The translations under genes and the position numbers were made by a program. From Paenibacillus thiaminolyticus (GTDB lineage: Bacteria; Bacillota; Bacilli; Paenibacillales; Paenibacillaceae), in assembly GCF_007066085.1 (NCBI RefSeq), contig NZ_CP041405.1, forward strand, positions 1,364,001 to 1,428,000: DNA of 64,000 nt. The letters are read 5' to 3'. Under the pieces are notes generated by a model. The model ran no database searches. It saw only the letters and a program-made list of their open reading frames with translations, and was not told the DNA's origin. This document shows, one piece after another, positions 1 to 64,000 of this stretch. How positions within the stretch are numbered: position 1 is the first letter of the stretch; the number at the start of each line of letters is the position of its first letter.

Positions 1-360
1 GTCGATCACGAGCACGATATTTTTGACCGTCTTTACGCCGCCCGCCTCGATCTGGTACGCCGCTTCAAGCGCCAGTCCCGCGATGAACAGCATGACGAGC
101 GTCGCGGGCACGAGCACCAGCCATGATGTGCCCGCATACCGCTGCCGCCACGATTGGCCATTCAGCCGGGGCGAGATCATCTCGGCCGTCAGGCAGGCCA
201 GGCCGATGAATAGGGCGATAACGCCGAAGTAGAGCCCGCTTACCACGACATCCGGCCATTGGCCAAGCAGGCGGCCCAGCAGCCACTCCCCGGCCGCCCA
301 GCCGGCGGCGCCTCCGATCAGGCTGAACAGCACCATGAGCCAGTTCACTTTTCGCTGCAT
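1..360 (-). CDS. Membrane protein entering a VWA domain, N-terminal part (cut by left edge)
   Basis: These are the first 120 codons of a gene that continues past the left edge. It begins at an ATG at 360, with GAGAGG about 12 bases upstream. Hydrophobic stretches at about residues 7-24, 38-58 and 80-100 predict three membrane spans. The last visible residues, NIVLVID, look like the first strand of a von Willebrand factor A domain, the final D being the expected first metal-site (MIDAS) aspartate. The gene is co-directional with the tubulin-like genes to its right, 151 bases after the stop of the second one, so it is probably part of the same operon. The VWA call rests on one strand only and would be settled by the sequence further left. 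Confidence 0.6.
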   Translation of the reverse strand, partial: MQRKVNWLMVLFSLIGGAAGWAAGEWLLGRLLGQWPDVVVSGLYFGVIALFIGLACLTAEMISPRLNGQSWRQRYAGTSWLVLVPATLVMLFIAGLALEAAYQIEAGGVKTVKNIVLVID

Positions 361-511
361 AAATATAGCATCCTCTCACATAAAATACGTGTTCATAAAG
401 GGATGTACAAGCATTCCACTCCCCGCCATTCCCCCCGGAACGGCCGCAGCCCGTACGGAACATCCGCGCTCCCGCACGGAAGCACGGCGGACGTTCGCCC
501 GGCATGCCGGC

Positions 512-2950
512 TTAACGGACAGGCGGCAGCAGCTCAGGATCGAGGCCGTGGAATCGGTACCCGTTCTGCACATAGCTCTCGTAGTACATTTTCCCGTTCC
601 GGTAATACATGAGGTCCTCAACGCGGAAGCCGCCCATAATGTTCAGCTTCTCCACCCCGCTGCTTCGCTTCTCGTGCACGCAGCCGAGCTTGTAGATGCG
701 GGACGTCTCCTCCTCGTTCAGCGCGTACCGCATAAATTCGCTCGTCGCGTCGCCGAAGAAATATTTCTCCTCATAGCGGTGCTTATGCGTATAATCGAGC
801 AGGCGGATATGAATGCCGGCATGCTCCTCCAGCGTCCGGTACAGCTTCTTGAACAGTTCGTCTCGCGACAGCACCTCCTGGTTGCTGTAGTCGATCGTCA
901 CGTTCGCCCGCCGCAGCAGTTCTTCCTCGAACGTCTGCTTGAACGGAGCCGCGGTCAAAATATGAGCCCGGCACACCTCGCACAGCCGCGCGGCCAATGC
1001 TTCCGTTCCTTGCTCCAGCAGGCGGGAGACGCTGCCCATATACCGCTCTTCGCCGAAGGCGCCCGGCCCCCGCTTCGCCTCGATATCCCGCATGACGTCC
1101 GCCGTTACTCGCTCGTAATACTCCATAATATTTTGACCGATATAATCATCGGCCTGGCGGATGCTGGCAAACGCCGCTTCCCGGAGCGTCCGCTCCAGCG
1201 TCTCCAGCTGCTGCACATACTGCTTATATATCGTGTGCAGCCGTTCCAGCTCCGCTTCATATCTCCGGTACAGCCCCAGCTCCGTCTCCAGCCGCAGCAC
1301 CTCCAGCTTCTGACGGTACACGGTGTCGAAGAAGGTGCGGATGAAGCTGCGCACATTATGCTTATCCATCAGCGGCAGCCGCTGGAACGATTGCTCCTCC
1401 ACCGTCTCGCTATACTTCTGCTCCAGCTCGGCCCGCGCCGCCTCGAGTGCTCTTCCCGCATCGCGGATGCGGCCGTGCAGAAGCGGCCAGATGCTGCCCG
1501 CTTCCTCCGCTTCGTTCGTCCAGGCGTACACATGATAGAAGCCGATATCCGTCTGGGAGTCCAGCCGCTGCCGGACCATATATTGCAGCTCGTCATCCGG
1601 CAGCTGCCGGATCGCGCTGTCTGCGGCCCGTTCGTAATTATCCCGGAAAAAGGCAATGCAGCCGCTGCCGAACAGCGCTTCCTCGGCTTCGCGCAGCGTC
1701 ATGCGCTTCAATTGGCTGAAGCTGACGCCATGCGTCATCATGCCGTTCATATCGCGGAGCCGCTCATCGTCCGGCACTGCTTGATCGACCCGGGCCCCTA
1801 TCGCTTCCGGGTCCAGCCCGAACCAGGCCAGCTTCTCCGCCGGCGTCCGTTCGGGTCCGCCCTTCATCCGCGCCGTCAGCTCCCGGCAGAAATGGTACAG
1901 CACAGCGAGCGCTATCGAATGATTCGGGCGCTTCACCTTCGAGAATCCCGCCGAGACGAACCCGATCCGGCCGGATTCGGTCATCAGATTGTTGCGCAGG
2001 GAGGTATTGTTGTAGCTGTCCATTCCATGCGCCGCGGCCGAGTCAATCCGCTTCCGGTTTTTCAACAGGTTCATATGGCAAATGATCTCGTAATTGTCTT
2101 CCTCGTCGAAGGATGACATGCCGCGTTCATTTTTGTCCGTCAGCACGTAGACGAGATCGAATAACGGCGAAGCGGGATGCGTCACCTCGATCGCAATCCC
2201 GTCTTCCGTCACATGCAGCGGGGCCGAGAACGAATAGTCCGGACTCTGCATATAATCGAGCTCGCGCAGGAACGCGACTCCCGCCGAGCTGGCATAGCCG
2301 AAGGATTCCGCTTGTTCACGCTCGCTGACGAGCGCGTACAGGTCCGTCTGCACCGATTTGAACGATTGCTGAAAAATCGCTTCCGCCAGCATCGTAATTT
2401 CCGGCACCAGCACATTGAGCGGATCATCGGCCCGCGTAATGACCCCCAGATGAATCCGGTCGAAGGAGGCATACAGGCGGCCGTACTCCGCGATATCGCT
2501 GCTCACCTTCCGCAAGATGCGGTTGAGCTCAAGCAGGCCGCCCTCCTCCTCGTAGAACTGGCGGTGCACATCGCGGCGCAGCTTCTTGCGGCTGTCGCCG
2601 CCCCCGCTTCCGCCGATCGGAAGCACGAGCCGGGCGACTCTGCCGCCGGGGTCTGCGCCATGCCGCGCGGAAGCGGAGCCGCGGGCGGCCGGGCCAGCCG
2701 TGTCATCGCCGTAAGCTTCCACGCCTTGGTCACGGGACGCCGCGTGCACGTACATCACGCCGGCGCTGTTATCCCATTTCCGATCGTTAATCCGGATCAT
2801 CGGCTCGATAGCGTCCCCCGCCTTGTCGCCGATGAAGAGGAACACCGTCGGATAATGAATGCTGCTCTGGTTATCGTCCCGGCCGGTGAGGCGATCCTCG
2901 TCGTGCGCATATTCGGTTGCGAACCTTTCTACCATGGTGTGCGTCATCAT
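512..2950 (-). CDS. Second tubulin/FtsZ-like protein, nucleotide loop lost
   Basis: An 812-residue protein starting one base after the stop of the larger tubulin-like gene (TAA-G-ATG), so the two are translationally coupled. It is unannotated by eye at first, but several blocks align with that neighbour: IGDKAGD (40-46) with IGLGGTG, RELDYM (229-234) with KELDYW, SPLFDLVYVLTD (261-272) with SPLPPFNLCHLIS, and GFVSAGFSKVKRP (330-342) with NIIGASSAVLPIE. At the place of the neighbour's GGTGSG loop this protein reads ITRADDPLN (171-179), so the phosphate-binding glycines are gone. The C-terminal half is mostly charged helix and probably coiled coil. I infer a catalytically dead partner subunit, possibly forming a heterodimer or mixed filament. 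Homology is read by eye and the function is inferred. Confidence 0.65.
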   Translation of the reverse strand: MMTHTMVERFATEYAHDEDRLTGRDDNQSSIHYPTVFLFIGDKAGDAIEPMIRINDRKWDNSAGVMYVHAASRDQGVEAYGDDTAGPAARGSASARHGADPGGRVARLVLPIGGSGGGDSRKKLRRDVHRQFYEEEGGLLELNRILRKVSSDIAEYGRLYASFDRIHLGVITRADDPLNVLVPEITMLAEAIFQQSFKSVQTDLYALVSEREQAESFGYASSAGVAFLRELDYMQSPDYSFSAPLHVTEDGIAIEVTHPASPLFDLVYVLTDKNERGMSSFDEEDNYEIICHMNLLKNRKRIDSAAAHGMDSYNNTSLRNNLMTESGRIGFVSAGFSKVKRPNHSIALAVLYHFCRELTARMKGGPERTPAEKLAWFGLDPEAIGARVDQAVPDDERLRDMNGMMTHGVSFSQLKRMTLREAEEALFGSGCIAFFRDNYERAADSAIRQLPDDELQYMVRQRLDSQTDIGFYHVYAWTNEAEEAGSIWPLLHGRIRDAGRALEAARAELEQKYSETVEEQSFQRLPLMDKHNVRSFIRTFFDTVYRQKLEVLRLETELGLYRRYEAELERLHTIYKQYVQQLETLERTLREAAFASIRQADDYIGQNIMEYYERVTADVMRDIEAKRGPGAFGEERYMGSVSRLLEQGTEALAARLCEVCRAHILTAAPFKQTFEEELLRRANVTIDYSNQEVLSRDELFKKLYRTLEEHAGIHIRLLDYTHKHRYEEKYFFGDATSEFMRYALNEEETSRIYKLGCVHEKRSSGVEKLNIMGGFRVEDLMYYRNGKMYYESYVQNGYRFHGLDPELLPPVR

Positions 2951-2951
2951 C

Positions 2952-5900
2952 TTATTTCAACTTTCTCCGAATGGCGTTCAGCTTGGTCGTCAATTGCTTG
3001 TAGAACTGGTACGTGTCCTCGCCGTTCGCCAGCTCGATTTTCTCGTATTCCAGCCGCTCGCGCGCCTCCAGGAATGCCGCGTACAGCTCATCCAGCTTCG
3101 CCAGCAGCGGCGCGACGTCCTCTGTCGCCGTCATCTCGGCGGCGCGGCGGGCCGATTTGCGCAGCAGCGTGCCGCGACTCTTCTCATCCAGGCCGCGGAA
3201 ATGCTCGTATACTTCGTATTCGACATAATCCCGGCTCTTCATCAGATTGGCGAACGGCTCCCATGCTTCCTCTTCCTCGTCGCGGTCATACACATAGAGC
3301 GCGCCTTTTTTGCAGATCGTTCCGGTGTACAGCGCCTCGATGAATTGATCCTGCCACTTCTCCTCATCCTGATGCTGGCTAAGGATCTGCTCGAACTCGG
3401 CCATCTTCGCCTCGATCGCCTCATACTTGGCCAGTTCCTCACGAATGCGCGCAATCAGCTCCGGCGAGCGGATCAGATTGTCCTTCGCCAGATCCTCGTT
3501 CATGCTGCCGAAAATATCTTTGGTCTCGACCGGCTCCAGCCCCTCTTCCAGCAGCCGCTTCAGATCGAGGTAAGCGCGCTTCACTTCCCCGAGATTCGGC
3601 TTCGCGGCCTGAAGCTGCAGATCGTAGCCTTGCAGCATGTCCGCGAGGTTGAACGGCTTCGTGAAGACGACCGCATAGCGGTTGCTCGTGTTGTCGTCCA
3701 TGCCCTTCTCGATGACGGTCTTGAACCGCGAGCCCCGTTCGAATTCGGCGCGGACGCGGGCGTTGTATTTCTGCACCCGTTCATTCTGGTACGTATCTCC
3801 CCATGATTGCTCCGGTATCGGCGAAGGAAGATAAGTCCAATTCGCTTTATCGGTCTGCACGAGATGGCGGCCGATCCCCTCCTTGTCGAGAATCGTGCGC
3901 TCGTAGCTTTCCTCATATACCTTGAGCGGCGTATAGACGAAGAGCGGCACCCCGTTATGCGTATTCAGCCAGAAGATGCGGTTCTTCACTTCGCTCTCCT
4001 TGACCGTGAAGTTCGACTTGCCGACCGCATTGTTCTGATAATTGCGGATCCCTTTGAGAATGCTCGGCGCCTGGACGGGCACCGACACGAAGCCCCAGCG
4101 CGGGAAATGAAGATTGCCCGAGCTGTTGCTCAGATGGAAGACCGGAACCGCCTCGTCATCCAGCTTGCTCGCGATCTGGCGCTCGACGAACTTGTCGATC
4201 GACTCGTCGTTGCCGAACTTCATGACGAGGAACTCCTCCATCGATTGCGTAATCAGATCGCCGAACTTGTCCGACAGGAAGTCTGAGATCGAACTAACGA
4301 TATCGAGCTCCTGCTCCTTGATCCACTGGTTCGAGTGATTCAGCAGCTCCAGCGAGAAGTCGCGGATCAAGTCATCGACTTCCTTCTGATCCATAATGTT
4401 GCTGATGACTTTCGAGATGTCCGGCACGCTGACGATGTTCCAGTAATAGGTCCGGTTCCCTTTATGGTCGGCCTGCTCCTCGCCGTTGATCAGAATGTCG
4501 CCGTTCTTCTCGAAGATCGAGTTGAGCGCGTTCAATATTTCGGTAAATACGCTATAAATGCGGTTGTTCTCCTGGTTCAGCAGCTGGTACAGATCCTCGT
4601 AGAATTCGATCATCTGCTCCGTGCGCTCCACATCGGCATGCAGCCAATATTCATGGATTTTGGCTTCGATGTACATATTTTTCTTTTTGTCCTTGGAAAT
4701 AAAGGCGCTCTTCGCATCGCCGAGGCGCTCATTCGCCTGCTCCTGCGCCGCCTCGATGTCGCGCGGAATATGATGCAGATTCTCGCGCAGCGTCTCGATG
4801 TAGGAGAGCAGCATTTTCAACAGACAGAAGCCCTTCTCCGTGTAGATGAGACGGGACACATAGAACGGCCCCTGCTCCGGATGGAGGAACATCCGCCGGA
4901 TCTGATCGGTGAAGCTGCCGACGATCTCGCCGGGAAGCTGCTTCTTCGCCTTGATGTATTCCTCGCGCGCCCGCGCCAGGAACGTCTGCTCCAGCTCCGT
5001 ATCCATATTGACGACTTGCATTTTGATGACATTGTTATAGCTCAGGCGCTCGCTGTTCTCGAAGCCCGGCAGCGGCTCCGGCACGCGCGATTCGAATGTC
5101 TTCACCATCGTGTCGAGATCGACGCCCAGCTTGCGGGCGAACTTCTCGACCTCCTCCTGGCTCGGCGCCTTCTGGAACATCTTCTCCATCTTCTGGAACA
5201 GACGGTACCCGAGATAGGTCGTCATCTCTTCGATTGGCAGGACGGCCGACGACGCGCCGATGATGTTGTATTCGTAATTGGCCGGATACGCCCGGTTCAT
5301 CTGGGCGATATTCGTACGGATATTGCTGATATAGTCGTGAATCGCGAATTCCTCGCCGGACTGCTTCTCCTCGCTCGCCATGAAGTTGGTAATGTTCTCG
5401 GCCGTCACGTTCATGCAGTAGTCGTACGAGTTCTCCAGCAGCTTCCCTTCCGTGTTCGTCGCCGAGATCAGATGGCACAGATTGAACGGCGGCAGCGGAG
5501 AATTAACCGTCAGGATGTTGCCGTATTTCTGCCGGAAGCGCTCGCCGCGGCTGTCAACGTTCATCCAGTAATCAAGCTCCTTGAGCGCGGCGTAGCCGTT
5601 CTTCTTGATATATTCGCGCGTATGCTCGCTTAGGCTCTTGTTCGACAGGTTCACGTCCGGCGTGAACAGATAGCCGAGCGTATTGACGCGGTCGATGCCC
5701 GCCGAGCCGTAATCCCGCTCGATAATGCCCCGCACGATATAGGAAATATCCAGGAAGCAGCCGCTGCCGGTCCCGCCGGACAAGCCGGACAGGAGAAATA
5801 CCATCAGCTTCTTGTTCGTGCCGACGGACAGCGTCTTAATCTTCTTGTCAATCGCCTGCACGACCTGATTGATTTTGGTGAACAGCAGCAGGCGGCCCGC

Positions 5901-6341
5901 CTGGCGCACGCCTGCGGCGCCGTTCATCCCGTCGGTGATGCTGAGCTCGGGGGACAGCCACTCGGTAATGTACGGCTCCAGGATGCTGCGGTTCTGCAGC
6001 AGCCCGCCGATCTCGGCGTTCGACAGCAGCACGAATTCATTGAGCGGATCGAGTCCGATGCCGCGGTATTTTTTGTTGCGATCCTGTTCGTTCGTCTCAA
6101 ATGCCAAGAACTCCACATTGTCCGGCTTCTCGCGCTTCTTCTTCGAGATCGGATCTTCCGGCAGCTTGAATCTGCGGTTGATCTGATACTTCAAGCGCAG
6201 CAGCGCGTCGATGCCGGTCCCGCCCAAGCCGATAATCAAGATCGGATTGTCGATCGTGTCGACGCGGATCTTATCGCTGACGATTCCTCCGCCCAGCGAT
6301 ACGTCCAATTGCTGAATATGTTCTCTGACGATTGGTTTCAT
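2952..6341 (-). CDS. Large tubulin/FtsZ-like GTPase-fold protein
   Basis: A 1129-residue protein, about three times the length of FtsZ. The first 400 residues carry the signature of the Tubulin_2/FtsZ-like family: a Rossmann strand with IIGLGGTG (36-43), an acidic/Asn strand FLAFETN (78-84), GVRQAGR (144-150) and the tubulin T-loop SGGTGSG (188-194) after a hydrophobic strand. A canonical FtsZ T7 catalytic loop was not recognised. The remaining 700 residues are helical and mixed alpha/beta with no domain I can name. No signal peptide or membrane span is evident, so it should be cytosolic. It starts at the ATG at 6341 behind GGGAGGAAC. It sits between a secreted VWA protein and a degenerate paralogue. 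Families of this type were proposed from genome context to act in membrane remodelling with VWA partners; nucleotide binding is likely, polymer formation is inference. Confidence 0.8.
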   Translation of the reverse strand: MKPIVREHIQQLDVSLGGGIVSDKIRVDTIDNPILIIGLGGTGIDALLRLKYQINRRFKLPEDPISKKKREKPDNVEFLAFETNEQDRNKKYRGIGLDPLNEFVLLSNAEIGGLLQNRSILEPYITEWLSPELSITDGMNGAAGVRQAGRLLLFTKINQVVQAIDKKIKTLSVGTNKKLMVFLLSGLSGGTGSGCFLDISYIVRGIIERDYGSAGIDRVNTLGYLFTPDVNLSNKSLSEHTREYIKKNGYAALKELDYWMNVDSRGERFRQKYGNILTVNSPLPPFNLCHLISATNTEGKLLENSYDYCMNVTAENITNFMASEEKQSGEEFAIHDYISNIRTNIAQMNRAYPANYEYNIIGASSAVLPIEEMTTYLGYRLFQKMEKMFQKAPSQEEVEKFARKLGVDLDTMVKTFESRVPEPLPGFENSERLSYNNVIKMQVVNMDTELEQTFLARAREEYIKAKKQLPGEIVGSFTDQIRRMFLHPEQGPFYVSRLIYTEKGFCLLKMLLSYIETLRENLHHIPRDIEAAQEQANERLGDAKSAFISKDKKKNMYIEAKIHEYWLHADVERTEQMIEFYEDLYQLLNQENNRIYSVFTEILNALNSIFEKNGDILINGEEQADHKGNRTYYWNIVSVPDISKVISNIMDQKEVDDLIRDFSLELLNHSNQWIKEQELDIVSSISDFLSDKFGDLITQSMEEFLVMKFGNDESIDKFVERQIASKLDDEAVPVFHLSNSSGNLHFPRWGFVSVPVQAPSILKGIRNYQNNAVGKSNFTVKESEVKNRIFWLNTHNGVPLFVYTPLKVYEESYERTILDKEGIGRHLVQTDKANWTYLPSPIPEQSWGDTYQNERVQKYNARVRAEFERGSRFKTVIEKGMDDNTSNRYAVVFTKPFNLADMLQGYDLQLQAAKPNLGEVKRAYLDLKRLLEEGLEPVETKDIFGSMNEDLAKDNLIRSPELIARIREELAKYEAIEAKMAEFEQILSQHQDEEKWQDQFIEALYTGTICKKGALYVYDRDEEEEAWEPFANLMKSRDYVEYEVYEHFRGLDEKSRGTLLRKSARRAAEMTATEDVAPLLAKLDELYAAFLEARERLEYEKIELANGEDTYQFYKQLTTKLNAIRRKLK

Positions 6342-6398
6342 AAAAGGATGTTCCTCCCTATCAGTTCGAGTTCAAAAAAACGGGCGTGCGGAACGGTT

Positions 6399-8180
6399 CT
6401 ACACAATATATTCAATCCAGACCGTTTTATCAACCTGTTGCAGCGGGATCGTAACCCGGTCGCCGCTCTTCAACTCCAGCCCTCTGCTCGCATCGACGGC
6501 GCGGCCTGATTTCTCAACCGTCCCGGCCGAGCCGTTCTTGAGCAGGATGCGGTCGCTCTTGCCCGGCATAAAGACCATCTTGTCGGTCTCCTTGAACTCG
6601 GGCGCCAGCTGCAGCAGCTGATGAAGCGTGAATTTACCCTTGAAGGCAGTCAGCTTCTTATATTGCGGATAGGTCTTCTCCCCCGTATTCTCATCGCGGA
6701 TCTCAATGACCATCTGGCCGACGAAGCCGCGGTTCGCCTTCTTCCATGCCGCAATAAGGAACCCGGCGGCCAGGGCGAGGACGATGAGGCCGACAGCCGC
6801 ATAGACGATCCACATCGGGAACGGCTTATCCGCTTCTCCATCGCCTGCACCCGCTTGAGCGGACGCACCGGCGCCCGCCGGCTTGGCGCTCACCTTGACC
6901 GGCTCCGTCTCCCGGTAGAAGCTCTTCTCCTCCGCTCTTACTTTAATCTCGTAATCATGCTTGTCCTTCACCTCGAATTCACCTTCGAAGCGGTCCCCCG
7001 CCTGATCGAGGGGCAGATCGGCCGTATCGCCGGTATCGAGGTCCTTGACATTCAGCACGGCGCTCATGTTCCGGTACAGCGCCTCGTTCTGCAGCTGCTG
7101 GCTATTGCTGGTCAAGTAGGCGCCAATCTTGATTTTATCTCCTTTTTTATAGGTTTTGGCCGGAATCGGGTCCATCGTCAGCTCCAGATCGTAGTTGAAG
7201 ACGAGATTAATATCGATCTTGTCCTTGTCCGCCCCCTTGACCTGCAGCTTCCAATCGCCCTGGACCGGTTGAATCAGCTTCAGGAGCGAATAGCTCTTCG
7301 AACGGGACAACTGAACGTCATCTGAAGGAATCGCGATCTCCTTGCCGGACGGGTCATACAGCTTCAATTCGACCGGCTTCGAGGACATGATGGAAATATT
7401 GGCCTCCATCACGTTCGCATTCGGCACGTTCACCGTCACGTCCTGATAGCTTCCGTTCCCGGTGATCGACTGGACCGGAACGATCTTCAGCTTTTGATGG
7501 CTGGCGAATATTTCGCTCAAAATTTGCGGCAGGTCGTCCGCGGACGACGTGACGAACGCTTTGCCGTTCGTCTGCTTCGACAATTCGGCCAACGCTTCCT
7601 TGTTCAGCTGCCCGTCGGCATTCAGCCCGATCGTGTAGATCGGGATGCCTTTTTGCTTCGCGTCTTCTACCGCCGCGCTCAGCTCCTGATCCGACTCCGC
7701 CTGCGTGCGGCCGCCGTTCTTGTTCAAGTAGTTATTGCCGTCAGCCAGCAGCACGATCATCGGCTCATGGGCCGGGTCGGCTCCCTGCTGGAGCACCTTG
7801 ACGGCTTCCTTCACCCCGACCGCGATGTCGGTATAGGGCCCGCGGTTCAATTGGTCGATGAACTGCTTCAGATCCTCCTTGTCCGCCTGGGATCGAATCT
7901 CCAGCAGCGCTTTCTCGCGTTCGATTTTATCGGTATAAGCGACGATGCCGACTTTATCGCCTGAGGACGACAGCATATCGATGAACATCTTCATCGCTTC
8001 ATTGCCGATCTTGTCTTTATCGCTCGTATCCATCGAATTGCTCACATCGATGACAAGCATGGCATCGATCTTCGAGGCCGCCTGGGCAGCCTGCGCCGCA
8101 GGCACCTTCCCGAGCCAGGGAAGCAAGCCGAATGCCAGAGTGAACAACATCATGTAAGCAGCAAATTTTCTCTGAAGCAT
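6399..8180 (-). CDS. Secreted VWA-domain protein with C-terminal membrane anchor
   Basis: 593 residues. A signal peptide (hydrophobic to about residue 22, cleavage near AQA-A around 30-35) is followed at once by a VWA domain with a full metal site: DVSNS (45-49), the threonine in GPYTD, and LLADG. A beta-rich stalk of Ig-like character follows, then one membrane span at about 453-475 and a roughly 115-residue cytosolic beta-rich tail. The topology places the metal-binding VWA outside and the tail inside, where it could meet the tubulin-like proteins encoded 57 bases downstream. It is the first gene of the leftward operon, with its promoter in the shared intergenic region at 8181-8564. The VWA assignment is firm; a role as a transmembrane adaptor is inferred. 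Confidence 0.85.
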   Translation of the reverse strand: MLQRKFAAYMMLFTLAFGLLPWLGKVPAAQAAQAASKIDAMLVIDVSNSMDTSDKDKIGNEAMKMFIDMLSSSGDKVGIVAYTDKIEREKALLEIRSQADKEDLKQFIDQLNRGPYTDIAVGVKEAVKVLQQGADPAHEPMIVLLADGNNYLNKNGGRTQAESDQELSAAVEDAKQKGIPIYTIGLNADGQLNKEALAELSKQTNGKAFVTSSADDLPQILSEIFASHQKLKIVPVQSITGNGSYQDVTVNVPNANVMEANISIMSSKPVELKLYDPSGKEIAIPSDDVQLSRSKSYSLLKLIQPVQGDWKLQVKGADKDKIDINLVFNYDLELTMDPIPAKTYKKGDKIKIGAYLTSNSQQLQNEALYRNMSAVLNVKDLDTGDTADLPLDQAGDRFEGEFEVKDKHDYEIKVRAEEKSFYRETEPVKVSAKPAGAGASAQAGAGDGEADKPFPMWIVYAAVGLIVLALAAGFLIAAWKKANRGFVGQMVIEIRDENTGEKTYPQYKKLTAFKGKFTLHQLLQLAPEFKETDKMVFMPGKSDRILLKNGSAGTVEKSGRAVDASRGLELKSGDRVTIPLQQVDKTVWIEYIV

Positions 8181-8316
8181 AGTTGTACTCCTTTATCATA
8201 AAATGATAGGTTAATGGCAGGCACACAAGCGCCGCGGAAGACGGCACTATATTGTTATACCTTATAGTTCTTAAGAATAGATGAAAATTTTCTGAATTTC
8301 CTTGGGTCCCGCCACG

Positions 8317-8338
8317 ATATTGTCTGAAACGACAATAT
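8317..8338. promoter_or_regulatory. Inverted repeat in divergent promoter region
   Basis: A perfect 8-base inverted repeat, ATATTGTC-N6-GACAATAT, lies in the 384-bp region between the two diverging operons, about 30 bases upstream of the rightward -10 element. Its size and place suit a dimeric regulator controlling one or both directions. No regulator gene is visible nearby, so the ligand and protein are unknown. Confidence 0.45.
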
Positions 8339-8369
8339 ATTTACTGATTCTACCACCGATCTGTCATTA

Positions 8370-8378
8370 TGATATAAT
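8370..8378 (+). promoter_or_regulatory. Extended -10 promoter of rightward operon
   Basis: TGATATAAT is a perfect sigma-A -10 hexamer with the TGn extension. The -35 region at 17-base spacing (CTACCA) is poor, which the extended -10 could offset. Transcription would begin near 8385 and leave a leader of about 180 bases before the first start codon. Confidence 0.45.
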
Positions 8379-8564
8379 CAGTGACTGTAAAGTTCAACCT
8401 CATTCGACACAATGCAATAGGAACAAGGTCATTCGAATGAAGGATGTCCTTGTCGAAATTTGTCTAATCAGTATACGATTCAAGGACACGCTGCCTTAAT
8501 AGATTACTATGGGCTTGCGGAGCATCTCCCATTACTAGATTGCAGTTAAAGGAAGGGACTCTCT

Positions 8565-8717
8565 ATGTTAGCATACGGTTGTATCGCAGTTTTGTTTCTT
8601 TTTGTCGCCAGCCAAGCCGTCCTCTATTGGGTTCGGCAGAAAGCGACGCCTTCGCCGGCGGATATTGATGCCCGGCTTGTCTCTATCGTCAATGGCGAGA
8701 GCGGGAGAACGCCATGA
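8565..8717 (+). CDS. 50-residue membrane peptide
   Basis: A short gene with a good ribosome site (GGAAGGGA, 7 bases before the ATG). The product starts MLAYGCIAVLFLFVASQAV, a single hydrophobic span, followed by a short charged tail. Its stop overlaps the next start as ATGA (8714-8717), which is strong evidence that it is translated and coupled to the zinc-ribbon gene. It is too short for homology by eye. In context it is probably the small membrane component of the rightward arm of the tubulin/VWA locus. Confidence 0.65.
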   Translation: MLAYGCIAVLFLFVASQAVLYWVRQKATPSPADIDARLVSIVNGESGRTP

Positions 8718-9655
8718 AAAAAATACCTGCCTACTTCAGACCTTACCGCAAGCCGAAGCAGCTCTATCATCTCATACATCGATGCGCCTCGTGTCAGGCG
8801 TTCACCGCGCTGGAGGAAGAAATCTGTCCGGTCTGCGGTAAAGCGTCGCTGCGCCCGATCGAACGGCACGCGGCCTCCCGGGTAAGACGATCGCTGCAGA
8901 CGAAGCGGCTCTTCGCCCTGCTGCTCGGGCTCATCGGCATCCTGCTGAGCGATACGTTCGGGCAAATGGTGCTCTGCGCCGCGGCGTCCATCCTCTTGAT
9001 CGGCCTGCTCTGGTTCGTCCAGCGGAAGGCAATGTCCGCCGAAGCCAGCCGCGAGCTGGATCAATTGCTGCAGCGCGAGCAGGAACGGCTGGCCCAGGAC
9101 ATATACCGCGACTGGGAGCATGCCTTCTCCCATTGGGATGACGACAAGCAGCTCACCTATGAGCTGCTGCGCGAGCTGCGGCCGTTAATCCGCAACGATA
9201 CGATTCGGCTGCAGCAGCTGGCGCTGCTTCATTACTTCGCGCTGCGCAAAGATATGGAGCTGGAGCTGGAGCCGCTCTTGCTGCAGCAATATGATCCGCT
9301 GTTGGCCGATTACATCGGCGAGATCGCCAAAATCAAGCGGGATCTGATTAAGGACCGCACGTTCCAGTTCGTCATCCATTACGAACCGGAAATACTCGGG
9401 CTGGACAACGGCCAGGATATTCTCGCGGGCGTGGCGGGCGCGGCCGTGCGCATGAAGCGCTACGTGCTCGCCTATCCCGGATTGGTCCGGCGCTACGCCC
9501 ATCGCCTGCCGAAGGAGCGCTTGCTCCGGCTGCACCGGATGATCCGGCAGCACCCGCATGAGAATTGGGACCGCGTCGCCGACGAGGTGAACCGGATTGT
9601 GCGCGAGAAATACGAATGGGATCCTGACTTTCAGGACTCGGCTGAGAGAGGCTGA
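8714..9655 (+). CDS. Zinc-ribbon membrane protein
   Basis: 313 residues. Near the N terminus are two CxxC pairs (CASC at about 24-27 and CPVC at about 38-41) that should bind one zinc. Two adjacent hydrophobic spans follow at about 65-80 and 85-102, then a long charged helical cytosolic region rich in Leu, Glu and Arg. No signal peptide precedes the ribbon, so both ends should face the cytoplasm. It is coupled to its neighbours on both sides, by an ATGA overlap upstream and a TGATG overlap downstream. The family is not one I recognise. The context suggests work with the membrane and cytosolic parts of the tubulin/VWA system. Confidence 0.7.
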   Translation: MKKIPAYFRPYRKPKQLYHLIHRCASCQAFTALEEEICPVCGKASLRPIERHAASRVRRSLQTKRLFALLLGLIGILLSDTFGQMVLCAAASILLIGLLWFVQRKAMSAEASRELDQLLQREQERLAQDIYRDWEHAFSHWDDDKQLTYELLRELRPLIRNDTIRLQQLALLHYFALRKDMELELEPLLLQQYDPLLADYIGEIAKIKRDLIKDRTFQFVIHYEPEILGLDNGQDILAGVAGAAVRMKRYVLAYPGLVRRYAHRLPKERLLRLHRMIRQHPHENWDRVADEVNRIVREKYEWDPDFQDSAERG

Positions 9656-11394
9656 TGTATATGACGATCCGAGACATCCTGAACCCGCGGAATCTGATGA
9701 TCTTGTTATGCGCCGCCGCGGTGGTAATGATTGGATTCAAGGGGATGCATATCAAAGAGAAGATCGACGCCGTCAAGGAGGCGGACCGGCTGTATGCCGC
9801 TCATGAGCTTGTGGAAGCGGAAGAAGCGTACCGTCATGCCCGGAATAATCGCTCGATACGTTATGAGGAAGACAAGCTTGCCGAGAGACTGCGGGAGCTG
9901 GCGCCGATTACCGAGATGAAGCGCCAACTGAACGAGGTCATGTCAGAGGCGGACGAAGCGGCGGCATCGCTCCGCTTCGATGCGTTTTTGAAGATACATA
10001 GCCGATATCAGCAATTGCGTTCGACCTATTTGAAGTCTGGCGGCTCTTATGCCGTCGAGTTCAAGCAGATGCTGGCCACCGCGCGAGCTGCAGACCGGAT
10101 GCAGGAGCATTTCAGCCGGTTCAAGGCTCATTTCGAGGCCCAGTTGAAAGACGGCAAGCAGGAGAGCGGTGGCGATGAACCGTTCAAGGCGAATCTGCTG
10201 GCCATTCCGGCCTCACTCTTCGGCGGGGCCGACGACAAGGCGAAGCAACTAACTCGCCTGTTCCGGTCCTATGACGAAGCCCAACTGGCGCGCCTGGCTA
10301 GCCAAGGAAAGTTCCAGCTTATGCTGGACGAGGTCCTGGCCATGCGCCAAGCGTACCGGAAGCTTGACATCGAGGCCGAATGGCTGAAGAGCAAGTCGGA
10401 GGAGCTTGCCGAGGCGATACTGCGGAAGGATGTCGAGCAGAACAATGCGAAGGCGTTCGCCCTTCACGCTTCCGCCTATGCGGCCTATGTGGATGCTTCC
10501 GGCATCCCGTCGCGGCTAAGCGGCTATCTGGAACGCGAGATGGAGAACTGGGTGCGGAAGGCGGACCGCCATGTGGCGGCCGGGGAATACGAAGCGGCGA
10601 TCAGCCTCTATGAGGCGCTGGCCGGCTTTCGCGACATGTCCGCGAACATCGAAGCCGTCCGCATCACCTGGGCCGCATCCGATCCGTCCCTTCTGCTGCC
10701 GGAGGGGGACTATCCGCTCGTCAGCGGCGGCCGGGACCGGTTCGGCGCCAAAGTGTACGCCATGGCGATCGATTCGGAGCGGCGCATATACTACGCGGCT
10801 TGGGACGGCCAAGGGCGGCCGACGGTGCTGCGCAGCCAGCCGCTTCCGACCGGAAACGCCGTGCGGAGCCTGACCGTCGAGGAACGGTTGAGCAGCAGCG
10901 ATCAGCCTGTCCTGCTCGTCGAAGCCGATTCACATTCGCGCGCAGCCTTGTACATCGCCTATACCGCCGCGAATAACCAGCTCAACCCGTTGTTCGCGTT
11001 CGAGGCGGACGGCTACGAGGTCGGAGGCGGCGCGACCTTGCTCGTACGTAACCCGACCGTAGCGGGAGCCGAGGGCAGAGCGGCCACCTACGAGCGTCAA
11101 GGCGACGTCTACCAATTTGTGGGTGTTATTCCAGGTTCGGATTATATCGATATCCGCGTGGAGCAGCTGCCGGAGTATCCGCGCGAGAAGGTCCGCTTCA
11201 CCTGCGAGATCACCGCTGTCAGCGAAATAGGAGCTTACGCCCGTATGGGAGACCGCTATATTCTGCTGAAGGGCGATTTCTCCTTCGAGGAAGGCCCGGT
11301 TACGGTCATTGGCGCCTATTATTACTATACGAACTTAGATATCGGCAGCGAGGACGAGACCGCTCCGGTCTTCATGGTCGAAGCTGTCGAATAG
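9655..11394 (+). CDS. Membrane-anchored helical-repeat protein with beta-rich C-terminal domain
   Basis: 579 residues. One membrane span lies near the N terminus (about residues 13-26), then a helical stretch to about 330 with alternating Ala/Glu/Leu patterns like tetratricopeptide repeats (for example AHELVEAEEAYRHARN and AAGEYEAAISLYEALAGF), and a beta-rich C-terminal half from about 345. The start at 9655 overlaps the preceding stop (TGATG); a second ATG at 9661 is an alternative. It ends the rightward operon before the hairpin at 11451. A scaffold role is suggested by the helical repeats, but no known family is recognised. Confidence 0.7.
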   Translation: MYMTIRDILNPRNLMILLCAAAVVMIGFKGMHIKEKIDAVKEADRLYAAHELVEAEEAYRHARNNRSIRYEEDKLAERLRELAPITEMKRQLNEVMSEADEAAASLRFDAFLKIHSRYQQLRSTYLKSGGSYAVEFKQMLATARAADRMQEHFSRFKAHFEAQLKDGKQESGGDEPFKANLLAIPASLFGGADDKAKQLTRLFRSYDEAQLARLASQGKFQLMLDEVLAMRQAYRKLDIEAEWLKSKSEELAEAILRKDVEQNNAKAFALHASAYAAYVDASGIPSRLSGYLEREMENWVRKADRHVAAGEYEAAISLYEALAGFRDMSANIEAVRITWAASDPSLLLPEGDYPLVSGGRDRFGAKVYAMAIDSERRIYYAAWDGQGRPTVLRSQPLPTGNAVRSLTVEERLSSSDQPVLLVEADSHSRAALYIAYTAANNQLNPLFAFEADGYEVGGGATLLVRNPTVAGAEGRAATYERQGDVYQFVGVIPGSDYIDIRVEQLPEYPREKVRFTCEITAVSEIGAYARMGDRYILLKGDFSFEEGPVTVIGAYYYYTNLDIGSEDETAPVFMVEAVE

Positions 11395-11450
11395 CGGGGT
11401 CATGACCGGGGCCTTCCCCCGCTTCCCTTCGCCTGCTTGGGAACCGGGCA

Positions 11451-11473
11451 GGAGGGGGCTCCTCGCCCCCTCC
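11451..11473 (+). terminator. Hairpin after rightward operon
   Basis: GGAGGGGGC-TCCTC-GCCCCCTCC forms a very stable stem 57 bases after the stop of the last gene. The following bases (TTCTCG) are only weakly T-rich, so termination may be imperfect. Confidence 0.55.
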
Positions 11474-11608
11474 TTCTCGCATCAAAGTACAGTCATTCGC
11501 TACCATTTATCACCATTCATTACCCTTCGATGCCGTTCGGTAAACGGTCGTTCAGTTAAACGGTTCCCTTTCGCTTACTCCGTCCCCGTTCAGGCTAGAC
11601 AGCATATG

Positions 11609-13003
11609 TCAGCGGGACGGGACTTCTGTCTTGATCGGTCGAAGGCGCGCAGTGAAATGCCGCAATATCGGCGGTTCGTACGTGAACTCCAACCCTGCCA
11701 ATGTGCTTGCCCGATCCTTGATTGCAATCAGAGCATCCGCAATGACATCCATATGATTATTCGTATAGACGCGGCGCGGAATCGTCAAGCGCAGCAATTC
11801 AAGCTTGCTCTCCAACTGCTCACCCGTCGCTGCGTCACGTCCCAGCAGAAAAGAACCGATCTCGACCCCGCGTATCCCTGCTTCCAGATATAGCTCGTTC
11901 GCCAGCACCTGGGCCGGGAATTGCGCCGCAGGAATATGCGGAAGCAACTTCTTCGCGTCTACGAAGACGGCATGGCCGCCGGTCGGCGTCTGGAAAGGGA
12001 TTCCTCCCTCCTCAAGACGTCTGCCGAGATATTCGATCTGGCCGATGCGATAAGCCAGATACTGCTCATCGACGCCTTCGCGAAGCCCGCGGGCAAGCGC
12101 TTCCATATCGCGGCCGGTCAAGCCGCCGTAAGTCGGAAATCCCTCCATCGGCACGGTCATCGAACGCGCTTGCGTAAATAACGCTTCATCCTCTTTAAAG
12201 GCCAGTAAGCCGCCAATATTGACAAGCCCGTCCTTTTTGGCGCTCATCGTGAACCCTTCGCCGTAAGAGAACATTTCACGGACGATATCAACGATATCCT
12301 TATGCTCATAGCCTGGCTCGCGCTTCTTGATAAAGTACGCATTCTCCGCATAACGGGCGGCATCAAAAAACACGCGAATCCCGTTCTGCTTCGCGATGGC
12401 AGATACTTCGCGAATATTTTCCATGGATACGGGCTGGCCGCCGGCACTGTTGTTCGTCACGGTAATGAGTATAAATGCGATGTTCCCGGTTCCCTTTTCA
12501 GCGATCGCATGGCGCAGCTTCTCCGTATCGAAGTTCCCTTTGAACGGGTAAGGCGTCGTCGTATCATAGGCTTGTTCGGTAACAAGATCAACCGCAATCC
12601 CCCCGGCCAGATCGACGTGCGCGCGCGTTGTATCGAAATGCCAATTGCTCAGGACATACTGCCCTTTTTGAATAAGCAGCGGAAACAGCACCTTCTCGGC
12701 GCCCCGCCCCTGGTGCATCGGAATCACATGCTGATAGCCTGTAATCTGTTGCACCGTCTCGCACAGATGATAATAATTGCGGCTGCCCGCATACGATTCG
12801 TCGCCCAGCATCATGCCTGCCCATTGGTTGTCGCTCATCGCGCTCGTGCCGCTGTCTGTCAACAGATCGATATACACTTCTTCTCCGCGCAGCAGGAATG
12901 GATTATACCCCGCCCGTTCCAGCGCTTTCTCCCGTTCCTCCCGTGATATTATGGTCAGCGGCTCCACCATTTTGATTTTAAAAGGCTCTGCGAATCGCGC
13001 CAT
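11609..13003 (-). CDS. tnaA: Tryptophanase
   Basis: Pyridoxal-phosphate enzyme of the beta-eliminating lyase family that splits L-tryptophan into indole, pyruvate and ammonia. It has 464 residues, the usual length, and the cofactor lysine is in SAKKD (K257). The residues that separate tryptophanase from its close relative tyrosine phenol-lyase favour tryptophanase: D124 in HFDTT, V380 in [12 protein letters not shown] where the phenol-lyase has Arg, and H449 in RHFTARL. Parts of the N terminus (SDNQWAGMM) look more like the phenol-lyase, as in many Gram-positive tryptophanases. It has its own strong promoter and stands alone, with no TnaC-like leader peptide and no tryptophan permease beside it. 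Confidence 0.93.
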
Positions 13004-13089
13004 TCCAACACCCCCGTTATTTTAAATAAGTTTTACAACGTCACCTTTAAAGTTTTTCCTTGCAGTTCCAATATTTTGAAGGCGATTTC

Positions 13090-13118
13090 ATTATACTGGA
13101 AAAATATAACGCTTTCAA
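13090..13118 (-). promoter_or_regulatory. Sigma-A promoter of tryptophanase gene
   Basis: TTGAAA, 17 bases, TATAAT on the minus strand, giving a leader of about 80 bases ahead of the start codon at 13003. This is close to consensus, so expression may be constitutive unless a repressor acts. The leader shows no obvious peptide or attenuator. Confidence 0.75.
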
Positions 13119-13197
13119 TATTGTACTCTTTTTGCCTTTTTTTCTCACGATTTTTTCGCGGCAGGAGGAATATAGAAATAATTGGAGGTGATTCGAG

Positions 13198-13440
13198 ATG
13201 GTTCATGAGTGGTATGTAATGGACAAATTAGGAGAGTTTCGGCGTCAAAAACTTGAAGCGGCGGATCGGAAAGGGGCGTCTAGAATAGAGAGACAGCAGA
13301 TGTTGTCTCCCAAGAGGAGTCATTGGCTTTCTTCCATATTCAGAAGGAAGAAATGCAGGGGCAGCCTCTCTCTCTCACCTGCGGGAGCAACCGCAACTGC
13401 ATCTCCTTCCCCTGCCCGGCATCAGGCAAAGAGCCGATGA
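13198..13440 (+). CDS. Small hypothetical protein (80 residues)
   Basis: The ATG is preceded by an excellent ribosome site (TTGGAGGTGATTCGAG), which is the main reason to accept it. The product is basic, with a first half rich in Lys, Arg and Glu and a Ser/Ala/Pro-rich tail, and no signal peptide or membrane span. No family is recognised. It diverges from tryptophanase and is followed by the hairpin at 13512. Confidence 0.45.
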   Translation: MVHEWYVMDKLGEFRRQKLEAADRKGASRIERQQMLSPKRSHWLSSIFRRKKCRGSLSLSPAGATATASPSPARHQAKSR

Positions 13441-13511
13441 GTCACCATTCCCTGGCCTGCCGGGCCTCCCCTCCTCTCCTGCGCCGCAGCGGAGGATCCC
13501 GTGAATCCACC

Positions 13512-13565
13512 AAGAGAAGGCCGTTCCCGGCGTCATTATTGACGACCGGGGAACGGCCTTCTCTT
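13512..13565. terminator. Bidirectional terminator hairpin
   Basis: A long near-perfect hairpin with outer arms AGAGAAGGCCGTTCCC and GGGGAACGGCCTTCTCT around GTCA-TTA-TTGAC lies between the converging small gene and NagZ gene, and probably ends both transcripts. Confidence 0.7.
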
Positions 13566-13605
13566 ACCACTATCGGCTCTTTTTCCATGCCGATTCTCTA
13601 TCCCT

Positions 13606-15228
13606 CTACGCCTGATGCCCGAACGGGTATTCCGGCGAGATCGTAACCGGCAGCTTGCCGCGCGCTTCCTGCTTGCCTGCCAGCACGGCCCCCAGCGCCT
13701 TCATCGTCGCCGGGCGATTCTCGTAGCAGCACAGATAGACCGGCGCATCCGGGAACTGATTCAAATCATACGGATTGCGCGTCGAGGCGACAATAACCTG
13801 CGCATCCTGGAGCCCAATCAGGCCCTGTACAATCTCGACCTGGCCGGGATGGAGCGTGGATACCGCATTATAGGTCAGCGCGACAATCTGCTTGAAGGAT
13901 GCGGCCTTCGCCAAGGTCGCCTCCACTTCCTCCGCCTCCGGATACGTGCCGATCCGCCATTCCTCCACATGGTCAACGTACGGCGACAGCGCAGTCGCCA
14001 CAGTGTAGGACTGTTCGATCGGCTCATCGACCTCCGTGCGCTGGCGCACTTCCGGCCAGATAACGAGCGTTGGCTCCTCCTTGCGAAGCGGGATGGCTCC
14101 GCCATCATTTTTGACGAGCGTAATGCTGTTCTCGCAGATGCGGTCGACGACGGCCTTGGAAGCGTCGGAACCGAACAGCGCCGCGAATTGAGGCGTCACT
14201 TCCGGCAGGACGTCCATGCTGCGCTTCGCCTTCAGCGCCAACAACCGATCGACAGACTCGTCGATCTGCGATTCCGGAATCCGTCCGCTGCGAACCGCCT
14301 CGACCAGCGCCTCAATCGCCGCCACCTGCTCTTCGTAGGTATGGCTGACGAGCACCAGATCGGCGCCGGCTTCCACCGAGCGCACGGCCCCTTCAGGAAT
14401 GCCGAACTCCTTGGAGATCGCATGCATCTCCAGGCAGTCGGTGACGATTACGCCATTATAGTTGAGCCGCTTGCGCAGCAGATTCGTCAGCACGCTGCGC
14501 GACAACGTCGCCGGAATCGGGTTCGGCTCGAAGGCCGGGAACATGACATGTGCCGTCATAATCAGATCGACGCCCTCGCGGATAGCGCGAATGAATGGCG
14601 CCAGTTCGATCGCGAGCAGCCGCTCCTCGTCATGATTGACCGCGGCGAGTCCATGGTGGGAATCAACAGCCGTGTCGCCATGACCCGGGAAATGCTTCGC
14701 CGTCGCCGCGACGTTCGCTTCCTGCAGACCGCGAATCTGAGCTGCTCCTAGCTCTGCCACGAGATCCGGGCGCTCGCCGTACGAACGCACCCCGATGACC
14801 GGGTTCAGGGCATTGTTGTTCACGTCCACGCTTGGCGCGAAGTTCATATTGATGCCCATATGGAGCAGCTCTTCGCCGCAGATGCGGGCCGCTTCATACG
14901 CGTCTTCGGCGCTGCGTGCCGCGCCGAGCGCCATATTGCCGGGAATGAGCGTAATATCGTCCCAATCGATGCGGGCGACCATGCCCCCCTCCTGGTCGAG
15001 GCAGATAAAGAGCGGAATATCAGTATGCTTGCGCGAGATAAGCTGCAGCTCCCGGGACAATCCGCATACCTGCTCCTTGCTCTGCACGTTGCGGCGGAAA
15101 TAAATGATGCCTCCAACATGATGCTTCTCAATCAGCGTGCGGATATTGTCGTTGACAACCGGGCCGTGGAAGCCGCACATGACCATTTGGCCGATTTTCT
15201 GTTCCAATGTCAGTTGCTGTTTACCCAT
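13606..15228 (-). CDS. nagZ: Beta-N-acetylhexosaminidase, glycoside hydrolase family 3
   Basis: 540 residues. The NagZ hallmark KHFPGHGDT (178-186) and the catalytic His/Asp dyad loop DSHHG (189-193) are present, and the nucleophile should be D264 in VTDCLEM. A second domain at about 350-530 matches the GH3 C-terminal alpha/beta domain found in Bacillus NagZ. No signal peptide is seen, so it should act in the cytosol on imported N-acetylglucosaminyl sugars such as muropeptides. Its start lies 56 bases after the stop of the YesN-type regulator, so it is probably the last gene of that operon, which suggests that the upstream binding protein and sensor deal with amino sugars. Confidence 0.9.
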   Translation of the reverse strand: MGKQQLTLEQKIGQMVMCGFHGPVVNDNIRTLIEKHHVGGIIYFRRNVQSKEQVCGLSRELQLISRKHTDIPLFICLDQEGGMVARIDWDDITLIPGNMALGAARSAEDAYEAARICGEELLHMGINMNFAPSVDVNNNALNPVIGVRSYGERPDLVAELGAAQIRGLQEANVAATAKHFPGHGDTAVDSHHGLAAVNHDEERLLAIELAPFIRAIREGVDLIMTAHVMFPAFEPNPIPATLSRSVLTNLLRKRLNYNGVIVTDCLEMHAISKEFGIPEGAVRSVEAGADLVLVSHTYEEQVAAIEALVEAVRSGRIPESQIDESVDRLLALKAKRSMDVLPEVTPQFAALFGSDASKAVVDRICENSITLVKNDGGAIPLRKEEPTLVIWPEVRQRTEVDEPIEQSYTVATALSPYVDHVEEWRIGTYPEAEEVEATLAKAASFKQIVALTYNAVSTLHPGQVEIVQGLIGLQDAQVIVASTRNPYDLNQFPDAPVYLCCYENRPATMKALGAVLAGKQEARGKLPVTISPEYPFGHQA

Positions 15229-15284
15229 GCCACTCGTTCCATCCTCTCTCTCGTTAAATTGATGCGCAGGCGCCGCTGCGCTGT

Positions 15285-16883
15285 CTATTCGGCCGTTACC
15301 CGGGACTCCCTGTATTCGGAAGGAGTCATGCCCGTATACTTCTGAAATACTCGGGTGAAGTAACGGCGCTCGGTGTAGCCGACGAGCATGCCGATCTGCG
15401 CGATGCTCTTGTCGGTCATGCGCAGCATCGACGTTGCCAGTTCCATGCGCTGTCTTGTTACGTATTCAACGAACGTCTCCCCGAAATAATTTTTGAACAG
15501 CATGCTGAAGTAGCTGCAACTGATGCCGAGGTAATCGGCGAGCTCCTCGATGCCGATATCCGAGCCCAAATGCCGGTGAATATAATCCTTCGCCGAAATC
15601 ATAAGCAAATCGCCCGATTTCTTGTTCATGGCGTGTTCCTTCGTATTGCCGACCAGATCCGTGATGACATTCATCAGGTCCTTCACGCTCAAGCTGTGCT
15701 GCAGCTTGTTCCACACTTCCTCCTCCTGCTGCGCCTGGATGAATTCCAGTTCCCGCATCTCACGCAGCAGATGGATGACGACATAATGCAGGAACTTCTC
15801 GACCCGCATGATCGACTGCTCCGACATATAGGACAGGCTCGTCTGCAAGGAATGGAGCCCTTGCTCGACATTCCGCTTGTCGTTCTGCTTCATCCCGGAT
15901 ACGATCTCTTCGACGAGATGCCATTCCGAGACCGACGCGACCTGGCGGGCCATCGATCCTTCATCGACCGAGAGCAGCTGCTCGTCATCCGATGCCCATA
16001 CCAGCACGCGCTGCAGCCGTTTGTAAGTGTGGGAGAGCGCGGCCATCGGCACCGGTCCCTGATCCCAGGCGAGGCTTACGGTCATTTTGACATGCTCCCG
16101 CACCGCCTGTTGAATATCTTGGGCCCAGCACACCATCTCCGAAGTCATCGCCTCCGCGCGTTCCGGGCCGAACTGAATGAGGACCGCCCATTCCCCTTCC
16201 CGCATTTGCAGGACGGCATAGGTCAGCCCTTCCTCCTGAATGGCATCCTGGAGCACATTGCGAACAGCGAAATTCCACAGCTTGCGCTCGCTATCTACCC
16301 ATGATACGGTACGCTGGGCATATCCGTCCAGATCGACGAGCAGCACCGCATAGGTCAGCCGCTCGGCCGGGATGTCCCCTTCCTGCATCAGCAGCGGGGG
16401 CGGACCTGATGAGAAGCCCATCAGCACATCGAACAGCATTTTCTCGAAGGCAAGGCGGATGACTTTCCCCCAGCGCCGTTCCTCTTGCTTTTTCTTCTGC
16501 TGACGGGAACGGATCTCATCGGCCAGCTTGCTTACGGTCTGCTGCAGCTCTTCATAATTAATCGGCTTCACAATATAATCTCGCACCCCGTGCTGCAGGG
16601 CGATGCGGGCATATTCGAATTCCTGGTAGCCCGTAAGCATCAGCACCTCCGCTTCGACGCCCATTTTACGGATTTCCCGTAAAAATTCCATACCGTCCAT
16701 CACAGGCATGCGGATATCGCACAAAATAATGTCGGGCTCATACGCGCGCACCGCATCGAGCCCTTCGGCGCCGTTGCGCGCGGTCCCGACGATATCGATC
16801 TGCATCTCGCTCCAGGGGATGACGATCTTCAGATTGTTCACGATCGGGGCTTCATCGTCAATGAGCAACACCTTCACGTTCAT
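15285..16883 (-). CDS. YesN-type response regulator, receiver plus AraC HTH
   Basis: 532 residues. An N-terminal receiver domain has the acidic pair DD at 9-10, the phosphorylated aspartate D56 in LCDIRMP, and the conserved lysine in VKPI. A long central linker with GGDEF-like character leads to a C-terminal AraC-type double helix-turn-helix (IGIEELADYLGIS and IAQIGMLVGYTERRYFTR). Its start overlaps the stop of the sensor kinase by 4 bases (ATGA), a clear sign of a matched pair. It should activate carbohydrate genes, most likely its own operon. Confidence 0.92.
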   Translation of the reverse strand: MNVKVLLIDDEAPIVNNLKIVIPWSEMQIDIVGTARNGAEGLDAVRAYEPDIILCDIRMPVMDGMEFLREIRKMGVEAEVLMLTGYQEFEYARIALQHGVRDYIVKPINYEELQQTVSKLADEIRSRQQKKKQEERRWGKVIRLAFEKMLFDVLMGFSSGPPPLLMQEGDIPAERLTYAVLLVDLDGYAQRTVSWVDSERKLWNFAVRNVLQDAIQEEGLTYAVLQMREGEWAVLIQFGPERAEAMTSEMVCWAQDIQQAVREHVKMTVSLAWDQGPVPMAALSHTYKRLQRVLVWASDDEQLLSVDEGSMARQVASVSEWHLVEEIVSGMKQNDKRNVEQGLHSLQTSLSYMSEQSIMRVEKFLHYVVIHLLREMRELEFIQAQQEEEVWNKLQHSLSVKDLMNVITDLVGNTKEHAMNKKSGDLLMISAKDYIHRHLGSDIGIEELADYLGISCSYFSMLFKNYFGETFVEYVTRQRMELATSMLRMTDKSIAQIGMLVGYTERRYFTRVFQKYTGMTPSEYRESRVTAE

Positions 16884-18715
16884 TTCGCTTCCCCCTGTTC
16901 AAATTTTGGTATCGTAATCTGAATCACCGTTCCCATCTGCGGCGCAGAACAGATGAACAAGCCATAGCGCGGGCCGTACCGGATTCGAACCCGGTCGGCT
17001 ACGCTGCGTACGCCAAGGCCGCGGCGCTCTGTATTGTAGCTGTCGGCCAGCTCCGGGTTCGAAGACTGCCGCTCATCGGATTGCATATATTGGAAGCGGC
17101 TGAGCTGCCTGTTCGACATCCCGACGCCGTTATCCTTCACCCGTAAATAAATGCATTCGGCATCCTCGGAGGCGATGATTCGGATAACCCCGGTATGCAT
17201 GATGCCGTCGAAACCGTGCTGAATGCAGTTCTCGACGAGCGGCTGCAAGGTCAGCTTCAAGATCTTCGCATTCATGATGTCATCCGGAACGCTGATCTCG
17301 AAGTTGAACACATCCTCGAAGCGGAACTTCTGGATTTCCAAATAACTGCGCGTGTACTCCAATTCCTCACGGATCGTAATCTCTTCCTTGTCTTGGATGC
17401 TCGTGCGCAGGATATTGCCCAGCCTAATCACCATCTGGCTTACTTTGCGGCCCTCATTCTGCACCGCAAGCACATTGATCGATTCCAGCGTGTTGAACAA
17501 GAAGTGAGGCTTGATCTGGGCTTCGAGCACCCGCATCTCCGCCTTGTTCTTCTGCTGCTGTTCCCGCTTGACCTGCTGCAGGAGCACGCATACCTGATCG
17601 ATGAGGCGGTTGAAGCCGACAGCGAGCGCGCCCAATTCATCCCGGTCCTTCTCGTCGACCCGGGCGTTCATCTCGCCGGACTCCACGCGGCGCATGAAGC
17701 GCACGATTCGGTTGATGGAATGGGTAATCCGGTTCACGAACAGCAGATTGAACAGCACTGCGGCAGCAACGCAAATGAGCAAAATAATAGCGACCCACAT
17801 GCCGAAGTTGATCATCTCTTTGGTCAGCATTTTCCATGAAGTCACCGAGACGATATGCCAATCATAATCCTTCAGCTTATACATCGACACGATGCTCTCC
17901 TGCCCGTTGAACGACGTCTTGAAGCTTTGGTAGCGCGGCGTATCCGATAGCTTGCTGGAATCGATCATCCCGGTTAACGAGTCCCCGTTCGCCAGCTTGT
18001 CGCTGTCATACAGAATCATGCCCTCATTATTGACGAGCAGGAAGCGCGTGTCATCCTCCTCCTCCCCTTGGTTGCGGCGGAAATCATTGAATATCGATTC
18101 GATCTCCCAGTTCTTGATCTGCACGACAAGAATGCCGATATTGCGCAGGCTGCTTAATTCCTTGACGACCCGGATCTGGGTAAAAACCGGTTCATGGCCG
18201 GTCACCTCCGGGTATTCATACGGCCCCACCCATTTCGGAGCGCCGTTCGACTTCAGGACTTGCTCGTAGAGCGGATGCTTTTTGAATTGATCGAACGGAA
18301 GCGCCATAAAGCCCTCTTTGTTAAAAATCGAAATAACCTGATTTTGCGGCAGAGTGCTTCGGTTATTATAAAGAAATGCGTATCCGATAGACGGATGGCT
18401 GTATAACAGCAGGCGGAAATTGCGTTGATTCTCGTTCAGCTGCAAATAATTCGCGTTGGCCAGATTTTCGCTCGCTCCAGCCTTCAGCGCGTTCTGGAAG
18501 ACGGAGTTGCTGATGCCGGTGTCCGTCACCCGGTTCATTTCCGAGAAAAAGTAGCTGACGCTCTGCCCGATCGCTTTGAGCGAAAATTCCGCCTGCTCGC
18601 TATACTTTTGCGCGAATAATTGAAAGGTAATATAGAACACGAGCGACCCCAGCAACAGAAGGGGAATGATGATCAACGTTACGAATCCAGCCAACATTTT
18701 AAACCGCAAGTTCAT
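16880..18715 (-). CDS. YesM-type sensor histidine kinase
   Basis: 611 residues. A span at about 8-32 is followed by a roughly 270-residue extracellular sensor of the dCache kind, a second span at about 306-328, a HAMP linker, and a His_kinase/HATPase module with the phospho-acceptor H404 in IKPHFLFNTLES, the N-box VENCIQHGF and the G-box DNGVGMS. The start has GGAGCTGGGAACGGGA upstream. It lies between a sugar-binding lipoprotein and its regulator. In such triads the lipoprotein may deliver ligand to the kinase, which is inferred here because no permeases accompany it. Confidence 0.92.
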   Translation of the reverse strand: MNLRFKMLAGFVTLIIIPLLLLGSLVFYITFQLFAQKYSEQAEFSLKAIGQSVSYFFSEMNRVTDTGISNSVFQNALKAGASENLANANYLQLNENQRNFRLLLYSHPSIGYAFLYNNRSTLPQNQVISIFNKEGFMALPFDQFKKHPLYEQVLKSNGAPKWVGPYEYPEVTGHEPVFTQIRVVKELSSLRNIGILVVQIKNWEIESIFNDFRRNQGEEEDDTRFLLVNNEGMILYDSDKLANGDSLTGMIDSSKLSDTPRYQSFKTSFNGQESIVSMYKLKDYDWHIVSVTSWKMLTKEMINFGMWVAIILLICVAAAVLFNLLFVNRITHSINRIVRFMRRVESGEMNARVDEKDRDELGALAVGFNRLIDQVCVLLQQVKREQQQKNKAEMRVLEAQIKPHFLFNTLESINVLAVQNEGRKVSQMVIRLGNILRTSIQDKEEITIREELEYTRSYLEIQKFRFEDVFNFEISVPDDIMNAKILKLTLQPLVENCIQHGFDGIMHTGVIRIIASEDAECIYLRVKDNGVGMSNRQLSRFQYMQSDERQSSNPELADSYNTERRGLGVRSVADRVRIRYGPRYGLFICSAPQMGTVIQITIPKFEQGEAK

Positions 18716-18765
18716 TCCCGTTCCCAGCTCCGTCCGTATTTATTGCGCCAACGAAGGAACATTCC

Positions 18766-20109
18766 TTATCTCACGGTCATGTTCGCTTCGTCCTGCATCT
18801 TCTGCACGTCGGCCAGCATAGCGGCCGGCTCGACATCGCCTTCCATGACGCGCTGAATGCCGATGCGCAGCTCAGCGTCGACCTCGGCCTGGATTAACGC
18901 GTCGAACGCCGGCCATCTGTACCGAACTTCATTGGTGCGCTTGATAATCTCAAGAATAAGGCCGCTATCGACCACCTGCTCCATCTTCGACTGCTCCATC
19001 TTAAGCGACGGCAGCACGCCGTCCTCCATCAGACCCCTCAATTGAATCTCTTCATTATAAAAATTGAGGATGAACGACTTGACCGCCTCCAGCTTGCGCG
19101 GATCCTCCGCCACCTTGGCCGAGAACGCATACCCGTTGTTCGTGTCCACCATTGCACTTATCCCGTCGCCTTCCTTGAGCGGAGGCATCAGGAAGAAGCC
19201 GAATTTGCTCTTGCCGTCAGCCGTCTTCTCCTCCGTCAGGCCGGAAGACCCCCAGGTCCCGTCGAACATCATGATCGCCTCTCCAGTCAGAAGCTGAGTG
19301 CGCTGGTCTGCATACTCCAATCCGAGCTCGCCACGCTTAAAATAACCTTTGCTCACCCACTCCTGATGCTTCGAAATCGCTTCCACCATTCGCGGGTCGG
19401 TCCATTTCGATTCGCCGGTCTTGAAGCCTGCGGTGAAATGAGGCCCGGTATAGTAAGACCACAGATTATTAATCGTCATGAGCGGAACCCAGGCATCCTT
19501 GGAAGCTCGGGCGAACGGGATTTTGCCGTCGGCTTTGATCTTGTCCGCAATCGCTTCCAGATCGGCCAGCGTCTTCGGCAATTCCAGCCCCTTTTCCGCA
19601 AAATATTGTTTATTATAAAAATAGCCTTCAATGGATCCGCCGTTCGGCAAGCCATAAATCTTCCCGTCATGCGTCCACGGTTCCAGGTTGAGGAACTTGT
19701 CCCTCAAGCCAAGCTCCTGCAGAATCGGCGCTATATCCAGCACAAGGCCTTCCTTGGCATACAGACCGACATCCGGACTGCCGAATGTATCGAAAATGTC
19801 CGGCGGATTGCCGGCCGCCATCTCGCTTCTCAGCTTATCCTTGCGGTTCACCTCGCTGTCGACCCCATCCAGCCTGATCGTAAGACCTGGATGCTGCTCC
19901 TGCGTCTTCTTCAAGACAGCTTCGAGGCGAGCGAGGCGGTTCTTATTCGCGTCTCCGAGCTGGATATGCCGCAGCTTCAGATCGAACGGCTCACTATTTT
20001 GTGATTGTCCGGACTTGGCACCGTCTCCGCCGCCAATTATGCCGCAGGCAGCAATGACGGACGCCGCCGCCACGATCAGCGTGAGAAGAAGAACAGCCTT
20101 TCTTCTCAT
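18766..20109 (-). CDS. Sugar-binding lipoprotein of an ABC importer (orphan)
   Basis: 447 residues from the ATG at 20109, chosen because GGGGAGGT lies 7 bases upstream; a longer reading from 20142 lacks a site. A lipoprotein signal ends in VIAAC, and the rest has the family 1 solute-binding fold (NPPDIFDTFGSPDV, IYGLPNGGSIEGYFYN, MMFDGTWGSSGL). It should sit outside the membrane and bind a sugar or oligosaccharide. No permease genes lie with it; instead the YesM/YesN pair follows 50 bases later. It may serve as the sensor's ligand receptor or feed a permease encoded elsewhere. Confidence 0.88.
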   Translation of the reverse strand: MRRKAVLLLTLIVAAASVIAACGIIGGGDGAKSGQSQNSEPFDLKLRHIQLGDANKNRLARLEAVLKKTQEQHPGLTIRLDGVDSEVNRKDKLRSEMAAGNPPDIFDTFGSPDVGLYAKEGLVLDIAPILQELGLRDKFLNLEPWTHDGKIYGLPNGGSIEGYFYNKQYFAEKGLELPKTLADLEAIADKIKADGKIPFARASKDAWVPLMTINNLWSYYTGPHFTAGFKTGESKWTDPRMVEAISKHQEWVSKGYFKRGELGLEYADQRTQLLTGEAIMMFDGTWGSSGLTEEKTADGKSKFGFFLMPPLKEGDGISAMVDTNNGYAFSAKVAEDPRKLEAVKSFILNFYNEEIQLRGLMEDGVLPSLKMEQSKMEQVVDSGLILEIIKRTNEVRYRWPAFDALIQAEVDAELRIGIQRVMEGDVEPAAMLADVQKMQDEANMTVR

Positions 20110-20151
20110 GGCAAGACCTCCCCAAGGTAAAGTATAGTCCATACATAATCA

Positions 20152-20180
20152 ATTATAGGTCTATCGTCCGTATCCGTTAA
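20152..20180 (-). promoter_or_regulatory. Promoter of binding-protein/sensor operon
   Basis: TTAACG, 17 bases, TATAAT on the minus strand, about 40 bases before the start codon at 20109. The -35 matches 4 of 6 positions, which suits a promoter that needs an activator such as the YesN-type regulator of the same operon. Confidence 0.45.
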
Positions 20181-20313
20181 GGACGAATATCTACGATAGG
20201 GGGATAAAATCCTCTAATCCCCATTATACAATTGTATCCCTGCTGGTGGGGGAGAGTCCTAACTCTCAGAAGATAGATCCGTTCCGTCGCATACCTGCCA
20301 TTTACGACATTAT

Positions 20314-20545
20314 CCCACTGGCTCAGTTATATTCGGATTCACCCTGGTCGTAAGTCCTTTTGGCCAATATCCCATTGAATCAGGTAGAGCCAGGTTCACC
20401 CCTCACGAGCCCTTTTGAGCAATATCCCATTCAGTCAGGTGCTTCCTCTGCCAACCCGCTATTTTCGCCATTCTCCCATTGATTCAGGTTGAGCCAGGTG
20501 CATCTCTTGCCTAGTCCATTTGACTATTATTCCAATCAATCAGAA
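20314..20545. repeat. Degenerate tandem repeat, about 55-bp unit
   Basis: Five imperfect copies, each centred on CCCATTGATTCAGGT, begin near 20314, 20371, 20426, 20475 and 20531. Several contain GAGCCAGGT and a preceding TTTTG(A/G)CCAATAT-like tract. No reading frame runs through them. They fill the first part of the roughly 1-kb non-coding region between two sugar-uptake operons; the remainder (20546-21162) holds only the 49-bp repeats listed separately. Confidence 0.6.
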
Positions 20546-20621
20546 CCTATCTTATCCAAACATATCAAAGGCTGCTGAACAATTTCTTTACACCAGATAA
20601 CATTTGTGGGGCTCATTCCGG

Positions 20622-21140
20622 CACATAGACATCTTCCTGAATGAAGGGGAGATTGCTCGTAAGAGGCACGGACACAAAACATGGTATGTCATTACTAAGT
20701 CAGACAGCTTTGTTAAGAGACTTTTTTGTTATTCACGAGGCTAACATAGCCTAATGTACCATGGATTCGACTTAAGAACAGCCATGCTGGGCTGGCTGAG
20801 TGAATGGGTGATGCCAAATGTCACTTTTCAATGCGTTCGTTCTCGTTTCAGCATATCGCAAGGCTCCTCATCTCGTTTTGGATCAGATTACGTGAGCTTA
20901 TTTTTTATAGTCCGGACAAGTGTAGACGATCCATTTTCTTCTCATCTCAACGGGTGAATTTAATTGAATTTACGCGTGATTTATGCACGTCAATTATTCG
21001 AACGCATTATTTATGCGTGTTAATATTGGTTGTGAAACACACATACTACCTTCCTGACTGTTAGGGATATTGCTTATAAGTGCCCTCCTAACACATATAC
21101 GACTTCCTGACGGATGGGGAGACTGTTCATAAGAGCCACG
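20622..21140. repeat. Three copies of a 49-bp repeat
   Basis: Copies lie at 20622-20670, 21040-21088 and 21092-21140, the last two nearly adjacent. Shared features in order are CACATA, CTTCCTGA, GGGGAGA or GGGATAT, and a (C/T)ATAAGAG-CACG-like end. Copies 1 and 3 are closest. The stretch between copies 1 and 2 holds no gene I can support. Confidence 0.65.
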
Positions 21141-21162
21141 AATGAACTCACAATCTCAACAT

Positions 21163-21200
21163 AAAAGCTATCCGGGATAGCACCCCAGATAGCTTCTTTT
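21163..21200 (-). terminator. Terminator of LplABC-like operon
   Basis: On the minus strand GAAGCTATC, a loop, and GATAGCTTTT form a stem ending in T residues, 50 bases after the stop of the binding-protein gene. Confidence 0.65.
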
Positions 21201-21251
21201 GTATGCTCTGCTTTGGCGATGGGAAATTGAATGCGGTACCGCGCCTGCGGT

Positions 21252-22934
21252 TTATTTTTTGCTGTCGTAGGCGGTTTGGTATATTTCCAGGAAGCGCGGC
21301 AGGTTCATTCCTTCGAGTGTCTGGAGATAGATATCCCAGTCTTTCTCCAGATCCGCGTCGCCGATGACGAAGCGGGCCATCATTTCGTCGACGTAGTCGT
21401 TGATTGTCTTCGACAGGTCGGACAGCTCAGCAGCCTGTTCATCGGTGAAGAACAGCTGCGGAACGGCCATATCCGCGCTTGGCTTGTATGGATCGTAGTT
21501 ATTTTTCGTTTCATTATATAGGATCACTTCGAGACTCGGCTCGCCGTTATCTGGAACGGCCGAGCTCAAGCGAAGCTCGTTGGAGCGGTTCGTCGGCGCT
21601 GTCTGCTCCCAGTGGACGTTCTGAATCTGCCCGTATTCCTTCAGCTTCGCCCACTTGGCCGGCTTGCCGTTGATGCCGATTTCGCCTTCCTTCGCTTCGC
21701 GCCATTCCTCGCCCGGTCGTCCGATCGTCGTGCGCAGCGATACTTCTTCATCATAGAAGCCGTCTGCCCAACGGAAGGCGACATCCGGGTGTTTCGCGTT
21801 TTTCGTTATGAGGTACGATCCGACAGAGTATCCAAATGGGTCATAGGCGGCATATTGAACGCCGTTCGGCCCTTTCAATGGCGGGACGGTGACATAGTCG
21901 AGCCAGCGGCCGCTCTCTCCGGCGATCTGGGTGAAGACGCCCTGGTGTCCCCCAAAGGCCGCCCCGACTATCGGATCGCCGGACGCTTCGCCCAGCTTCA
22001 GCAGTTGATCACTGTCCTGCGTGAAGATTTGCGGATCGATCAAGCCATCCTTATACAATTTGTTCATATAGGCGAGACCGTCGCGCCAGCCCGGCTTGTC
22101 AAAGGCGACTTGAATGCGGCCATCTTCCACATACATATGACTGCGCGAAGGGCTGAAGACCGGGTTCAGCACGAAGGAGTTCATCAAAAAGGCGTCGATG
22201 GACGAGTACCAGCCGCTGCCGCGCGGAGCTCCCGTAAGCGGCACTTCATCCGCCTTGCCGTTCCCGTTCGGGTCCTTTTCCTTGAACGCCTTCAATACGG
22301 TGTACAGCTCATCCGTTGTGGTCGGTACGTCCAGGCCCAGCTTGTCGAGCCACGGCTTGTAGATCCACATCTTCTGCGCCATCGAGCAATGGTAGCAGTC
22401 GTTGATGCTCGGCAGCGCATAAATATTGCCGTCAGGTGCCGTAATCGCGGTGGACATCCCCGTATTGCTGTCGAGCACTTTTTTGAAGTTGTCGCCGTAC
22501 TGCTCGATCAGGTCGTTGAGCGGCAGGAACACGCCCTGATTGCCATAGATCATCTGCTGCGCAGGCGTGACGCCGAATCTCATGATGACGTCCGGGTAGT
22601 CGCCCGAAGCGAGCATCAGGTTGAGCTTCTCGCTGGCGCTCTGCTGCGGCACGACGATCCATTCCACATGCACGTTCGTCTTTTCTTCATACCATTTCGT
22701 GAACTCGTTCGTCTCGAAATTTTCAACGAGCGCCTCCGACGGAACCATGACCTTCAGCGTCACCTTCTCTTCTACAATCGGGTATGTGCCCTTAGGCGTC
22801 ACGATCGATTTACTGGCCTGGCCGCCGTCATTCGTTCCGCTCGCATTGCCGCCGCTGCCCGAGCAAGCGGTCAGCACAAGAGAGAGCGTCATCACCGCCG
22901 CCAGACATACCGTACTCCAACGCTTCCATCTCAT
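21252..22934 (-). CDS. LplA-like sugar-binding lipoprotein
   Basis: 560 residues. The lipoprotein signal ends in VLTAC (C24), and the start is supported by AGGGGGAA upstream. The length and motifs (WIVVPQQSASEKLNLMLASGDYPDV, IYALPSINDCYH) fit the large binding proteins of the LplA/YtcQ class that take up oligosaccharides, such as those released from plant polysaccharides. It is the last gene of an operon with two permeases and an AraC-type regulator. As is usual for the class, no ATPase is present; a shared MsmX-type ATPase encoded elsewhere is expected. Confidence 0.9.
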   Translation of the reverse strand: MRWKRWSTVCLAAVMTLSLVLTACSGSGGNASGTNDGGQASKSIVTPKGTYPIVEEKVTLKVMVPSEALVENFETNEFTKWYEEKTNVHVEWIVVPQQSASEKLNLMLASGDYPDVIMRFGVTPAQQMIYGNQGVFLPLNDLIEQYGDNFKKVLDSNTGMSTAITAPDGNIYALPSINDCYHCSMAQKMWIYKPWLDKLGLDVPTTTDELYTVLKAFKEKDPNGNGKADEVPLTGAPRGSGWYSSIDAFLMNSFVLNPVFSPSRSHMYVEDGRIQVAFDKPGWRDGLAYMNKLYKDGLIDPQIFTQDSDQLLKLGEASGDPIVGAAFGGHQGVFTQIAGESGRWLDYVTVPPLKGPNGVQYAAYDPFGYSVGSYLITKNAKHPDVAFRWADGFYDEEVSLRTTIGRPGEEWREAKEGEIGINGKPAKWAKLKEYGQIQNVHWEQTAPTNRSNELRLSSAVPDNGEPSLEVILYNETKNNYDPYKPSADMAVPQLFFTDEQAAELSDLSKTINDYVDEMMARFVIGDADLEKDWDIYLQTLEGMNLPRFLEIYQTAYDSKK

Positions 22935-23105
22935 TACGAATTCCCCCTTTTTGTCCTGTTCACAGCCATCTTGCCTTCTATGCCTAATGAAGCCGACGCT
23001 TCAAAAACCGATGCCGAAGCCTGCACCATATCAGGGCTTATCCTTTGATAATGTCTATCCTAATCAGGCCTGCCCTTTGATCATGGCTTATATTTAGATC
23101 GGGGC

Positions 23106-23996
23106 CTATCCTTTGATTGAGCCAATCATCATGCCCTTTACGAAATATTTCTGCACGAACGGATAGATAGCTAACAGCGGCACGGAAGATACGACGATAA
23201 GAGAGTATTTCAGCAGCTCCCGCAACCCTTGGCGCGCGGCTGCCGTCTTCGCATCCCCGAGCGTCTCCTGGCTGACTTGGTTCTGGACGAGTATATCCCG
23301 GAGGACGAGCTGCAGCGGGAACAATTTTTCTGATTTCAGGAAAATCAATGCATTGAAATACTGGTTCCACTGATCCACCGCGTAGAACAGCGTCACTACG
23401 GCGATAATCGGCCCCGACAAAGGAAGCACAATGCGCAGCAGGAAGGTGAAGTCGCTGCAGCCGTCCATCTGTGCCGATTCCAGCAGCTCCAGCGGAATGC
23501 TGGTGCGGAAATACGTCATCATGATCATGACATTCCAGACGGACAGGGCGGCCGGAACAATCATGGCCCAGGCCGTATCCAGCATGCCGAGCTCTTTCAC
23601 GAGCAGATAGGTCGGAATGAGCCCGCCGTTGAACATCATCGTGAAGACGAACAGCAGCGTGAAGCCTCGTCTCCCTTTGAAGTCGTTCCGGGACAGCGGA
23701 TAAGCCGCCAGCACGGTGACCAACACGCTGATCAAGGTACCGGCGAATGTATAGAGGAGCGTGTTCTGCAGACCGGTCCATACCATCCGGTGCCGGAACA
23801 CCGCCGCATAGCCGTCCAGTGAGAATTCGACCGGCCACAGCCATACTTTGCCGGAAATAACGGCGCTCGCCGAGCTGAAGGAAGCGCTTACGACATACAG
23901 CAGCGGATACAGCACGATGAGGAGAAATACGCCCAGCACCGCATTGTTCACGATATGAAAGATACGATCGCTTTTATCATGAGCCAGTGAATCCAT
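23106..23996 (-). CDS. Sugar ABC permease, LplC/YtcP type
   Basis: 296 residues with about six membrane spans. The ATPase-coupling EAA loop is seen in LESAQMDGCSDFTFLLRIVLPLSGP. The C terminus FVQKYFVKGMMIGSIKG is typical of LplC-like permeases. The start has GGAGGGGAGGACACAG before it. It follows the partner permease by 18 bases and precedes the binding-protein gene. Confidence 0.93.
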   Translation of the reverse strand: MDSLAHDKSDRIFHIVNNAVLGVFLLIVLYPLLYVVSASFSSASAVISGKVWLWPVEFSLDGYAAVFRHRMVWTGLQNTLLYTFAGTLISVLVTVLAAYPLSRNDFKGRRGFTLLFVFTMMFNGGLIPTYLLVKELGMLDTAWAMIVPAALSVWNVMIMMTYFRTSIPLELLESAQMDGCSDFTFLLRIVLPLSGPIIAVVTLFYAVDQWNQYFNALIFLKSEKLFPLQLVLRDILVQNQVSQETLGDAKTAAARQGLRELLKYSLIVVSSVPLLAIYPFVQKYFVKGMMIGSIKG

Positions 23997-24014
23997 CTGT
24001 GTCCTCCCCTCCCG

Positions 24015-24992
24015 TCACCATAAGCTCTCCTGCCCGGTCTTGCGGGCGCTATAATTGACCATCACGATTAGCAAGAGCGATATCGCCGATTTGAATAGGC
24101 CGATCGCCGTCGCGTAGGAGAAATTCATCGCTTGGGACAGCAATCCGATCTTGTACACGTAGGTGTCAATCACTTCCGATGTCTTCAGATTCAGCGGATT
24201 CTGCATCAAATAGATCTTCTCGAACCCGGTCTCCAGCAGCTGCCCCGTATTCAAAATGAGCAAAATCATCGCGATCGGGAGCACCGCCGGCATATCGATA
24301 TGCCAGATTCGCTTTGTCCGCCCGGCTCCATCCAGCACGGCGGCCTCATGCAGGGCCGGATCGACGGTGGACAGTGCGGCAAGATAGATAATGCAGGAGA
24401 ATCCGATATGCTGCCAGATGCCGGACCAGACGAATATCGACTTGAAAAACTGCATTTCCCCCATAAAATGAATCGGATCAACCCCGAAAAGTCCCAAAAA
24501 CTGATTGATCATGCCGGAGCGGGGATCGAGGAACTGCAGCAGAAGGCCAACCATAACGACGGTGGAGATGAAATGGGGCGCATAACTGACCATTTGCACT
24601 GTGTTCTTGAACCACCGTATCCGGACCGCATTCAGGCTCAGCGCGAGCAGCACAGGCAACGGCGTGCTAACCGCAAGGGAATACAGGCTGATAATCAGCG
24701 TGTTCTGCATAATGCGCCAGAAATCATAGGAGTTGAAGAAGCGCGCAAAATGCTTGAATCCGATCCAATCGCTCGCCCACATGCCTTTGACGACGTTGTA
24801 GTCTTTGAAGGCGATCTGGGCGCCGACCATCGGACCGTACTTAAAGAGAATGACATAGAGCAGCGGAAGGGCGAACAGCGCGTACAGCTGCCATGATCGC
24901 TTCATATAGGACACGAACGCGGACTTGCGCGCCGGTATCGCCGCCGCTGCCGGAATGGATGATCTAGCCTCTGGCTGCCAGTGTTCCGACAA
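24015..24992 (-). CDS. Sugar ABC permease, LplB/YteP type
   Basis: About 325 residues. I place the start at a TTG (24992) because GGAGG lies exactly 7 bases before it, while a GTG at 24998 would nearly touch that site. Six spans are seen, with FKYGPMVGAQIAFKDYN near the first and the EAA loop LHEAAVLDGAGRTKRIWHIDMPAVLP. It pairs with the LplC-type permease. A possible cre site lies 48 bases upstream. Confidence 0.92.
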   Translation of the reverse strand: MSEHWQPEARSSIPAAAAIPARKSAFVSYMKRSWQLYALFALPLLYVILFKYGPMVGAQIAFKDYNVVKGMWASDWIGFKHFARFFNSYDFWRIMQNTLIISLYSLAVSTPLPVLLALSLNAVRIRWFKNTVQMVSYAPHFISTVVMVGLLLQFLDPRSGMINQFLGLFGVDPIHFMGEMQFFKSIFVWSGIWQHIGFSCIIYLAALSTVDPALHEAAVLDGAGRTKRIWHIDMPAVLPIAMILLILNTGQLLETGFEKIYLMQNPLNLKTSEVIDTYVYKIGLLSQAMNFSYATAIGLFKSAISLLLIVMVNYSARKTGQESLW

Positions 24993-25039
24993 AAGCACAC
25001 CTCCTGTTCCCGGTCGGGACCGTTATAATGGCGCAGCGA

Positions 25040-25054
25040 TGATGACGCTTACAT
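25040..25054 (-). promoter_or_regulatory. Possible CcpA cre site
   Basis: ATGTAAGCGTCATCA on the minus strand matches the cre consensus WTGNAANCGNWNNCA with one mismatch. It lies in the 179-bp gap between the AraC-type regulator gene and the permease genes and would make sugar uptake sensitive to carbon catabolite control. Confidence 0.4.
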
Positions 25055-25171
25055 CCGTCGCTGCGGTGATGGCTGGCGGGCTTGCCCTTACCAGCCGTTC
25101 GCTGTGTGGTCACAGTGTATAACGGAACTCCGCAACGGGAAAAGAAGCCGTTTTTACCGATTGTGCGATTT

Positions 25172-27589
25172 TTACGAAGAGTCATTATTCCTTTTTTGTT
25201 CGTTTAACCATTTTCGATATTCGGTGGCGCTCATCCCGTGTGCGCGCTTGAATGCGCGGCTGAACGAGTTCAGGGAATTGTAGCCGACCCGCTCGGCAAT
25301 CGAGGTCAGGGCGTCCCCTTCCAGCATTAATTGCTTGGCATGCTCCAGCCTCAGCTCCTCCACATAATCCGAGAAATTCCGGCCGGACTGCTCCTTGAAA
25401 AACGCGGATACATAGGCTTCCGATACTTGGAGCCGATCCGAGATGACGGTGAGAGACAGCGATGAATCCACATAACCTTCGCGAATGCAGGCCATCATAT
25501 CCTCCAGCAGCGTCGCGTTGCGGCTGCGCTTGCGCTCGTGCACCGTCCGGCTCAATTGAACGAATTCGTTCCGGACAAGCGGGAACAGCTTATGCAGCTC
25601 CGCCCCTTTCTTTAATACTTTTTGCTGAAAGGTCGCGCTATCGGTCTGCAGGGTCAGATCGAGCGACTGCGCCAGCTTCATCGCCGCGGCATACATATCC
25701 ATCAGCAGCCAGCGTTCCATCGGACAGGTAAGCGGCCGCTTCTCCCAGTTGTCCTGCCAGACGGTCTGGCACAATCTCGCCACCTCTTCCTCATCCCCGC
25801 CGCGGACGGCGTGCGTGAGCCGATTCTCCATCTCGGCGTTGAACCGGTACAGTCCGGCATCCGCATGCTCCTCCTCGTCCCACCAGATCAAATCCTGGCT
25901 CCCGTCGGACATTCCGTACAGCTGCTGAGCCTGTTCCAGCGACCGGGGCACATCCATCCGATCGCTGACGATGCCTCCGATCGTATACATCGGCAAGATA
26001 TGAGCACTCTTCAGGCGCTCGTTCAATTCTCTCAACGTCTGTTCAATCAAGGCCGCGAAGCGGGCTCCCGCATCGCCTTCCGCTCCCGCCTCAGTGCCGT
26101 AGAACAACAAGGCCACCTGATCCTGGCCCGCCTCATGAAGATCGAAGGGAACCCGTTCCAAGCCGGACGCCTCCTCCTTCACGACCAGCATCTTCAGCAC
26201 CATCTCATCGAGGACCGGGGCGCTCCAATCGTCGCCATGCCAGCCGAGATGAAGCACCGCGACCGCATACATCGTAGCGCTGCGCTGCAATCCCGCATGC
26301 GTCAGCGAGGACTCCAGCTGCTGGTCGGTGGCGTATCCCCCGCGCAGCCAGCGATCGAAAACCGCCATGCGGGCATATTCCTGCCGCTCGCTCAGCTTTT
26401 GATCAAGCGTCTTCGTCGTCTCCAGCAGCTCCGTGAATGCATCGCGCAAATAGGCAAAAATGTCGGACTTGCGGCTTCGCTGCCCTAATCCCGGCTTCGC
26501 GTTCGTATGGACATAGGAGTACAGTCCTTCCAAGGGGCGGCTGTTCCGGCGGGACAGCCACAGGGCCAGCAGCACGATGACGACGAGCGACAGCCCTACT
26601 AGCGTGAAGGTCGTCCGCTTCATCGCATGCACGCTCTCCAGTACTTCGTCCGCCGGCTGCGCAGCGATATATGTCCAGCCCGTCTTCGAAGAAATCATCC
26701 TCGAGACGAGCATGTCCCTTCCGTTCAGCTCGGTCCGGTAATGGGTATTCGGCCGTTCCAGAAGAGCGGCCAGTTCACTCTCTCCTCCCCGCTGTCCGCT
26801 CCCGGCTTCGTCTCCGGCCTGGCCAATGAGCTGGCCGTGTTTATCCAGCACGCGCACCCAGCCCCCGGCCTGCACATTGATGCCGCTGAGCAGCTTGGCT
26901 ACTTCCGCATGCGGGATGAGCGCTACGACCGCTCCCTGGTAATAACCGGGATACCCTAGCGAACGGATGTAGGTGATCATCCCCTCCTCGGCGGTTCCGT
27001 ATTTTACGGTATGAAGGCCAATGAAATCTTTGGAATGATACGTCTCCAACGTCTGCTCCCGCCATTCGGTCATATCCCAGTCCCGATAGCGGAGCACATC
27101 CTCGTAGAATTCATCCAGCGCCTCCACCCGATGCGGCGAGATGACGAGCGAGCTGTTGCGGAAGACGACAAAATAATCTTTCAAAAACCGGTTGCTGATG
27201 CTGTAATCATCAAGCGCCTTTTGCGTGCTCATCACCTTGTACGTGTTCGTGCCGGCAAAAGGCTTCTTCACCACCTGGAAGCCTCTCACCTTCGGGTGAT
27301 CGGCTACCTGCTGCACGATGGATTCCACTTCCGCAATCCGGGTCTCCAGCAGCGTCTGGGCCTGGTGGAGCGCCTTGCCGTTCCGCTCCAGCACTTCCCG
27401 CTCCAACACGTCGATCGTCTCCTGGTAAGCGATCCAGCCAGCGATTAAGGTTAATAGGAGAAATAATAAATAAGGAAGGAGAAACCGGAACCAGAGCCTC
27501 CCCATCCATTTCCGGGTCCAAAAGGAAACCATCCGCCCTTTGATGAATTCGCTTACATAATGATTCGGCTTCGGCAACGGACTATTCAT
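25172..27589 (-). CDS. Membrane-bound AraC-type regulator (YesS/YtdP class)
   Basis: 805 residues. Spans at about 33-53 and 333-350 enclose an extracellular sensor of the Cache type, a cytosolic linker follows, and a C-terminal AraC/XylS double helix-turn-helix ends the protein (LTVISDRLQVSEAYVSAFF and LTSIAERVGYNSLNSFSRAFK). It is thus a one-component membrane sensor that can bind DNA directly. It is transcribed with the permeases and binding protein, and probably activates that operon when the sugar is present. The start ATG follows GGGGGGACTTGA. Confidence 0.9.
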   Translation of the reverse strand: MNSPLPKPNHYVSEFIKGRMVSFWTRKWMGRLWFRFLLPYLLFLLLTLIAGWIAYQETIDVLEREVLERNGKALHQAQTLLETRIAEVESIVQQVADHPKVRGFQVVKKPFAGTNTYKVMSTQKALDDYSISNRFLKDYFVVFRNSSLVISPHRVEALDEFYEDVLRYRDWDMTEWREQTLETYHSKDFIGLHTVKYGTAEEGMITYIRSLGYPGYYQGAVVALIPHAEVAKLLSGINVQAGGWVRVLDKHGQLIGQAGDEAGSGQRGGESELAALLERPNTHYRTELNGRDMLVSRMISSKTGWTYIAAQPADEVLESVHAMKRTTFTLVGLSLVVIVLLALWLSRRNSRPLEGLYSYVHTNAKPGLGQRSRKSDIFAYLRDAFTELLETTKTLDQKLSERQEYARMAVFDRWLRGGYATDQQLESSLTHAGLQRSATMYAVAVLHLGWHGDDWSAPVLDEMVLKMLVVKEEASGLERVPFDLHEAGQDQVALLFYGTEAGAEGDAGARFAALIEQTLRELNERLKSAHILPMYTIGGIVSDRMDVPRSLEQAQQLYGMSDGSQDLIWWDEEEHADAGLYRFNAEMENRLTHAVRGGDEEEVARLCQTVWQDNWEKRPLTCPMERWLLMDMYAAAMKLAQSLDLTLQTDSATFQQKVLKKGAELHKLFPLVRNEFVQLSRTVHERKRSRNATLLEDMMACIREGYVDSSLSLTVISDRLQVSEAYVSAFFKEQSGRNFSDYVEELRLEHAKQLMLEGDALTSIAERVGYNSLNSFSRAFKRAHGMSATEYRKWLNEQKRNNDSS

Positions 27590-27704
27590 TCAAGTCCCCC
27601 CTTTTTTGTCTAATTTGTGATAATAAACATACCAGAAATTAAGGCGCTCGAACATCCTCTTGTCGGAATTTGTCGCTTGGCATGATTTTGTCCTCAGTAA
27701 CGCC

Positions 27705-27751
27705 AAAAAGCTCCTGCATTCAGGAACGGACAGGTTCCAGTTCAGGAGCTT
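27705..27751 (-). terminator. Terminator of alpha/beta hydrolase gene
   Basis: A long hairpin (AAGCTCCTG / CAGGAGCTT with inner GGAAC / GTTCC) is followed by T residues on the minus strand, 12 bases after the hydrolase stop. Confidence 0.75.
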
Positions 27752-27763
27752 GACATGCTCATT

Positions 27764-28687
27764 TTATTTTCGGTTAGCTAGGATGGTCGCGACATCTTGA
27801 ATCGATTGTCTGCCTGCCATACTGATGCCGGCAAGCTGAAAGAAGCCGTGGTTCACGCCTAAATACCTCTTGCAATGCGCCTCAACGCCTGCTTCCAACA
27901 AACGGCGATATAACGCCTCCCCCTCGTCCACAAGCGGATCAAATTCCGCCGTACAAATATGAGTTGGCGGGAGACCTGCCAAATCATTGCGGTATAGCGG
28001 GCTCGCTTCGCGATGATCAGGAGCCAGATCGGATAAATAAGCCTCAAACCCGCTTAGCAAAGCGTCCCGTGTAACTATATAATCATCGCCATATTTTTGA
28101 TAGCTATTGCTTCTGCCTTCGGCGTCCAGCATGGGATAAATGAGAATTTGCCGCTGCGGCATCCACTGCCCTTGTTCTTTTAAGCGAAGACAGGTCACCA
28201 GTGCCAGATGCCCTCCTGCACTGTCCCCGGCAATCGTGATGTTATCGGGGTCGCCGCCCCAAGATAAGGCATGTTCGCGAGCGATAGCAGCGGCTGTGAA
28301 CGCATCATCATGCGCTGCCGGATACACATGCTCCGGGGCTAACCGGTAATCGGCAGCAATGACCAAAGCGCCTCCCAGATTAGATAGCAAACGCATCTGA
28401 CGATCATGGGTTTCGAAATCGCCGCTGACAAAACAGCCTCCATGATAAAAAATCAAAACCGGAAGATCGCCTTGTTCCGATGGCTTGTAGATGCGTAGCC
28501 GTATGCCGTCAATCGTGTGTTCCAAAATATCGTGGACCGGGACGGCCTCTCCGGCCAAGTGGACCGTATCCAAATATCCCTGCCTCCGCTCTTGGATGCT
28601 TTGCTTTCTTGCCGAAGGTCGTCCGCTCTCGATAAATTGGGCAACCAATTGTCGAATACCCGGCTCAAGGCCGCTTATATCTGCCAT
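27764..28687 (-). CDS. Alpha/beta hydrolase, hormone-sensitive-lipase family
   Basis: 307 residues. The oxyanion motif HGG lies in YHGGCFVSGD, the nucleophile serine in GDSAGG, the acid in FDPLVDEGE, and the histidine in GVNHGFFQL, giving a complete esterase triad. No signal peptide is seen, so it is cytosolic. The substrate is probably a short-chain ester; the natural one cannot be told from context. GGAGAGTG precedes the start. It seems to be a single-gene unit. Confidence 0.88.
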   Translation of the reverse strand: MADISGLEPGIRQLVAQFIESGRPSARKQSIQERRQGYLDTVHLAGEAVPVHDILEHTIDGIRLRIYKPSEQGDLPVLIFYHGGCFVSGDFETHDRQMRLLSNLGGALVIAADYRLAPEHVYPAAHDDAFTAAAIAREHALSWGGDPDNITIAGDSAGGHLALVTCLRLKEQGQWMPQRQILIYPMLDAEGRSNSYQKYGDDYIVTRDALLSGFEAYLSDLAPDHREASPLYRNDLAGLPPTHICTAEFDPLVDEGEALYRRLLEAGVEAHCKRYLGVNHGFFQLAGISMAGRQSIQDVATILANRK

Positions 28688-28767
28688 TTTCTATTCACTC
28701 TCCACATAGCTTATACATCTCTCAGTTTGTACCAAAGCCAGTTTGTTTGACATTCTCTAAGTTGAGA

Positions 28768-29270
28768 CTAAGTAAAATAAGTCCGGTGGCGCGGCTTGGT
28801 AAAATACAAGTAGTTTATACTCTCTATCTCAGAACGGACCTCAATAAGGTTATTGACCAGCCTGTTGTCTACTGTCATAAAACTGATCCCGTACAAGCGG
28901 GCCATTGAAACATTAACGGCATCCGCCGCGCCCAAATGATTCGTTAAATCCTGACAAAACGCATAATTTTATCGCGAACGGCTTCCTTGTCTTTCTGAGT
29001 AAAGTTGTCCGACTCATGGGGACAGGCGATTAAATATTGTGCTAACGCACGCTGAGCCAAATTGACTATCTCATTAATGATAGTCGGGTTAACAAACAAA
29101 AAAAGTACGTCTTCATTATTGAAAACGTAGGTGTCGAACAGATTTTTAACTGTTGCATGATAAGCATCGAAAGGATTGAAGTAAGCATACAGAACCCCAG
29201 TATCAATGAGGATGCTCTCCTCTGGCTCAAAACCGCAAAATCCCGAAGCATTAAAATCAACGATTTTCAT
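28768..29270 (-). pseudogene. PIN-domain protein, frameshifted
   Basis: The first part (start ATG at 29270) carries a PIN nuclease N terminus: ILIDTGVLYAYFNPFDAYH with the first catalytic aspartate, and NEIVNLA with the second acidic residue. The frame stops at 28944 after RFVRI. One frame over, beginning with DLTNHLGAADAVNVSMARL and reading GISFMTVDNRL, the missing C-terminal third with the later acidic residues continues to a TAG at 28768. One lost or gained base near 28948 explains this. The gene is AT-richer than its neighbours and has no antitoxin beside it, which suggests acquired DNA that is decaying. A sequencing error is the alternative. Confidence 0.75.
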
Positions 29271-29386
29271 ATTTCCACCAATCTCTGACCTTGTCCATGA
29301 CACCATCTCCTAAAACTCACTTTAAGATCAGTATTCACAGACCGTATATCTATCATGCTTGCTGATTCGGCTAGCTTTTTCCTTAT

Positions 29387-29395
29387 ATTATAGCA
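29387..29395 (-). promoter_or_regulatory. Extended -10 element upstream of PIN gene
   Basis: TGCTATAAT on the minus strand is a perfect -10 hexamer with a TGn extension, about 115 bases before the PIN start. No good -35 is seen. Confidence 0.35.
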
Positions 29396-29471
29396 TATTC
29401 CGCCGATGTTGGGAGATTAGTATTGCCCCCAATTCCTGTCCCCCTCCTACTAGTGCAAATTTCTTCTCCTC

Positions 29472-29515
29472 AAAAAAACGTGCAGGCCCCTTGAGTGTCA
29501 AAGAGCTCTGCACGT
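29472..29515 (-). terminator. Terminator of pfl operon
   Basis: ACGTGCAG and CTGCACGT pair around a 22-base loop, and on the minus strand seven T residues follow directly. It lies just downstream of the pflA stop. Confidence 0.8.
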
Positions 29516-29528
29516 CGCGTTGCAATAT

Positions 29529-30263
29529 TCAATTCGCTGCGGCTTCGGTCCGGCCCTGTTCAATCAGCCGCTGTGCCCGCTCCGCTTCCTCCGCCGTCGG
29601 CGTCGGAATGCCTTCCAGCGGGTACTTCTCGCCAAGCTGCTCCCATTTATAGACCCCCATCTGGTGGTATGGGAGCACATCCACTTTCTCGACGCCCTGC
29701 AGCGAGCCGATGAAGCGGCCGAGATTCAGCAGATCCTGCTCGTCATCGTTAATCGTCGGCACGAGCACATGCCGGATCCACATCTTCTTCCCGTGGTCTG
29801 ACAGCCAACGCGCCGTCTCCAGAGTGCGCGTGTTCGGCACGCCTGTCAAGGCCAAGTGCTTCTCATTGTCGATATGCTTGAGATCGAGCAGCACCAGGTC
29901 GGTCAGGTCGTACAGCTCGGTCAGCTTCGTCACGTCGTTGACGCCGTTCGTATCGAGCGCCGTCGGCAAGTTCCAACGCTTCTTCACCTGCTTGAACAGT
30001 TCCTTCACGAAGGGAGCCTGCAATGTCGGCTCCCCGCCCGATACAGTCAAGCCGCCGCCGGAGCTGCGATAATACGGAAGGTAGGACTCGATTTCCGAGA
30101 GCGCTTCTTCTACGGACATCTCGGTGCCGCCGTGCAGATCCCAGGTATCCCGGTTGTGGCAATATTTGCACTTCAGGGCGCAGCCCTGCATGAACAGAAT
30201 GAAGCGGATACCCGGCCCATCCACCGTGCCGAACGTTTCTACGGAGTGTATGCGTCCAATCAT
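29529..30263 (-). CDS. pflA: Pyruvate formate-lyase activating enzyme (radical SAM)
   Basis: About 244 residues. The radical-SAM cluster motif CALKCKYC (CxxxCxxC) binds the [4Fe-4S] cluster that splits S-adenosylmethionine to place the glycyl radical on PflB. The start at 30263 gives the usual MIGRIHSVETFGTVDGPG beginning; a GTG at 30272 is an alternative closer to GAAGGGA. It follows pflB by 42 bases and ends the operon at a strong terminator. Confidence 0.95.
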   Translation of the reverse strand: MIGRIHSVETFGTVDGPGIRFILFMQGCALKCKYCHNRDTWDLHGGTEMSVEEALSEIESYLPYYRSSGGGLTVSGGEPTLQAPFVKELFKQVKKRWNLPTALDTNGVNDVTKLTELYDLTDLVLLDLKHIDNEKHLALTGVPNTRTLETARWLSDHGKKMWIRHVLVPTINDDEQDLLNLGRFIGSLQGVEKVDVLPYHQMGVYKWEQLGEKYPLEGIPTPTAEEAERAQRLIEQGRTEAAAN

Positions 30264-30305
30264 GTCGCTCACGGTCCCTTCTCTTCCGGCTAACATGCCT
30301 GTGTG

Positions 30306-32567
30306 TTACATGCTGCCGTGGAATGTGCGGTTGATAACATCGAGCTGCTGCTCGCGCGTCAGCTTGATGAAGTTGACCGCATATCCGGATACGCGAATCG
30401 TCAATTGCGGATAATTTTCCGGATGTTCCATCGCGTCAAGCAGCTGCTCGCGGTCAAATACGTTGACGTTCAAGTGATGCCCCTTGCTGCCGAAGTAGCC
30501 ATCCAGCATCGACGTCAAGTTCGATTTGCGCGAATCGAGCTCCTTGCCCAGCGCCTTCGGCACGATGGAGAACGTGTTCGAGATGCCGTCAAGGCTGTGC
30601 TCATATGGCAGCTTCGCGACGGAGCTCAGCGAAGCCAAGGCTCCTTTGCGGTCGCGGCCGTGCATTGGGTTCGCCCCAGGAGCGAACGGTTCGCCCGCTT
30701 TGCGTCCATCCGGCGTCGTACCGGTCTTCTTACCATAGACGACGTTCGACGTAATCGTCAATACGGATTGGGTTGGGAGCGCATTGCGGTATGCATGATG
30801 CTTCCGGATCATATTCATGAACGATTCAACCAGGTCGATCGCGATGCTGTCTACGCGATCGTCATTGTTGCCGTAGCAAGGATATTCGCCTTCGGTCTCG
30901 AAGTCCACCGCGATTCCTTGCTCGTTGCGAATCGGTCTGACTTTCGCGTACTTGATGGCGCTGAGCGAGTCGGCTGCGACCGACAGGCCCGCGATGCCGC
31001 ATGCCATCGTCCGGAGAATTTCACGGTCATGCAATGCCATTTCAATCCGTTCGTAGCTGTATTTATCATGCATATAGTGAATGACATTCAGCGTGTTCAT
31101 ATACAGCTTCGCCAGCCACTCCATCATCTGCTTGAACCGTTTGACGACTTCATCGTAATCAAGCACTTCGCTCGTAATCGGAGGCAGCTCCGGTCCGACC
31201 TGCACGCCCAGCTTCTCGTCCTTGCCGCCATTGATGGCGTACAGCAGACATTTCGCCAGGTTGGCGCGAGCGCCGAAGAACTGCATTTGCTTACCGATGC
31301 GCATCGCGGATACGCAGCAGGCGATACCGTAATCATCGCCATAGATTGGGCGCATCAGATCATCGTTCTCGTATTGAATCGAGCTCGTCTCGATCGATAC
31401 TTTGGAGCAATATTTTTTGAATGCTTCCGGAAGCTTCGTCGACCACAGCACAGTCAGGTTCGGCTCTGGAGCCGGTCCCAGATTGTACAGGGTGTGCAGG
31501 AAGCGGAAGCTGTTCTTCGTGACGCGGGTCGTGCCATCCACGGCCATGCCGCCGATCGATTCAGTCACCCATGTAGGGTCGCCGCTGAACAAGTCATTAT
31601 AATCCGGCGTACGCAGGAACTTGACGATACGGAGCTTCATAACGAAATGGTCGACCAGCTCTTGGGCTTCTTCTTCGGTCAGCGCGCCTTCCTCCAGATC
31701 CCGTTCGATATAAATATCGAGGAAAGACGATACGCGGCCGAGCGACATTGCCGCACCGTTCTGCTCTTTGATTGCTGCCAAGTAACCGAAGTAAACCCAT
31801 TGGAAAGCTTCCTTCGCATTTTGAGCCGGCTTGGAAATATCGAAGCCATGCATCTCGGCCAGCTGCTTCAACTCCGTCAGCGCCCGGATTTGCTCGGACA
31901 GCTCTTCGCGGTCGCGGATAACGTCATCCGTCATCACGTCAACTTCCAGGTCGTTCAGATCCTTCTGCTTCATCTTAATAAGGAAATCTACGCCGTACAA
32001 TGCTACGCGGCGGTAGTCGCCGATAATGCGTCCGCGCCCGTACGCGTCCGGCAAGCCTGTAATAATGCCGGCTTTGCGGGCCATGCGCATATCGGAAGTA
32101 TATGCATCAAATACGCCTTGGTTATGCGTCTTGCGAATGTCTGTGAACATTTTGATGATTTCATCAGGCATTTCGAAGCCGTACGCTTTACAAGCGTCAA
32201 TCATCATCCGGATGCCGCCGAACGGCTGGATGGAACGGCGGAACGGAGCGTCGGTTTGCACGCCGACTACCTTCTCCTTATCCTTGTCCAAATAGCCTGG
32301 TTTATGCGAGGTAATCGTCGATGGTGTATTGACATCGACATCCCACACGCCGCCGCGTTCGCGCTCTTCCTTCGACAATTGGCTTACGATATCCCATAGA
32401 TCTTTGGTGTTCTGGGTCGGTCCGGCCAAGAATGCCTCATCACCGTGATAAGGCTGGATGTTGCCTTCCAAGAAATTGGGCACATCCACATGATTTTGCC
32501 ATTTTCCCGTATTGAATCCACGCCACGCTTGTTCTTTTACTTCTGTTTTACGTTCCATCACCGACAT
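30306..32567 (-). CDS. pflB: Formate acetyltransferase (pyruvate formate-lyase)
   Basis: 753 residues from the ATG at 32567 with GGAGGG 5 bases upstream; a longer reading from 32621 has no such site. It turns pyruvate and CoA into acetyl-CoA and formate under anaerobiosis. The active-site pair is in GIACCVSAM and the radical glycine in RVSGYAV near the C terminus, both intact. It is the first gene of pflBA, with three Fnr-like boxes upstream. Confidence 0.97.
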
Positions 32568-32658
32568 CGTAATCCCTCCATACTGTTTACTTTTCGTATG
32601 TGCTGACAACGAAGGCGCCACCCGACACGGTTCTCTCTATACCTTAACCTTACTTTGT

Positions 32659-32674
32659 TGTGATGAATTTCACA
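32659..32674. promoter_or_regulatory. Fnr box proximal to pflB
   Basis: TGTGA-TGAATT-TCACA is a perfect match to the TGTGA-N6-TCACA core. It lies about 40 bases upstream of the likely pflB transcription start (a TATAGAGA tract on the minus strand at 32633-32641), the position used for class II activation. It also resembles a Rex site. Confidence 0.7.
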
Positions 32675-32823
32675 TTTAAGGGTACGCGGCTGTTACCTTC
32701 TGCCTTCTTCGTTCGATAACCGCCCGCTTTTTTCCTGCCTGAGTGGCTTACGCAGCGTCGCCGCTGCACTGCAGCCTCTATCCTTGCCGCATTTTAATTG
32801 TACCTCCTTTCACGTAGTTTCGG

Positions 32824-32839
32824 TGTGATGTACATCACA
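32824..32839. promoter_or_regulatory. Fnr box, upstream of pflB (distal 1)
   Basis: TGTGA-TGTACA-TCACA is a perfect palindrome of the Fnr/Crp type, about 165 bases further from pflB than the proximal box and 30 bases from the next one, i.e. three helical turns centre to centre. Confidence 0.65.
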
Positions 32840-32853
32840 AAGAAGCAACTTTT

Positions 32854-32869
32854 TGTGAAAATAATCACA
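32854..32869. promoter_or_regulatory. Fnr box, upstream of pflB (distal 2)
   Basis: TGTGA-AAATAA-TCACA, core matched in full. It lies between pflB and the adhE terminator, in a 436-bp gap that otherwise holds no gene. Confidence 0.6.
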
Positions 32870-32919
32870 TAAAATAGATAAAAGCACGATTATTTCTGCA
32901 GCGCTTGCCCTCACACGCG

Positions 32920-32951
32920 AAAAGCAGCGAAGAGCTATTGCTCTCCGCTGC
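32920..32951 (-). terminator. Terminator of adhE
   Basis: GCAGCGaAGAGC-TATT-GCTCTcCGCTGC forms a stem with one mismatch, followed on the minus strand by TTTTCG, 50 bases after the adhE stop. Confidence 0.65.
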
Positions 32952-33003
32952 CTGTTCATACGCTAGTGGTGGCTAGTCATGTGCTAGTGATGCACTGTTT
33001 TTC

Positions 33004-35625
33004 TTATTCGAAGCGGCCATAGAAAGCGTCGCGGTATACTTCCGCCAGCTCGGTTACGAGCGGCAGCTTCGGATTGGCGGTTGTGCATTGGTCTTCGAAG
33101 GCGCGATCGGCCAGATAGTCGACGCGGGATTCGAAATCCTTGGCATCGAAGCCCAGCTCCTGGAACGACTCGGGAATGCCCAGCTCGCGGTTCAGGCCGC
33201 GGATGGCCTCGATAAGGCTCTTCACGCCCTCCTCCGTCGTGCGGGCCGGCAATCCGAGAATGCGGGCGATCTCGGCATAGCGCACATCTGCGACGAAATG
33301 GTCATATTTTGGGAAGGAAGCGAACTTCGTCGGCTTCTTCGCGTTGTAGCGGATGACATGCGGCATCAAAATCGCATTCGTGCGGCCGTGCGCCGTATGG
33401 TACTGCGCCCCCCACTTATGCGCCAAGCTGTGGTTGATGCCGAGGAACGCATTCGCGAACGCCATTCCCGCCAAGGTCGAAGCGTTATGCATTTTTTCAC
33501 GCGCTTTCGGGCATGCTTCCCGGTAAGACTTCACCAGGTTCTCGAAGACGAGTTGGATGGCTTTAATCGCCAGACCGTCCGTATAATCGCTAGCCATGAC
33601 GGAGACGTAAGCTTCAATCGCATGCGTCAATACGTCCATACCGGTGTCGGCCACGGCCGTCTTCGGCAAGCTGTAGACGAATTCAGGGTCGATGATGGCC
33701 ACGTCTGGCGTCAGCTCATAGTCTGCCAGCGGATATTTCGTGTTGCCCTTCTCTTTGTCCGTGATGACCGCGAACGAGGTAACCTCGGATCCGGTACCGG
33801 ACGTTGTCGGAATGGCGACGAATTTGGCCTTTTGGCCCAGGCGCGGGTATTTGAATGTGCGCTTGCGGATATCCAAGAACTTCTGCTTCAGATTATCGAA
33901 GTCAGTATCCGGATATTCGTAGAACAGCCACATGCCCTTCGCCGCGTCCATCGGCGAGCCGCCGCCCAAGGCGATAATGCAGTCGGGCTCGAAGCTCCGC
34001 ATCATTTCCGCCCCGCGCTCTACCGTCTTCGTGGACGGATCCGGCTCGACATCGGAGAAGACTTCGATCGCAACCGGCGTGCGGCGCTGGCGCAGATAGT
34101 ATTCCAGCTTCTCGACGTACCCGAGCTTCACCATCATGGCGTCGGTGACGATCATCACCCGGTGAATGTCCGGCATTTTGGCCAAATATTGCGTTGCACC
34201 CTTTTCAAAATAAATCTTGTTCGGCACTTTAAACCATTGCATATTCACAGTTCGCTTCGCCACCCGTTTAATATTGAGCAGATTGACGGCCGTTACGTTG
34301 GAAGACGTCGAGTTGCGTCCATAGGAGCCGCAGCCCAAGGTCAACGAAGGGATATTCGTGTTGTAAATATCCCCGATAGCGCCGTGTGTCGACGGCGAGT
34401 TGACGAGAATCCGTCCGGTCTGCAGACGGTCAGCGAAGCGGTTAATCACGTCATCGTCGTGGGAATGAATGACGGAGGAGTGACCCATGCCGCCAAAAGT
34501 GACGATCTCGGCTGCCCGGTCAATACCTTCCTGCACATTCTTCACTTTATAGCAGGCGAGCACAGGGCTCAGCTTCTCGGCAGACAGCGGGAACTTCGGA
34601 CCGACGCCGTCCAGCTCGGCTACGAGTATCTTCGTATCGTCCGGCACCGAAATCCCTGCCATCTCGGCAATCTGCTTCGCCGACTGGCCGACAATAGCCG
34701 GATTGACGGCGCAGGATTCTGGCTTCATCGCCATGCCCTGCAGCTTGCCGATCTCTTCTTTCGTCAGGAAGCGGCAGCCTTTGGCCTGCATCAGCTTTTT
34801 CACTTCGGCGAAGACCGGTTCTTCGATAATGACCGCCTGCTCGGATGCGCAGATCATACCGTTGTCGAATGTTTTGGACAGAATCAAGTCGGTAACTGCC
34901 TGCTCCAGTTCCGCCGTCTTGTCAATGAAGCAAGGCACGTTGCCCGGACCTACGCCGAGCGCCGGCTTCCCGCAGCCGTACGCCGCCCGGACCATGCCCG
35001 CACCGCCTGTCGCGAGGATGAGCGCTACGTCCGGATGATTCATCAGTGCATTGGTCGCGTCCATGGACGGATACTCAATCCATTGGATACAGTTCTCAGG
35101 TGCGCCGTATTTGACCGCTGCGTCATGCAAAATGCGCGCTGCTTCCGCACTGCATTTCTGCGCCGACGGATGGAATCCGAAAATAATCGGGTTGCGTGTC
35201 TTAATGGAAATGAGCGCCTTAAACATCGTCGTGGATGTCGGGTTCGTCACCGGGGTAATCCCCATTACGATACCGACCGGCTCCGCAATTTTCATATATG
35301 CGCCATTCGGATTGTCCTCGATGACGCCGACGGTTTTCTCGTATTTAATCGAGTTGAAGATGTACTCCGTGGCAAAAATATTTTTCGTGATTTTGTCTTC
35401 ATATACGCCGCGGCCTGTCTCTTCGACCGCCATTTTCGCCAAGTGCATATGCTTGTCGAGACCGGCTAACGCCATTTGCTGCACAATCGTGTCAATCTGT
35501 TCCTGCGTCATGTCCATAAATGCGGCTTGAGCCTTCTTGGCGCGTGCCACCAATTGATCAATATGTTCTGCTGCGTTCGGAACATTCTTCTTTTCCATTG
35601 CTGTTGCTTTCGGTTGTGCTGCCAT
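33004..35625 (-). CDS. adhE: Bifunctional acetaldehyde-CoA/alcohol dehydrogenase
   Basis: 873 residues. It reduces acetyl-CoA to acetaldehyde and then ethanol, regenerating NAD+ in fermentation. The N-terminal aldehyde dehydrogenase half has the catalytic cysteine in NGMICASEQ; the C-terminal iron alcohol dehydrogenase half has [12 protein letters not shown] and the metal histidines in [17 protein letters not shown] start it at the ATG at 35625 ([11 protein letters not shown]), behind GGAGGCGGAG, because a GTG 42 codons upstream falls inside the Rex box at the probable transcription start. AdhE usually polymerises into spirosomes. Confidence 0.96.
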
Positions 35626-35735
35626 CTTCTCCGCCTCCGCTCCGTAGACCAAGTCAACCCGGGGTTCCGCTTCTTTGCCGGTATTATTTCTATTTATGAT
35701 GCTGCGGATATCATCCGATGTTCCTCGGTTTTTAT

Positions 35736-35753
35736 TTGTGAATCTTTTCACAA
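35736..35753. promoter_or_regulatory. Rex operator at adhE transcription start
   Basis: TTGTGAA-TCTT-TTCACAA is a perfect 18-base Rex consensus. It covers the expected adhE start point (about 35751), downstream of the -10 element. Rex, the NADH/NAD+ sensor, would block transcription when NADH is low. Confidence 0.85.
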
Positions 35754-35757
35754 TCCA

Positions 35758-35763
35758 AGTGTA
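35758..35763 (-). promoter_or_regulatory. adhE -10 element
   Basis: TACACT on the minus strand matches 4 of 6 positions of TATAAT. It puts the start near 35751 and the Fnr box centre at about -42, with no good -35, as in class II Fnr-activated promoters. Confidence 0.5.
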
Positions 35764-35785
35764 GCTTATTTGCGGATGAACTGTA

Positions 35786-35801
35786 TGTGATCTGCATCAC
35801 A
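35786..35801. promoter_or_regulatory. Fnr box proximal to adhE
   Basis: TGTGA-TCTGCA-TCACA, a perfect palindromic core, centred about 42 bases before the inferred adhE transcription start. Confidence 0.75.
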
Positions 35802-35813
35802 TATTGATTCTTT

Positions 35814-35888
35814 TTTCCGTCTATATTTTATACCCTGATTTCCGTGCATATTTTATACCCTGATTTCCGTCTATCTTTTACAGCCTGA
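35814..35888. repeat. Three tandem 25-bp repeats between two Fnr boxes
   Basis: The unit TTTCCGTCTATATTTTATAC plus CCTGA repeats at 35814, 35839 and 35864; the second copy differs at two bases (GC for CT) and the third at several. It lies between the two Fnr boxes of the adhE/fnr divergent region and includes AT-rich tracts. It may only be a spacer or may bind a protein. Confidence 0.75.
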
Positions 35889-35896
35889 CCAGACTT

Positions 35897-35912
35897 TGTG
35901 ATGCTCGTCACA
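35897..35912. promoter_or_regulatory. Fnr box, middle of adhE-fnr intergenic region
   Basis: TGTGA-TGCTCG-TCACA, a full core match, 111 bases upstream of the proximal adhE box and 102 bases before the box nearest fnr. It could serve either gene. Confidence 0.65.
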
Positions 35913-35998
35913 ATCTGTCGCTAATTTGTAAAAAATTTAAACATTTCTAAATTGACAAGACTCGCTGGAACGTACATGATAGTAGTATCAAAGGATTT

Positions 35999-36014
35999 AG
36001 TGAAACATGTCACA
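35999..36014. promoter_or_regulatory. Fnr box of fnr promoter
   Basis: Read on the minus strand it is TGTGA-CATGTT-TCACT, the Bacillus Fnr consensus without a mismatch. Two readings are possible: it lies downstream of a TTGACA-17-CATGAT promoter at 35952-35980 and would repress, or it lies at about -41 of a weak start near 36047 and would activate fnr. Confidence 0.65.
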
Positions 36015-36073
36015 TGATATATCATAAAACCCAATAAATAACATTTAGAAATAGACAATTGGAGGCGAATGGA

Positions 36074-36793
36074 GTGGCCAACATGATGGAACAACTCGGC
36101 GAACACTGCAACTTATCGTGTTTCTCGGAGCAGAACCGACAGCGGCTGTTGGAGATTGCGAAGGATCGGACCTACCCCGAGAACTCGCATCTATTTTGGG
36201 AAGGCGACGTATCCGATAAGCTCTTCATTCTCAAGAGCGGCCGCGTCAAAATAACGAAATCTACGGATGAAGGCAAGGAATTGATTCTCTATATGTATCA
36301 AGCCGGAGACATGATCGGGCAGGTCGACCCGTTCAACAGCACGAAGCATAGCTTCACGGCGGAAGTGATCGAGGAAGCCGAGCTGGGCATGATCGATCAA
36401 AAGGATATTGAGATTTTAATCTGCCAATACTGCGATTTTTCGATCGACTTCATGAAATGGATGGGGATCCATCATCGTCTGACGCAGACGAAGTTCCGCG
36501 ATCTAATGATGTATGGCAAGCCGGGCGCGCTGTGCTCGACATTGATCCGCCTGTCCAACACGTACGGAGAGGAGCTGGACGACGGCGGCGTGCTCATCAA
36601 CAAGAAGATTACGCACACCGATTTGTCGAACATGATCGGCGCTACCCGCGAGAGCGTCAACCGAATGCTGAGCGATCTCCGCAAGAAGGGCGTGCTCGAA
36701 TACGAGAGCGGCATGATTGTCATCCGCGAGCTCGATCATCTGCGGGACGTCTGCCGGTGTGAAATGTGTCCGAAGGAGATCTGCCGCATCTAG
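36074..36793 (+). CDS. fnr: Anaerobic regulator Fnr (Crp/Fnr family, Bacillus type)
   Basis: About 239 residues: a cyclic-nucleotide-binding-like domain (LFWEGDVSDKLFILKSGRVKI), a dimer helix, and a Crp-type HTH (ITHTDLSNMIGATRESVNRMLSDLRKKG). The C-terminal end CEMCPKEIC gives the CX2CX4C set that in Bacillus subtilis Fnr holds the oxygen-labile [4Fe-4S] cluster, unlike the N-terminal cysteines of E. coli FNR. I start at a GTG (36074) with GGAGG 8 bases upstream; an ATG at 36083 is possible. It is divergent from adhE and is the likely activator at the boxes around pflB and adhE. Confidence 0.93.
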   Translation: MANMMEQLGEHCNLSCFSEQNRQRLLEIAKDRTYPENSHLFWEGDVSDKLFILKSGRVKITKSTDEGKELILYMYQAGDMIGQVDPFNSTKHSFTAEVIEEAELGMIDQKDIEILICQYCDFSIDFMKWMGIHHRLTQTKFRDLMMYGKPGALCSTLIRLSNTYGEELDDGGVLINKKITHTDLSNMIGATRESVNRMLSDLRKKGVLEYESGMIVIRELDHLRDVCRCEMCPKEICRI

Positions 36794-36839
36794 TTAACCG
36801 ATTACGACGGCCCTTCCTTCCCCATCCAATCGCATATCG

Positions 36840-36870
36840 AAGCCAGCAGCTTGATGCCGCTGGCTTTTTT
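36840..36870 (+). terminator. Terminator of fnr
   Basis: AAGCCAGCAGC-TTGAT-GCCGCTGGCTT pairs strongly and is followed by six T residues, a textbook intrinsic terminator 46 bases after the fnr stop. Confidence 0.9.
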
Positions 36871-36880
36871 GCATGTCTGC

Positions 36881-37050
36881 CTTGGCCAGTTGCATTCCGC
36901 GCTTGGCCAGTGTTATCTGCACTTGCCCAGCAGACTTGCATTTGCCAGTTGCAATCCCCCACTTGTCCAGTATACCTGCATTTGCCAGTTGCATTCCGCA
37001 CTTGGCTATATCCACACTTCCGCATTTGCCCAGTTGTACCCAAATCCTGC
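36881..37050. repeat. Degenerate tandem array, about 20-bp unit
   Basis: About eight head-to-tail units like CTTGGCCAGTTGCATTCCGC, 19-27 bases long, run without spacers directly after the fnr terminator. Open frames on both strands through it are a by-product of the repeat. The rest of the gap up to 37303 shows no gene or signal. Confidence 0.7.
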
Positions 37051-37303
37051 ATTTGTACATCAATTTTCGCCGATTTAGCTTATAACGGTTACAATTCCTG
37101 CGCTAACGCATCATTTTCGCTAATTTCATCATCTTTTAGAGCGGGACCATGATAATTGATGTACTTCTTGCAGGAATTTCAGTCCGGGTTAGTAGCAAGT
37201 ATCCGAATGCTGCAGTTTTGCAGTATTTAAGAGCACATCCAATAGAAAAGGAGTCTTGAAGGCAAAACAACACCCTCAACTCAGGGCCATCGGATTCCGT
37301 ATG

Positions 37304-37343
37304 TAAAAAAGCCCAAAGCTGGAGGATTGCTCCCGCTTCAGGC
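37304..37343 (-). terminator. Terminator of nirBDC operon
   Basis: On the minus strand AGCCTGAAGCGGGAG-CAAT-CCTCCAGCTTTGGGCT forms a long stem with small mismatches, followed by six T residues, about 100 bases after the nirC stop. Confidence 0.75.
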
Positions 37344-37445
37344 TCTGCTTCAGGCTCTATTGATTACATGGATTTTCATAAATGTGCTCTTGATTCAATG
37401 TGAATGGACTCACAATCTGCAGAAATGCGCCACGCTCATGTGCCG

Positions 37446-38228
37446 TTATTGCCGTTGTCGCACCGGGCTGATGAACCAATAAGCCATGCCTACGAAAATG
37501 GCGCCGCCAACGATATTGCCCAGCGTCACGGGAATCATGTTATGCAGCCACCCCGCGATCGTCACCGTCTCCGGATGCTGCGGCAGCAGCAAGGCCGTCG
37601 TCAGCAGCGACATATTGGCTACGCTGTGTTCAAATCCAGTGGCGATGAAGGCATACAGCATCCACCATATCAATACCAGCTTGGCGATCTCTTCCTTGGC
37701 GCGCATCGCCGTCCAGATCGCCAGACAGACGAGCCAGTTGCACAGAATGCCGCGGAAGAAGAGCTGATCGATCGGCAGCTTCATCTTCGCAGCCGCTGCC
37801 GTGAACAGCAGATGATCGGCCGGTGCGGCGCCGAACACGCCCGATCCTCGAATGAGCAGACTGAACAGAACCGCACCGAGCAGATTGCCGAGAAAGACGA
37901 TGCCCCAGTTCGCCCACGTCGTCCGCCAAGGCGTCCTTCCCGACAAGGAACTGACGGTGAACAGCATATTGTTCCCCGTGAACAACTCGGAGCCGGCAAA
38001 TATGACCAGGGTCAGGGCAATCCCGAAGGACATGCCCATCACCAGCGGCACGGCAGGAGAACCTGCCGCCTTGAAGCTTCCGCCGACCGTAAAAATAAGC
38101 ATAATGCCGAAGCCGACATAGGCGCCTGCCAGCATCGCCGACACGATATAACGCAGCAGCCCCGACTGCATCAGCTTCTTCTTCGCTTCTACCGCTTCAT
38201 TGACGGCTTCCAGGGATCCCTTGAACAT
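37446..38228 (-). CDS. nirC: Formate/nitrite transporter (NirC-like)
   Basis: 260 residues with six or seven membrane spans of the FocA/NirC pentameric channel family; the conserved GNLLGA and GNIVGGAIFVG segments and the pore histidine in FEHSVANM are visible. Sharing an operon with nitrite reductase argues for nitrite uptake rather than formate, although pflBA lies 5 kb away. It follows nirD by 49 bases. Confidence 0.9.
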   Translation of the reverse strand: MFKGSLEAVNEAVEAKKKLMQSGLLRYIVSAMLAGAYVGFGIMLIFTVGGSFKAAGSPAVPLVMGMSFGIALTLVIFAGSELFTGNNMLFTVSSLSGRTPWRTTWANWGIVFLGNLLGAVLFSLLIRGSGVFGAAPADHLLFTAAAAKMKLPIDQLFFRGILCNWLVCLAIWTAMRAKEEIAKLVLIWWMLYAFIATGFEHSVANMSLLTTALLLPQHPETVTIAGWLHNMIPVTLGNIVGGAIFVGMAYWFISPVRQRQ

Positions 38229-38277
38229 CGCATCTCAACCCCTCTCTTCTCTATCCCGCTAATGGATCTTTTGCCTG

Positions 38278-38637
38278 TTACATGTTGTCCGCGCTTCCGT
38301 CCCGGCCTGCCCCGCCTGCCGCAATCTTCACGATGCCGTCCTGCGCCTTGATTGGATAGGTCTTTACCTGCCCGGTGTCCGGCTCCTGGACGCGGCCATC
38401 GCGAAGATCGATCTTCCAATCATACAGCGGATCATATAAGTAATGTCCGGATACGATTCCTTCGCTGAGCGGGCCGCCCTTCGGATGCGGGCTCCGATCC
38501 TCCAGCGCATACCAGCCGCCTTCCGTCCGGAAGACTGCAACCGCTGCTCCATTCATCCGCACGACGCGACCCACTCGCGGCAAAAACTGATCCATCTCTC
38601 CTACGGCCACAAACGCTCCGTCCACTGATTTGGCCAT
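38278..38637 (-). CDS. nirD: Assimilatory nitrite reductase small subunit
   Basis: 119 residues from the ATG at 38637 with GGAGGAG upstream. It has a Rieske-like fold, but the cluster ligands are replaced (SPHPKGG and DPLYDWK instead of CxH and CxxH), as is normal for NirD, which carries no iron-sulphur cluster. It works with NirB as NADH-dependent nitrite reductase. It starts 19 bases after the nirB stop. Confidence 0.93.
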   Translation of the reverse strand: MAKSVDGAFVAVGEMDQFLPRVGRVVRMNGAAVAVFRTEGGWYALEDRSPHPKGGPLSEGIVSGHYLYDPLYDWKIDLRDGRVQEPDTGQVKTYPIKAQDGIVKIAAGGAGRDGSADNM

Positions 38638-38656
38638 GCTCGTCTCCTCCTCTCCG

Positions 38657-41080
38657 CTATTGCTCCAAACTAACGGCTTCGAACAGCTTGCTCCGCAAAT
38701 CCGGCTGCTCCAATACTTGCTTCCATGGGTCTTCCGCCTGGGCCAGAGCGATGTTGATCCGTTCAACGAGCCGCTTGCGCTCCTCGCTGTCTTCCACGAC
38801 CGTTCGCCGGATTGCGTCCAGCCCGATTCGCTCAACCCATTCCGAAGTCCGCTCCAAGTAGTTGGCCGTCTCGCGGTAATATTGAATGGCAGCCGCCGTC
38901 GTCTCCACAAGCTCCTCATCCGTCTTGACCTTGCACAGCAGATCCGCCAGCCGCGGCTTAATGCCGCCGTTGCCGCCGATATAGATCTCCCAGCCGCCGT
39001 CATTGCCGACGATGCCGATATCCTTCGTGCAGGATTCGGCGCAGTTACGAGGGCAGCCGTTCACCGCCATTTTGAACTTGGCCGGATAGTCGATCCGTTC
39101 GAACTTGCGCTCCAGCAGCGCACCCATGGCCAGCGAATCCTGCGTACCGAAGCGGCAGTATCGGGAGCCTACGCAGGTTTTGACCGTGCGCAGCGATTTG
39201 GCATAGGCATAGCCCGACGGCATATCGAGTGCCTCCCACACTTTCGGCACATCTTCTTTTTTCACGCCGATCAGATCGATCCGCTGTCCCCCCGTCATTT
39301 TGACGAGTTCCACATTATACTGAAGCGACACATCCGCAATTTTTTTCAATTCTTCCGGCGAGGTCATGCCGCCGTACATGCGCGGCACGACTGTGTAGGT
39401 GCCGTCCTTCTGAATATTGGCGTTCATCCGCTCGTTCACGAAGCGCGACGATTTCTCGTCCCGGTAGCTTTCCGGCCACATCATACCGAGATAGTAGTTC
39501 AGCGCGGGACGGCATTTTGAGCAGCCCTCCGGCTGCTTCCATTCGAGCGCCGCCATCACTTCGTGAACCGTATGGAGCCCTTGCTCCCGAATCGCCGCGA
39601 CGATCTCGTCGCGCGAGTGCTCGGTGCAGCCGCAGATGCCTTGCTTGACGGCGCCTGCCTCGAAGCCGTCGCCGAGAGCATGCTGGAGCAGCTGCTCCAC
39701 CAGCGGCTTGCAGCCGCCGCAGGAGCGCGATGCGCCGGTGCAGGCCTTGACTTCCTCCAGCGTCGTCAGGCCGTTGTCTGCGATGGCGTCCATAATCATC
39801 TTTTTGGTCACGCCATTGCACCCGCAGACGATATCGTCATCCGCCAATTCGGCGGCCGCATTCGCTTTCGAGCCGCAGCAGCCTCCCGTACCCGTCAATT
39901 CCTGGTACAGCTCGTCGGTCATCGCCGCCCCCTGCTTCACGAGGCGTTCCAGCTTGGCGCCATCATCCGTATCGCCGAACAGCACGGCGCCGACGATGAT
40001 ATTATCCCGGAGCACGATTTTCCGGTATGTGCGCTTCCACCCGTCATGGAAGGTCAGGGTAGTGCATTCCGGCGTCTCCAGGAAAATGCCTGTCGAGAAG
40101 ACATCAACGCCGGACACCTTGAGCTTGGTCGAGCAGACCGAGCCTTCATACGGCTTCGTCTCCACGCCGGCGAGCGTCTTCGCCAGCACCGCCCCCTGCT
40201 CGAACAGCGGAGCGACGAGCCCGTAGCAGACGCCGCGATGCTCCGTGCACTCTCCGACGGCATATACGTCTTCGGCGGAAGTCCGCAGGCAGTCGTCCAC
40301 CACGATGCCCCGGTTCACGTCGAGGCCGCTCGCCTGGCCGATGCCGATATTCGGGCAAATGCCGACCGCCATGACGACGAACTCCGCCTTCAATTCCGTC
40401 CCGTCGCTGAAGCGCAGGCCTTCGACGCGCTCGCCGCCCGTAATCTCCACCGTCTGCTTGCCGAGCGCGAACCGGATGCCTTGGCGTTCCAGTTCCTGCT
40501 CAAGCAGGCGCGCCGCGGTCATATCGAGCTGGCGCTCCATCACATATTCAGGCAGATGGACCACCGTCACGTCCATGCCCAGCTGAACCAGCCCCTTCGC
40601 CGCTTCCAGGCCGAGCAAGCCGCCGCCGATGACGGCTGCCGTCTTATACGTTCCCGCTGCGGCAATCATGCGATCGCAATCCTCGATGCTGCGGAAGCCG
40701 ACGACGCCCTCCTTGTCCGCGCCGGGGACAGGCAGCCGGAACGGCGTCGATCCGGTCGCGATGATGACCCGATCATACGGCACCTCGCGGCCCTTATCGG
40801 TCAGGACGACGCGGCGTTCCGTGTCGATCCGCTCCCCCTTCTCGCCCGCCAGCAGTGTAATGCCGGCCTCGTCATACCACCAATATGGATTCAATACGAT
40901 ATCATCCAGCTTCTTGCTGCCCTCCAGCACGTAAGACAGCAGAATCCGGTTGTAGTTGGGATGTGGTTCCTCCCCAATCACCGTAATGTCACAACGATCG
41001 GTCAGCTTCAACAACTGCTCCACCGTATTGATGCCTGCCATGCCGTTGCCTACGACGGCCAGCCGCCATTTTCGTTCCAT
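38657..41080 (-). CDS. nirB: NADH-dependent nitrite reductase large subunit
   Basis: 807 residues. Domains in order: FAD/NAD(P)-binding oxidoreductase (VVGNGMAGINTVEQLL at the N terminus), BFD-like [2Fe-2S] domain (CGCNG then CTGASRSCGGC), ferredoxin-like half domain, and the sirohaem/[4Fe-4S] domain with CVGSRYC and CPRNCAESC as cluster ligands. It reduces nitrite to ammonium by six electrons in the cytosol. The start has AGGAGGGACC. No clear Fnr box was found in front of it. Confidence 0.97.
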   Translation of the reverse strand: MERKWRLAVVGNGMAGINTVEQLLKLTDRCDITVIGEEPHPNYNRILLSYVLEGSKKLDDIVLNPYWWYDEAGITLLAGEKGERIDTERRVVLTDKGREVPYDRVIIATGSTPFRLPVPGADKEGVVGFRSIEDCDRMIAAAGTYKTAAVIGGGLLGLEAAKGLVQLGMDVTVVHLPEYVMERQLDMTAARLLEQELERQGIRFALGKQTVEITGGERVEGLRFSDGTELKAEFVVMAVGICPNIGIGQASGLDVNRGIVVDDCLRTSAEDVYAVGECTEHRGVCYGLVAPLFEQGAVLAKTLAGVETKPYEGSVCSTKLKVSGVDVFSTGIFLETPECTTLTFHDGWKRTYRKIVLRDNIIVGAVLFGDTDDGAKLERLVKQGAAMTDELYQELTGTGGCCGSKANAAAELADDDIVCGCNGVTKKMIMDAIADNGLTTLEEVKACTGASRSCGGCKPLVEQLLQHALGDGFEAGAVKQGICGCTEHSRDEIVAAIREQGLHTVHEVMAALEWKQPEGCSKCRPALNYYLGMMWPESYRDEKSSRFVNERMNANIQKDGTYTVVPRMYGGMTSPEELKKIADVSLQYNVELVKMTGGQRIDLIGVKKEDVPKVWEALDMPSGYAYAKSLRTVKTCVGSRYCRFGTQDSLAMGALLERKFERIDYPAKFKMAVNGCPRNCAESCTKDIGIVGNDGGWEIYIGGNGGIKPRLADLLCKVKTDEELVETTAAAIQYYRETANYLERTSEWVERIGLDAIRRTVVEDSEERKRLVERINIALAQAEDPWKQVLEQPDLRSKLFEAVSLEQ

Positions 41081-41296
41081 GATGGTCCCTCCTTGTCACA
41101 ATCCGAAATCCATTCATATATTGTTACTTTTTTCACATACTTTTCTACCTGGATCATACCTCAGGCTGGAAGGGCATCGAGTGATTACACGCACACCAAA
41201 TGTGGCGGTTTTCCTCTCGTTTGTTCACATTTGACTGTGGCCGCTCCATATGTGCTCCGGGGGCCTTTCCCGTTGCCATTGCCACCGAATTTTCAC

Positions 41297-41371
41297 TGCA
41301 CTTACACTGCACTTACACTTCACTTACACTTCACTTACACTTCACTTACACTGTACTTACACTGTACTTAC
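41297..41371. repeat. Nearly seven tandem 11-bp repeats
   Basis: Units TGCACTTACAC, TTCACTTACAC and TGTACTTACAC follow one another from 41297, all 11 bases long and varying only at the first three bases. They lie in the 622-bp gap between nirB and the glycosidase gene. Related CACTTAC words are scattered on to about 41490. Nothing else is recognised in 41081-41577. Confidence 0.85.
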
Positions 41372-41577
41372 TTTACTGCTACTTACCACCGTAATTTCAC
41401 TGCCCTCATCCTACTTACCCCTGCACTTTCCACTGCATTTCTGCCGTTATACTGTACTCGCGACTGCACTCACCACTACACTTGCTGCTGTACTTGCTTC
41501 TCTCCCCATTCCCCGCGCCGCAAGCCCCGTACCGCTTTTTGCGCCTCCTCTCCAATCGCGAACGGGAATTTCCTATA

Positions 41578-41606
41578 AAGACAGCCCTCCCGGCTTCCCC
41601 TATAAT
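41578..41606 (+). promoter_or_regulatory. Likely promoter of glycosidase gene
   Basis: AAGACA, 17 bases, TATAAT: a perfect -10 with a 4-of-6 -35, about 97 bases before the start codon at 41703. Confidence 0.55.
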
Positions 41607-41702
41607 GGGAACAGCATCAACTCAAGAATTTCAAATTAAAAGGTTGTTCGAAATGCCCGCTGCGGCCTTTTGAACGCGCATTTATTTAAAGGAGATACGA
41701 TA

Positions 41703-44700
41703 ATGAAGACTTCTTATGTATGTCTATATGATCCAAGCTTCCCGTCCGCCAGCAACGCACTCCCTTCCGGCATGCGGGATCGTCTCGCCTCCGAATGGAA
41801 TATCGTGCAAGCGGAGCGTCTCGCCGAAGCACTTGACGCGCAGCAGGACGGCGTATTTATCAACCTGCACGCCCCGTACTTCCCGAAGAGCGCGTGGACG
41901 TCCATCGCCGCGTTCCTCGAACGGGGCGGACATCTGCTCAGCGCGGGCGGCTCCCCCTTCCGCATTCCCGTCTACCGCGACGGCAGCGGCTGGACGGCGG
42001 AGCCGGAGCAGACAGCCTATCACCAGCGTCTTCGCATCCACGAGTGCATGCCGGTGCAGGCGGACCGGTTCGAGCGCTTCGCCGCCAACGTGGAGCGCCC
42101 CTTGTTCGAGCAGGCGGCACCGCTATGGCCGGCTTCGCCAACCTGCAGCTTCGTGCTCTGGGTGACCCGGCACGACGACTGTCCCGGCGAGCATGGTTCC
42201 GCCGGCCCGATGGATGCCCACATCATACCGCTCGTCACGGCGCTGGATCGTGACGGCCGGGAGGTGGGCGCGCCCGTCGTGCTGCTCGAAAACACGAAGG
42301 GCGAATTCGCCGGCACCCGATGGCTGTTCGTGAACCAGCCGCTGACGGCAGAGTTCCTCGAGCAGGCGGGAGCGGAGACACTCCTCGCCTGGGCCCGCTA
42401 TTGCTCGTACGGCGTCAGCGATTGGTGGCTGAAGCCGGGCCGGGCCTGTTATGAGCCGGGCGAGCGCCCGAAGCTGACGCTGCAGACGCAGCTGCTGCAC
42501 GCGGCACGCGCCAGCTACGGCGCCGGCGGCCCGCTGGCCGCTTCTCGTCGAAGCGTGGCCGACGCCGCGGAAGCGGATGTCGTCTGGCAGGCAAGCGTCG
42601 AGCTGACGGCGGACGACGGCGAGGTGCTGTGGCGCAGTGAGCTCTCCGTCCGCTGCGGGCGGGAGCTGGAGCGGCTGATCCTGACGCCGGACACCGTGCT
42701 CGCTCCGGGCATGTACCGGGTGCATGCCCGGCTTGTGAGCGGCACCGGCGAGGTCCGCCTGCTGCGGCAGGGCTTCTGGTGCCGCGACGAAGCGCTGCTG
42801 CGGAGCGGCTCGTTCCTGAAGGCGGGCCGGGATTACTTCGAGCGCGACGGCGTTCCTGTTCCTATCGTCGGCATGACGTATATGTCAAGCGATGTGGCGC
42901 GCAAGTTCGTGTTCCTTCCGAACGCGGCGGTATGGGATCGTGATATGGCCCAGATGAAGAAGGCCGGAATCAATCTAATCCGCACCGGCATCTGGACCGC
43001 GTACCGCCACATCATGTATGTGGACGGGCATCCGTCCGAGGATGTGCTGTGCGCCCTGGACGCCTTCTTCCTGACTGCGAAGAAGCACGGCATCGAAGTA
43101 TGCTTCAACTTCTTCTCCTTCGCGCCGGAGCTGTGGGAAGGTTCGAATCCTTACCTCGATCCGCGCAGCATCGAGGCGCAGAAGCGCTTCATCGGAGCGG
43201 TCGTCGAGCGGCACCGCCACACCTCGTTCGTCCATTGGGATCTGATCAACGAGCCGTCTCTGTTCGATCCGAAGCGAGTGTTCGCCGGGCCGCGCAGCGC
43301 GAAGGATAAGTATGAGATCGCGGCCTTCCGGGAATGGCTCAAGGAACGCTACGCCGGCGATATCCGGCTGCTGCAGGAGCGCTGGGGCATGACGCCGGAG
43401 CAGGCGCCGGGCTTCCGCGCGATTATGCCGCCGGAGCCGCAGGAGATTAACTTCGATGCCCAGGATATGATTAAGGAGAAAAAAGGGACGCGCTGGCTGG
43501 ATTATTCGTTGTTCACGATGGAGATGCTCAACCGGTGGGTGCATGCAATGCGCGACACGATTTCGTTCCATCAGCCGGAGCAGCTCGTATGCATCGGCCA
43601 GGATGAGGCGCTGGCGGCACAGCGGCCAAGCCCGTTCTTCTATGAAGCGTCCGTCGATTATACATCGAACCATTCATGGTGGCTGTACGATCAGCTCATC
43701 TGGGACGGCGTGTTCACGAAGACGCCGTACAAGCCGAACCTCATCCAGGAGACGGGCATCATGTACGGCATGACGCCGGATGGCTTCGCCTTGCGGACGG
43801 AGGAGCAGCTGCGCAACATTTTGGAGCGGAAATACGCCTATGCGTTCGCGACCGGCTGCGCCGGGGCGGTGCAATGGATCTGGAACACGAATTTCTATAT
43901 GAACAATGTGAATGAATCCAATATCGGCGCGCTGCGCGCGGACGGCACGGAGAAGCCGGAGGCCGATGTCTCCTATGACTTCGGCGCATTTATGCAGGCG
44001 GCAGCCCCGCTCTTCCGGGATCGGGAGCTGGAGCCGATCGTCGTCATCTACCCGGAAGCGAACGATCTGTCGAACCGGCGGATGGCGGCCGAAGCGACGT
44101 CAACGGCGGCGCGTGTGCTGGCCTATGAGTTGAAGGTTCCGTTCCGGGCGATGGGAGAATACCAGCTGGAAGCGCTGGATGATATGCCCCCGCGGCTTAT
44201 TATCGTGCCGTCTCCGCATCATTTGACCGATGCAGCTCTCGATCGTGTGCTCGCCTTCGTGGATCGTTCCGGCGCGACCTTGCTCATCACCGGCCCGCTC
44301 GGCCGCAACGAATATTGGCAAGCGACCGCCCGGATGGACAGCCTGCTCGGTCCGCGGCGCCTCGGCAGCGTCGTGCGCGAGGAGCGCTTCCTCCTCGCAG
44401 GGCGGGAGATTCCGCTCTCGTTCGGCGGCCGCAAGATTAAGCAGGTATTCAAAGAAACGAATGCCGACGGCAGCCCGTCCACGCTCCTAGAGCAGCCGTT
44501 CGGAAGCGGCAAGCTGCTCTGGGTCGGCCTCCCGGTCGAATGGAACGATCGGCAGGCTGCCATCGCGGAGCTGTACGCGCATGCCATACAGACCGCATCC
44601 ATCGAGCCTGATCTGCGCTGGGAAGAAGGCGGCAGCCGCCCGGGAATCTACGGACGCTGCCTCACCTTCGCGCAGGGCCGTCTCTATCTGTTCGTGTCCG

Positions 44701-44864
44701 AATCAGGGCAGGATGAGATCGTCCGCATCGTCCAGCCTGACAACGGAACAACGTACGCTTTCAAGCTGGCCAGCGAACGCACCGTCATGTTCGCTGCCGA
44801 TCGCCAGGGCGAGTTGATCGCCGTCTACCGGCCGCGGGAGGTCGAGATCGAAGTCATCAAGTAA
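41703..44864 (+). CDS. Large clan GH-A glycoside hydrolase, beta-galactosidase-like
   Basis: 1053 residues from the ATG at 41703 (AAAGGAGATACG upstream). An N-terminal beta-rich region of about 380 residues leads to a TIM barrel with the acid/base E517 in HWDLINEP and the nucleophile E683 in LIQETG, both at strand ends as in clan GH-A. A Rossmann-like region at about 780-890 (LIIVPSPHHLT, LLITGPLG) resembles the trimerisation domain of GH42 enzymes, and a beta domain ends the protein. No signal peptide is seen, so it should act on imported oligosaccharides. The exact family and sugar are open. GC is higher than average, with no sign of recent transfer. Confidence 0.75.
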   Translation: MKTSYVCLYDPSFPSASNALPSGMRDRLASEWNIVQAERLAEALDAQQDGVFINLHAPYFPKSAWTSIAAFLERGGHLLSAGGSPFRIPVYRDGSGWTAEPEQTAYHQRLRIHECMPVQADRFERFAANVERPLFEQAAPLWPASPTCSFVLWVTRHDDCPGEHGSAGPMDAHIIPLVTALDRDGREVGAPVVLLENTKGEFAGTRWLFVNQPLTAEFLEQAGAETLLAWARYCSYGVSDWWLKPGRACYEPGERPKLTLQTQLLHAARASYGAGGPLAASRRSVADAAEADVVWQASVELTADDGEVLWRSELSVRCGRELERLILTPDTVLAPGMYRVHARLVSGTGEVRLLRQGFWCRDEALLRSGSFLKAGRDYFERDGVPVPIVGMTYMSSDVARKFVFLPNAAVWDRDMAQMKKAGINLIRTGIWTAYRHIMYVDGHPSEDVLCALDAFFLTAKKHGIEVCFNFFSFAPELWEGSNPYLDPRSIEAQKRFIGAVVERHRHTSFVHWDLINEPSLFDPKRVFAGPRSAKDKYEIAAFREWLKERYAGDIRLLQERWGMTPEQAPGFRAIMPPEPQEINFDAQDMIKEKKGTRWLDYSLFTMEMLNRWVHAMRDTISFHQPEQLVCIGQDEALAAQRPSPFFYEASVDYTSNHSWWLYDQLIWDGVFTKTPYKPNLIQETGIMYGMTPDGFALRTEEQLRNILERKYAYAFATGCAGAVQWIWNTNFYMNNVNESNIGALRADGTEKPEADVSYDFGAFMQAAAPLFRDRELEPIVVIYPEANDLSNRRMAAEATSTAARVLAYELKVPFRAMGEYQLEALDDMPPRLIIVPSPHHLTDAALDRVLAFVDRSGATLLITGPLGRNEYWQATARMDSLLGPRRLGSVVREERFLLAGREIPLSFGGRKIKQVFKETNADGSPSTLLEQPFGSGKLLWVGLPVEWNDRQAAIAELYAHAIQTASIEPDLRWEEGGSRPGIYGRCLTFAQGRLYLFVSESGQDEIVRIVQPDNGTTYAFKLASERTVMFAADRQGELIAVYRPREVEIEVIK

Positions 44865-44893
44865 GCGGAGCAGGCGAGTTCCGGATAACGGCA

Positions 44894-44938
44894 ACAAGCC
44901 CTTGCAGCGCAATCATTCATTGCGTCGCAAGGGCTTGT
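44894..44938 (+). terminator. Hairpin between converging genes
   Basis: ACAAGCCCTTGC and GCAAGGGCTTGT pair, with an inner GCGCAAT/ATTGCG stem, 30 bases after the glycosidase stop and just beyond the stop of the opposing lipoprotein gene. It could end transcription from both sides, though T runs are short. Confidence 0.65.
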
Positions 44939-44958
44939 CCCGTCTGTACCCCACTTAT

Positions 44959-45699
44959 TTATGGTGTAATGTTGATTTCGATCTCGTCATCAGGCTTCAG
45001 CTTGCGCTCGGCATCCTGATTATAATTCAGCTTCTTGTCATTCACCTTCAAGGAGAGGACCGCCTTGACGTCCGGTTCCTTCTCGCCGATGCGAAGGACA
45101 TGCTTATGGTCCTCGTCCAGACTGATCTGCGCGAAGTTCTGAACCAGCTCCTGGAGCGTTAATTCCTCCGTCCAACGGACCAGATAGGAATTCGTAATAT
45201 TCGGCGCGACCGTGCCTCCCTCGATGCGAAGCGTCACGCTGGGAGCCGCCACATGGTTCGTGCGGACCTCCATCTTCTTGATGAAGACGCCGACGACATC
45301 GTCAGGCTTCAGCTTCTTATCCATGGCGAACGGCAGCACGAATTCCTTCCCGTTCAGCAGCAGGCCCCACTCCATCTTCGGATCGAGGGCCACATCGCCA
45401 ACCGAGACGATGGCGGACTTGTCTTCGGATACTTTGACGGTTCCGGATTGCTTCAGCGCGTCGACGAGCTGCATGGATTGCTCATAGCTTACAACGATGC
45501 GCTCCGACAAAGTTGGAACGAATGTGCCTCCGTCAATCGAGACGATAACTTCCTTCCCAGGAGGCTGCGCGTCTTCCTGCTCTCCCCTGTGGGAAACGCT
45601 CGATGCGCATGCTGAAGACACCAAAAAGAGAACGCCCAGCAGCAGCAGCTCAAAGCCGCGCCAGCTGCCCTTCCTGAAGCTGACATGATGTTTCCCCAT
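44959..45699 (-). CDS. Probable lipoprotein with two tandem DUF4430-like domains
   Basis: 246 residues. A hydrophobic N terminus ends in LVSSACASS, an atypical lipobox, so lipid anchoring is likely but not certain. Two homologous blocks of about 90 residues follow (about 52-142 and 155-245), each beginning IxIxGGT-x-xP and ending KLKPDD-(V/E)-(V/I), which resembles the beta-grasp DUF4430/transcobalamin C-terminal-like fold. It should be extracellular and bind a ligand or a surface protein. It lies downstream of the Bce permease gene, 155 bases away, and may or may not be co-transcribed. Confidence 0.6.
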   Translation of the reverse strand: MGKHHVSFRKGSWRGFELLLLGVLFLVSSACASSVSHRGEQEDAQPPGKEVIVSIDGGTFVPTLSERIVVSYEQSMQLVDALKQSGTVKVSEDKSAIVSVGDVALDPKMEWGLLLNGKEFVLPFAMDKKLKPDDVVGVFIKKMEVRTNHVAAPSVTLRIEGGTVAPNITNSYLVRWTEELTLQELVQNFAQISLDEDHKHVLRIGEKEPDVKAVLSLKVNDKKLNYNQDAERKLKPDDEIEINITP

Positions 45700-45854
45700 T
45701 GCCGTCCACTCACTTTCCCACCTTCAAGTTAACCGCATTCACTTGAGACACTCTGCATCTATTATGCATGAAAGATGGCGAGAAAAAGTATCAATCCAGT
45801 AACAATACCAACGGGGTTATCCATGATTCGACACGGATGGAAGTTAGCGTCAAG

Positions 45855-47792
45855 CTAGACGACAGCCTCTTCCAAAATCTTGCCCATATAAGTGCGCCGC
45901 GCCATCAAAAAATAGAGAGTCTGCATCAGAACGAACAGGCCGACCACGGTAACCCCGTAACCCATCACATTGATATTCATCAGATTGGTTAAGGTCTTCA
46001 TTGCGAACAGCGTATGGATGCTGCCGACGATGCATGGAGCGTAGAAAATGAGCCCCACCTGGAAGGTCACGACGCGGCGTATCTCCGTGACCGACAGGCC
46101 GATGCGGGTGAGTGCCCGGAAATGCGCCTGATCTTCCTGCAGTTCCGTGAACAGCTTGAAGTAGATGACGCTGCCGCTCGCGATGAAGAACAGCAGACTG
46201 ATGAACAAGCCAATGAACAGTCCGAGCGAGGAATTCTGCCGGGTATCGTTCCAGTCTTCGGTCCGGCTGTACATACCGAATTCCGAAGCCGGATCCCGCA
46301 TCTCCCGGATCCGTTCCATCAGCGGCATCGCATCCTCCCAGTCAGTCCAGTTCATGACATACAACGTCTGCGCCTGATCCGCCGGCGCCTGCCGATACAG
46401 CCGGTCCAGCAAGGCATCGGGGACGACGAACAATCGGTAGCCGACGCTCCTCGTCAATACGATCTGCTTCGTATGCAACTGCTGTATCTGAAGCTGAAAC
46501 GGCTTCGCTTGTCCTTCGACCTGAACAGAAAGACGATCGCCTTCCACGTCCTGGGATAAATTCTCATAAAACAGCAAATCCCGCTGATCGACCAGAATCG
46601 CTTTGCCTTCCTCAATCCGGACAGGATCATACCCGAGCTCTCCGGCAAGCCGATTGTAGTCGGATTCGCCAACCAATGTCCCATATTGCTCCAGCCTGGA
46701 CCCCTTCACCATCGCATCGACGACACGGGCCTTGTCGGAAAAGGTGACGTTATGCTTCATTTGCTCCGCCAGCCGCTCAATGCGATCCGGCGTTACCGGC
46801 GGGCGATCCTCCTTCCCCGCGGACATCGTCAAGACGAACGGATTATTGAGTCTGACCGAGATTCTCATCCCTTGATCGAAGGCGTATACGGTAGCGGTGG
46901 CGGTAAGCACGACGGCGCATAGAATCGAAACGTTGAACAGCACGCGGGCATTATCCCTCATTTTGAAGGCCGCTTGCGAGACATTCAGGAGATTCGTTCC
47001 ACGGTAATAGAACCGCTTGTTCTTCTGCAGCGCCCGAATGACCGCCACACTCAGCTGCGTGAACAAAAAATACGTGCCAAGCACAGTCAACCCGATAATC
47101 GGCATCGCCGACAGAATGAACAGCTTCAGATCGGTCACATAAGCCAGACCGTATCCGCTGCCGAGCGTAAGCACCGACAACAGGACAAGGAACCAGGAGA
47201 ACTTGGGCGGCGACTTCGGCTCCTTGTCCGCCCGAATCAAATGGATAATCTCCACCCGGCTCACATGGCGCAGTGAGAAAAGCGTAATGAAGGCGAACAG
47301 CAGCAGGTAGCCGATGGATGTCAGCCCGATCGCAGACGGACTGATATAGAAGCTCAGCGGCGCATCCACCCGCAGCAGCCGGGACATCGCCATCAGGAAC
47401 AGCTTCAGCAGCACCATGCCGCTTCCGATGCCCACAACGATCGCCATGATGGAGATCAGCATGTTTTCATAGAAAACCAGCATGCGGAGCTGCCCTTTGG
47501 TCGAACCGAACAAGGACAACAAGCCGAGCTCTTTTTGCCGGGATTTCAGAAAAGCGGAGCTCGAATACAGGATGAAAAAAAACGAGAACACCATGATGAG
47601 AACTTCGCATACAATCATCAGCTGGCGCACATAGTTGCTTTCCTGTATCTTGCCGCCCGCCACCTCCGGATGGTAAATGATCGATGCGTACACGAAAAAG
47701 ATCATGACGGCGAAGACGCAGCTGAGAAAATAAGCGCCGTACCGATGCCAGCTTCCTTTAATATTATTGATAGCGAGCTGTCGGTACGTCAT
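45855..47792 (-). CDS. BceB-like ABC permease for antimicrobial peptides
   Basis: 645 residues with ten predicted spans and a large extracellular domain of about 200 residues between spans 7 and 8, the layout of BceB-type (FtsX/MacB-related) permeases. The start is inside the end of the ATPase gene (29-base overlap), with AGGGGGCC 6 bases before it. With its ATPase it should protect lipid-linked cell-wall precursors from peptides such as bacitracin and also signal drug flux to the kinase. Confidence 0.9.
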   Translation of the reverse strand: MTYRQLAINNIKGSWHRYGAYFLSCVFAVMIFFVYASIIYHPEVAGGKIQESNYVRQLMIVCEVLIMVFSFFFILYSSSAFLKSRQKELGLLSLFGSTKGQLRMLVFYENMLISIMAIVVGIGSGMVLLKLFLMAMSRLLRVDAPLSFYISPSAIGLTSIGYLLLFAFITLFSLRHVSRVEIIHLIRADKEPKSPPKFSWFLVLLSVLTLGSGYGLAYVTDLKLFILSAMPIIGLTVLGTYFLFTQLSVAVIRALQKNKRFYYRGTNLLNVSQAAFKMRDNARVLFNVSILCAVVLTATATVYAFDQGMRISVRLNNPFVLTMSAGKEDRPPVTPDRIERLAEQMKHNVTFSDKARVVDAMVKGSRLEQYGTLVGESDYNRLAGELGYDPVRIEEGKAILVDQRDLLFYENLSQDVEGDRLSVQVEGQAKPFQLQIQQLHTKQIVLTRSVGYRLFVVPDALLDRLYRQAPADQAQTLYVMNWTDWEDAMPLMERIREMRDPASEFGMYSRTEDWNDTRQNSSLGLFIGLFISLLFFIASGSVIYFKLFTELQEDQAHFRALTRIGLSVTEIRRVVTFQVGLIFYAPCIVGSIHTLFAMKTLTNLMNINVMGYGVTVVGLFVLMQTLYFLMARRTYMGKILEEAVV

Positions 47793-48543
47793 CGAATTGG
47801 CCCCCTAACAGACTGAGCGAGTCTAATATGTGCTGGAAGAATGTCTGCCGGTTCGAGCCGCGGCGCAGCTCGGAAAAGATTTGCCCGTCCTTGATGAATA
47901 AAATCCGCTTGCAGTAGCTCGCTGCGAACGGATCATGCGTCACCATGAGAATGGTGCGGTTCTGGTTCTCATTCAGATCTTGAAGGGCGTTCATCACTTC
48001 CTTCGCCGCCTTCGAATCGAGATTCCCGGTCAGTTCGTCCGCCAATAGCAGAGATGGCTGATGAATCACCGCACGCGCAATGGCCGTCCGCTGCTTCTGC
48101 CCCCCCGATACCTCGTACGTCCGCTTATCCAGAATCGGCTCGATGCCGAGCCAACGAATCGTATCGGCCAGCCGCTGCTCAATGTCGCGCGCCGAGATTT
48201 GATCCAGCGCCAGCGGCAAAATGATATTCTCCTTAATGCTGAGCGTATCCAGCAGATTGAAATCCTGAAACACGAAGCCGAGCTCCCGCCGGCGGAAATG
48301 CGCCAGCTTCTTATTGCTCAGCTTCGCCGGATCGGTTCCGTTAATCCATAGCTTGCCGGAAGTCGGCTTATCTATCGTCGCGAGAATATTGAGCAGCGTC
48401 GTCTTCCCGCTGCCCGATGGGCCCATAATGCCCACGAATTCTCCCTCATCCACATGCAAATGAATGTCTTTGAGCGCCGTGTACGTCATTTTTCCTTTAG
48501 TGCCGAATACTTTCGATAACTGCTCCGCTCTTAGAACCTCCAT
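47764..48543 (-). CDS. BceA-like ABC transporter ATPase
   Basis: 259 residues from the ATG at 48543 (GGAAAGGGGCT upstream); a longer reading to 48750 runs across the BceR operator and is rejected. Walker A GPSGSGKTT, Q-loop FQDFNLL, signature VSGGQKQR and Walker B LLLADELTG are intact. It energises the adjacent permease. Confidence 0.95.
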   Translation of the reverse strand: MEVLRAEQLSKVFGTKGKMTYTALKDIHLHVDEGEFVGIMGPSGSGKTTLLNILATIDKPTSGKLWINGTDPAKLSNKKLAHFRRRELGFVFQDFNLLDTLSIKENIILPLALDQISARDIEQRLADTIRWLGIEPILDKRTYEVSGGQKQRTAIARAVIHQPSLLLADELTGNLDSKAAKEVMNALQDLNENQNRTILMVTHDPFAASYCKRILFIKDGQIFSELRRGSNRQTFFQHILDSLSLLGGQFDDVPTARYQ

Positions 48544-48607
48544 ATTCCCAGCCCCTTTCCAGTCACGCAGACGAATACACTTATCCGTTCCTTCACTACT
48601 TTTATTC

Positions 48608-48613
48608 AGTATA
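48608..48613 (-). promoter_or_regulatory. -10 element of the Bce transporter promoter
   Basis: TATACT on the minus strand gives a start near 48601. The -35 region is poor, so the promoter should depend on BceR bound at the upstream box centred near -63. Confidence 0.5.
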
Positions 48614-48656
48614 ACCGTTTTCGGGCAGGTACGACATGGAATAGCCTTGCGCCGGC

Positions 48657-48670
48657 TTACAAACTTGTCA
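48657..48670. promoter_or_regulatory. BceR-type operator
   Basis: Read on the minus strand: TGACA-AGTT-TGTAA, a full match to the TNACA-N4-TGTAA motif known for BceR-like regulators. It lies in the 256-bp gap between the kinase gene and the ATPase gene, at about -63 from the inferred start. Confidence 0.75.
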
Positions 48671-48799
48671 CCTAGGCAACTGGCCGTCCACCCGGACCCG
48701 ACGCGCAGCCAACGCAAACAACGCATGTACGGCAGCCGGCTGCCATGCACGCGTTATACACGGTGATTGGAATGAGGCGGGTGGAGCTCCCGCCCCGGC

Positions 48800-49855
48800 T
48801 TATATACGGTGGATGCCGTCGGAATGGAAGCCAAGCGTGAAGGTCGTGCCCACATGCGGATCCGATTCGACGCTTATCGTATGACCAAGCTTGCCGCACA
48901 CCTGCTTCACCAGATAGAGCCCCATCCCGGTGGCATCTCCTTCCCGGCGTCCATTCTCCCCGGTGAAGAAGGCATCGAAGATGCGCGGGATATCATGCGG
49001 CTCGATGCCGACCCCCTCATCCTGCACCCGGAGCTGAACGGCACCGCCGGTCTGCTGCACCGTGAACTGGAGCGACTTGGCCCCCTCCTTATCCTTCATA
49101 TATTTGATCGCGTTCGTGACCAGCTGGGTCAGAATGAAAGCCAGCCACTTCTCATCGCTCTCGACTATCGTGTCGCCGGGCGTAACCTTCGGATAGATCT
49201 GATAACGAATGAGTGCTTTTTTATTCTGATTGATGACCTGCCGGATGACATGCTGCAGCGACAGCCCCGTCACGTGCAGATCAAGGTCGAACTTCTCCAT
49301 GCGGGCCGTATGCAGCATCATGTCGAGGCCGCGCGCAAGCCGATCCGTCTCTTCCGCGATGCTGCGCAGCAGCTGCTCCGTCTCCTCCAGCGACAGCGGC
49401 TGAGGCGTCTGCTGCGAGATAAGATGCAGTACCGACACCGGGGTCTTCATATGATGAACCCATTGGTTCGTAAAATGAAGATGCTGCTCCCGGTTCTTTT
49501 GCATCGTCAGCAGTTCGTCCATATAGGCGCTGTACTGGCGGCTGATCAAGCCGTGAACCCGCTCCTGCTCCTGCGTCTCCGGATGCTGGAGACAGAGCGT
49601 GAAATCATTGCTGCTCGGATTCTCCTCCGCATTCTTCATCTCGCGGAACCAGCGCCGCTGCCGCGAATAGTCATAGATTAAGCCCACGAGGATGACGGCC
49701 CCGCCCAGCACGAATACGTAGGTTAGGCTCCCGCTGTACAGATAGCGCTGCCCGATCCCGAGATCCAGCCATACGACGAGCAGGGCGACGAACAGAGCCG
49801 CGAAGCAGGCCAGCACAAGGAGCAGCCGATCCTTCATAAAGCGCCAAAAGGTCAT
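48800..49855 (-). CDS. BceS-like intramembrane-sensing histidine kinase
   Basis: About 351 residues from the ATG at 49855, which overlaps the regulator's stop as ATGA. Two spans near the N terminus are joined by a loop of only a few residues, so there is no extracellular sensor, as expected for BceS kinases that detect their transporter. The phospho-acceptor histidine is in WVHHMKTPVSVLHL; the ATP-binding N, G1 and G2 boxes (DEGVGI, GMGLYLVK) are present. Confidence 0.92.
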   Translation of the reverse strand: MTFWRFMKDRLLLVLACFAALFVALLVVWLDLGIGQRYLYSGSLTYVFVLGGAVILVGLIYDYSRQRRWFREMKNAEENPSSNDFTLCLQHPETQEQERVHGLISRQYSAYMDELLTMQKNREQHLHFTNQWVHHMKTPVSVLHLISQQTPQPLSLEETEQLLRSIAEETDRLARGLDMMLHTARMEKFDLDLHVTGLSLQHVIRQVINQNKKALIRYQIYPKVTPGDTIVESDEKWLAFILTQLVTNAIKYMKDKEGAKSLQFTVQQTGGAVQLRVQDEGVGIEPHDIPRIFDAFFTGENGRREGDATGMGLYLVKQVCGKLGHTISVESDPHVGTTFTLGFHSDGIHRI

Positions 49856-50562
49856 GCCCAATCCCCGTCTTCCTTCCACGAGGCTTGCAAGCGGTATCCC
49901 TGTCCGCGCATCGTCTCGATCGCTTTATGAATGCCAATCTCCTCCAGCTTTTTGCGCACGCGGGTTACATTGACGGTGAGCGTGTTGTCGTCCACGAAGT
50001 CGACATCATCCCACAGCGTCTCGAGCAGCGTCTCCCGGGAGACGATATAACCGGCGCGCTCCATGAGCACAGCGAGCAGGAGCGCCTCATTCTTCGTCAG
50101 ATCGACGCGGCTCCCCTTCCATTCCAGCGTATTCCGGGAGCGGTGCAGGCTCAAGCCGTGCACGACGAGCTCCTCGCCGCCGCTGCTGGAAGCATACTCT
50201 CCGTAGGTCCGGCGCAGGACGCCCTTGACCTTCGCCAGCAGCACATCAAGGTGGAACGGCTTCGTGATGAAATCGTCGCCCCCGTTCTCGATCGCCATTA
50301 CCTGGTCCATCTCTCCGGTGCGCGCGGAGACGAAAATTATCGGGGCATTGGTCACCATCCGGAACTGCCGGCACCAATAGAATCCGTCATAGGCCGGCAA
50401 ATGAATATCGAGCAAAATCAAATCCGGGTTCACCGCAAGCAGTTCCTCTTTCAGCGCCTTGAAATCGGTGGCCCGCGTCACTTTGTAATCATACTTTTCC
50501 AACGAAGATTGCAGAATGGAAGCAATCTTGTCATCATCTTCAACGATCATAATCCGATACAT
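49852..50562 (-). CDS. BceR-like response regulator (OmpR family)
   Basis: 236 residues from the ATG at 50562 (GGGGGATGATAAC before it). The receiver has D52-like acceptor in LLDIHLPAYDG and the winged-helix output has DDNTLTVNVTRVRKKLEEIG. It is the first gene of the BceRSAB series and should activate the transporter promoter through the box at 48657. Confidence 0.93.
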   Translation of the reverse strand: MYRIMIVEDDDKIASILQSSLEKYDYKVTRATDFKALKEELLAVNPDLILLDIHLPAYDGFYWCRQFRMVTNAPIIFVSARTGEMDQVMAIENGGDDFITKPFHLDVLLAKVKGVLRRTYGEYASSSGGEELVVHGLSLHRSRNTLEWKGSRVDLTKNEALLLAVLMERAGYIVSRETLLETLWDDVDFVDDNTLTVNVTRVRKKLEEIGIHKAIETMRGQGYRLQASWKEDGDWA

Positions 50563-50674
50563 TGTTATCATCCCCCGACTCTGTCTATATACCGATGCAT
50601 AGCATATTTTTCATCATATCACAAACCGTCCGCCGGACAAACTGCCGCGTTTTTTACTTGATCCTGGAAAATGT

Positions 50675-50703
50675 TTGACGATCTGGTGAACGGCTTATAT
50701 AAT
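50675..50703 (+). promoter_or_regulatory. Sigma-A promoter of DUF485/symporter operon
   Basis: TTGACG, 17 bases, TATAAT: 11 of 12 positions match consensus. Transcription would begin near 50710. Confidence 0.8.
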
Positions 50704-50751
50704 AGAAAAAAGTCATCACGGCCATACGAACGAACCGTTATTTCGAAAGGG

Positions 50752-50766
50752 GTGTAAGCGTTTACT
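50752..50766 (+). promoter_or_regulatory. CcpA cre site
   Basis: GTGTAAGCGTTTACT fits the cre consensus with one mismatch at the first base. It lies about 40-55 bases downstream of the inferred start, where bound CcpA would act as a roadblock when preferred sugars are present. Confidence 0.65.
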
Positions 50767-50843
50767 TTTCCTGTTATAGACTCGCTATCCTGAAATGGTA
50801 ATGAAATCTGTCTGAACCATTGTTCGGAGGTGTATCGTGTCCT

Positions 50844-51158
50844 ATGAAGCATGAACGCGTGAATTACGGCCAGATGGCCAAGTCATCCCGGTTTCATACA
50901 TTAATCCAGAGCAAGAAGCGCTTCATTATCCCGCTGACAATTTTCTTTTTCCTCTTCTATTTCGCCCTGCCGATCCTGACTTCCTACACCACGATATTGA
51001 ACCGGCCCGCGGTTGGCGCGATTTCCTGGGCCTGGGTATTCGCCTTCGCCCAATTCATCATGACTTGGGTCCTATGTGTCCTCTACGCCCGCAGAGCGGC
51101 CAAATTCGATAAACTGGTGGCCGAAATCAATCAGGAATGGAGTGGGGAACGCGAATGA
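50844..51158 (+). CDS. DUF485 membrane protein (YjcH-like)
   Basis: 104 residues from the ATG at 50844 (GGAGGTG 11 bases upstream). Two membrane spans (PLTIFFFLFYFALPILTSYT and the WAWVFAFAQFIMTWVLCV segment) and the DUF485 pattern of a short charged tail. It overlaps the symporter start by ATGA, the usual DUF485-ActP arrangement, and is probably a small accessory subunit. Confidence 0.9.
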   Translation: MKHERVNYGQMAKSSRFHTLIQSKKRFIIPLTIFFFLFYFALPILTSYTTILNRPAVGAISWAWVFAFAQFIMTWVLCVLYARRAAKFDKLVAEINQEWSGERE

Positions 51159-52687
51159 GCACAACGGCGTTCATTTTGTTCGTGGCCATCGTAATGCTGA
51201 CCATGGTCATTACATATATTGCGGCGAAGAAGACGCGCAGCGCATCCGATTTCTACACGGCCGGCGGCGGCCTGAAGGGCTGGCAGAACGGGCTGGCCAT
51301 CGCCGGGGATTATATGTCCGCGGCTTCGTTCCTCGGCATCGCCGGATCGATCGCTCTCGTCGGCTTCGACGGCTTCTTCTATTCGATCGGCTTCCTCGTC
51401 GCCTATCTCGTCGTGCTGTATCTTGTCGCGGAGCCTTTGCGCAATCTGGGCAAGTTCACCTTGGCCGATATGATTGCCGCCCGCTTCAATAATATGAAAA
51501 TCCGGGGCGTCGCCGCGCTGAATACGGTGACGATCTCCACCTTCTACATGATCGCCCAGCTCGTCGGGGCCGGCGCGCTCATCAAGCTGCTGCTCGGCAT
51601 CGATTATGTATGGGCCGTCCTTATCGTCGGCTGCCTGATGACGCTGTATGTCGTCTTCGGCGGCATGCATGCCACCTCATGGGTACAGATCATCAAAGCG
51701 ATCCTGCTCATGGGCGGGACCTTCCTGCTCTCCATCTTCGTCTTCTCCAGATTCGACTACAGTCTGACCGGCATGTTCGAGCAGATGAAGACCGCGACTC
51801 CGCTCGGAGAAGCTTTTTTGAATCCGGGCAATAAATATACCAATTCGCTTGATACGCTCTCGCTCAATCTCGGACTGGTGCTCGGAACCGCCGGACTGCC
51901 GCATATTCTGATCCGCTTCTTCACGGTGAAGGATGCCCCGACCGCCCGGTCCTCGGTCGTCTATGCCACCTGGATAATCGGCCTGTTCTACATCCTGACC
52001 ATCTTCCTCGGCTTCGGCGCCGCCGCCTTCGTCGGAACCGAAGCAATTCTCGCGGCGGACAAGGGCGGCAATATGGCCGCGCCGCTTCTGGCCCAAGCGC
52101 TCGGCGGCGATTTCTTCTTCGCCCTGATCTCGGCTGTCGCGTTCGCGACCATTCTCGCCGTCGTCACCGGCCTGGTCCTCTCGGCCGCCTCCGCCTTCGC
52201 GCATGATTTCTACAACCATATCCTGCGCAAGGGCCAAGCCAATGAGCGCGAGCAGATGAAGGCCGCCCGCTTCGCCTCCATCGGCGTATCCGTGCTGTCG
52301 ATTGCCTTGGCGCTGCTCGCTTCGAAGCTGAATGTCGCCTTCCTGGTCGGCCTCGCCTTCGCCGTCGCGGCCAGCGCGAACCTTCCGGTCATTCTGTTCA
52401 CGATCTTCTGGCGCCGCTTCAATACGGCGGGGGCGATCAGCGGCATGCTGACCGGACTGCTGTCGGCGATTGCGCTCGTTGCCGTCTCCCCAAGCATCTG
52501 GGATCCGGCTGGCAAGGCGATCTTCATCGGAGAGCCGCTCATCACGCTCACGAACCCGGGCATCATCTCGATCCCGCTCGGCTTCATCGGCGCCTGGATC
52601 GGTACGATCGTGTCGTCCCGCAGCAAGGACGCGGATGCGAAGTTCGATGAGGTGCTGGTCAAAGCCAACACCGGCATTCATATGTAA
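51155..52687 (+). CDS. actP: Acetate/monocarboxylate:cation symporter, SSS family
   Basis: 510 residues with about 13 spans. The early segment ASDFYTAGGGLKGWQNGLAIAGDYMSAASFLGIAG is characteristic of ActP-type sodium:solute symporters. It should scavenge acetate or related acids when sugars are used up, in keeping with the cre site upstream. The start at 51155 follows GGAGTGGGGAA inside the DUF485 gene. Confidence 0.9.
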   Translation: MSTTAFILFVAIVMLTMVITYIAAKKTRSASDFYTAGGGLKGWQNGLAIAGDYMSAASFLGIAGSIALVGFDGFFYSIGFLVAYLVVLYLVAEPLRNLGKFTLADMIAARFNNMKIRGVAALNTVTISTFYMIAQLVGAGALIKLLLGIDYVWAVLIVGCLMTLYVVFGGMHATSWVQIIKAILLMGGTFLLSIFVFSRFDYSLTGMFEQMKTATPLGEAFLNPGNKYTNSLDTLSLNLGLVLGTAGLPHILIRFFTVKDAPTARSSVVYATWIIGLFYILTIFLGFGAAAFVGTEAILAADKGGNMAAPLLAQALGGDFFFALISAVAFATILAVVTGLVLSAASAFAHDFYNHILRKGQANEREQMKAARFASIGVSVLSIALALLASKLNVAFLVGLAFAVAASANLPVILFTIFWRRFNTAGAISGMLTGLLSAIALVAVSPSIWDPAGKAIFIGEPLITLTNPGIISIPLGFIGAWIGTIVSSRSKDADAKFDEVLVKANTGIHM

Positions 52688-52713
52688 CCGGCAGCCCGGC
52701 CGTTCCACGCAAA

Positions 52714-52749
52714 GCAGCCCCCGGCGTCATCGATTGGCGCGGGGGCTGC
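52714..52749 (+). terminator. Terminator of symporter operon
   Basis: GCAGCCCCCGGCG and CGCGGGGGCTGC pair around a 10-base loop, 26 bases after the stop, followed by CCCTCTTGCTG, only mildly T-rich. Confidence 0.65.
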
Positions 52750-52806
52750 CCTCTTGCTGTCCTGTTGTCCTGCTTCCTGTGTACTGTGTACTGTGTCTAA
52801 TATCCG

Positions 52807-53493
52807 TTAATCGGCAATTCTCGGGAACAGCACATTATTTTCCAAATGCACATGCTCGAAGGTCATCGACTCCAGCTCCTCCAGCCGCGCATAGGCGACG
52901 CGGTAGGTCGTGCAAGCGCCTTCCGGCGGCGTGAAATCCGATGTCGTCTCCCGTAGCCGCTTGAGCAGCGCTCCGGCTCCGTCATGCTCCTCCGCCAGTT
53001 CCGCTACGACGGCCCGGGCTTCCGCCGCCGTCCCTTCCGGATCGTCTTCATACCGGATGATGAGCGGGAAATGAGAATCTTCTTCCTTCGCGATATGAGC
53101 CTCCAGCTCGGCCTTCAGCCGCAAGAACGTCTCATGCACCATGGCCAGATGGGGTTGATCTCCGCCATGCACGTGATATACCCGCGCCACATTCGCCGTG
53201 ATTGCGGGAAGCTGCTCGCGCAAGTACCGGTGATGCATATTCACGATATATTCAATCAGCGAACGGGATGACATGAACTGCCAGTCTACGCCCGTTCCCG
53301 CCGCAGGAGCCGCTTCACGCATCCGGTTCAACTCGTGAATGACCTCTTCTGCCGCATATCCCCGTTCCGCTGCAGCTTCGCGTATCGGCCGGTTGCCCCC
53401 GCAGCAGAAATCAATCTTCAACCGTTTAAATAAATCGCTCGCCGCCGGATAACGCAGCACGGCATCGCGTACCGTCATCTCTTCCGTAAACAT
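52807..53493 (-). CDS. scdA: Iron-sulphur cluster repair di-iron protein (RIC)
   Basis: 228 residues from the ATG at 53493 (GGGAGAGGTG upstream). The N-terminal ScdA_N domain has the DFCCGGN motif, and the hemerythrin-like domain supplies the di-iron histidines and glutamates (NMHHRYLREQ, HIAKEEDSHFP, EEHDGAG, EHVHLENNVLFP). It repairs iron-sulphur centres damaged by nitric oxide or oxidants. An Fnr-like box 100 bases upstream links it to the anaerobic/nitrite block. Confidence 0.93.
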   Translation of the reverse strand: MFTEEMTVRDAVLRYPAASDLFKRLKIDFCCGGNRPIREAAAERGYAAEEVIHELNRMREAAPAAGTGVDWQFMSSRSLIEYIVNMHHRYLREQLPAITANVARVYHVHGGDQPHLAMVHETFLRLKAELEAHIAKEEDSHFPLIIRYEDDPEGTAAEARAVVAELAEEHDGAGALLKRLRETTSDFTPPEGACTTYRVAYARLEELESMTFEHVHLENNVLFPRIAD

Positions 53494-53591
53494 GTGACAC
53501 CTCTCCCTTCCTCGTCCAGCGCTGCATCGCGGCTGCATCGCCGCCAAGCTTGCGCTGTAACCCGATCATACGCCCAGGCAAGGGACAGGAT

Positions 53592-53607
53592 AGTGATTGT
53601 GATCACC
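53592..53607. promoter_or_regulatory. Fnr-like box upstream of scdA
   Basis: On the minus strand GGTGA-TCACAA-TCACT matches the Bacillus Fnr consensus TGTGA-N6-TCACT with one mismatch. It lies 99 bases before the scdA start codon and just inside the end of the DegV region. Confidence 0.5.
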
Positions 53608-53622
53608 GGAATATAGACAAAT

Positions 53623-54483
53623 CTACGACAGTGCAGGCGCTTCCTGATAAGAAATGAGGACGCCGCCTTCCCCGGCATAGGTTCCGATGACCGGCCCCAT
53701 ATTGACGAACAGCACCTCATCGAACGGATACTTGTCCATCAAATCGTGGAGAAACACTTTGGCGCGCTCCTCGCAGTTGGAATGAGCGAGCGCAATCCAG
53801 TTCTTGTCGACCTGATGCCACGCATCTCCCACCTTGTCGATCAGGCGCCGCAGCGTCTTCTGAGTGCCGCGGATTTTTTCCAGCACTTCAATCGAGCCTT
53901 CTTCGCTTGCTTCCATCAGCAGCTTAATATTCAGCATCGAGGCGACCGTCCCCTTAATCCGGCTCAACCGGCCGCCGCGGATGACATTTTCCAGCGTGTC
54001 CAATGTAAAATAAGTTCGTGTATGCTTAATAAAATGAACCATCTTCGTCATCAAGTCTTGCAGCTCTTCCCCCGCATGAGCCAATTGGGCCGCCCGCACG
54101 GCCAGCAGTCCAAGCCCCATCGACGCCGTCTTCGTATCCAGTACCTCGATCCGGTTCGGATGCCCTTCTTCCTCATACATGGTCTTGGCCATCAGCGCGT
54201 GATTGTAGGTGCTGCTGAGCTGAGAGGTCAGCGATAAGACGAGAATGTCTTTGTCGGTTCCGAGAGATCTGTACATATGATAAAAGTCGGCAGGCGAAGG
54301 ACTCGCTGTATTGGGCAGCTCATGCTCCTCCCGCATCCGTTCATAGAAGGAATCCGTATTCATATCGGATGTCAATACGTCTTGCCCGAAGCGAACGTAC
54401 AGCGGAACGACGTGAATGCCGTACTGCTCTACCAGCTCCGGCGTCAGGTCCGAGCTTCCGTCCGTGATGATGTGAATGGTCAT
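53623..54483 (-). CDS. DegV-family fatty-acid-binding protein
   Basis: 286 residues from the ATG at 54483 (GGAG 7 bases upstream). The N terminus TIHIITDGSSDLTPELVEQY and the SLTSQLSSTYNHALMA segment are typical. Members bind fatty acids and some act as FakB partners of the fatty-acid kinase. No FakA is nearby, so the role here is by family only. Its stop is 15 bases from the Fnr-like box of scdA. Confidence 0.92.
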   Translation of the reverse strand: MTIHIITDGSSDLTPELVEQYGIHVVPLYVRFGQDVLTSDMNTDSFYERMREEHELPNTASPSPADFYHMYRSLGTDKDILVLSLTSQLSSTYNHALMAKTMYEEEGHPNRIEVLDTKTASMGLGLLAVRAAQLAHAGEELQDLMTKMVHFIKHTRTYFTLDTLENVIRGGRLSRIKGTVASMLNIKLLMEASEEGSIEVLEKIRGTQKTLRRLIDKVGDAWHQVDKNWIALAHSNCEERAKVFLHDLMDKYPFDEVLFVNMGPVIGTYAGEGGVLISYQEAPALS

Positions 54484-54612
54484 GTCAGTCTCCTGTCTCA
54501 TAGTGAAATGTAATTATAATACCCCTTGTCATTCCGCTTAATTATAAGGGCTGCAGGAAAGGTTGACAACGGTAAAAAGGGGCACCGTCCCGTACGCGCC
54601 CCCTCCAACATA

Positions 54613-54650
54613 AAAAAGCGGGCGCATTACTCCTTCGGAGCCGTGCCCGC
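54613..54650 (-). terminator. Terminator of adenosyltransferase gene
   Basis: GCGGGC and GCCCGC arms with an inner GGCTCC-GAAG-GGAG stem, followed on the minus strand by six T residues, 33 bases after the stop. Confidence 0.8.
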
Positions 54651-54683
54651 CGTGCCGCCCGGTGAGGGCATTCGCCCGCAAGC

Positions 54684-55199
54684 CTAACGCTTGCCCTGCT
54701 TCCCGCTCACGCGGTCCGCAAGCCACCATAAGTACGTTGATAACCGATTGATATATTGCAATACGACCTTCGAGGCGATCTCATCACGCATCAAGGTGAC
54801 GATCCGCCGTTCCGCCCGCCGGCATACGCCGCGGCACACCATCAGCCTGGCAGACAGGGAATTGTCCGGGTAGCCGGCTTGAAGCGGCTGCGCCGGGGGA
54901 TGCTCATCCATGCGCCGTTCCAGCTGTTCGACCGCCTCCGTGGCAAGCCGGTAGGGCCGGAATTCCGGAGAGACGACGGCCAGATCATGGCCGCAATCGA
55001 ACAGATATTGCTGGATTCCTGTCAATTCGGCCGCAAGCTCGGCTTCCCCGTCGATCTCCGCCTGGCGAATGGCCGAGCTCATGAATGTGTTCAATTCGTC
55101 AACTGATCCGTAAGCCTCCACCCGCGCATGATCCTTGTCGACCCGCCCGCGAATGACACTCGTCTTGCCGCCGTCTCCCGTCCTTGTGTAAATACCCAA
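54684..55199 (-). CDS. Cob(I)alamin adenosyltransferase, PduO type
   Basis: 171 residues with a TTG start (55199) behind AAGGAGAATGA. Motifs YTRTGDGGKTS, VEAYGSVDELN and CRRAERRIV belong to the trimeric PduO-type enzymes that attach the adenosyl group of ATP to cobalamin. The loop before the last motif (QAGYPDNSLSARLMVCRGVC) is unusual in lacking the common PGG. No adenosylcobalamin-dependent enzyme or B12 riboswitch is seen in the window. Confidence 0.92.
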   Translation of the reverse strand: MGIYTRTGDGGKTSVIRGRVDKDHARVEAYGSVDELNTFMSSAIRQAEIDGEAELAAELTGIQQYLFDCGHDLAVVSPEFRPYRLATEAVEQLERRMDEHPPAQPLQAGYPDNSLSARLMVCRGVCRRAERRIVTLMRDEIASKVVLQYINRLSTYLWWLADRVSGKQGKR

Positions 55200-55341
55200 T
55201 CATCATTCTCCTTATGCGTGATAAACCGTTAGTCGTTGCTTCATTCATTGCGAAATACGATGCCTTGGGCTTGATGGCGATAACGCGCCTCCGGCAGCGC
55301 CCGATCTTCCGGACGCGGCGACCATTGCCGCTTCAACCCGA

Positions 55342-55716
55342 TCAGGAATCGCCCGAATCGGTTGCAGCGGATTCATCCGGCTCTCCGCAGTCTGCCGACT
55401 CGCTCACCCATGTCTCCGCCCAATGTTGAATGGCCTCCATGACCGGCTGCAGCGCCAGCCCCTTCTCGGTCAGCTCGTACTCAATGCGCACCGGAGTCTC
55501 CGGATAGACGTTGCGCACGACAATGCCCGCTGCCTCCAAATCTTTCATTCGCTCACTTAGCATCTTGTCGCTCATCGCAGGAATGAGCGCGGAAATATCT
55601 TTGAACCGCTTCGGTCCGCTGAGCAGGACCTGAATGAGGAGCCCGTTCCAGCGCTTCCCCAGTACACAGAACGCGGATTCAAAACGGGGACACATCCCCA
55701 AATGATGGGATTCCAT
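55342..55716 (-). CDS. HxlR-family transcriptional regulator
   Basis: 124 residues with a winged-helix fold. CPRFESAFCVLGKRWNGLLIQVL, KRFKDISALIPAMSDKMLSERMKDLE and the YELTEKG wing are typical. Two N-terminal cysteines (9 and 17) may allow redox or aldehyde sensing, as in HxlR and HypR. The acidic C-terminal tail of about 20 residues is unusual. GGAGGGATGATGAT precedes the start. The target is unknown; HxlR regulators often act on a divergent gene, but capA is 190 bases away. Confidence 0.9.
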   Translation of the reverse strand: MESHHLGMCPRFESAFCVLGKRWNGLLIQVLLSGPKRFKDISALIPAMSDKMLSERMKDLEAAGIVVRNVYPETPVRIEYELTEKGLALQPVMEAIQHWAETWVSESADCGEPDESAATDSGDS

Positions 55717-55911
55717 ATCATCATCCCTCCTTCATAGCTTACAAAATGTAAGCAAGTTTATTTTACCATAGCGTTTTCAAAAAGAAAATGGGGAAGACTC
55801 AAGTCAAGTAACAAAATTTATAGTATATTGCAAATATTTTGAAACTTATTTCCTGATGTTAACGAATATAATGAAAGCGGTGAAATGACCTTATTACATA
55901 GGAGGTACCCT

Positions 55912-57162
55912 TTGAGCACATTTCGGGAATCACGCCGCGAGCGCCATCAGCGGCTGAAGCAGCGCCGCAAGCGCAAATGGACAGGGGCGCTTGCGATTGC
56001 GGCCGCCGCCCTGCTGTTCTTCACCGGCATCCTCCTCCATTCGATGGACGGACCGAGGCAGGACCAGGGAGAACAGGCAGCAGCTGCTCCGTACGGGGCC
56101 CCTCCCGCAGAGGGCAAAGCTCGCGGGACCGGAGCCATGGGGCCGCTTCCCCCGCTTTACGGGCCCGCAACCGAGGCCAACGCCGCGGCAGACGGGCCGA
56201 TTCGGCTCGTATTTGCGGGCGACGCGCTCATGGACTGGTCGGTCAAAGAGACGATTCGGAAGGAAGGGCCGGACTATCCGTTCGTGCATGTGGCCGAGGA
56301 AATCCAGGAAGCCGACTTCGCCGTGGTCAACCTGGAGACCGCTGTCACCTTCCATGACCAAAAAGATACGAACCAGCTGTTCAATTTCAAATCCGACCCG
56401 ATCTCTCTGGAAGGATTGAAGAATGCCGGGTTCGATCTCGTGTCGATCGCCAACAATCACACTCTCGACTTCAAGCAGAAAGGCTTTCTCGATACGCTCG
56501 CCAATCTGGAGCATTACGAGCTGCCCTATATGGGAGGCGGCCAAAACCGCGAGGAGGCGTACCGCGCCCATGAAGTGACGATCAAGGGCAAGCGCATCAG
56601 ATTCCTCGCCTTCTCCCGCTTCATTCCCCAGACGTACTGGTTCGCCGCGAACGACCGGCCGGGCATCGCAGAGGCATACAATAAGTCAAGCGTTCTGCCT
56701 GTCATTCGCACAGAGAGCCAAGATTGCGATTATTTATTCGTCTATATGCACTGGGGCGTGGAGAAAAACAACAAGCCCGAGCCATGGCAGCGAACCTATG
56801 CCCGCGAGATGATTGACGCCGGGGCCGACGGCATCGTCGGCAGCCATGTGCATGTGCTGCAAGGCTTCGAATGGTATAACGGCAAGCCGATCGCCTATTC
56901 GATAGGCAACTTTCTTTTTCCGGATTACGTGAAGGGGAAAAATGCGGATACGGGCCTGCTCACGCTGACGATTGAGAATGGCGAGATTGGAATGTCCTTC
57001 AGTCCGTATCAAATCTACCGGGATCAGATCATCAAGAAGGACGATGCCTATGTGAAGCGGCAATTGAAATATTTGGAGTCCATCTCCTACGACGTGGCCA
57101 TTGGCGCCGACCGGGCGATAGAGGCGATCCAGGCGAAGCCTCCGGCTTCCGGCAAGCACTAG
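55912..57162 (+). CDS. CapA-family protein (poly-gamma-glutamate synthesis type)
   Basis: 416 residues from a TTG at 55912, chosen because GGAGG lies 6 bases upstream; an ATG at 55885 has no comparable site. A basic N terminus and one span (about 19-38) anchor it, followed by an Ala/Pro-rich linker and the metallophosphoesterase-like CapA domain: LVFAGDALMDW, VNLETAVT, ANNHTLDF, MHWGVE, GSHVHVLQGFEW, IAYSIGNFLF. In PGA systems CapA/PgsA helps polymer export, but no pgsBC/capBC genes are here, so this is a stand-alone member of uncertain role. Confidence 0.88.
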   Translation: MSTFRESRRERHQRLKQRRKRKWTGALAIAAAALLFFTGILLHSMDGPRQDQGEQAAAAPYGAPPAEGKARGTGAMGPLPPLYGPATEANAAADGPIRLVFAGDALMDWSVKETIRKEGPDYPFVHVAEEIQEADFAVVNLETAVTFHDQKDTNQLFNFKSDPISLEGLKNAGFDLVSIANNHTLDFKQKGFLDTLANLEHYELPYMGGGQNREEAYRAHEVTIKGKRIRFLAFSRFIPQTYWFAANDRPGIAEAYNKSSVLPVIRTESQDCDYLFVYMHWGVEKNNKPEPWQRTYAREMIDAGADGIVGSHVHVLQGFEWYNGKPIAYSIGNFLFPDYVKGKNADTGLLTLTIENGEIGMSFSPYQIYRDQIIKKDDAYVKRQLKYLESISYDVAIGADRAIEAIQAKPPASGKH

Positions 57163-57177
57163 CAATCCAAATAATGA

Positions 57178-57220
57178 AAAAATACAGATCATGCAGCGTT
57201 TGCGCATGATCTGCCTTTTT
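57178..57220 (+). terminator. Terminator of capA-like gene
   Basis: CAGATCATGC-AGCGTTTGC-GCATGATCTG is a perfect 10-base stem followed by CCTTTTT on the plus strand and by A/T-rich sequence on the other side, so it may work both ways with the converging PadR gene. Confidence 0.85.
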
Positions 57221-57270
57221 GTGGTGCAGCCGAGCCGAACTCCGCCGTCAGACGCGAACCCGACCGCTGA

Positions 57271-57831
57271 TTACCTGTCGCTTGGAGCGCGGTCTGGCAG
57301 CGACTGCAGCTCCTGAATGCACTCCTCCGCCCAGCTGATCTCGGCTTCCGTAACCTTGAAGCCTTTGCGCAACGAGAATAACCAGTACCGCTTCTCGGAT
57401 TCGAAGGAACTCTCCCGAATCGTCCTCTCGATATGTTCGAGGAAAGACAGCACCTCCTTCTTCTCCTTCAGGAATAGTTGAAGCTGGAAGACAAGCTCTT
57501 CCGCAGCAAGCTTCGAGCCGAAGAAGACGCGAAGCGTCGTCTCATCCCTGGCAACGGCATGGAAGCTATCGGGCACCTTGTTCAGCCACTTCCCGAATTC
57601 TTCGCTTCCCAGTCCGGTTATCCGGTAGACGCGGCGATCTGGGCGGGTTTCCTGCGGTTCAATAAAGGAATCGACCCATTGTTTTTTCTCAAGGCCCTTC
57701 AATTCCCGGTAGATTTGACTCAGATGGGCTGGCCAAATATGCTTCACCGAAGCGTCGAAGTAATATTTCAGATCATAGCCTGTCATGTCTTGGCAAGACA
57801 GCAGGCCTAAGATGGCATAGGCAAGAGACAT
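57271..57831 (-). CDS. PadR-family transcriptional regulator
   Basis: 186 residues from the ATG at 57831 (AGGGGGTACAT before it). The N-terminal winged helix begins SLAYAILGLLSCQDMTGYDLKYYFD and contains LSQIYRELKGLEKKQWV; a C-terminal four-helix part (Vir_act_alpha_C type) serves dimerisation. It follows the EF-Ts paralogue by 97 bases in the same direction, and the palindrome in front of that gene is a good candidate for its operator. Confidence 0.9.
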   Translation of the reverse strand: MSLAYAILGLLSCQDMTGYDLKYYFDASVKHIWPAHLSQIYRELKGLEKKQWVDSFIEPQETRPDRRVYRITGLGSEEFGKWLNKVPDSFHAVARDETTLRVFFGSKLAAEELVFQLQLFLKEKKEVLSFLEHIERTIRESSFESEKRYWLFSLRKGFKVTEAEISWAEECIQELQSLPDRAPSDR

Positions 57832-57927
57832 ATGTACCCCCTTCGTCAGAACAATGCATTGGTTACATTCTACCATAATCTTACGACCCGATGTCCCTTG
57901 CCGTCAGCGAGGGCATCTCTGAAGCTA

Positions 57928-58836
57928 CTACTCGTCCGCCGGCTTCGCGACGCCCTCCCCCTTCTGATAGCATTCGAACCGCATAATCGACATCGTGCCG
58001 CAACCCAACGCGTTCATCGCTTCCTGCAGCACCTCATGCATCGTCTTTTCCGGCTGCTTAACCCAGCTTTGCTCCAACAGGCAGACCTCCCGGAAGAAGC
58101 GGTTCATTCCGCTGCTCACGATCCGGTCGACGACCGCTTCCGGCTTATCCTCGCGCAGCGCCTTCGCGCGCAAGACAGCGCGCTCCCGCTCCAGCACATT
58201 CGACGGAACCGCTTCCCGGCTGATATATTGAGGTCTGGCAGCAGCGATATGCATCAGCAGTTCTTTGAGGCAAGCGTCGAACACAGGCTCGGACAAGCTC
58301 TCCTGCCGGGAGACAGTTAGCTCCAGCAGCACCCCCAGCTTCCCTGCGGTGAGATAATCCTCATGAATATAGCTGCCGACAGCACCACGCCCCTTTACTT
58401 CAAAGCGGCTGCTCCTTCTCAGGGTGAGCTTCTCACCGAACGCTGACGCGAGTTGATGGAGCGTCTCTCCAACGCTGCGGCCGTCCGCCATGTCCGTCGC
58501 TGACAGCACCTCCGGACAATCTGCTCCCGACTCTGCCGCCAACCGGGCGGTCTCCTGTACGAAGCTTCTGAACTCCGCGTTGTTCGCCACAAAATCCGTC
58601 TCGCAGTTAACCTCGATCATAGCGCCTGACCTTCGATCGGGGCTTATGTAAGCATGGACCAGCCCTTCGGCTGCGATGCGGCCACTTCTTGCCGCGGCGG
58701 AAGATAGCCCCTGCTCCCTCAGTAATCGCACAGCTCTGTCCATATCCTCGCCCGACTCGCTCAGCGCCCGTTGGCAATCCACAATTCCGGCGCCCGTTCG
58801 TTGACGCAACTCTCTAAGCTTTGCAGCTTTTGTCAT
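57928..58836 (-). CDS. Elongation factor Ts paralogue
   Basis: 302 residues, slightly longer than usual. The N-terminal UBA-like domain (LRELRQRTGAGIVDCQRALSES), the TDFV motif with D81 and F82 that enters EF-Tu, and MHIAAARPQYISREAVP in the core are all present, so exchange of GDP on EF-Tu looks possible. The canonical tsf gene normally follows rpsB in an rpsB-tsf-pyrH-frr operon; here neither is present and the partner gene is a PadR regulator. The sequence also diverges from Bacillus EF-Ts at many otherwise steady positions. I infer a second, regulated copy. If the genome had no other tsf this would be the main one. Confidence 0.85.
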   Translation of the reverse strand: MTKAAKLRELRQRTGAGIVDCQRALSESGEDMDRAVRLLREQGLSSAAARSGRIAAEGLVHAYISPDRRSGAMIEVNCETDFVANNAEFRSFVQETARLAAESGADCPEVLSATDMADGRSVGETLHQLASAFGEKLTLRRSSRFEVKGRGAVGSYIHEDYLTAGKLGVLLELTVSRQESLSEPVFDACLKELLMHIAAARPQYISREAVPSNVLERERAVLRAKALREDKPEAVVDRIVSSGMNRFFREVCLLEQSWVKQPEKTMHEVLQEAMNALGCGTMSIMRFECYQKGEGVAKPADE

Positions 58837-58861
58837 CGTTCACCATCCACCCTTCGATAAT

Positions 58862-58879
58862 TATATAACATGTTATATA
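58862..58879. promoter_or_regulatory. Perfect 18-bp palindromic operator
   Basis: TATATAACATGTTATATA lies about 11-28 bases downstream of the inferred start of the EF-Ts paralogue transcript, a position for repression. The AACATGTT core is similar in kind to PadR-family sites. Confidence 0.65.
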
Positions 58880-58896
58880 TATTTTGTTATGCAATA

Positions 58897-58925
58897 AACA
58901 TACTTATTCCCTTTCTTCTTGTCAA
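58897..58925 (-). promoter_or_regulatory. Promoter of EF-Ts paralogue
   Basis: TTGACA, 17 bases, TATGTT on the minus strand; the -35 is perfect and the -10 matches 4 of 6. The start would be near 58890. Confidence 0.6.
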
Positions 58926-58996
58926 GCCTTTTTCCATCCGCGAGCCAACAAGGATAGCTATACTGCTTCCACGGTGAGGAACGGCGGAGGGGAATT

Positions 58997-59056
58997 ATGT
59001 CTTTTTTATGTCCAATTTGCCATCAAGTAGGTATCTTGCTTCCTTCATCGAAATAA
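58997..59056 (+). CDS. Possible 19-residue peptide with CPxC motif
   Basis: A strong ribosome site (GGAGGGG) precedes an ATG, and the frame encodes MSFLCPICHQVGILLPSSK before a TAA. CPIC followed by H resembles half of a zinc ribbon. It may be a real micropeptide, a leader of the acetyltransferase gene 95 bases on, or the stub of a decayed zinc-ribbon gene. Confidence 0.3.
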   Translation: MSFLCPICHQVGILLPSSK

Positions 59057-59151
59057 AGTAAGAGCCAGAGGCAAAAAACGGATATGTCCCGTCATGTGCA
59101 ATTCCCGCCTCCGGAATTGAATTAACCCGCAACCCGATAAGGAGGAGTACC

Positions 59152-60288
59152 ATGGAACAAATACGAATGCTGCAGCCGCTCGATTACGAGCAGGCGGTGC
59201 AATTGTCGGACAAGGTGTTCCGCAACAGCCGGCAGATCTCGATGGAACACGGCTTCCCATACTTGTTCTCGCCCGTCTATGCCCATTCCTACGGCGTATT
59301 CCGGGACGATAAGCTCATCGCGCATATGGGGCTCCTGCCTGCTAAGCTGCGCATCGGCGCCGCCCGCCTGCCCGTCTTCTCGCTCGGTTCCGTGTGCACG
59401 GAGCCGGAAGCCCGGGGCAGCGGAGTCGCGACCGAACTGCTGCACCGCGTCATGCGCCATGTCGACGATATGGGAGCGGCGCTGCTCTTCATCTCGGGCG
59501 GCCGTTCACTTTACCGACGGAACCGCTGTTATTCGTTCGGCCGCTTGACAGCGTATACATTGACCGCCGAGACGAGCCGGGACGCCGCCATGCCGATGGC
59601 GGAAGATGCGGCGAACGATGAGTGCCTTCGCGAGCTCTCCAGCTTCGACTGCTTCGCTTTCCATGATCTGACGCTGCAGCATAAGGCTGCCTTCGACATG
59701 AGCGTATGGGATCTGGGGGGCCTGAAGGATGCCGCGGCCTATGCATCCTGCCTGGAGATGAAGCCGAAGCTGTACGGGCTGGAACGCGGCGGCAAGCTTA
59801 CGGCGTATGCTTACGTCCTGAAGCCGAAGCCTTCCCAGACCGATCGGCTGCCGATCGTGCTCGAATATGGCGGAGCCGATGCTGTGCAGCTCGTGCGGCT
59901 GCTCCAGAGCGTCCCGGCCTATGAGCGGCTGGAGGTGATTGTGCCTTGGCAGGACGATGCTATGCACCGTGAGCTGTCCGCCTGTCCGGCCCGGTTCCGC
60001 CACAATGACGGCACGGTATATGTTCCGTCCATGGCGCGGCTCATCCGTCTGCTTCGGGACTGGTGGCAGTCGATCGGGTCGCCTGCCGCCTGCATCGAAG
60101 CGGATGATCTCGGAGACGGCCAGGTCCGCCTCCGCTACCCGGACGCGGAAGCAGCCGTATTGTCCGAGGAAGAGACAATACGGCTGCTGTTCGAGCCGGA
60201 GGCGGACATTCCGCTGCCGGAATCATGGCCGGGCGATCTCCGCATAACGGTTCCGCTGCCGCCGCTGACCGGCTTATATTATATCTAA
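59152..60288 (+). CDS. GNAT-family N-acetyltransferase (Eis-like)
   Basis: 378 residues, start supported by AAGGAGGAGTACC. The acetyl-CoA-binding motif is in LGSVCTEPEARGSGVATELLHRV, followed by MGAALLFISGG. The length fits two-GNAT-domain proteins with a C-terminal lipid-transfer-like part, as in Eis, rather than single-domain acetyltransferases. The substrate is unknown. Confidence 0.82.
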   Translation: MEQIRMLQPLDYEQAVQLSDKVFRNSRQISMEHGFPYLFSPVYAHSYGVFRDDKLIAHMGLLPAKLRIGAARLPVFSLGSVCTEPEARGSGVATELLHRVMRHVDDMGAALLFISGGRSLYRRNRCYSFGRLTAYTLTAETSRDAAMPMAEDAANDECLRELSSFDCFAFHDLTLQHKAAFDMSVWDLGGLKDAAAYASCLEMKPKLYGLERGGKLTAYAYVLKPKPSQTDRLPIVLEYGGADAVQLVRLLQSVPAYERLEVIVPWQDDAMHRELSACPARFRHNDGTVYVPSMARLIRLLRDWWQSIGSPAACIEADDLGDGQVRLRYPDAEAAVLSEEETIRLLFEPEADIPLPESWPGDLRITVPLPPLTGLYYI

Positions 60289-60311
60289 ATCCGCAATCCG
60301 AACCGGCGCGG

Positions 60312-61109
60312 CTACGTGCCGGATGATGTCAAAATGACAATACCCACCACACCCGGGCCGTGAACGCCGATCGTGAGATCATTCTCGATATCGGCGCTGC
60401 GGCTCGGCCCCGTAATGAGATTCAACGAGGCCGGCAGGCCGCCTTCTTGATTCGCCATCCCGTTCACCCGTTCGAACGCCTCGCCCATCCGGGCCACGAT
60501 CCGCTCGGCCGGCAATATGGCGAGCAGCATGCCGGGCAGCAGGCTGACCGAACGGCCTTGTCGCCCGGCGGACCATACCGCCAGCGTCCCAGTGTTGGCA
60601 ATCGCGGCTGCGGGCGCAACGATGCCGAGCTGGCACCGCTCCGCGGCGCGCAGCAGCGGGCTGCGAGACTGCCACTTCGCTCCGGCGAGCGCTCCCGCTT
60701 CGTCGGGCTGGGAGAGGCCCAATTGCTCCAGCTCGGCTTCATTGTCCCAATCATCCGCCCAAGGAATCCCGCTCAAGCCCTGCTCCTGCAGCACCCGCGG
60801 CACGCCGTACCCGCGCAGCTCCTCCGTGTCCGCATACAGCACGCGCTCCAGCGGGCCGCGCTGCCGGAAGCGGGCCAGAATCTCTTCGATGCCCGCTGCC
60901 GCCTCCTCCTTCGGCACGATCACCGCTTCGCCGGTGAGCGCCGTCCAGTTATTGACGAACAGCTGAAGGCGTTCGTCCGCGTTCAGGATCTTCATCCGGT
61001 CCCGATATTGTCCCGGCACGCCCCGGCACAGATGGGCCGGCGCTTCCGTCAACGGTCCGGAACGGCCGAGCCGGGAGGCAACGGCGGCAAGAAACGCATC
61101 ACGCTCCAT
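60312..61109 (-). CDS. lutC: L-lactate utilisation protein LutC
   Basis: 265 residues with the LUD domain (VPKEEAAAGIEEILARF, GIVAPAAAIANTGTLAVWSA, LNLITGPSRSADIENDLTIGVHGP). LutC works with LutA and LutB to oxidise L-lactate to pyruvate. Its ATG overlaps the lutB stop by one base (TAATG). Confidence 0.94.
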   Translation of the reverse strand: MERDAFLAAVASRLGRSGPLTEAPAHLCRGVPGQYRDRMKILNADERLQLFVNNWTALTGEAVIVPKEEAAAGIEEILARFRQRGPLERVLYADTEELRGYGVPRVLQEQGLSGIPWADDWDNEAELEQLGLSQPDEAGALAGAKWQSRSPLLRAAERCQLGIVAPAAAIANTGTLAVWSAGRQGRSVSLLPGMLLAILPAERIVARMGEAFERVNGMANQEGGLPASLNLITGPSRSADIENDLTIGVHGPGVVGIVILTSSGT

Positions 61110-62581
61110 TACGAATCCCTCCCTTGTTCGCGGTCCGCCCGCGCCAATTCCGCTTGCAGCTCATCCCATCGATCGCGGAACGACTGCTTCGGTATCGCCG
61201 GGAACGTCCGTGAAGCGGTCCAGCCGCCAAGCGGACCCGGCCCTTTGCGGATCACCCCGCCCCGCACGAGCGGCTTCTGGCCGTAATAAGCGGCTTTGCC
61301 CGCCATCCGGTACCATTTCACATGGCTGAACACTTTGCCGAACAGTTGGAACCCGAGCCGTTCGGTCTGCGGCGTATAGCCTTCTTTCACTTTGCGGGCG
61401 CGCAGATGAACAAGCATGTCATGGAGCGGAATTTTGACCGGGCAGGCTTCATAGCATGCCCCGCATAGCGATGACGCGTAAGCGAGCGTCCCCGCCTCCT
61501 TCATATCCTGCTGCAGCAGCGGGGTCAGTACCGCCCCGATCGGCCCGCTGTAGACCGAGCCGTACGTATGGCCGCCCACATGCCGGTAGACCGGGCATAC
61601 ATTCAGGCAAGCCGCGCACCGGATGCAGTGCAGCACCTGCTGGAACTGCGGATCGCCGAGCTGCGCCGAACGCCCGTTGTCGAGAATAATGATGTGCAGC
61701 TCCTCCGGGCCGTCCAGATCGCCCCGCTGCCGGGGACCGGTGATGAACGACGTATAGGTCGTCAGCTTCTGCCCGGTCGCGCTGCGGGCCAGCAGGTTCA
61801 GCATCACCTCGACATCGTCGAAGGTCGGAACGAGCCGCTCCATCCCCATGACGACGACATGCGTCTGCGGCAAGGTCGTCACCATGCGCCCATTGCCTTC
61901 GTTCGAGACGATCGTCACCGTGCCGGACTCGGCGATGCCGAAGTTGCAGCCCGAGAGCCCGATATCCGCTTCCAGGAAAAATTGGCGCAGCTTCCGCTTG
62001 GCGAACGCGGCCAGTTCCTTCGTCTCCGGCGGAAGCGGCTTGCCGGCCTCCTTCGTGAACAATTCAGCAATCTGGGATTTGTTCTTATGGATGGCCGGGA
62101 TGATCAGATGGGAGGGGGTCTCCTTCGCCAACTGTAAAATATATTCGCCCAGGTCGGTCTCGATCGCGGCAATGCCCTGTTCGCGCAGCCGCTCATTCAG
62201 GTGCATCTCTTCCGACACCATCGACTTGCCCTTGGCCACCAGCTTCGCCTGCTTCTCCTTCGCGATCGCCAGGAAGACCTGCACCGCTTCGCCGCCCGTC
62301 CCGCAGAAATGAACCCGTGCGCCGCGCCGTTCCGCCTGCTCGGCGAATTGGCCCAAATAATAGTCCAAATGCTCGATCGTATGCTGCCGAATCTCCTGGC
62401 CCCGGGTGCGCCACGTTTCCCAGTCGCCGAATTCTTCGGCAGCGCTCAAGCGGCCGGTGCGGAGCTTGTTCGTCGTGAACGCCACCGCTTGGCGCAGGAA
62501 CGCGTCCTGAAGCACCGCCTTCGTCCGCTGCTTCAGGCCGCTGCCGATGCCGCCTTGGGCGGGGGATGTCTCTGTGCTCAT
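61109..62581 (-). CDS. lutB: L-lactate utilisation iron-sulphur protein LutB
   Basis: 490 residues from the ATG at 62581, which overlaps the lutA stop (ATGA); a longer frame to 62800 only runs through lutA. LUD domain first, then two [4Fe-4S] motifs CIRCAACLNVCP and CGACYEACP, and the DUF3390-like C terminus. It carries electrons from lactate in the LutABC complex. Confidence 0.95.
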   Translation of the reverse strand: MSTETSPAQGGIGSGLKQRTKAVLQDAFLRQAVAFTTNKLRTGRLSAAEEFGDWETWRTRGQEIRQHTIEHLDYYLGQFAEQAERRGARVHFCGTGGEAVQVFLAIAKEKQAKLVAKGKSMVSEEMHLNERLREQGIAAIETDLGEYILQLAKETPSHLIIPAIHKNKSQIAELFTKEAGKPLPPETKELAAFAKRKLRQFFLEADIGLSGCNFGIAESGTVTIVSNEGNGRMVTTLPQTHVVVMGMERLVPTFDDVEVMLNLLARSATGQKLTTYTSFITGPRQRGDLDGPEELHIIILDNGRSAQLGDPQFQQVLHCIRCAACLNVCPVYRHVGGHTYGSVYSGPIGAVLTPLLQQDMKEAGTLAYASSLCGACYEACPVKIPLHDMLVHLRARKVKEGYTPQTERLGFQLFGKVFSHVKWYRMAGKAAYYGQKPLVRGGVIRKGPGPLGGWTASRTFPAIPKQSFRDRWDELQAELARADREQGRDS

Positions 62582-63309
62582 GCCCGCTTCACTCCTTCCT
62601 CCAGCAGTTGGGCAAGATGCATGACGCGAATCGGTCTGCCGGCCTGATTGAGCCGGCCGCCAATGTTCATCAGGCAGCCCATATCCGTCCCGATCAGAAT
62701 GTCCGCTTGCGTCGATACGACATGCTCTGCCTTCTCCGTAACCATCGCGCCGGACATCTCCGGCATCTTCACGGCGAATGTGCCGCCGAAGCCGCAGCAA
62801 TCCTCCTGATGAGGCAGATCGACAAGCTTCAGCCCCTTCACATGCCGCAGCAGCGTCATCGGCTCGTCGCCAATGCCGAGCAGCCGCATGCCGTGACAGG
62901 AAGGATGGTAGGTGGCCGTCCCCTCGTAAGCGGCCCCGATGTCGGTGCGCCCCAGCACCTTCACGATGAATTGGGACAGCTCATAGGTGCGCTCCGCCGC
63001 ACGCGTCGCCCGGGCCAGCCATGCCGGCTCCTCCCGGAACAAATCCTCGTAATAATGGCATGCCATGCCGGCGCAGGAGCCGGACGGCGTCACAATGTAG
63101 TCGCTGTGCTCGAACGCCCGCAGCCACTGCCGCGCGACCTCCCGCGCGTCGTCATGATAACCGCTGTTGAACGCCGGCTGCCCGCAGCACGTTTGCAGCC
63201 GGGGGAAATCAACGTCGCAGCCGAGACGGTGCAGCAGCCGGACCGCGCTCTCCGCCACGTCGGGAAAGCAAGTATCCGCCAGACAAGTGACAAATAAAGA
63301 TACGCGCAT
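62578..63309 (-). CDS. lutA: L-lactate utilisation protein LutA (CCG domains)
   Basis: 243 residues with two cysteine-rich CCG motifs, TCCGQPAFNSGY and DCCGFGGTFAV, that bind iron-sulphur clusters. It is the first gene of lutABC, with AGAAGGGAC before the ATG. A FadR-type lutR regulator, usual in Bacillus, is not next to it. Confidence 0.95.
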   Translation of the reverse strand: MRVSLFVTCLADTCFPDVAESAVRLLHRLGCDVDFPRLQTCCGQPAFNSGYHDDAREVARQWLRAFEHSDYIVTPSGSCAGMACHYYEDLFREEPAWLARATRAAERTYELSQFIVKVLGRTDIGAAYEGTATYHPSCHGMRLLGIGDEPMTLLRHVKGLKLVDLPHQEDCCGFGGTFAVKMPEMSGAMVTEKAEHVVSTQADILIGTDMGCLMNIGGRLNQAGRPIRVMHLAQLLEEGVKRA

Positions 63310-63367
63310 CGAAGTCCCTTCTTTCTTCTCGGATCAAATCACTCAAATATCCGCTTCTCGCCTACAT

Positions 63368-63402
63368 AAAAAGCGCTTGAAGGAGCTGCCCCCTTCAAGC
63401 GC
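63368..63402 (-). terminator. Terminator of fumarylacetoacetase-family gene
   Basis: GCGCTTGAAGG and CCTTCAAGCGC pair perfectly, with five T residues following on the minus strand, 9 bases after the stop. It separates this gene from lutABC. Confidence 0.88.
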
Positions 63403-63410
63403 CGCCGAAT

Positions 63411-64000
63411 CTACCGTTCGGCCACCATCCGGTTCGTCAAAGCGCCGAGCTTCTCGATTTCAATCGTGACCAGGTCGCCGTCCTTCAAGTAGACTCGTTC
63501 GGATTCCGGCAAGCCCAGCACGACCCCTTCCGGCGTGCCCGTCAAAATGAGATCGCCCGGAAGCAGCGTCAAATGACGCGATATATAGCTGATAATCTCC
63601 TTGCAGGTAAAGATCATGTCCGCCGTATTCGAATGCTGGCGCGTCTCTCCATTGACAATGCAACGGATATCGAGTTGGTTCGGATCGCCCACCTCATCCG
63701 CCGTCACGAGATACGGCCCGAGCGGACTGAAGCCGTCGCAGATTTTGCCGAGCATCCATTGAGGCGTGCGCATCTGCAGATCACGGGCCGACAGGTCGTT
63801 CACGTTGCAGTAGCCGAACACATAGTCCAGCGCTTCCTCCTCCGTTACATCCTTGGCAGGCTTGCCGATGACGATGACCAACTCGGCCTCGTAGTCCACC
63901 GCTTGGCTGACGCGCGGGAGCACGACATCATGGCCGTGGCCGGTCAGCGTATTGTTGAATTTGTTGAATAGAATCGGAACTTCCGGAATCGGAGCATTCG
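63411..64000 (-). CDS. Fumarylacetoacetate hydrolase-family protein (5' end beyond right edge)
   Basis: The last 196 codons are present; the frame runs in from the right edge with NAPIPEVPILFNKFNNTLTGHG. The metal-binding acidic triad is seen as VDYEAELVIVIG and DLSARDLQ, with the later TGTPEGVVLG and LKDGDLVTIEIEKLG motifs. Such enzymes cleave or decarboxylate beta-keto acids, for example in aromatic or sugar-acid breakdown. The substrate is not clear from the visible neighbours. Confidence 0.92.
   Translation of the reverse strand, partial: NAPIPEVPILFNKFNNTLTGHGHDVVLPRVSQAVDYEAELVIVIGKPAKDVTEEEALDYVFGYCNVNDLSARDLQMRTPQWMLGKICDGFSPLGPYLVTADEVGDPNQLDIRCIVNGETRQHSNTADMIFTCKEIISYISRHLTLLPGDLILTGTPEGVVLGLPESERVYLKDGDLVTIEIEKLGALTNRMVAER

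Follow-up and report, generated by a model that had tools for sequence, protein, structure and literature searches.

Known relatives of the locus

Makarova and Koonin (2010; PMC2875224) proposed FtsZl1, the alignment of which includes Brevibacillus brevis, as a membrane-remodeling tubulin relative, and a reviewer of that paper suggested transport or signaling. Firmicute GAP1-N2/DO-GTPase neighborhoods have been described that contain two tubulin-domain genes with C-terminal coiled coils, a GAP1 protein bearing a polar C-terminal extension, and two vWA genes, one coding for a multi-transmembrane (TM) protein with an extracellular vWA domain (Kaur et al., 2020; PMC7159879). The prediction made for these neighborhoods was a biological conflict system rather than membrane remodeling (Kaur et al., 2020). 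A Synechocystis mutant in the Tubulin_2 gene sll0445 showed impaired phototaxis and changed photosystem fluorescence, with Sll0445 co-fractionating with pilus proteins (PMC9880817), and a pilus-defective comFB mutant showed deregulation of Sll0445 and Sll0446 (PMC12313861). Neither further Tubulin_2-gene mutants nor experiments on the TubA subfamily described here were found in the open-licence PMC literature.

The locus analyzed here, from a window of 64,000 nucleotides of Paenibacillus thiaminolyticus DNA, belongs to the tubulin-based form of GAP1-N2/DO-GTPase systems found in firmicutes. It shares with the tubulin-theme systems (PMC7159879) the DO-GTPase, the GAP1-N2/GAP1-M protein with a TM segment and polar tail, two tubulin genes, two vWA genes, and the firmicute host. 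In contrast, the available portions of that paper mention neither a tubulin without the GTP loop nor a divergent small-TM/zinc-ribbon/TM operon, both present here, and the YtkA and FNIII domains it names were not returned by Pfam in this locus. A preliminary description had suggested a distinct, uncharacterized version; this was not borne out, as the gene set is that of Kaur et al. (2020) and the matching DO-GTPase and GAP1 genes lie left of the window. The cluster type is already published, and the additions made here are the split-fold model, TubB without its GTP loop, a 50-aa gene, the co-occurrence of the genes, and FtsZ-like evolution. The link to FtsZl1 families with VWA partners drawn in the same description was supported (PMC2875224) by a shared Pfam match, GTP loop, and N-terminal tubulin-like domain followed by a coiled coil and helical C-terminus, and by vWA partner genes in both, although none of the OmpA and protein-kinase partners of FtsZl1 occurred among the scanned neighbors. 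The evidence is about evenly balanced as to whether these proteins form the tubulin core of a chromosomally encoded machine that is inherited vertically, spans the membrane, and is driven by GTP, with envelope or surface organization or remodeling as its likely function.

Gene content and layout

The Paenibacillus cluster is conserved and built around an unusually long tubulin relative and a partner without the GTP loop, as compared across the best 80 of 289 loci with 10-kb flanks. TubA, a Tubulin_2/FtsZl1 protein (Pfam PF13809) of 1129 aa, is encoded on the minus strand at 2952..6341 with its sole stop at the end, and the plus-strand reading of this interval was interrupted by stops. The second tubulin-like gene, the VWA neighbor, and the divergent membrane operon noted in the preliminary description were all recovered. 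These are the degenerate tubulin-like partner TubB (812 aa; 512..2950, minus strand; Pfam and hhalign), VWA1 with a signal/anchor, a vWA domain, and a C-terminal TM segment (593 aa; 6399..8180, minus strand; Pfam VWA and hydropathy), and a plus-strand operon at 8565-11394. The latter starts with a 50-aa single-TM protein (8565..8717) whose gene shares an ATGA overlap with the beginning of the one downstream, followed by a 313-aa zinc-ribbon membrane protein (8714..9655; hydropathy and sub-cut-off Zn-ribbon Pfam matches) and by TM579 (9655..11394), an optional, N-terminally membrane-anchored helical/beta protein of 579 aa with one TM segment.

The minus-strand operon extends past the left edge of the window and was scanned as the extended locus L003. 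The 5′ part of VWA2 occupies 1..360 (minus strand) and its remainder lies outside (L003:17080-18360; Pfam VWA). Adjacent DO-GTPase and GAP1 genes were found on the minus strand of L003, supported by Pfam matches to DO-GTPase2 (28.4 bits versus a cut-off of 27), GAP1-N2 (E 1.2e-46, 158.6 bits versus a cut-off of 24), and GAP1-M (E 1.5e-29), with the GAP1 protein carrying a TM segment and a polar C-terminal extension.

Nucleotide loops and predicted fold of TubA

TubA residues 35-385 matched Pfam Tubulin_2 (profile positions 1-354 of 356; E 1.4e-75). The score, 255 bits where 27 is the cut-off, is far beyond chance. The SGGTGSG motif reported at residues 188-194 was present in the minus-strand translation as the T4 nucleotide loop (codons at 5760..5780, minus strand), and the IIGLGGTG strand was located at residues 36-43, including the T1 loop GLGGTG (residues 38-43; codons at 6213..6230, minus strand). 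In alignment A1 (100 rows; TubA, P0001, plus 99 of 240 listed relatives), G40, G41, T42, and G43 as well as G189, G190, T191, G192, and G194 were each found in 100/100 rows; GGTGxG was kept throughout, with x being S in 70 rows and G in 30. The GTP loop was placed at the nucleotide site, as the preliminary description had it, and TubA would bind GTP. Structure prediction and the Tubulin_2 search, both proposed there as checks, yielded a tubulin/CetZ fold in addition to the domain at 35-385 and upheld the claimed membership of the tubulin/FtsZ superfamily. Compared to CetZ, FtsZ, tubulin, and TubZ, TubA is three times as long and has neither the FtsZ_C nor the TubZ-like_C domain (Pfam). The division FtsZ is separate, with one FtsZ_C gene elsewhere in the genome and likewise in 29/29 genomes searched.

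In the model, the tubulin C-terminal domain of TubA is interrupted by a helical arm of ~360 residues (residues ~386-745; 4107..5186, minus strand; boundaries estimated from model DSSP), residues 386-745 being almost wholly helical. Because CetZ/tubulin structural matches span model residues 31-820 to 31-848, roughly 100 residues past the arm (~746-850; strand-helix-strand-strand; 3792..4106, minus strand) appear to complete the fold. Majority-residue conservation was 45% in the arm versus 61-67% on either side, and 61.5% in residues ~746-850. The ~700 extra residues of unknown fold mentioned in the preliminary description are consequently extra only in part, since these ~100 residues look tubulin-like; a coiled coil and a mostly helical C-terminal part were also present (model DSSP). 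The FtsZl1 study, in its available text, could not place T6-H7 or the C-terminal domain (PMC2875224), whereas the present model puts the C-terminal domain after the arm. Sequence profiles gave no support for the split fold, with the FtsZ alignment confined to TubA 34-260 (E 8.1e-9) and excised C-terminal segments scoring E 0.63 versus E 0.17-0.50 for control stretches. A profile search of PDB sequences returned no solved relative; its top row was a designed helical protein (E 0.005) and FtsZ matches were limited to the loop region (E 0.88-0.94).

The T7 loop is the source of the catalytic acid in FtsZ and tubulin polymers. The region aligned to T7 by inference is where the model is least confident (pLDDT ~61-69) and conserves S339 (96/100) and N340 (100/100), with E324 in 91/100 and D336 in 67/100 A1 rows. 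As no acid in this segment is invariant, polymer-coupled GTP hydrolysis by TubA is uncertain. The lack of an invariant acid, the long interruption of the C-terminal domain, and the absence of the GTP loop from TubB would suit a GTP-dependent regulatory scaffold without filaments, in which a fixed TubA-TubB complex is prevented from polymerizing by the split fold and arm. This reading is very improbable given the full tubulin/CetZ fold predicted, the retention of E324 in most rows, and the filaments made by characterized superfamily members (PMC2875224). For the GTP-driven machine, head-to-tail assembly of TubA beneath the cytoplasmic membrane would be the most likely arrangement.

A tubulin-like partner without the GTP loop

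The TubB match to Tubulin_2 (E 4.7e-6) scored 26.5 bits, 0.5 bit under the cut-off of 27, with weak Pfam matches at E <=0.1 in 18/27 TubB rows. Its kinship with TubA follows from these matches and from hhalign (Prob 94.1, E 1.3e-7), and not from BLASTP of TubA against TubB (E 0.048, not significant). The motif GG[TS]G[STGA]G was absent from TubB in all of the best 80 of 289 loci, and the protein often carries the name "TFIID." The TubB profile had no match among PDB sequences, and the single-sequence AlphaFold model was uninformative (pLDDT 34). A TubB-like gene (766 aa) also adjoins the TubA gene of Desulfosporosinus but shows only weak similarity (Prob 14.5, E 0.0019). The clostridial locus L115 codes for two tandem Tubulin_2 proteins together with a DO-GTPase and VWA, and since both tubulins keep the GTP loop, the loop-less partner is not universal. 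TubB would most likely contact TubA as a catalytically dead partner or cap.

vWA proteins and the divergent operon

VWA1 matched Pfam VWA with E 1.8e-16 and has DxSxS at residue 45 and a TM segment at 458-476 (motif/hydropathy scan), while VWA2 (426 aa; Pfam VWA E 4.8e-20) has five hydrophobic segments and DxSxS at 120. MG2/Hemicentin-like Pfam matches on VWA1 were under the cut-off and a 212-aa protein of the locus had no match. The gene of the 50-aa membrane protein is the first of the divergent operon, and its relatives occurred in 55/58 non-redundant loci, outscoring 100 shuffles. The zinc-ribbon gene was head to head with VWA1 in 79/79 loci having both, and 38/80 loci had an ORF of at least 300 aa at the TM579 position. 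A candidate sigmaA-like promoter (TTGAAC-17-TATCAT; 8369..8397, minus strand) faces VWA1-TubA-TubB, although the consensus scan found two sites versus 1.4 expected by shuffles; TTGANN-16..18-TATCAT occurred in 33/58 intergenic regions. An extended -10 (TGATATAAT; 8370..8378, plus strand) overlaps this site, faces the divergent operon, and was found in 36/58 intergenic regions.

The TM anchors and the vWA domains, predicted to be extracellular with DxSxS intact, would also suit a surface-transport, adhesion, or motility apparatus, with a tubulin polymer positioning or powering a complex that crosses the membrane and the extracellular vWA binding a ligand, by analogy with the pilus-linked cyanobacterial Tubulin_2. 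The sll0445 phototaxis phenotype and pilus co-fractionation (PMC9880817), the comFB deregulation (PMC12313861), and the reviewer's transport or signaling proposal (PMC2875224) point the same way. However, Pfam revealed neither pilin nor motor ATPase nor secretion genes among the scanned locus proteins, and Sll0445, although sharing the Tubulin_2 domain, belongs to another subfamily with different partners (FtsA-like Sll0446 and DivIC-like Sll0447; PMC9880817), making such an apparatus unlikely.

In the machine favored here, the DO-GTPase and membrane-anchored GAP1 would serve as the switch, and VWA1, VWA2, and the small TM/zinc-ribbon proteins may relay its state to metal-dependent vWA domains on the outer side of the membrane. 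Its job would likely be the constitutive organization or remodeling of the cell envelope or of a surface structure.

Distribution and evolution

Strong Tubulin_2 (E <1e-60) and GAP1-N2 matches occurred in the same 43/299 genomes of the class, each pair on one contig, and in the genus each was present in 18/19 genomes, the same genome lacking both. TubA is vertically inherited and under purifying selection. Across 29 genomes, its distances tracked those of FtsZ (Mantel r 0.947; 0/2000 permutations as high), with mean identities of 82.9% for TubA and 83.2% for FtsZ. In four pairwise comparisons, dN/dS was 0.04-0.10 for TubA, 0.05-0.08 for the DO-GTPase, 0.09-0.30 for the other full genes, and 0.31 for TM579, and no tested gene exceeded 0.36. 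Median identity was 83% for TubA versus 54% for TubB, 46% for the zinc-ribbon protein, 41% for GAP1, and 36% for TM579; these values serve for comparison between genes within loci, the lowest TubA identity (80%) being a selection effect of taking the best 80 of 289.

The fast evolution of GAP1, TubB, the zinc-ribbon protein, and TM579 and the patchy family distribution (matches over the cut-off in 75/148 genomes) accord, as does the gene set, with the conflict (immunity-like) system of Kaur et al. (2020; PMC7159879), where variable parts would sense an invader and act through the GTPase switch on a tubulin-assembly effector. Against this, TubA and the DO-GTPase are under housekeeping-level constraint, dN/dS is low in every gene tested, phage records gave no match, 1/72,556 plasmid records matched distantly (28% identity over 27%), and PADLOC gave no family with a meaningful score for the genes of the window. 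A conserved immune core combined with variable sensors would nevertheless remain compatible with these data. A conflict system is rather unlikely, and because of the strict conservation, routine envelope machinery is favored over fast-changing defense. It is possible, though doubtful, that the locus provides a housekeeping-grade second cytoskeleton in Paenibacillus and Brevibacillus relatives, with an obligate pair of GTP-binding and dead tubulins, a split activation domain, and DO-GTPase/GAP1 coupling to extracellular vWA. If true, the locus would encode a trans-envelope tubulin machine separate from those of division and plasmid partitioning, and calling it a conflict system would be incorrect. 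The FtsZ-level conservation, dead partner, and split-fold model make the 2010 and 2020 predictions directly testable against each other.

The best PADLOC match (E 2.9e-6) was for a response regulator that is not part of the locus. Some genomes gave weak Tubulin_2 matches of ~450 aa; the example inspected, an unrelated 449-aa protein of G002, was TubZ-like with a TubZ-like_C domain and was set aside. The family-level match in genome G094 was divergent in type, with 27% identity across a portion of the domain. The surroundings of the locus vary between species, with tnaA and GH3 nearby in 2/80 loci.

Gene Order and Relation to Described Systems

The TubA gene (window positions 2952-6341, minus strand) codes for a 1129 aa product that matched Pfam Tubulin_2 with an E value of 1.4e-75, and its close relatives at 98-99% identity carry the name Paenibacillus dendritiformis, which suggests that the window derives from a Paenibacillus near that species. 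A genome search identified TubA as the only strong Tubulin_2 match in the 6.61-Mb genome, the second match being the next gene, the tubulin-like TubB, below the cut-off. The minus strand maintains the order VWA1 (6399-8180), TubA, TubB (512-2950), VWA2 (from 360 leftwards; L003:17080-18360 in the wider stretch L003), a 212-aa protein for which Pfam gave no match, DO-GTPase, and GAP1, where VWA1 and VWA2 are vWA-domain genes. The 420 aa DO-GTPase contains zinc-binding CPFC and CPHC motifs, the P-loop GASQVGKS, and TKSD, while the 1031 aa GAP1 carries GAP1-N2 and GAP1-M domains, has a single transmembrane (TM) segment (760-778), and ends in a polar tail of low complexity. Beyond GAP1 are UbiA, HAD, and further genes seemingly unrelated to the locus.

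Tubulin_2 (PF13809) corresponds to the FtsZl1 family that, in the sections available of Makarova and Koonin (2010; PMC2875224), is defined by a coiled coil, a helical C-terminus, and vWA partners. In those sections membrane remodelling is proposed for FtsZl1, and a reviewer of the same paper proposed transport or signalling in its place. The accessible text of Kaur et al. (2020; PMC7159879) describes a firmicute form in which DO-GTPase and GAP1-N2 are accompanied by two tubulins and two vWA genes. As both FtsZl1 and the firmicute DO-GTPase/GAP1-N2 form are in print, the locus belongs to an already described kind. According to the available part of a 2023 FtsZ/tubulin survey, Tubulin_2 proteins were excluded from it as divergent.

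TubB as a Tubulin Relative

The distance from the TubA end to the TubB start was -1 to +90 bases across 80 loci. A profile of 27 TubB rows aligned the ~219-593 region of TubB with ~244-614 of TubA (Prob 94.1, E 1.3e-7), and precomputed PF13809 was present on 3/120 TubB rows among the matches listed. The GG[TS]G[STGA]G loop was absent from TubB in all 80 of the 80 loci, with the GGSGGG at 113 of the window's TubB lying in a non-conserved stretch. The profile alignment and the missing GTP loop together suggest that TubB is likely a dead tubulin partner of TubA. Many public Paenibacillus rows (among P0253-P0368) label the TubB family as “transcription initiation factor TFIID,” which looks like a propagated misannotation. 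A clostridial locus (L115:5632-12749) encodes two full-length Tubulin_2 proteins in tandem, each retaining the GTP loop, along with DO-GTPase and VWA; this arrangement may represent the state preceding loop loss in one partner.

Divergent Membrane Operon and Putative Promoter Region

A divergent operon on the plus strand opens with a 50-aa single-TM protein (8565-8717), joined by an ATGA overlap to the gene for a zinc-ribbon membrane protein (8714-9655), followed by the anchored 579-aa protein TM579 (9655-11394). Relatives of the 50-aa ORF were identified in 55/58 non-redundant loci and TM579 was optional (38 of 80 loci). In the P. popilliae locus L009, the search for TM579 turned up only a short remnant that shares its N-terminal region.

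VWA1 and the zinc-ribbon gene head away from each other in 79/79 loci, with a spacing of 262-675 bases. A TTGANN-16..18-TATCAT site directed at VWA1 was present in 33 of the 58 non-redundant intergenic regions, and TGATATAAT, overlapping the TTGANN-16..18-TATCAT site and directed at the divergent operon, in 36/58. A promoter scan of the window region by itself returned 2 sites versus 1.4 in shuffles and was not above shuffles, such that support for the sites comes from conservation among regions and not from the window scan. This pattern suggests expression of the locus from putative vegetative sigmaA promoters.

Rates of Evolution, Distribution, and Predicted Role

The TubA locus is predicted to encode a membrane-spanning, GTP-driven tubulin machine serving the envelope or surface. 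It may instead be a conflict system, and the accessible text of Kaur et al. (2020) classes the firmicute tubulin form under “biological conflict” systems. The rapid change seen in GAP1, TubB, and the membrane components would fit a conflict system. Median identities by gene in 80 Paenibacillus loci (the best 80 of 289) were 41% for GAP1, 54% for TubB, 46% for the zinc-ribbon protein, and 36% for TM579 (in 36 of the 80 loci), with VWA2 at 55%, the 212-aa protein at 56%, and VWA1 at 65%. In four pairs, dN/dS was 0.18-0.26 for GAP1, 0.17-0.24 for TubB, 0.14-0.30 for the 212-aa protein, 0.14-0.19 for VWA2, 0.09-0.19 for the zinc-ribbon protein, and 0.10-0.11 for VWA1; TM579 gave 0.31, with a 51-codon piece at 0.36.

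The NTPase core argues against a conflict system, as it evolves like FtsZ and lies off mobile elements. TubA and DO-GTPase had median identities of 83 and 85% in the same best 80 of 289 loci and dN/dS of 0.04-0.10 and 0.05-0.08, respectively, in the four pairs. Among 29 genomes, TubA distances tracked FtsZ distances (Mantel r 0.947, with 0/2000 permutations as high), with mean identities of 82.9% versus 83.2% and minimum identities of 72.7% versus 73.6% for TubA and FtsZ, respectively. No TubA relative was found on viral contigs in a search reaching close relatives only, nor in phage records, and plasmids gave a single distant match. Because of this FtsZ-like core evolution and absence from mobile elements, we favor the predicted envelope or surface tubulin machine. 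The open-licence literature, as available, yielded no phenotype reports for Tubulin_2 genes besides Synechocystis sll0445, for which the accessible text describes a phototaxis defect, co-fractionation with the pilus, and a change in photosystem fluorescence (PMC9880817).

Within the genus, strong Tubulin_2 matches and GAP1-N2 were each identified in 18/19 genomes, the Paenibacillus genome G002 being without either. In the class, both occurred in the identical 43 of 299 genomes and always on the same contig; this co-occurrence is partly explained by shared ancestry, since the 43 genomes come from three families. Tubulin_2 matches above the cut-off were present in 75/148 genomes of the family (one of these divergent), and any match at E 0.001 in 16/398 of the phylum sample. 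G002 encodes a TubZ-like protein (L122:6369-7718; PF22453, E 4e-48) with a weak Tubulin_2 match that could be misread as a TubA relic. A protein 90% identical to TubA (P0099) sits on a 25.6-kb contig filed under Yersinia pestis; the DNA is most likely that of a Paenibacillus, through mislabelling or contamination of the record.
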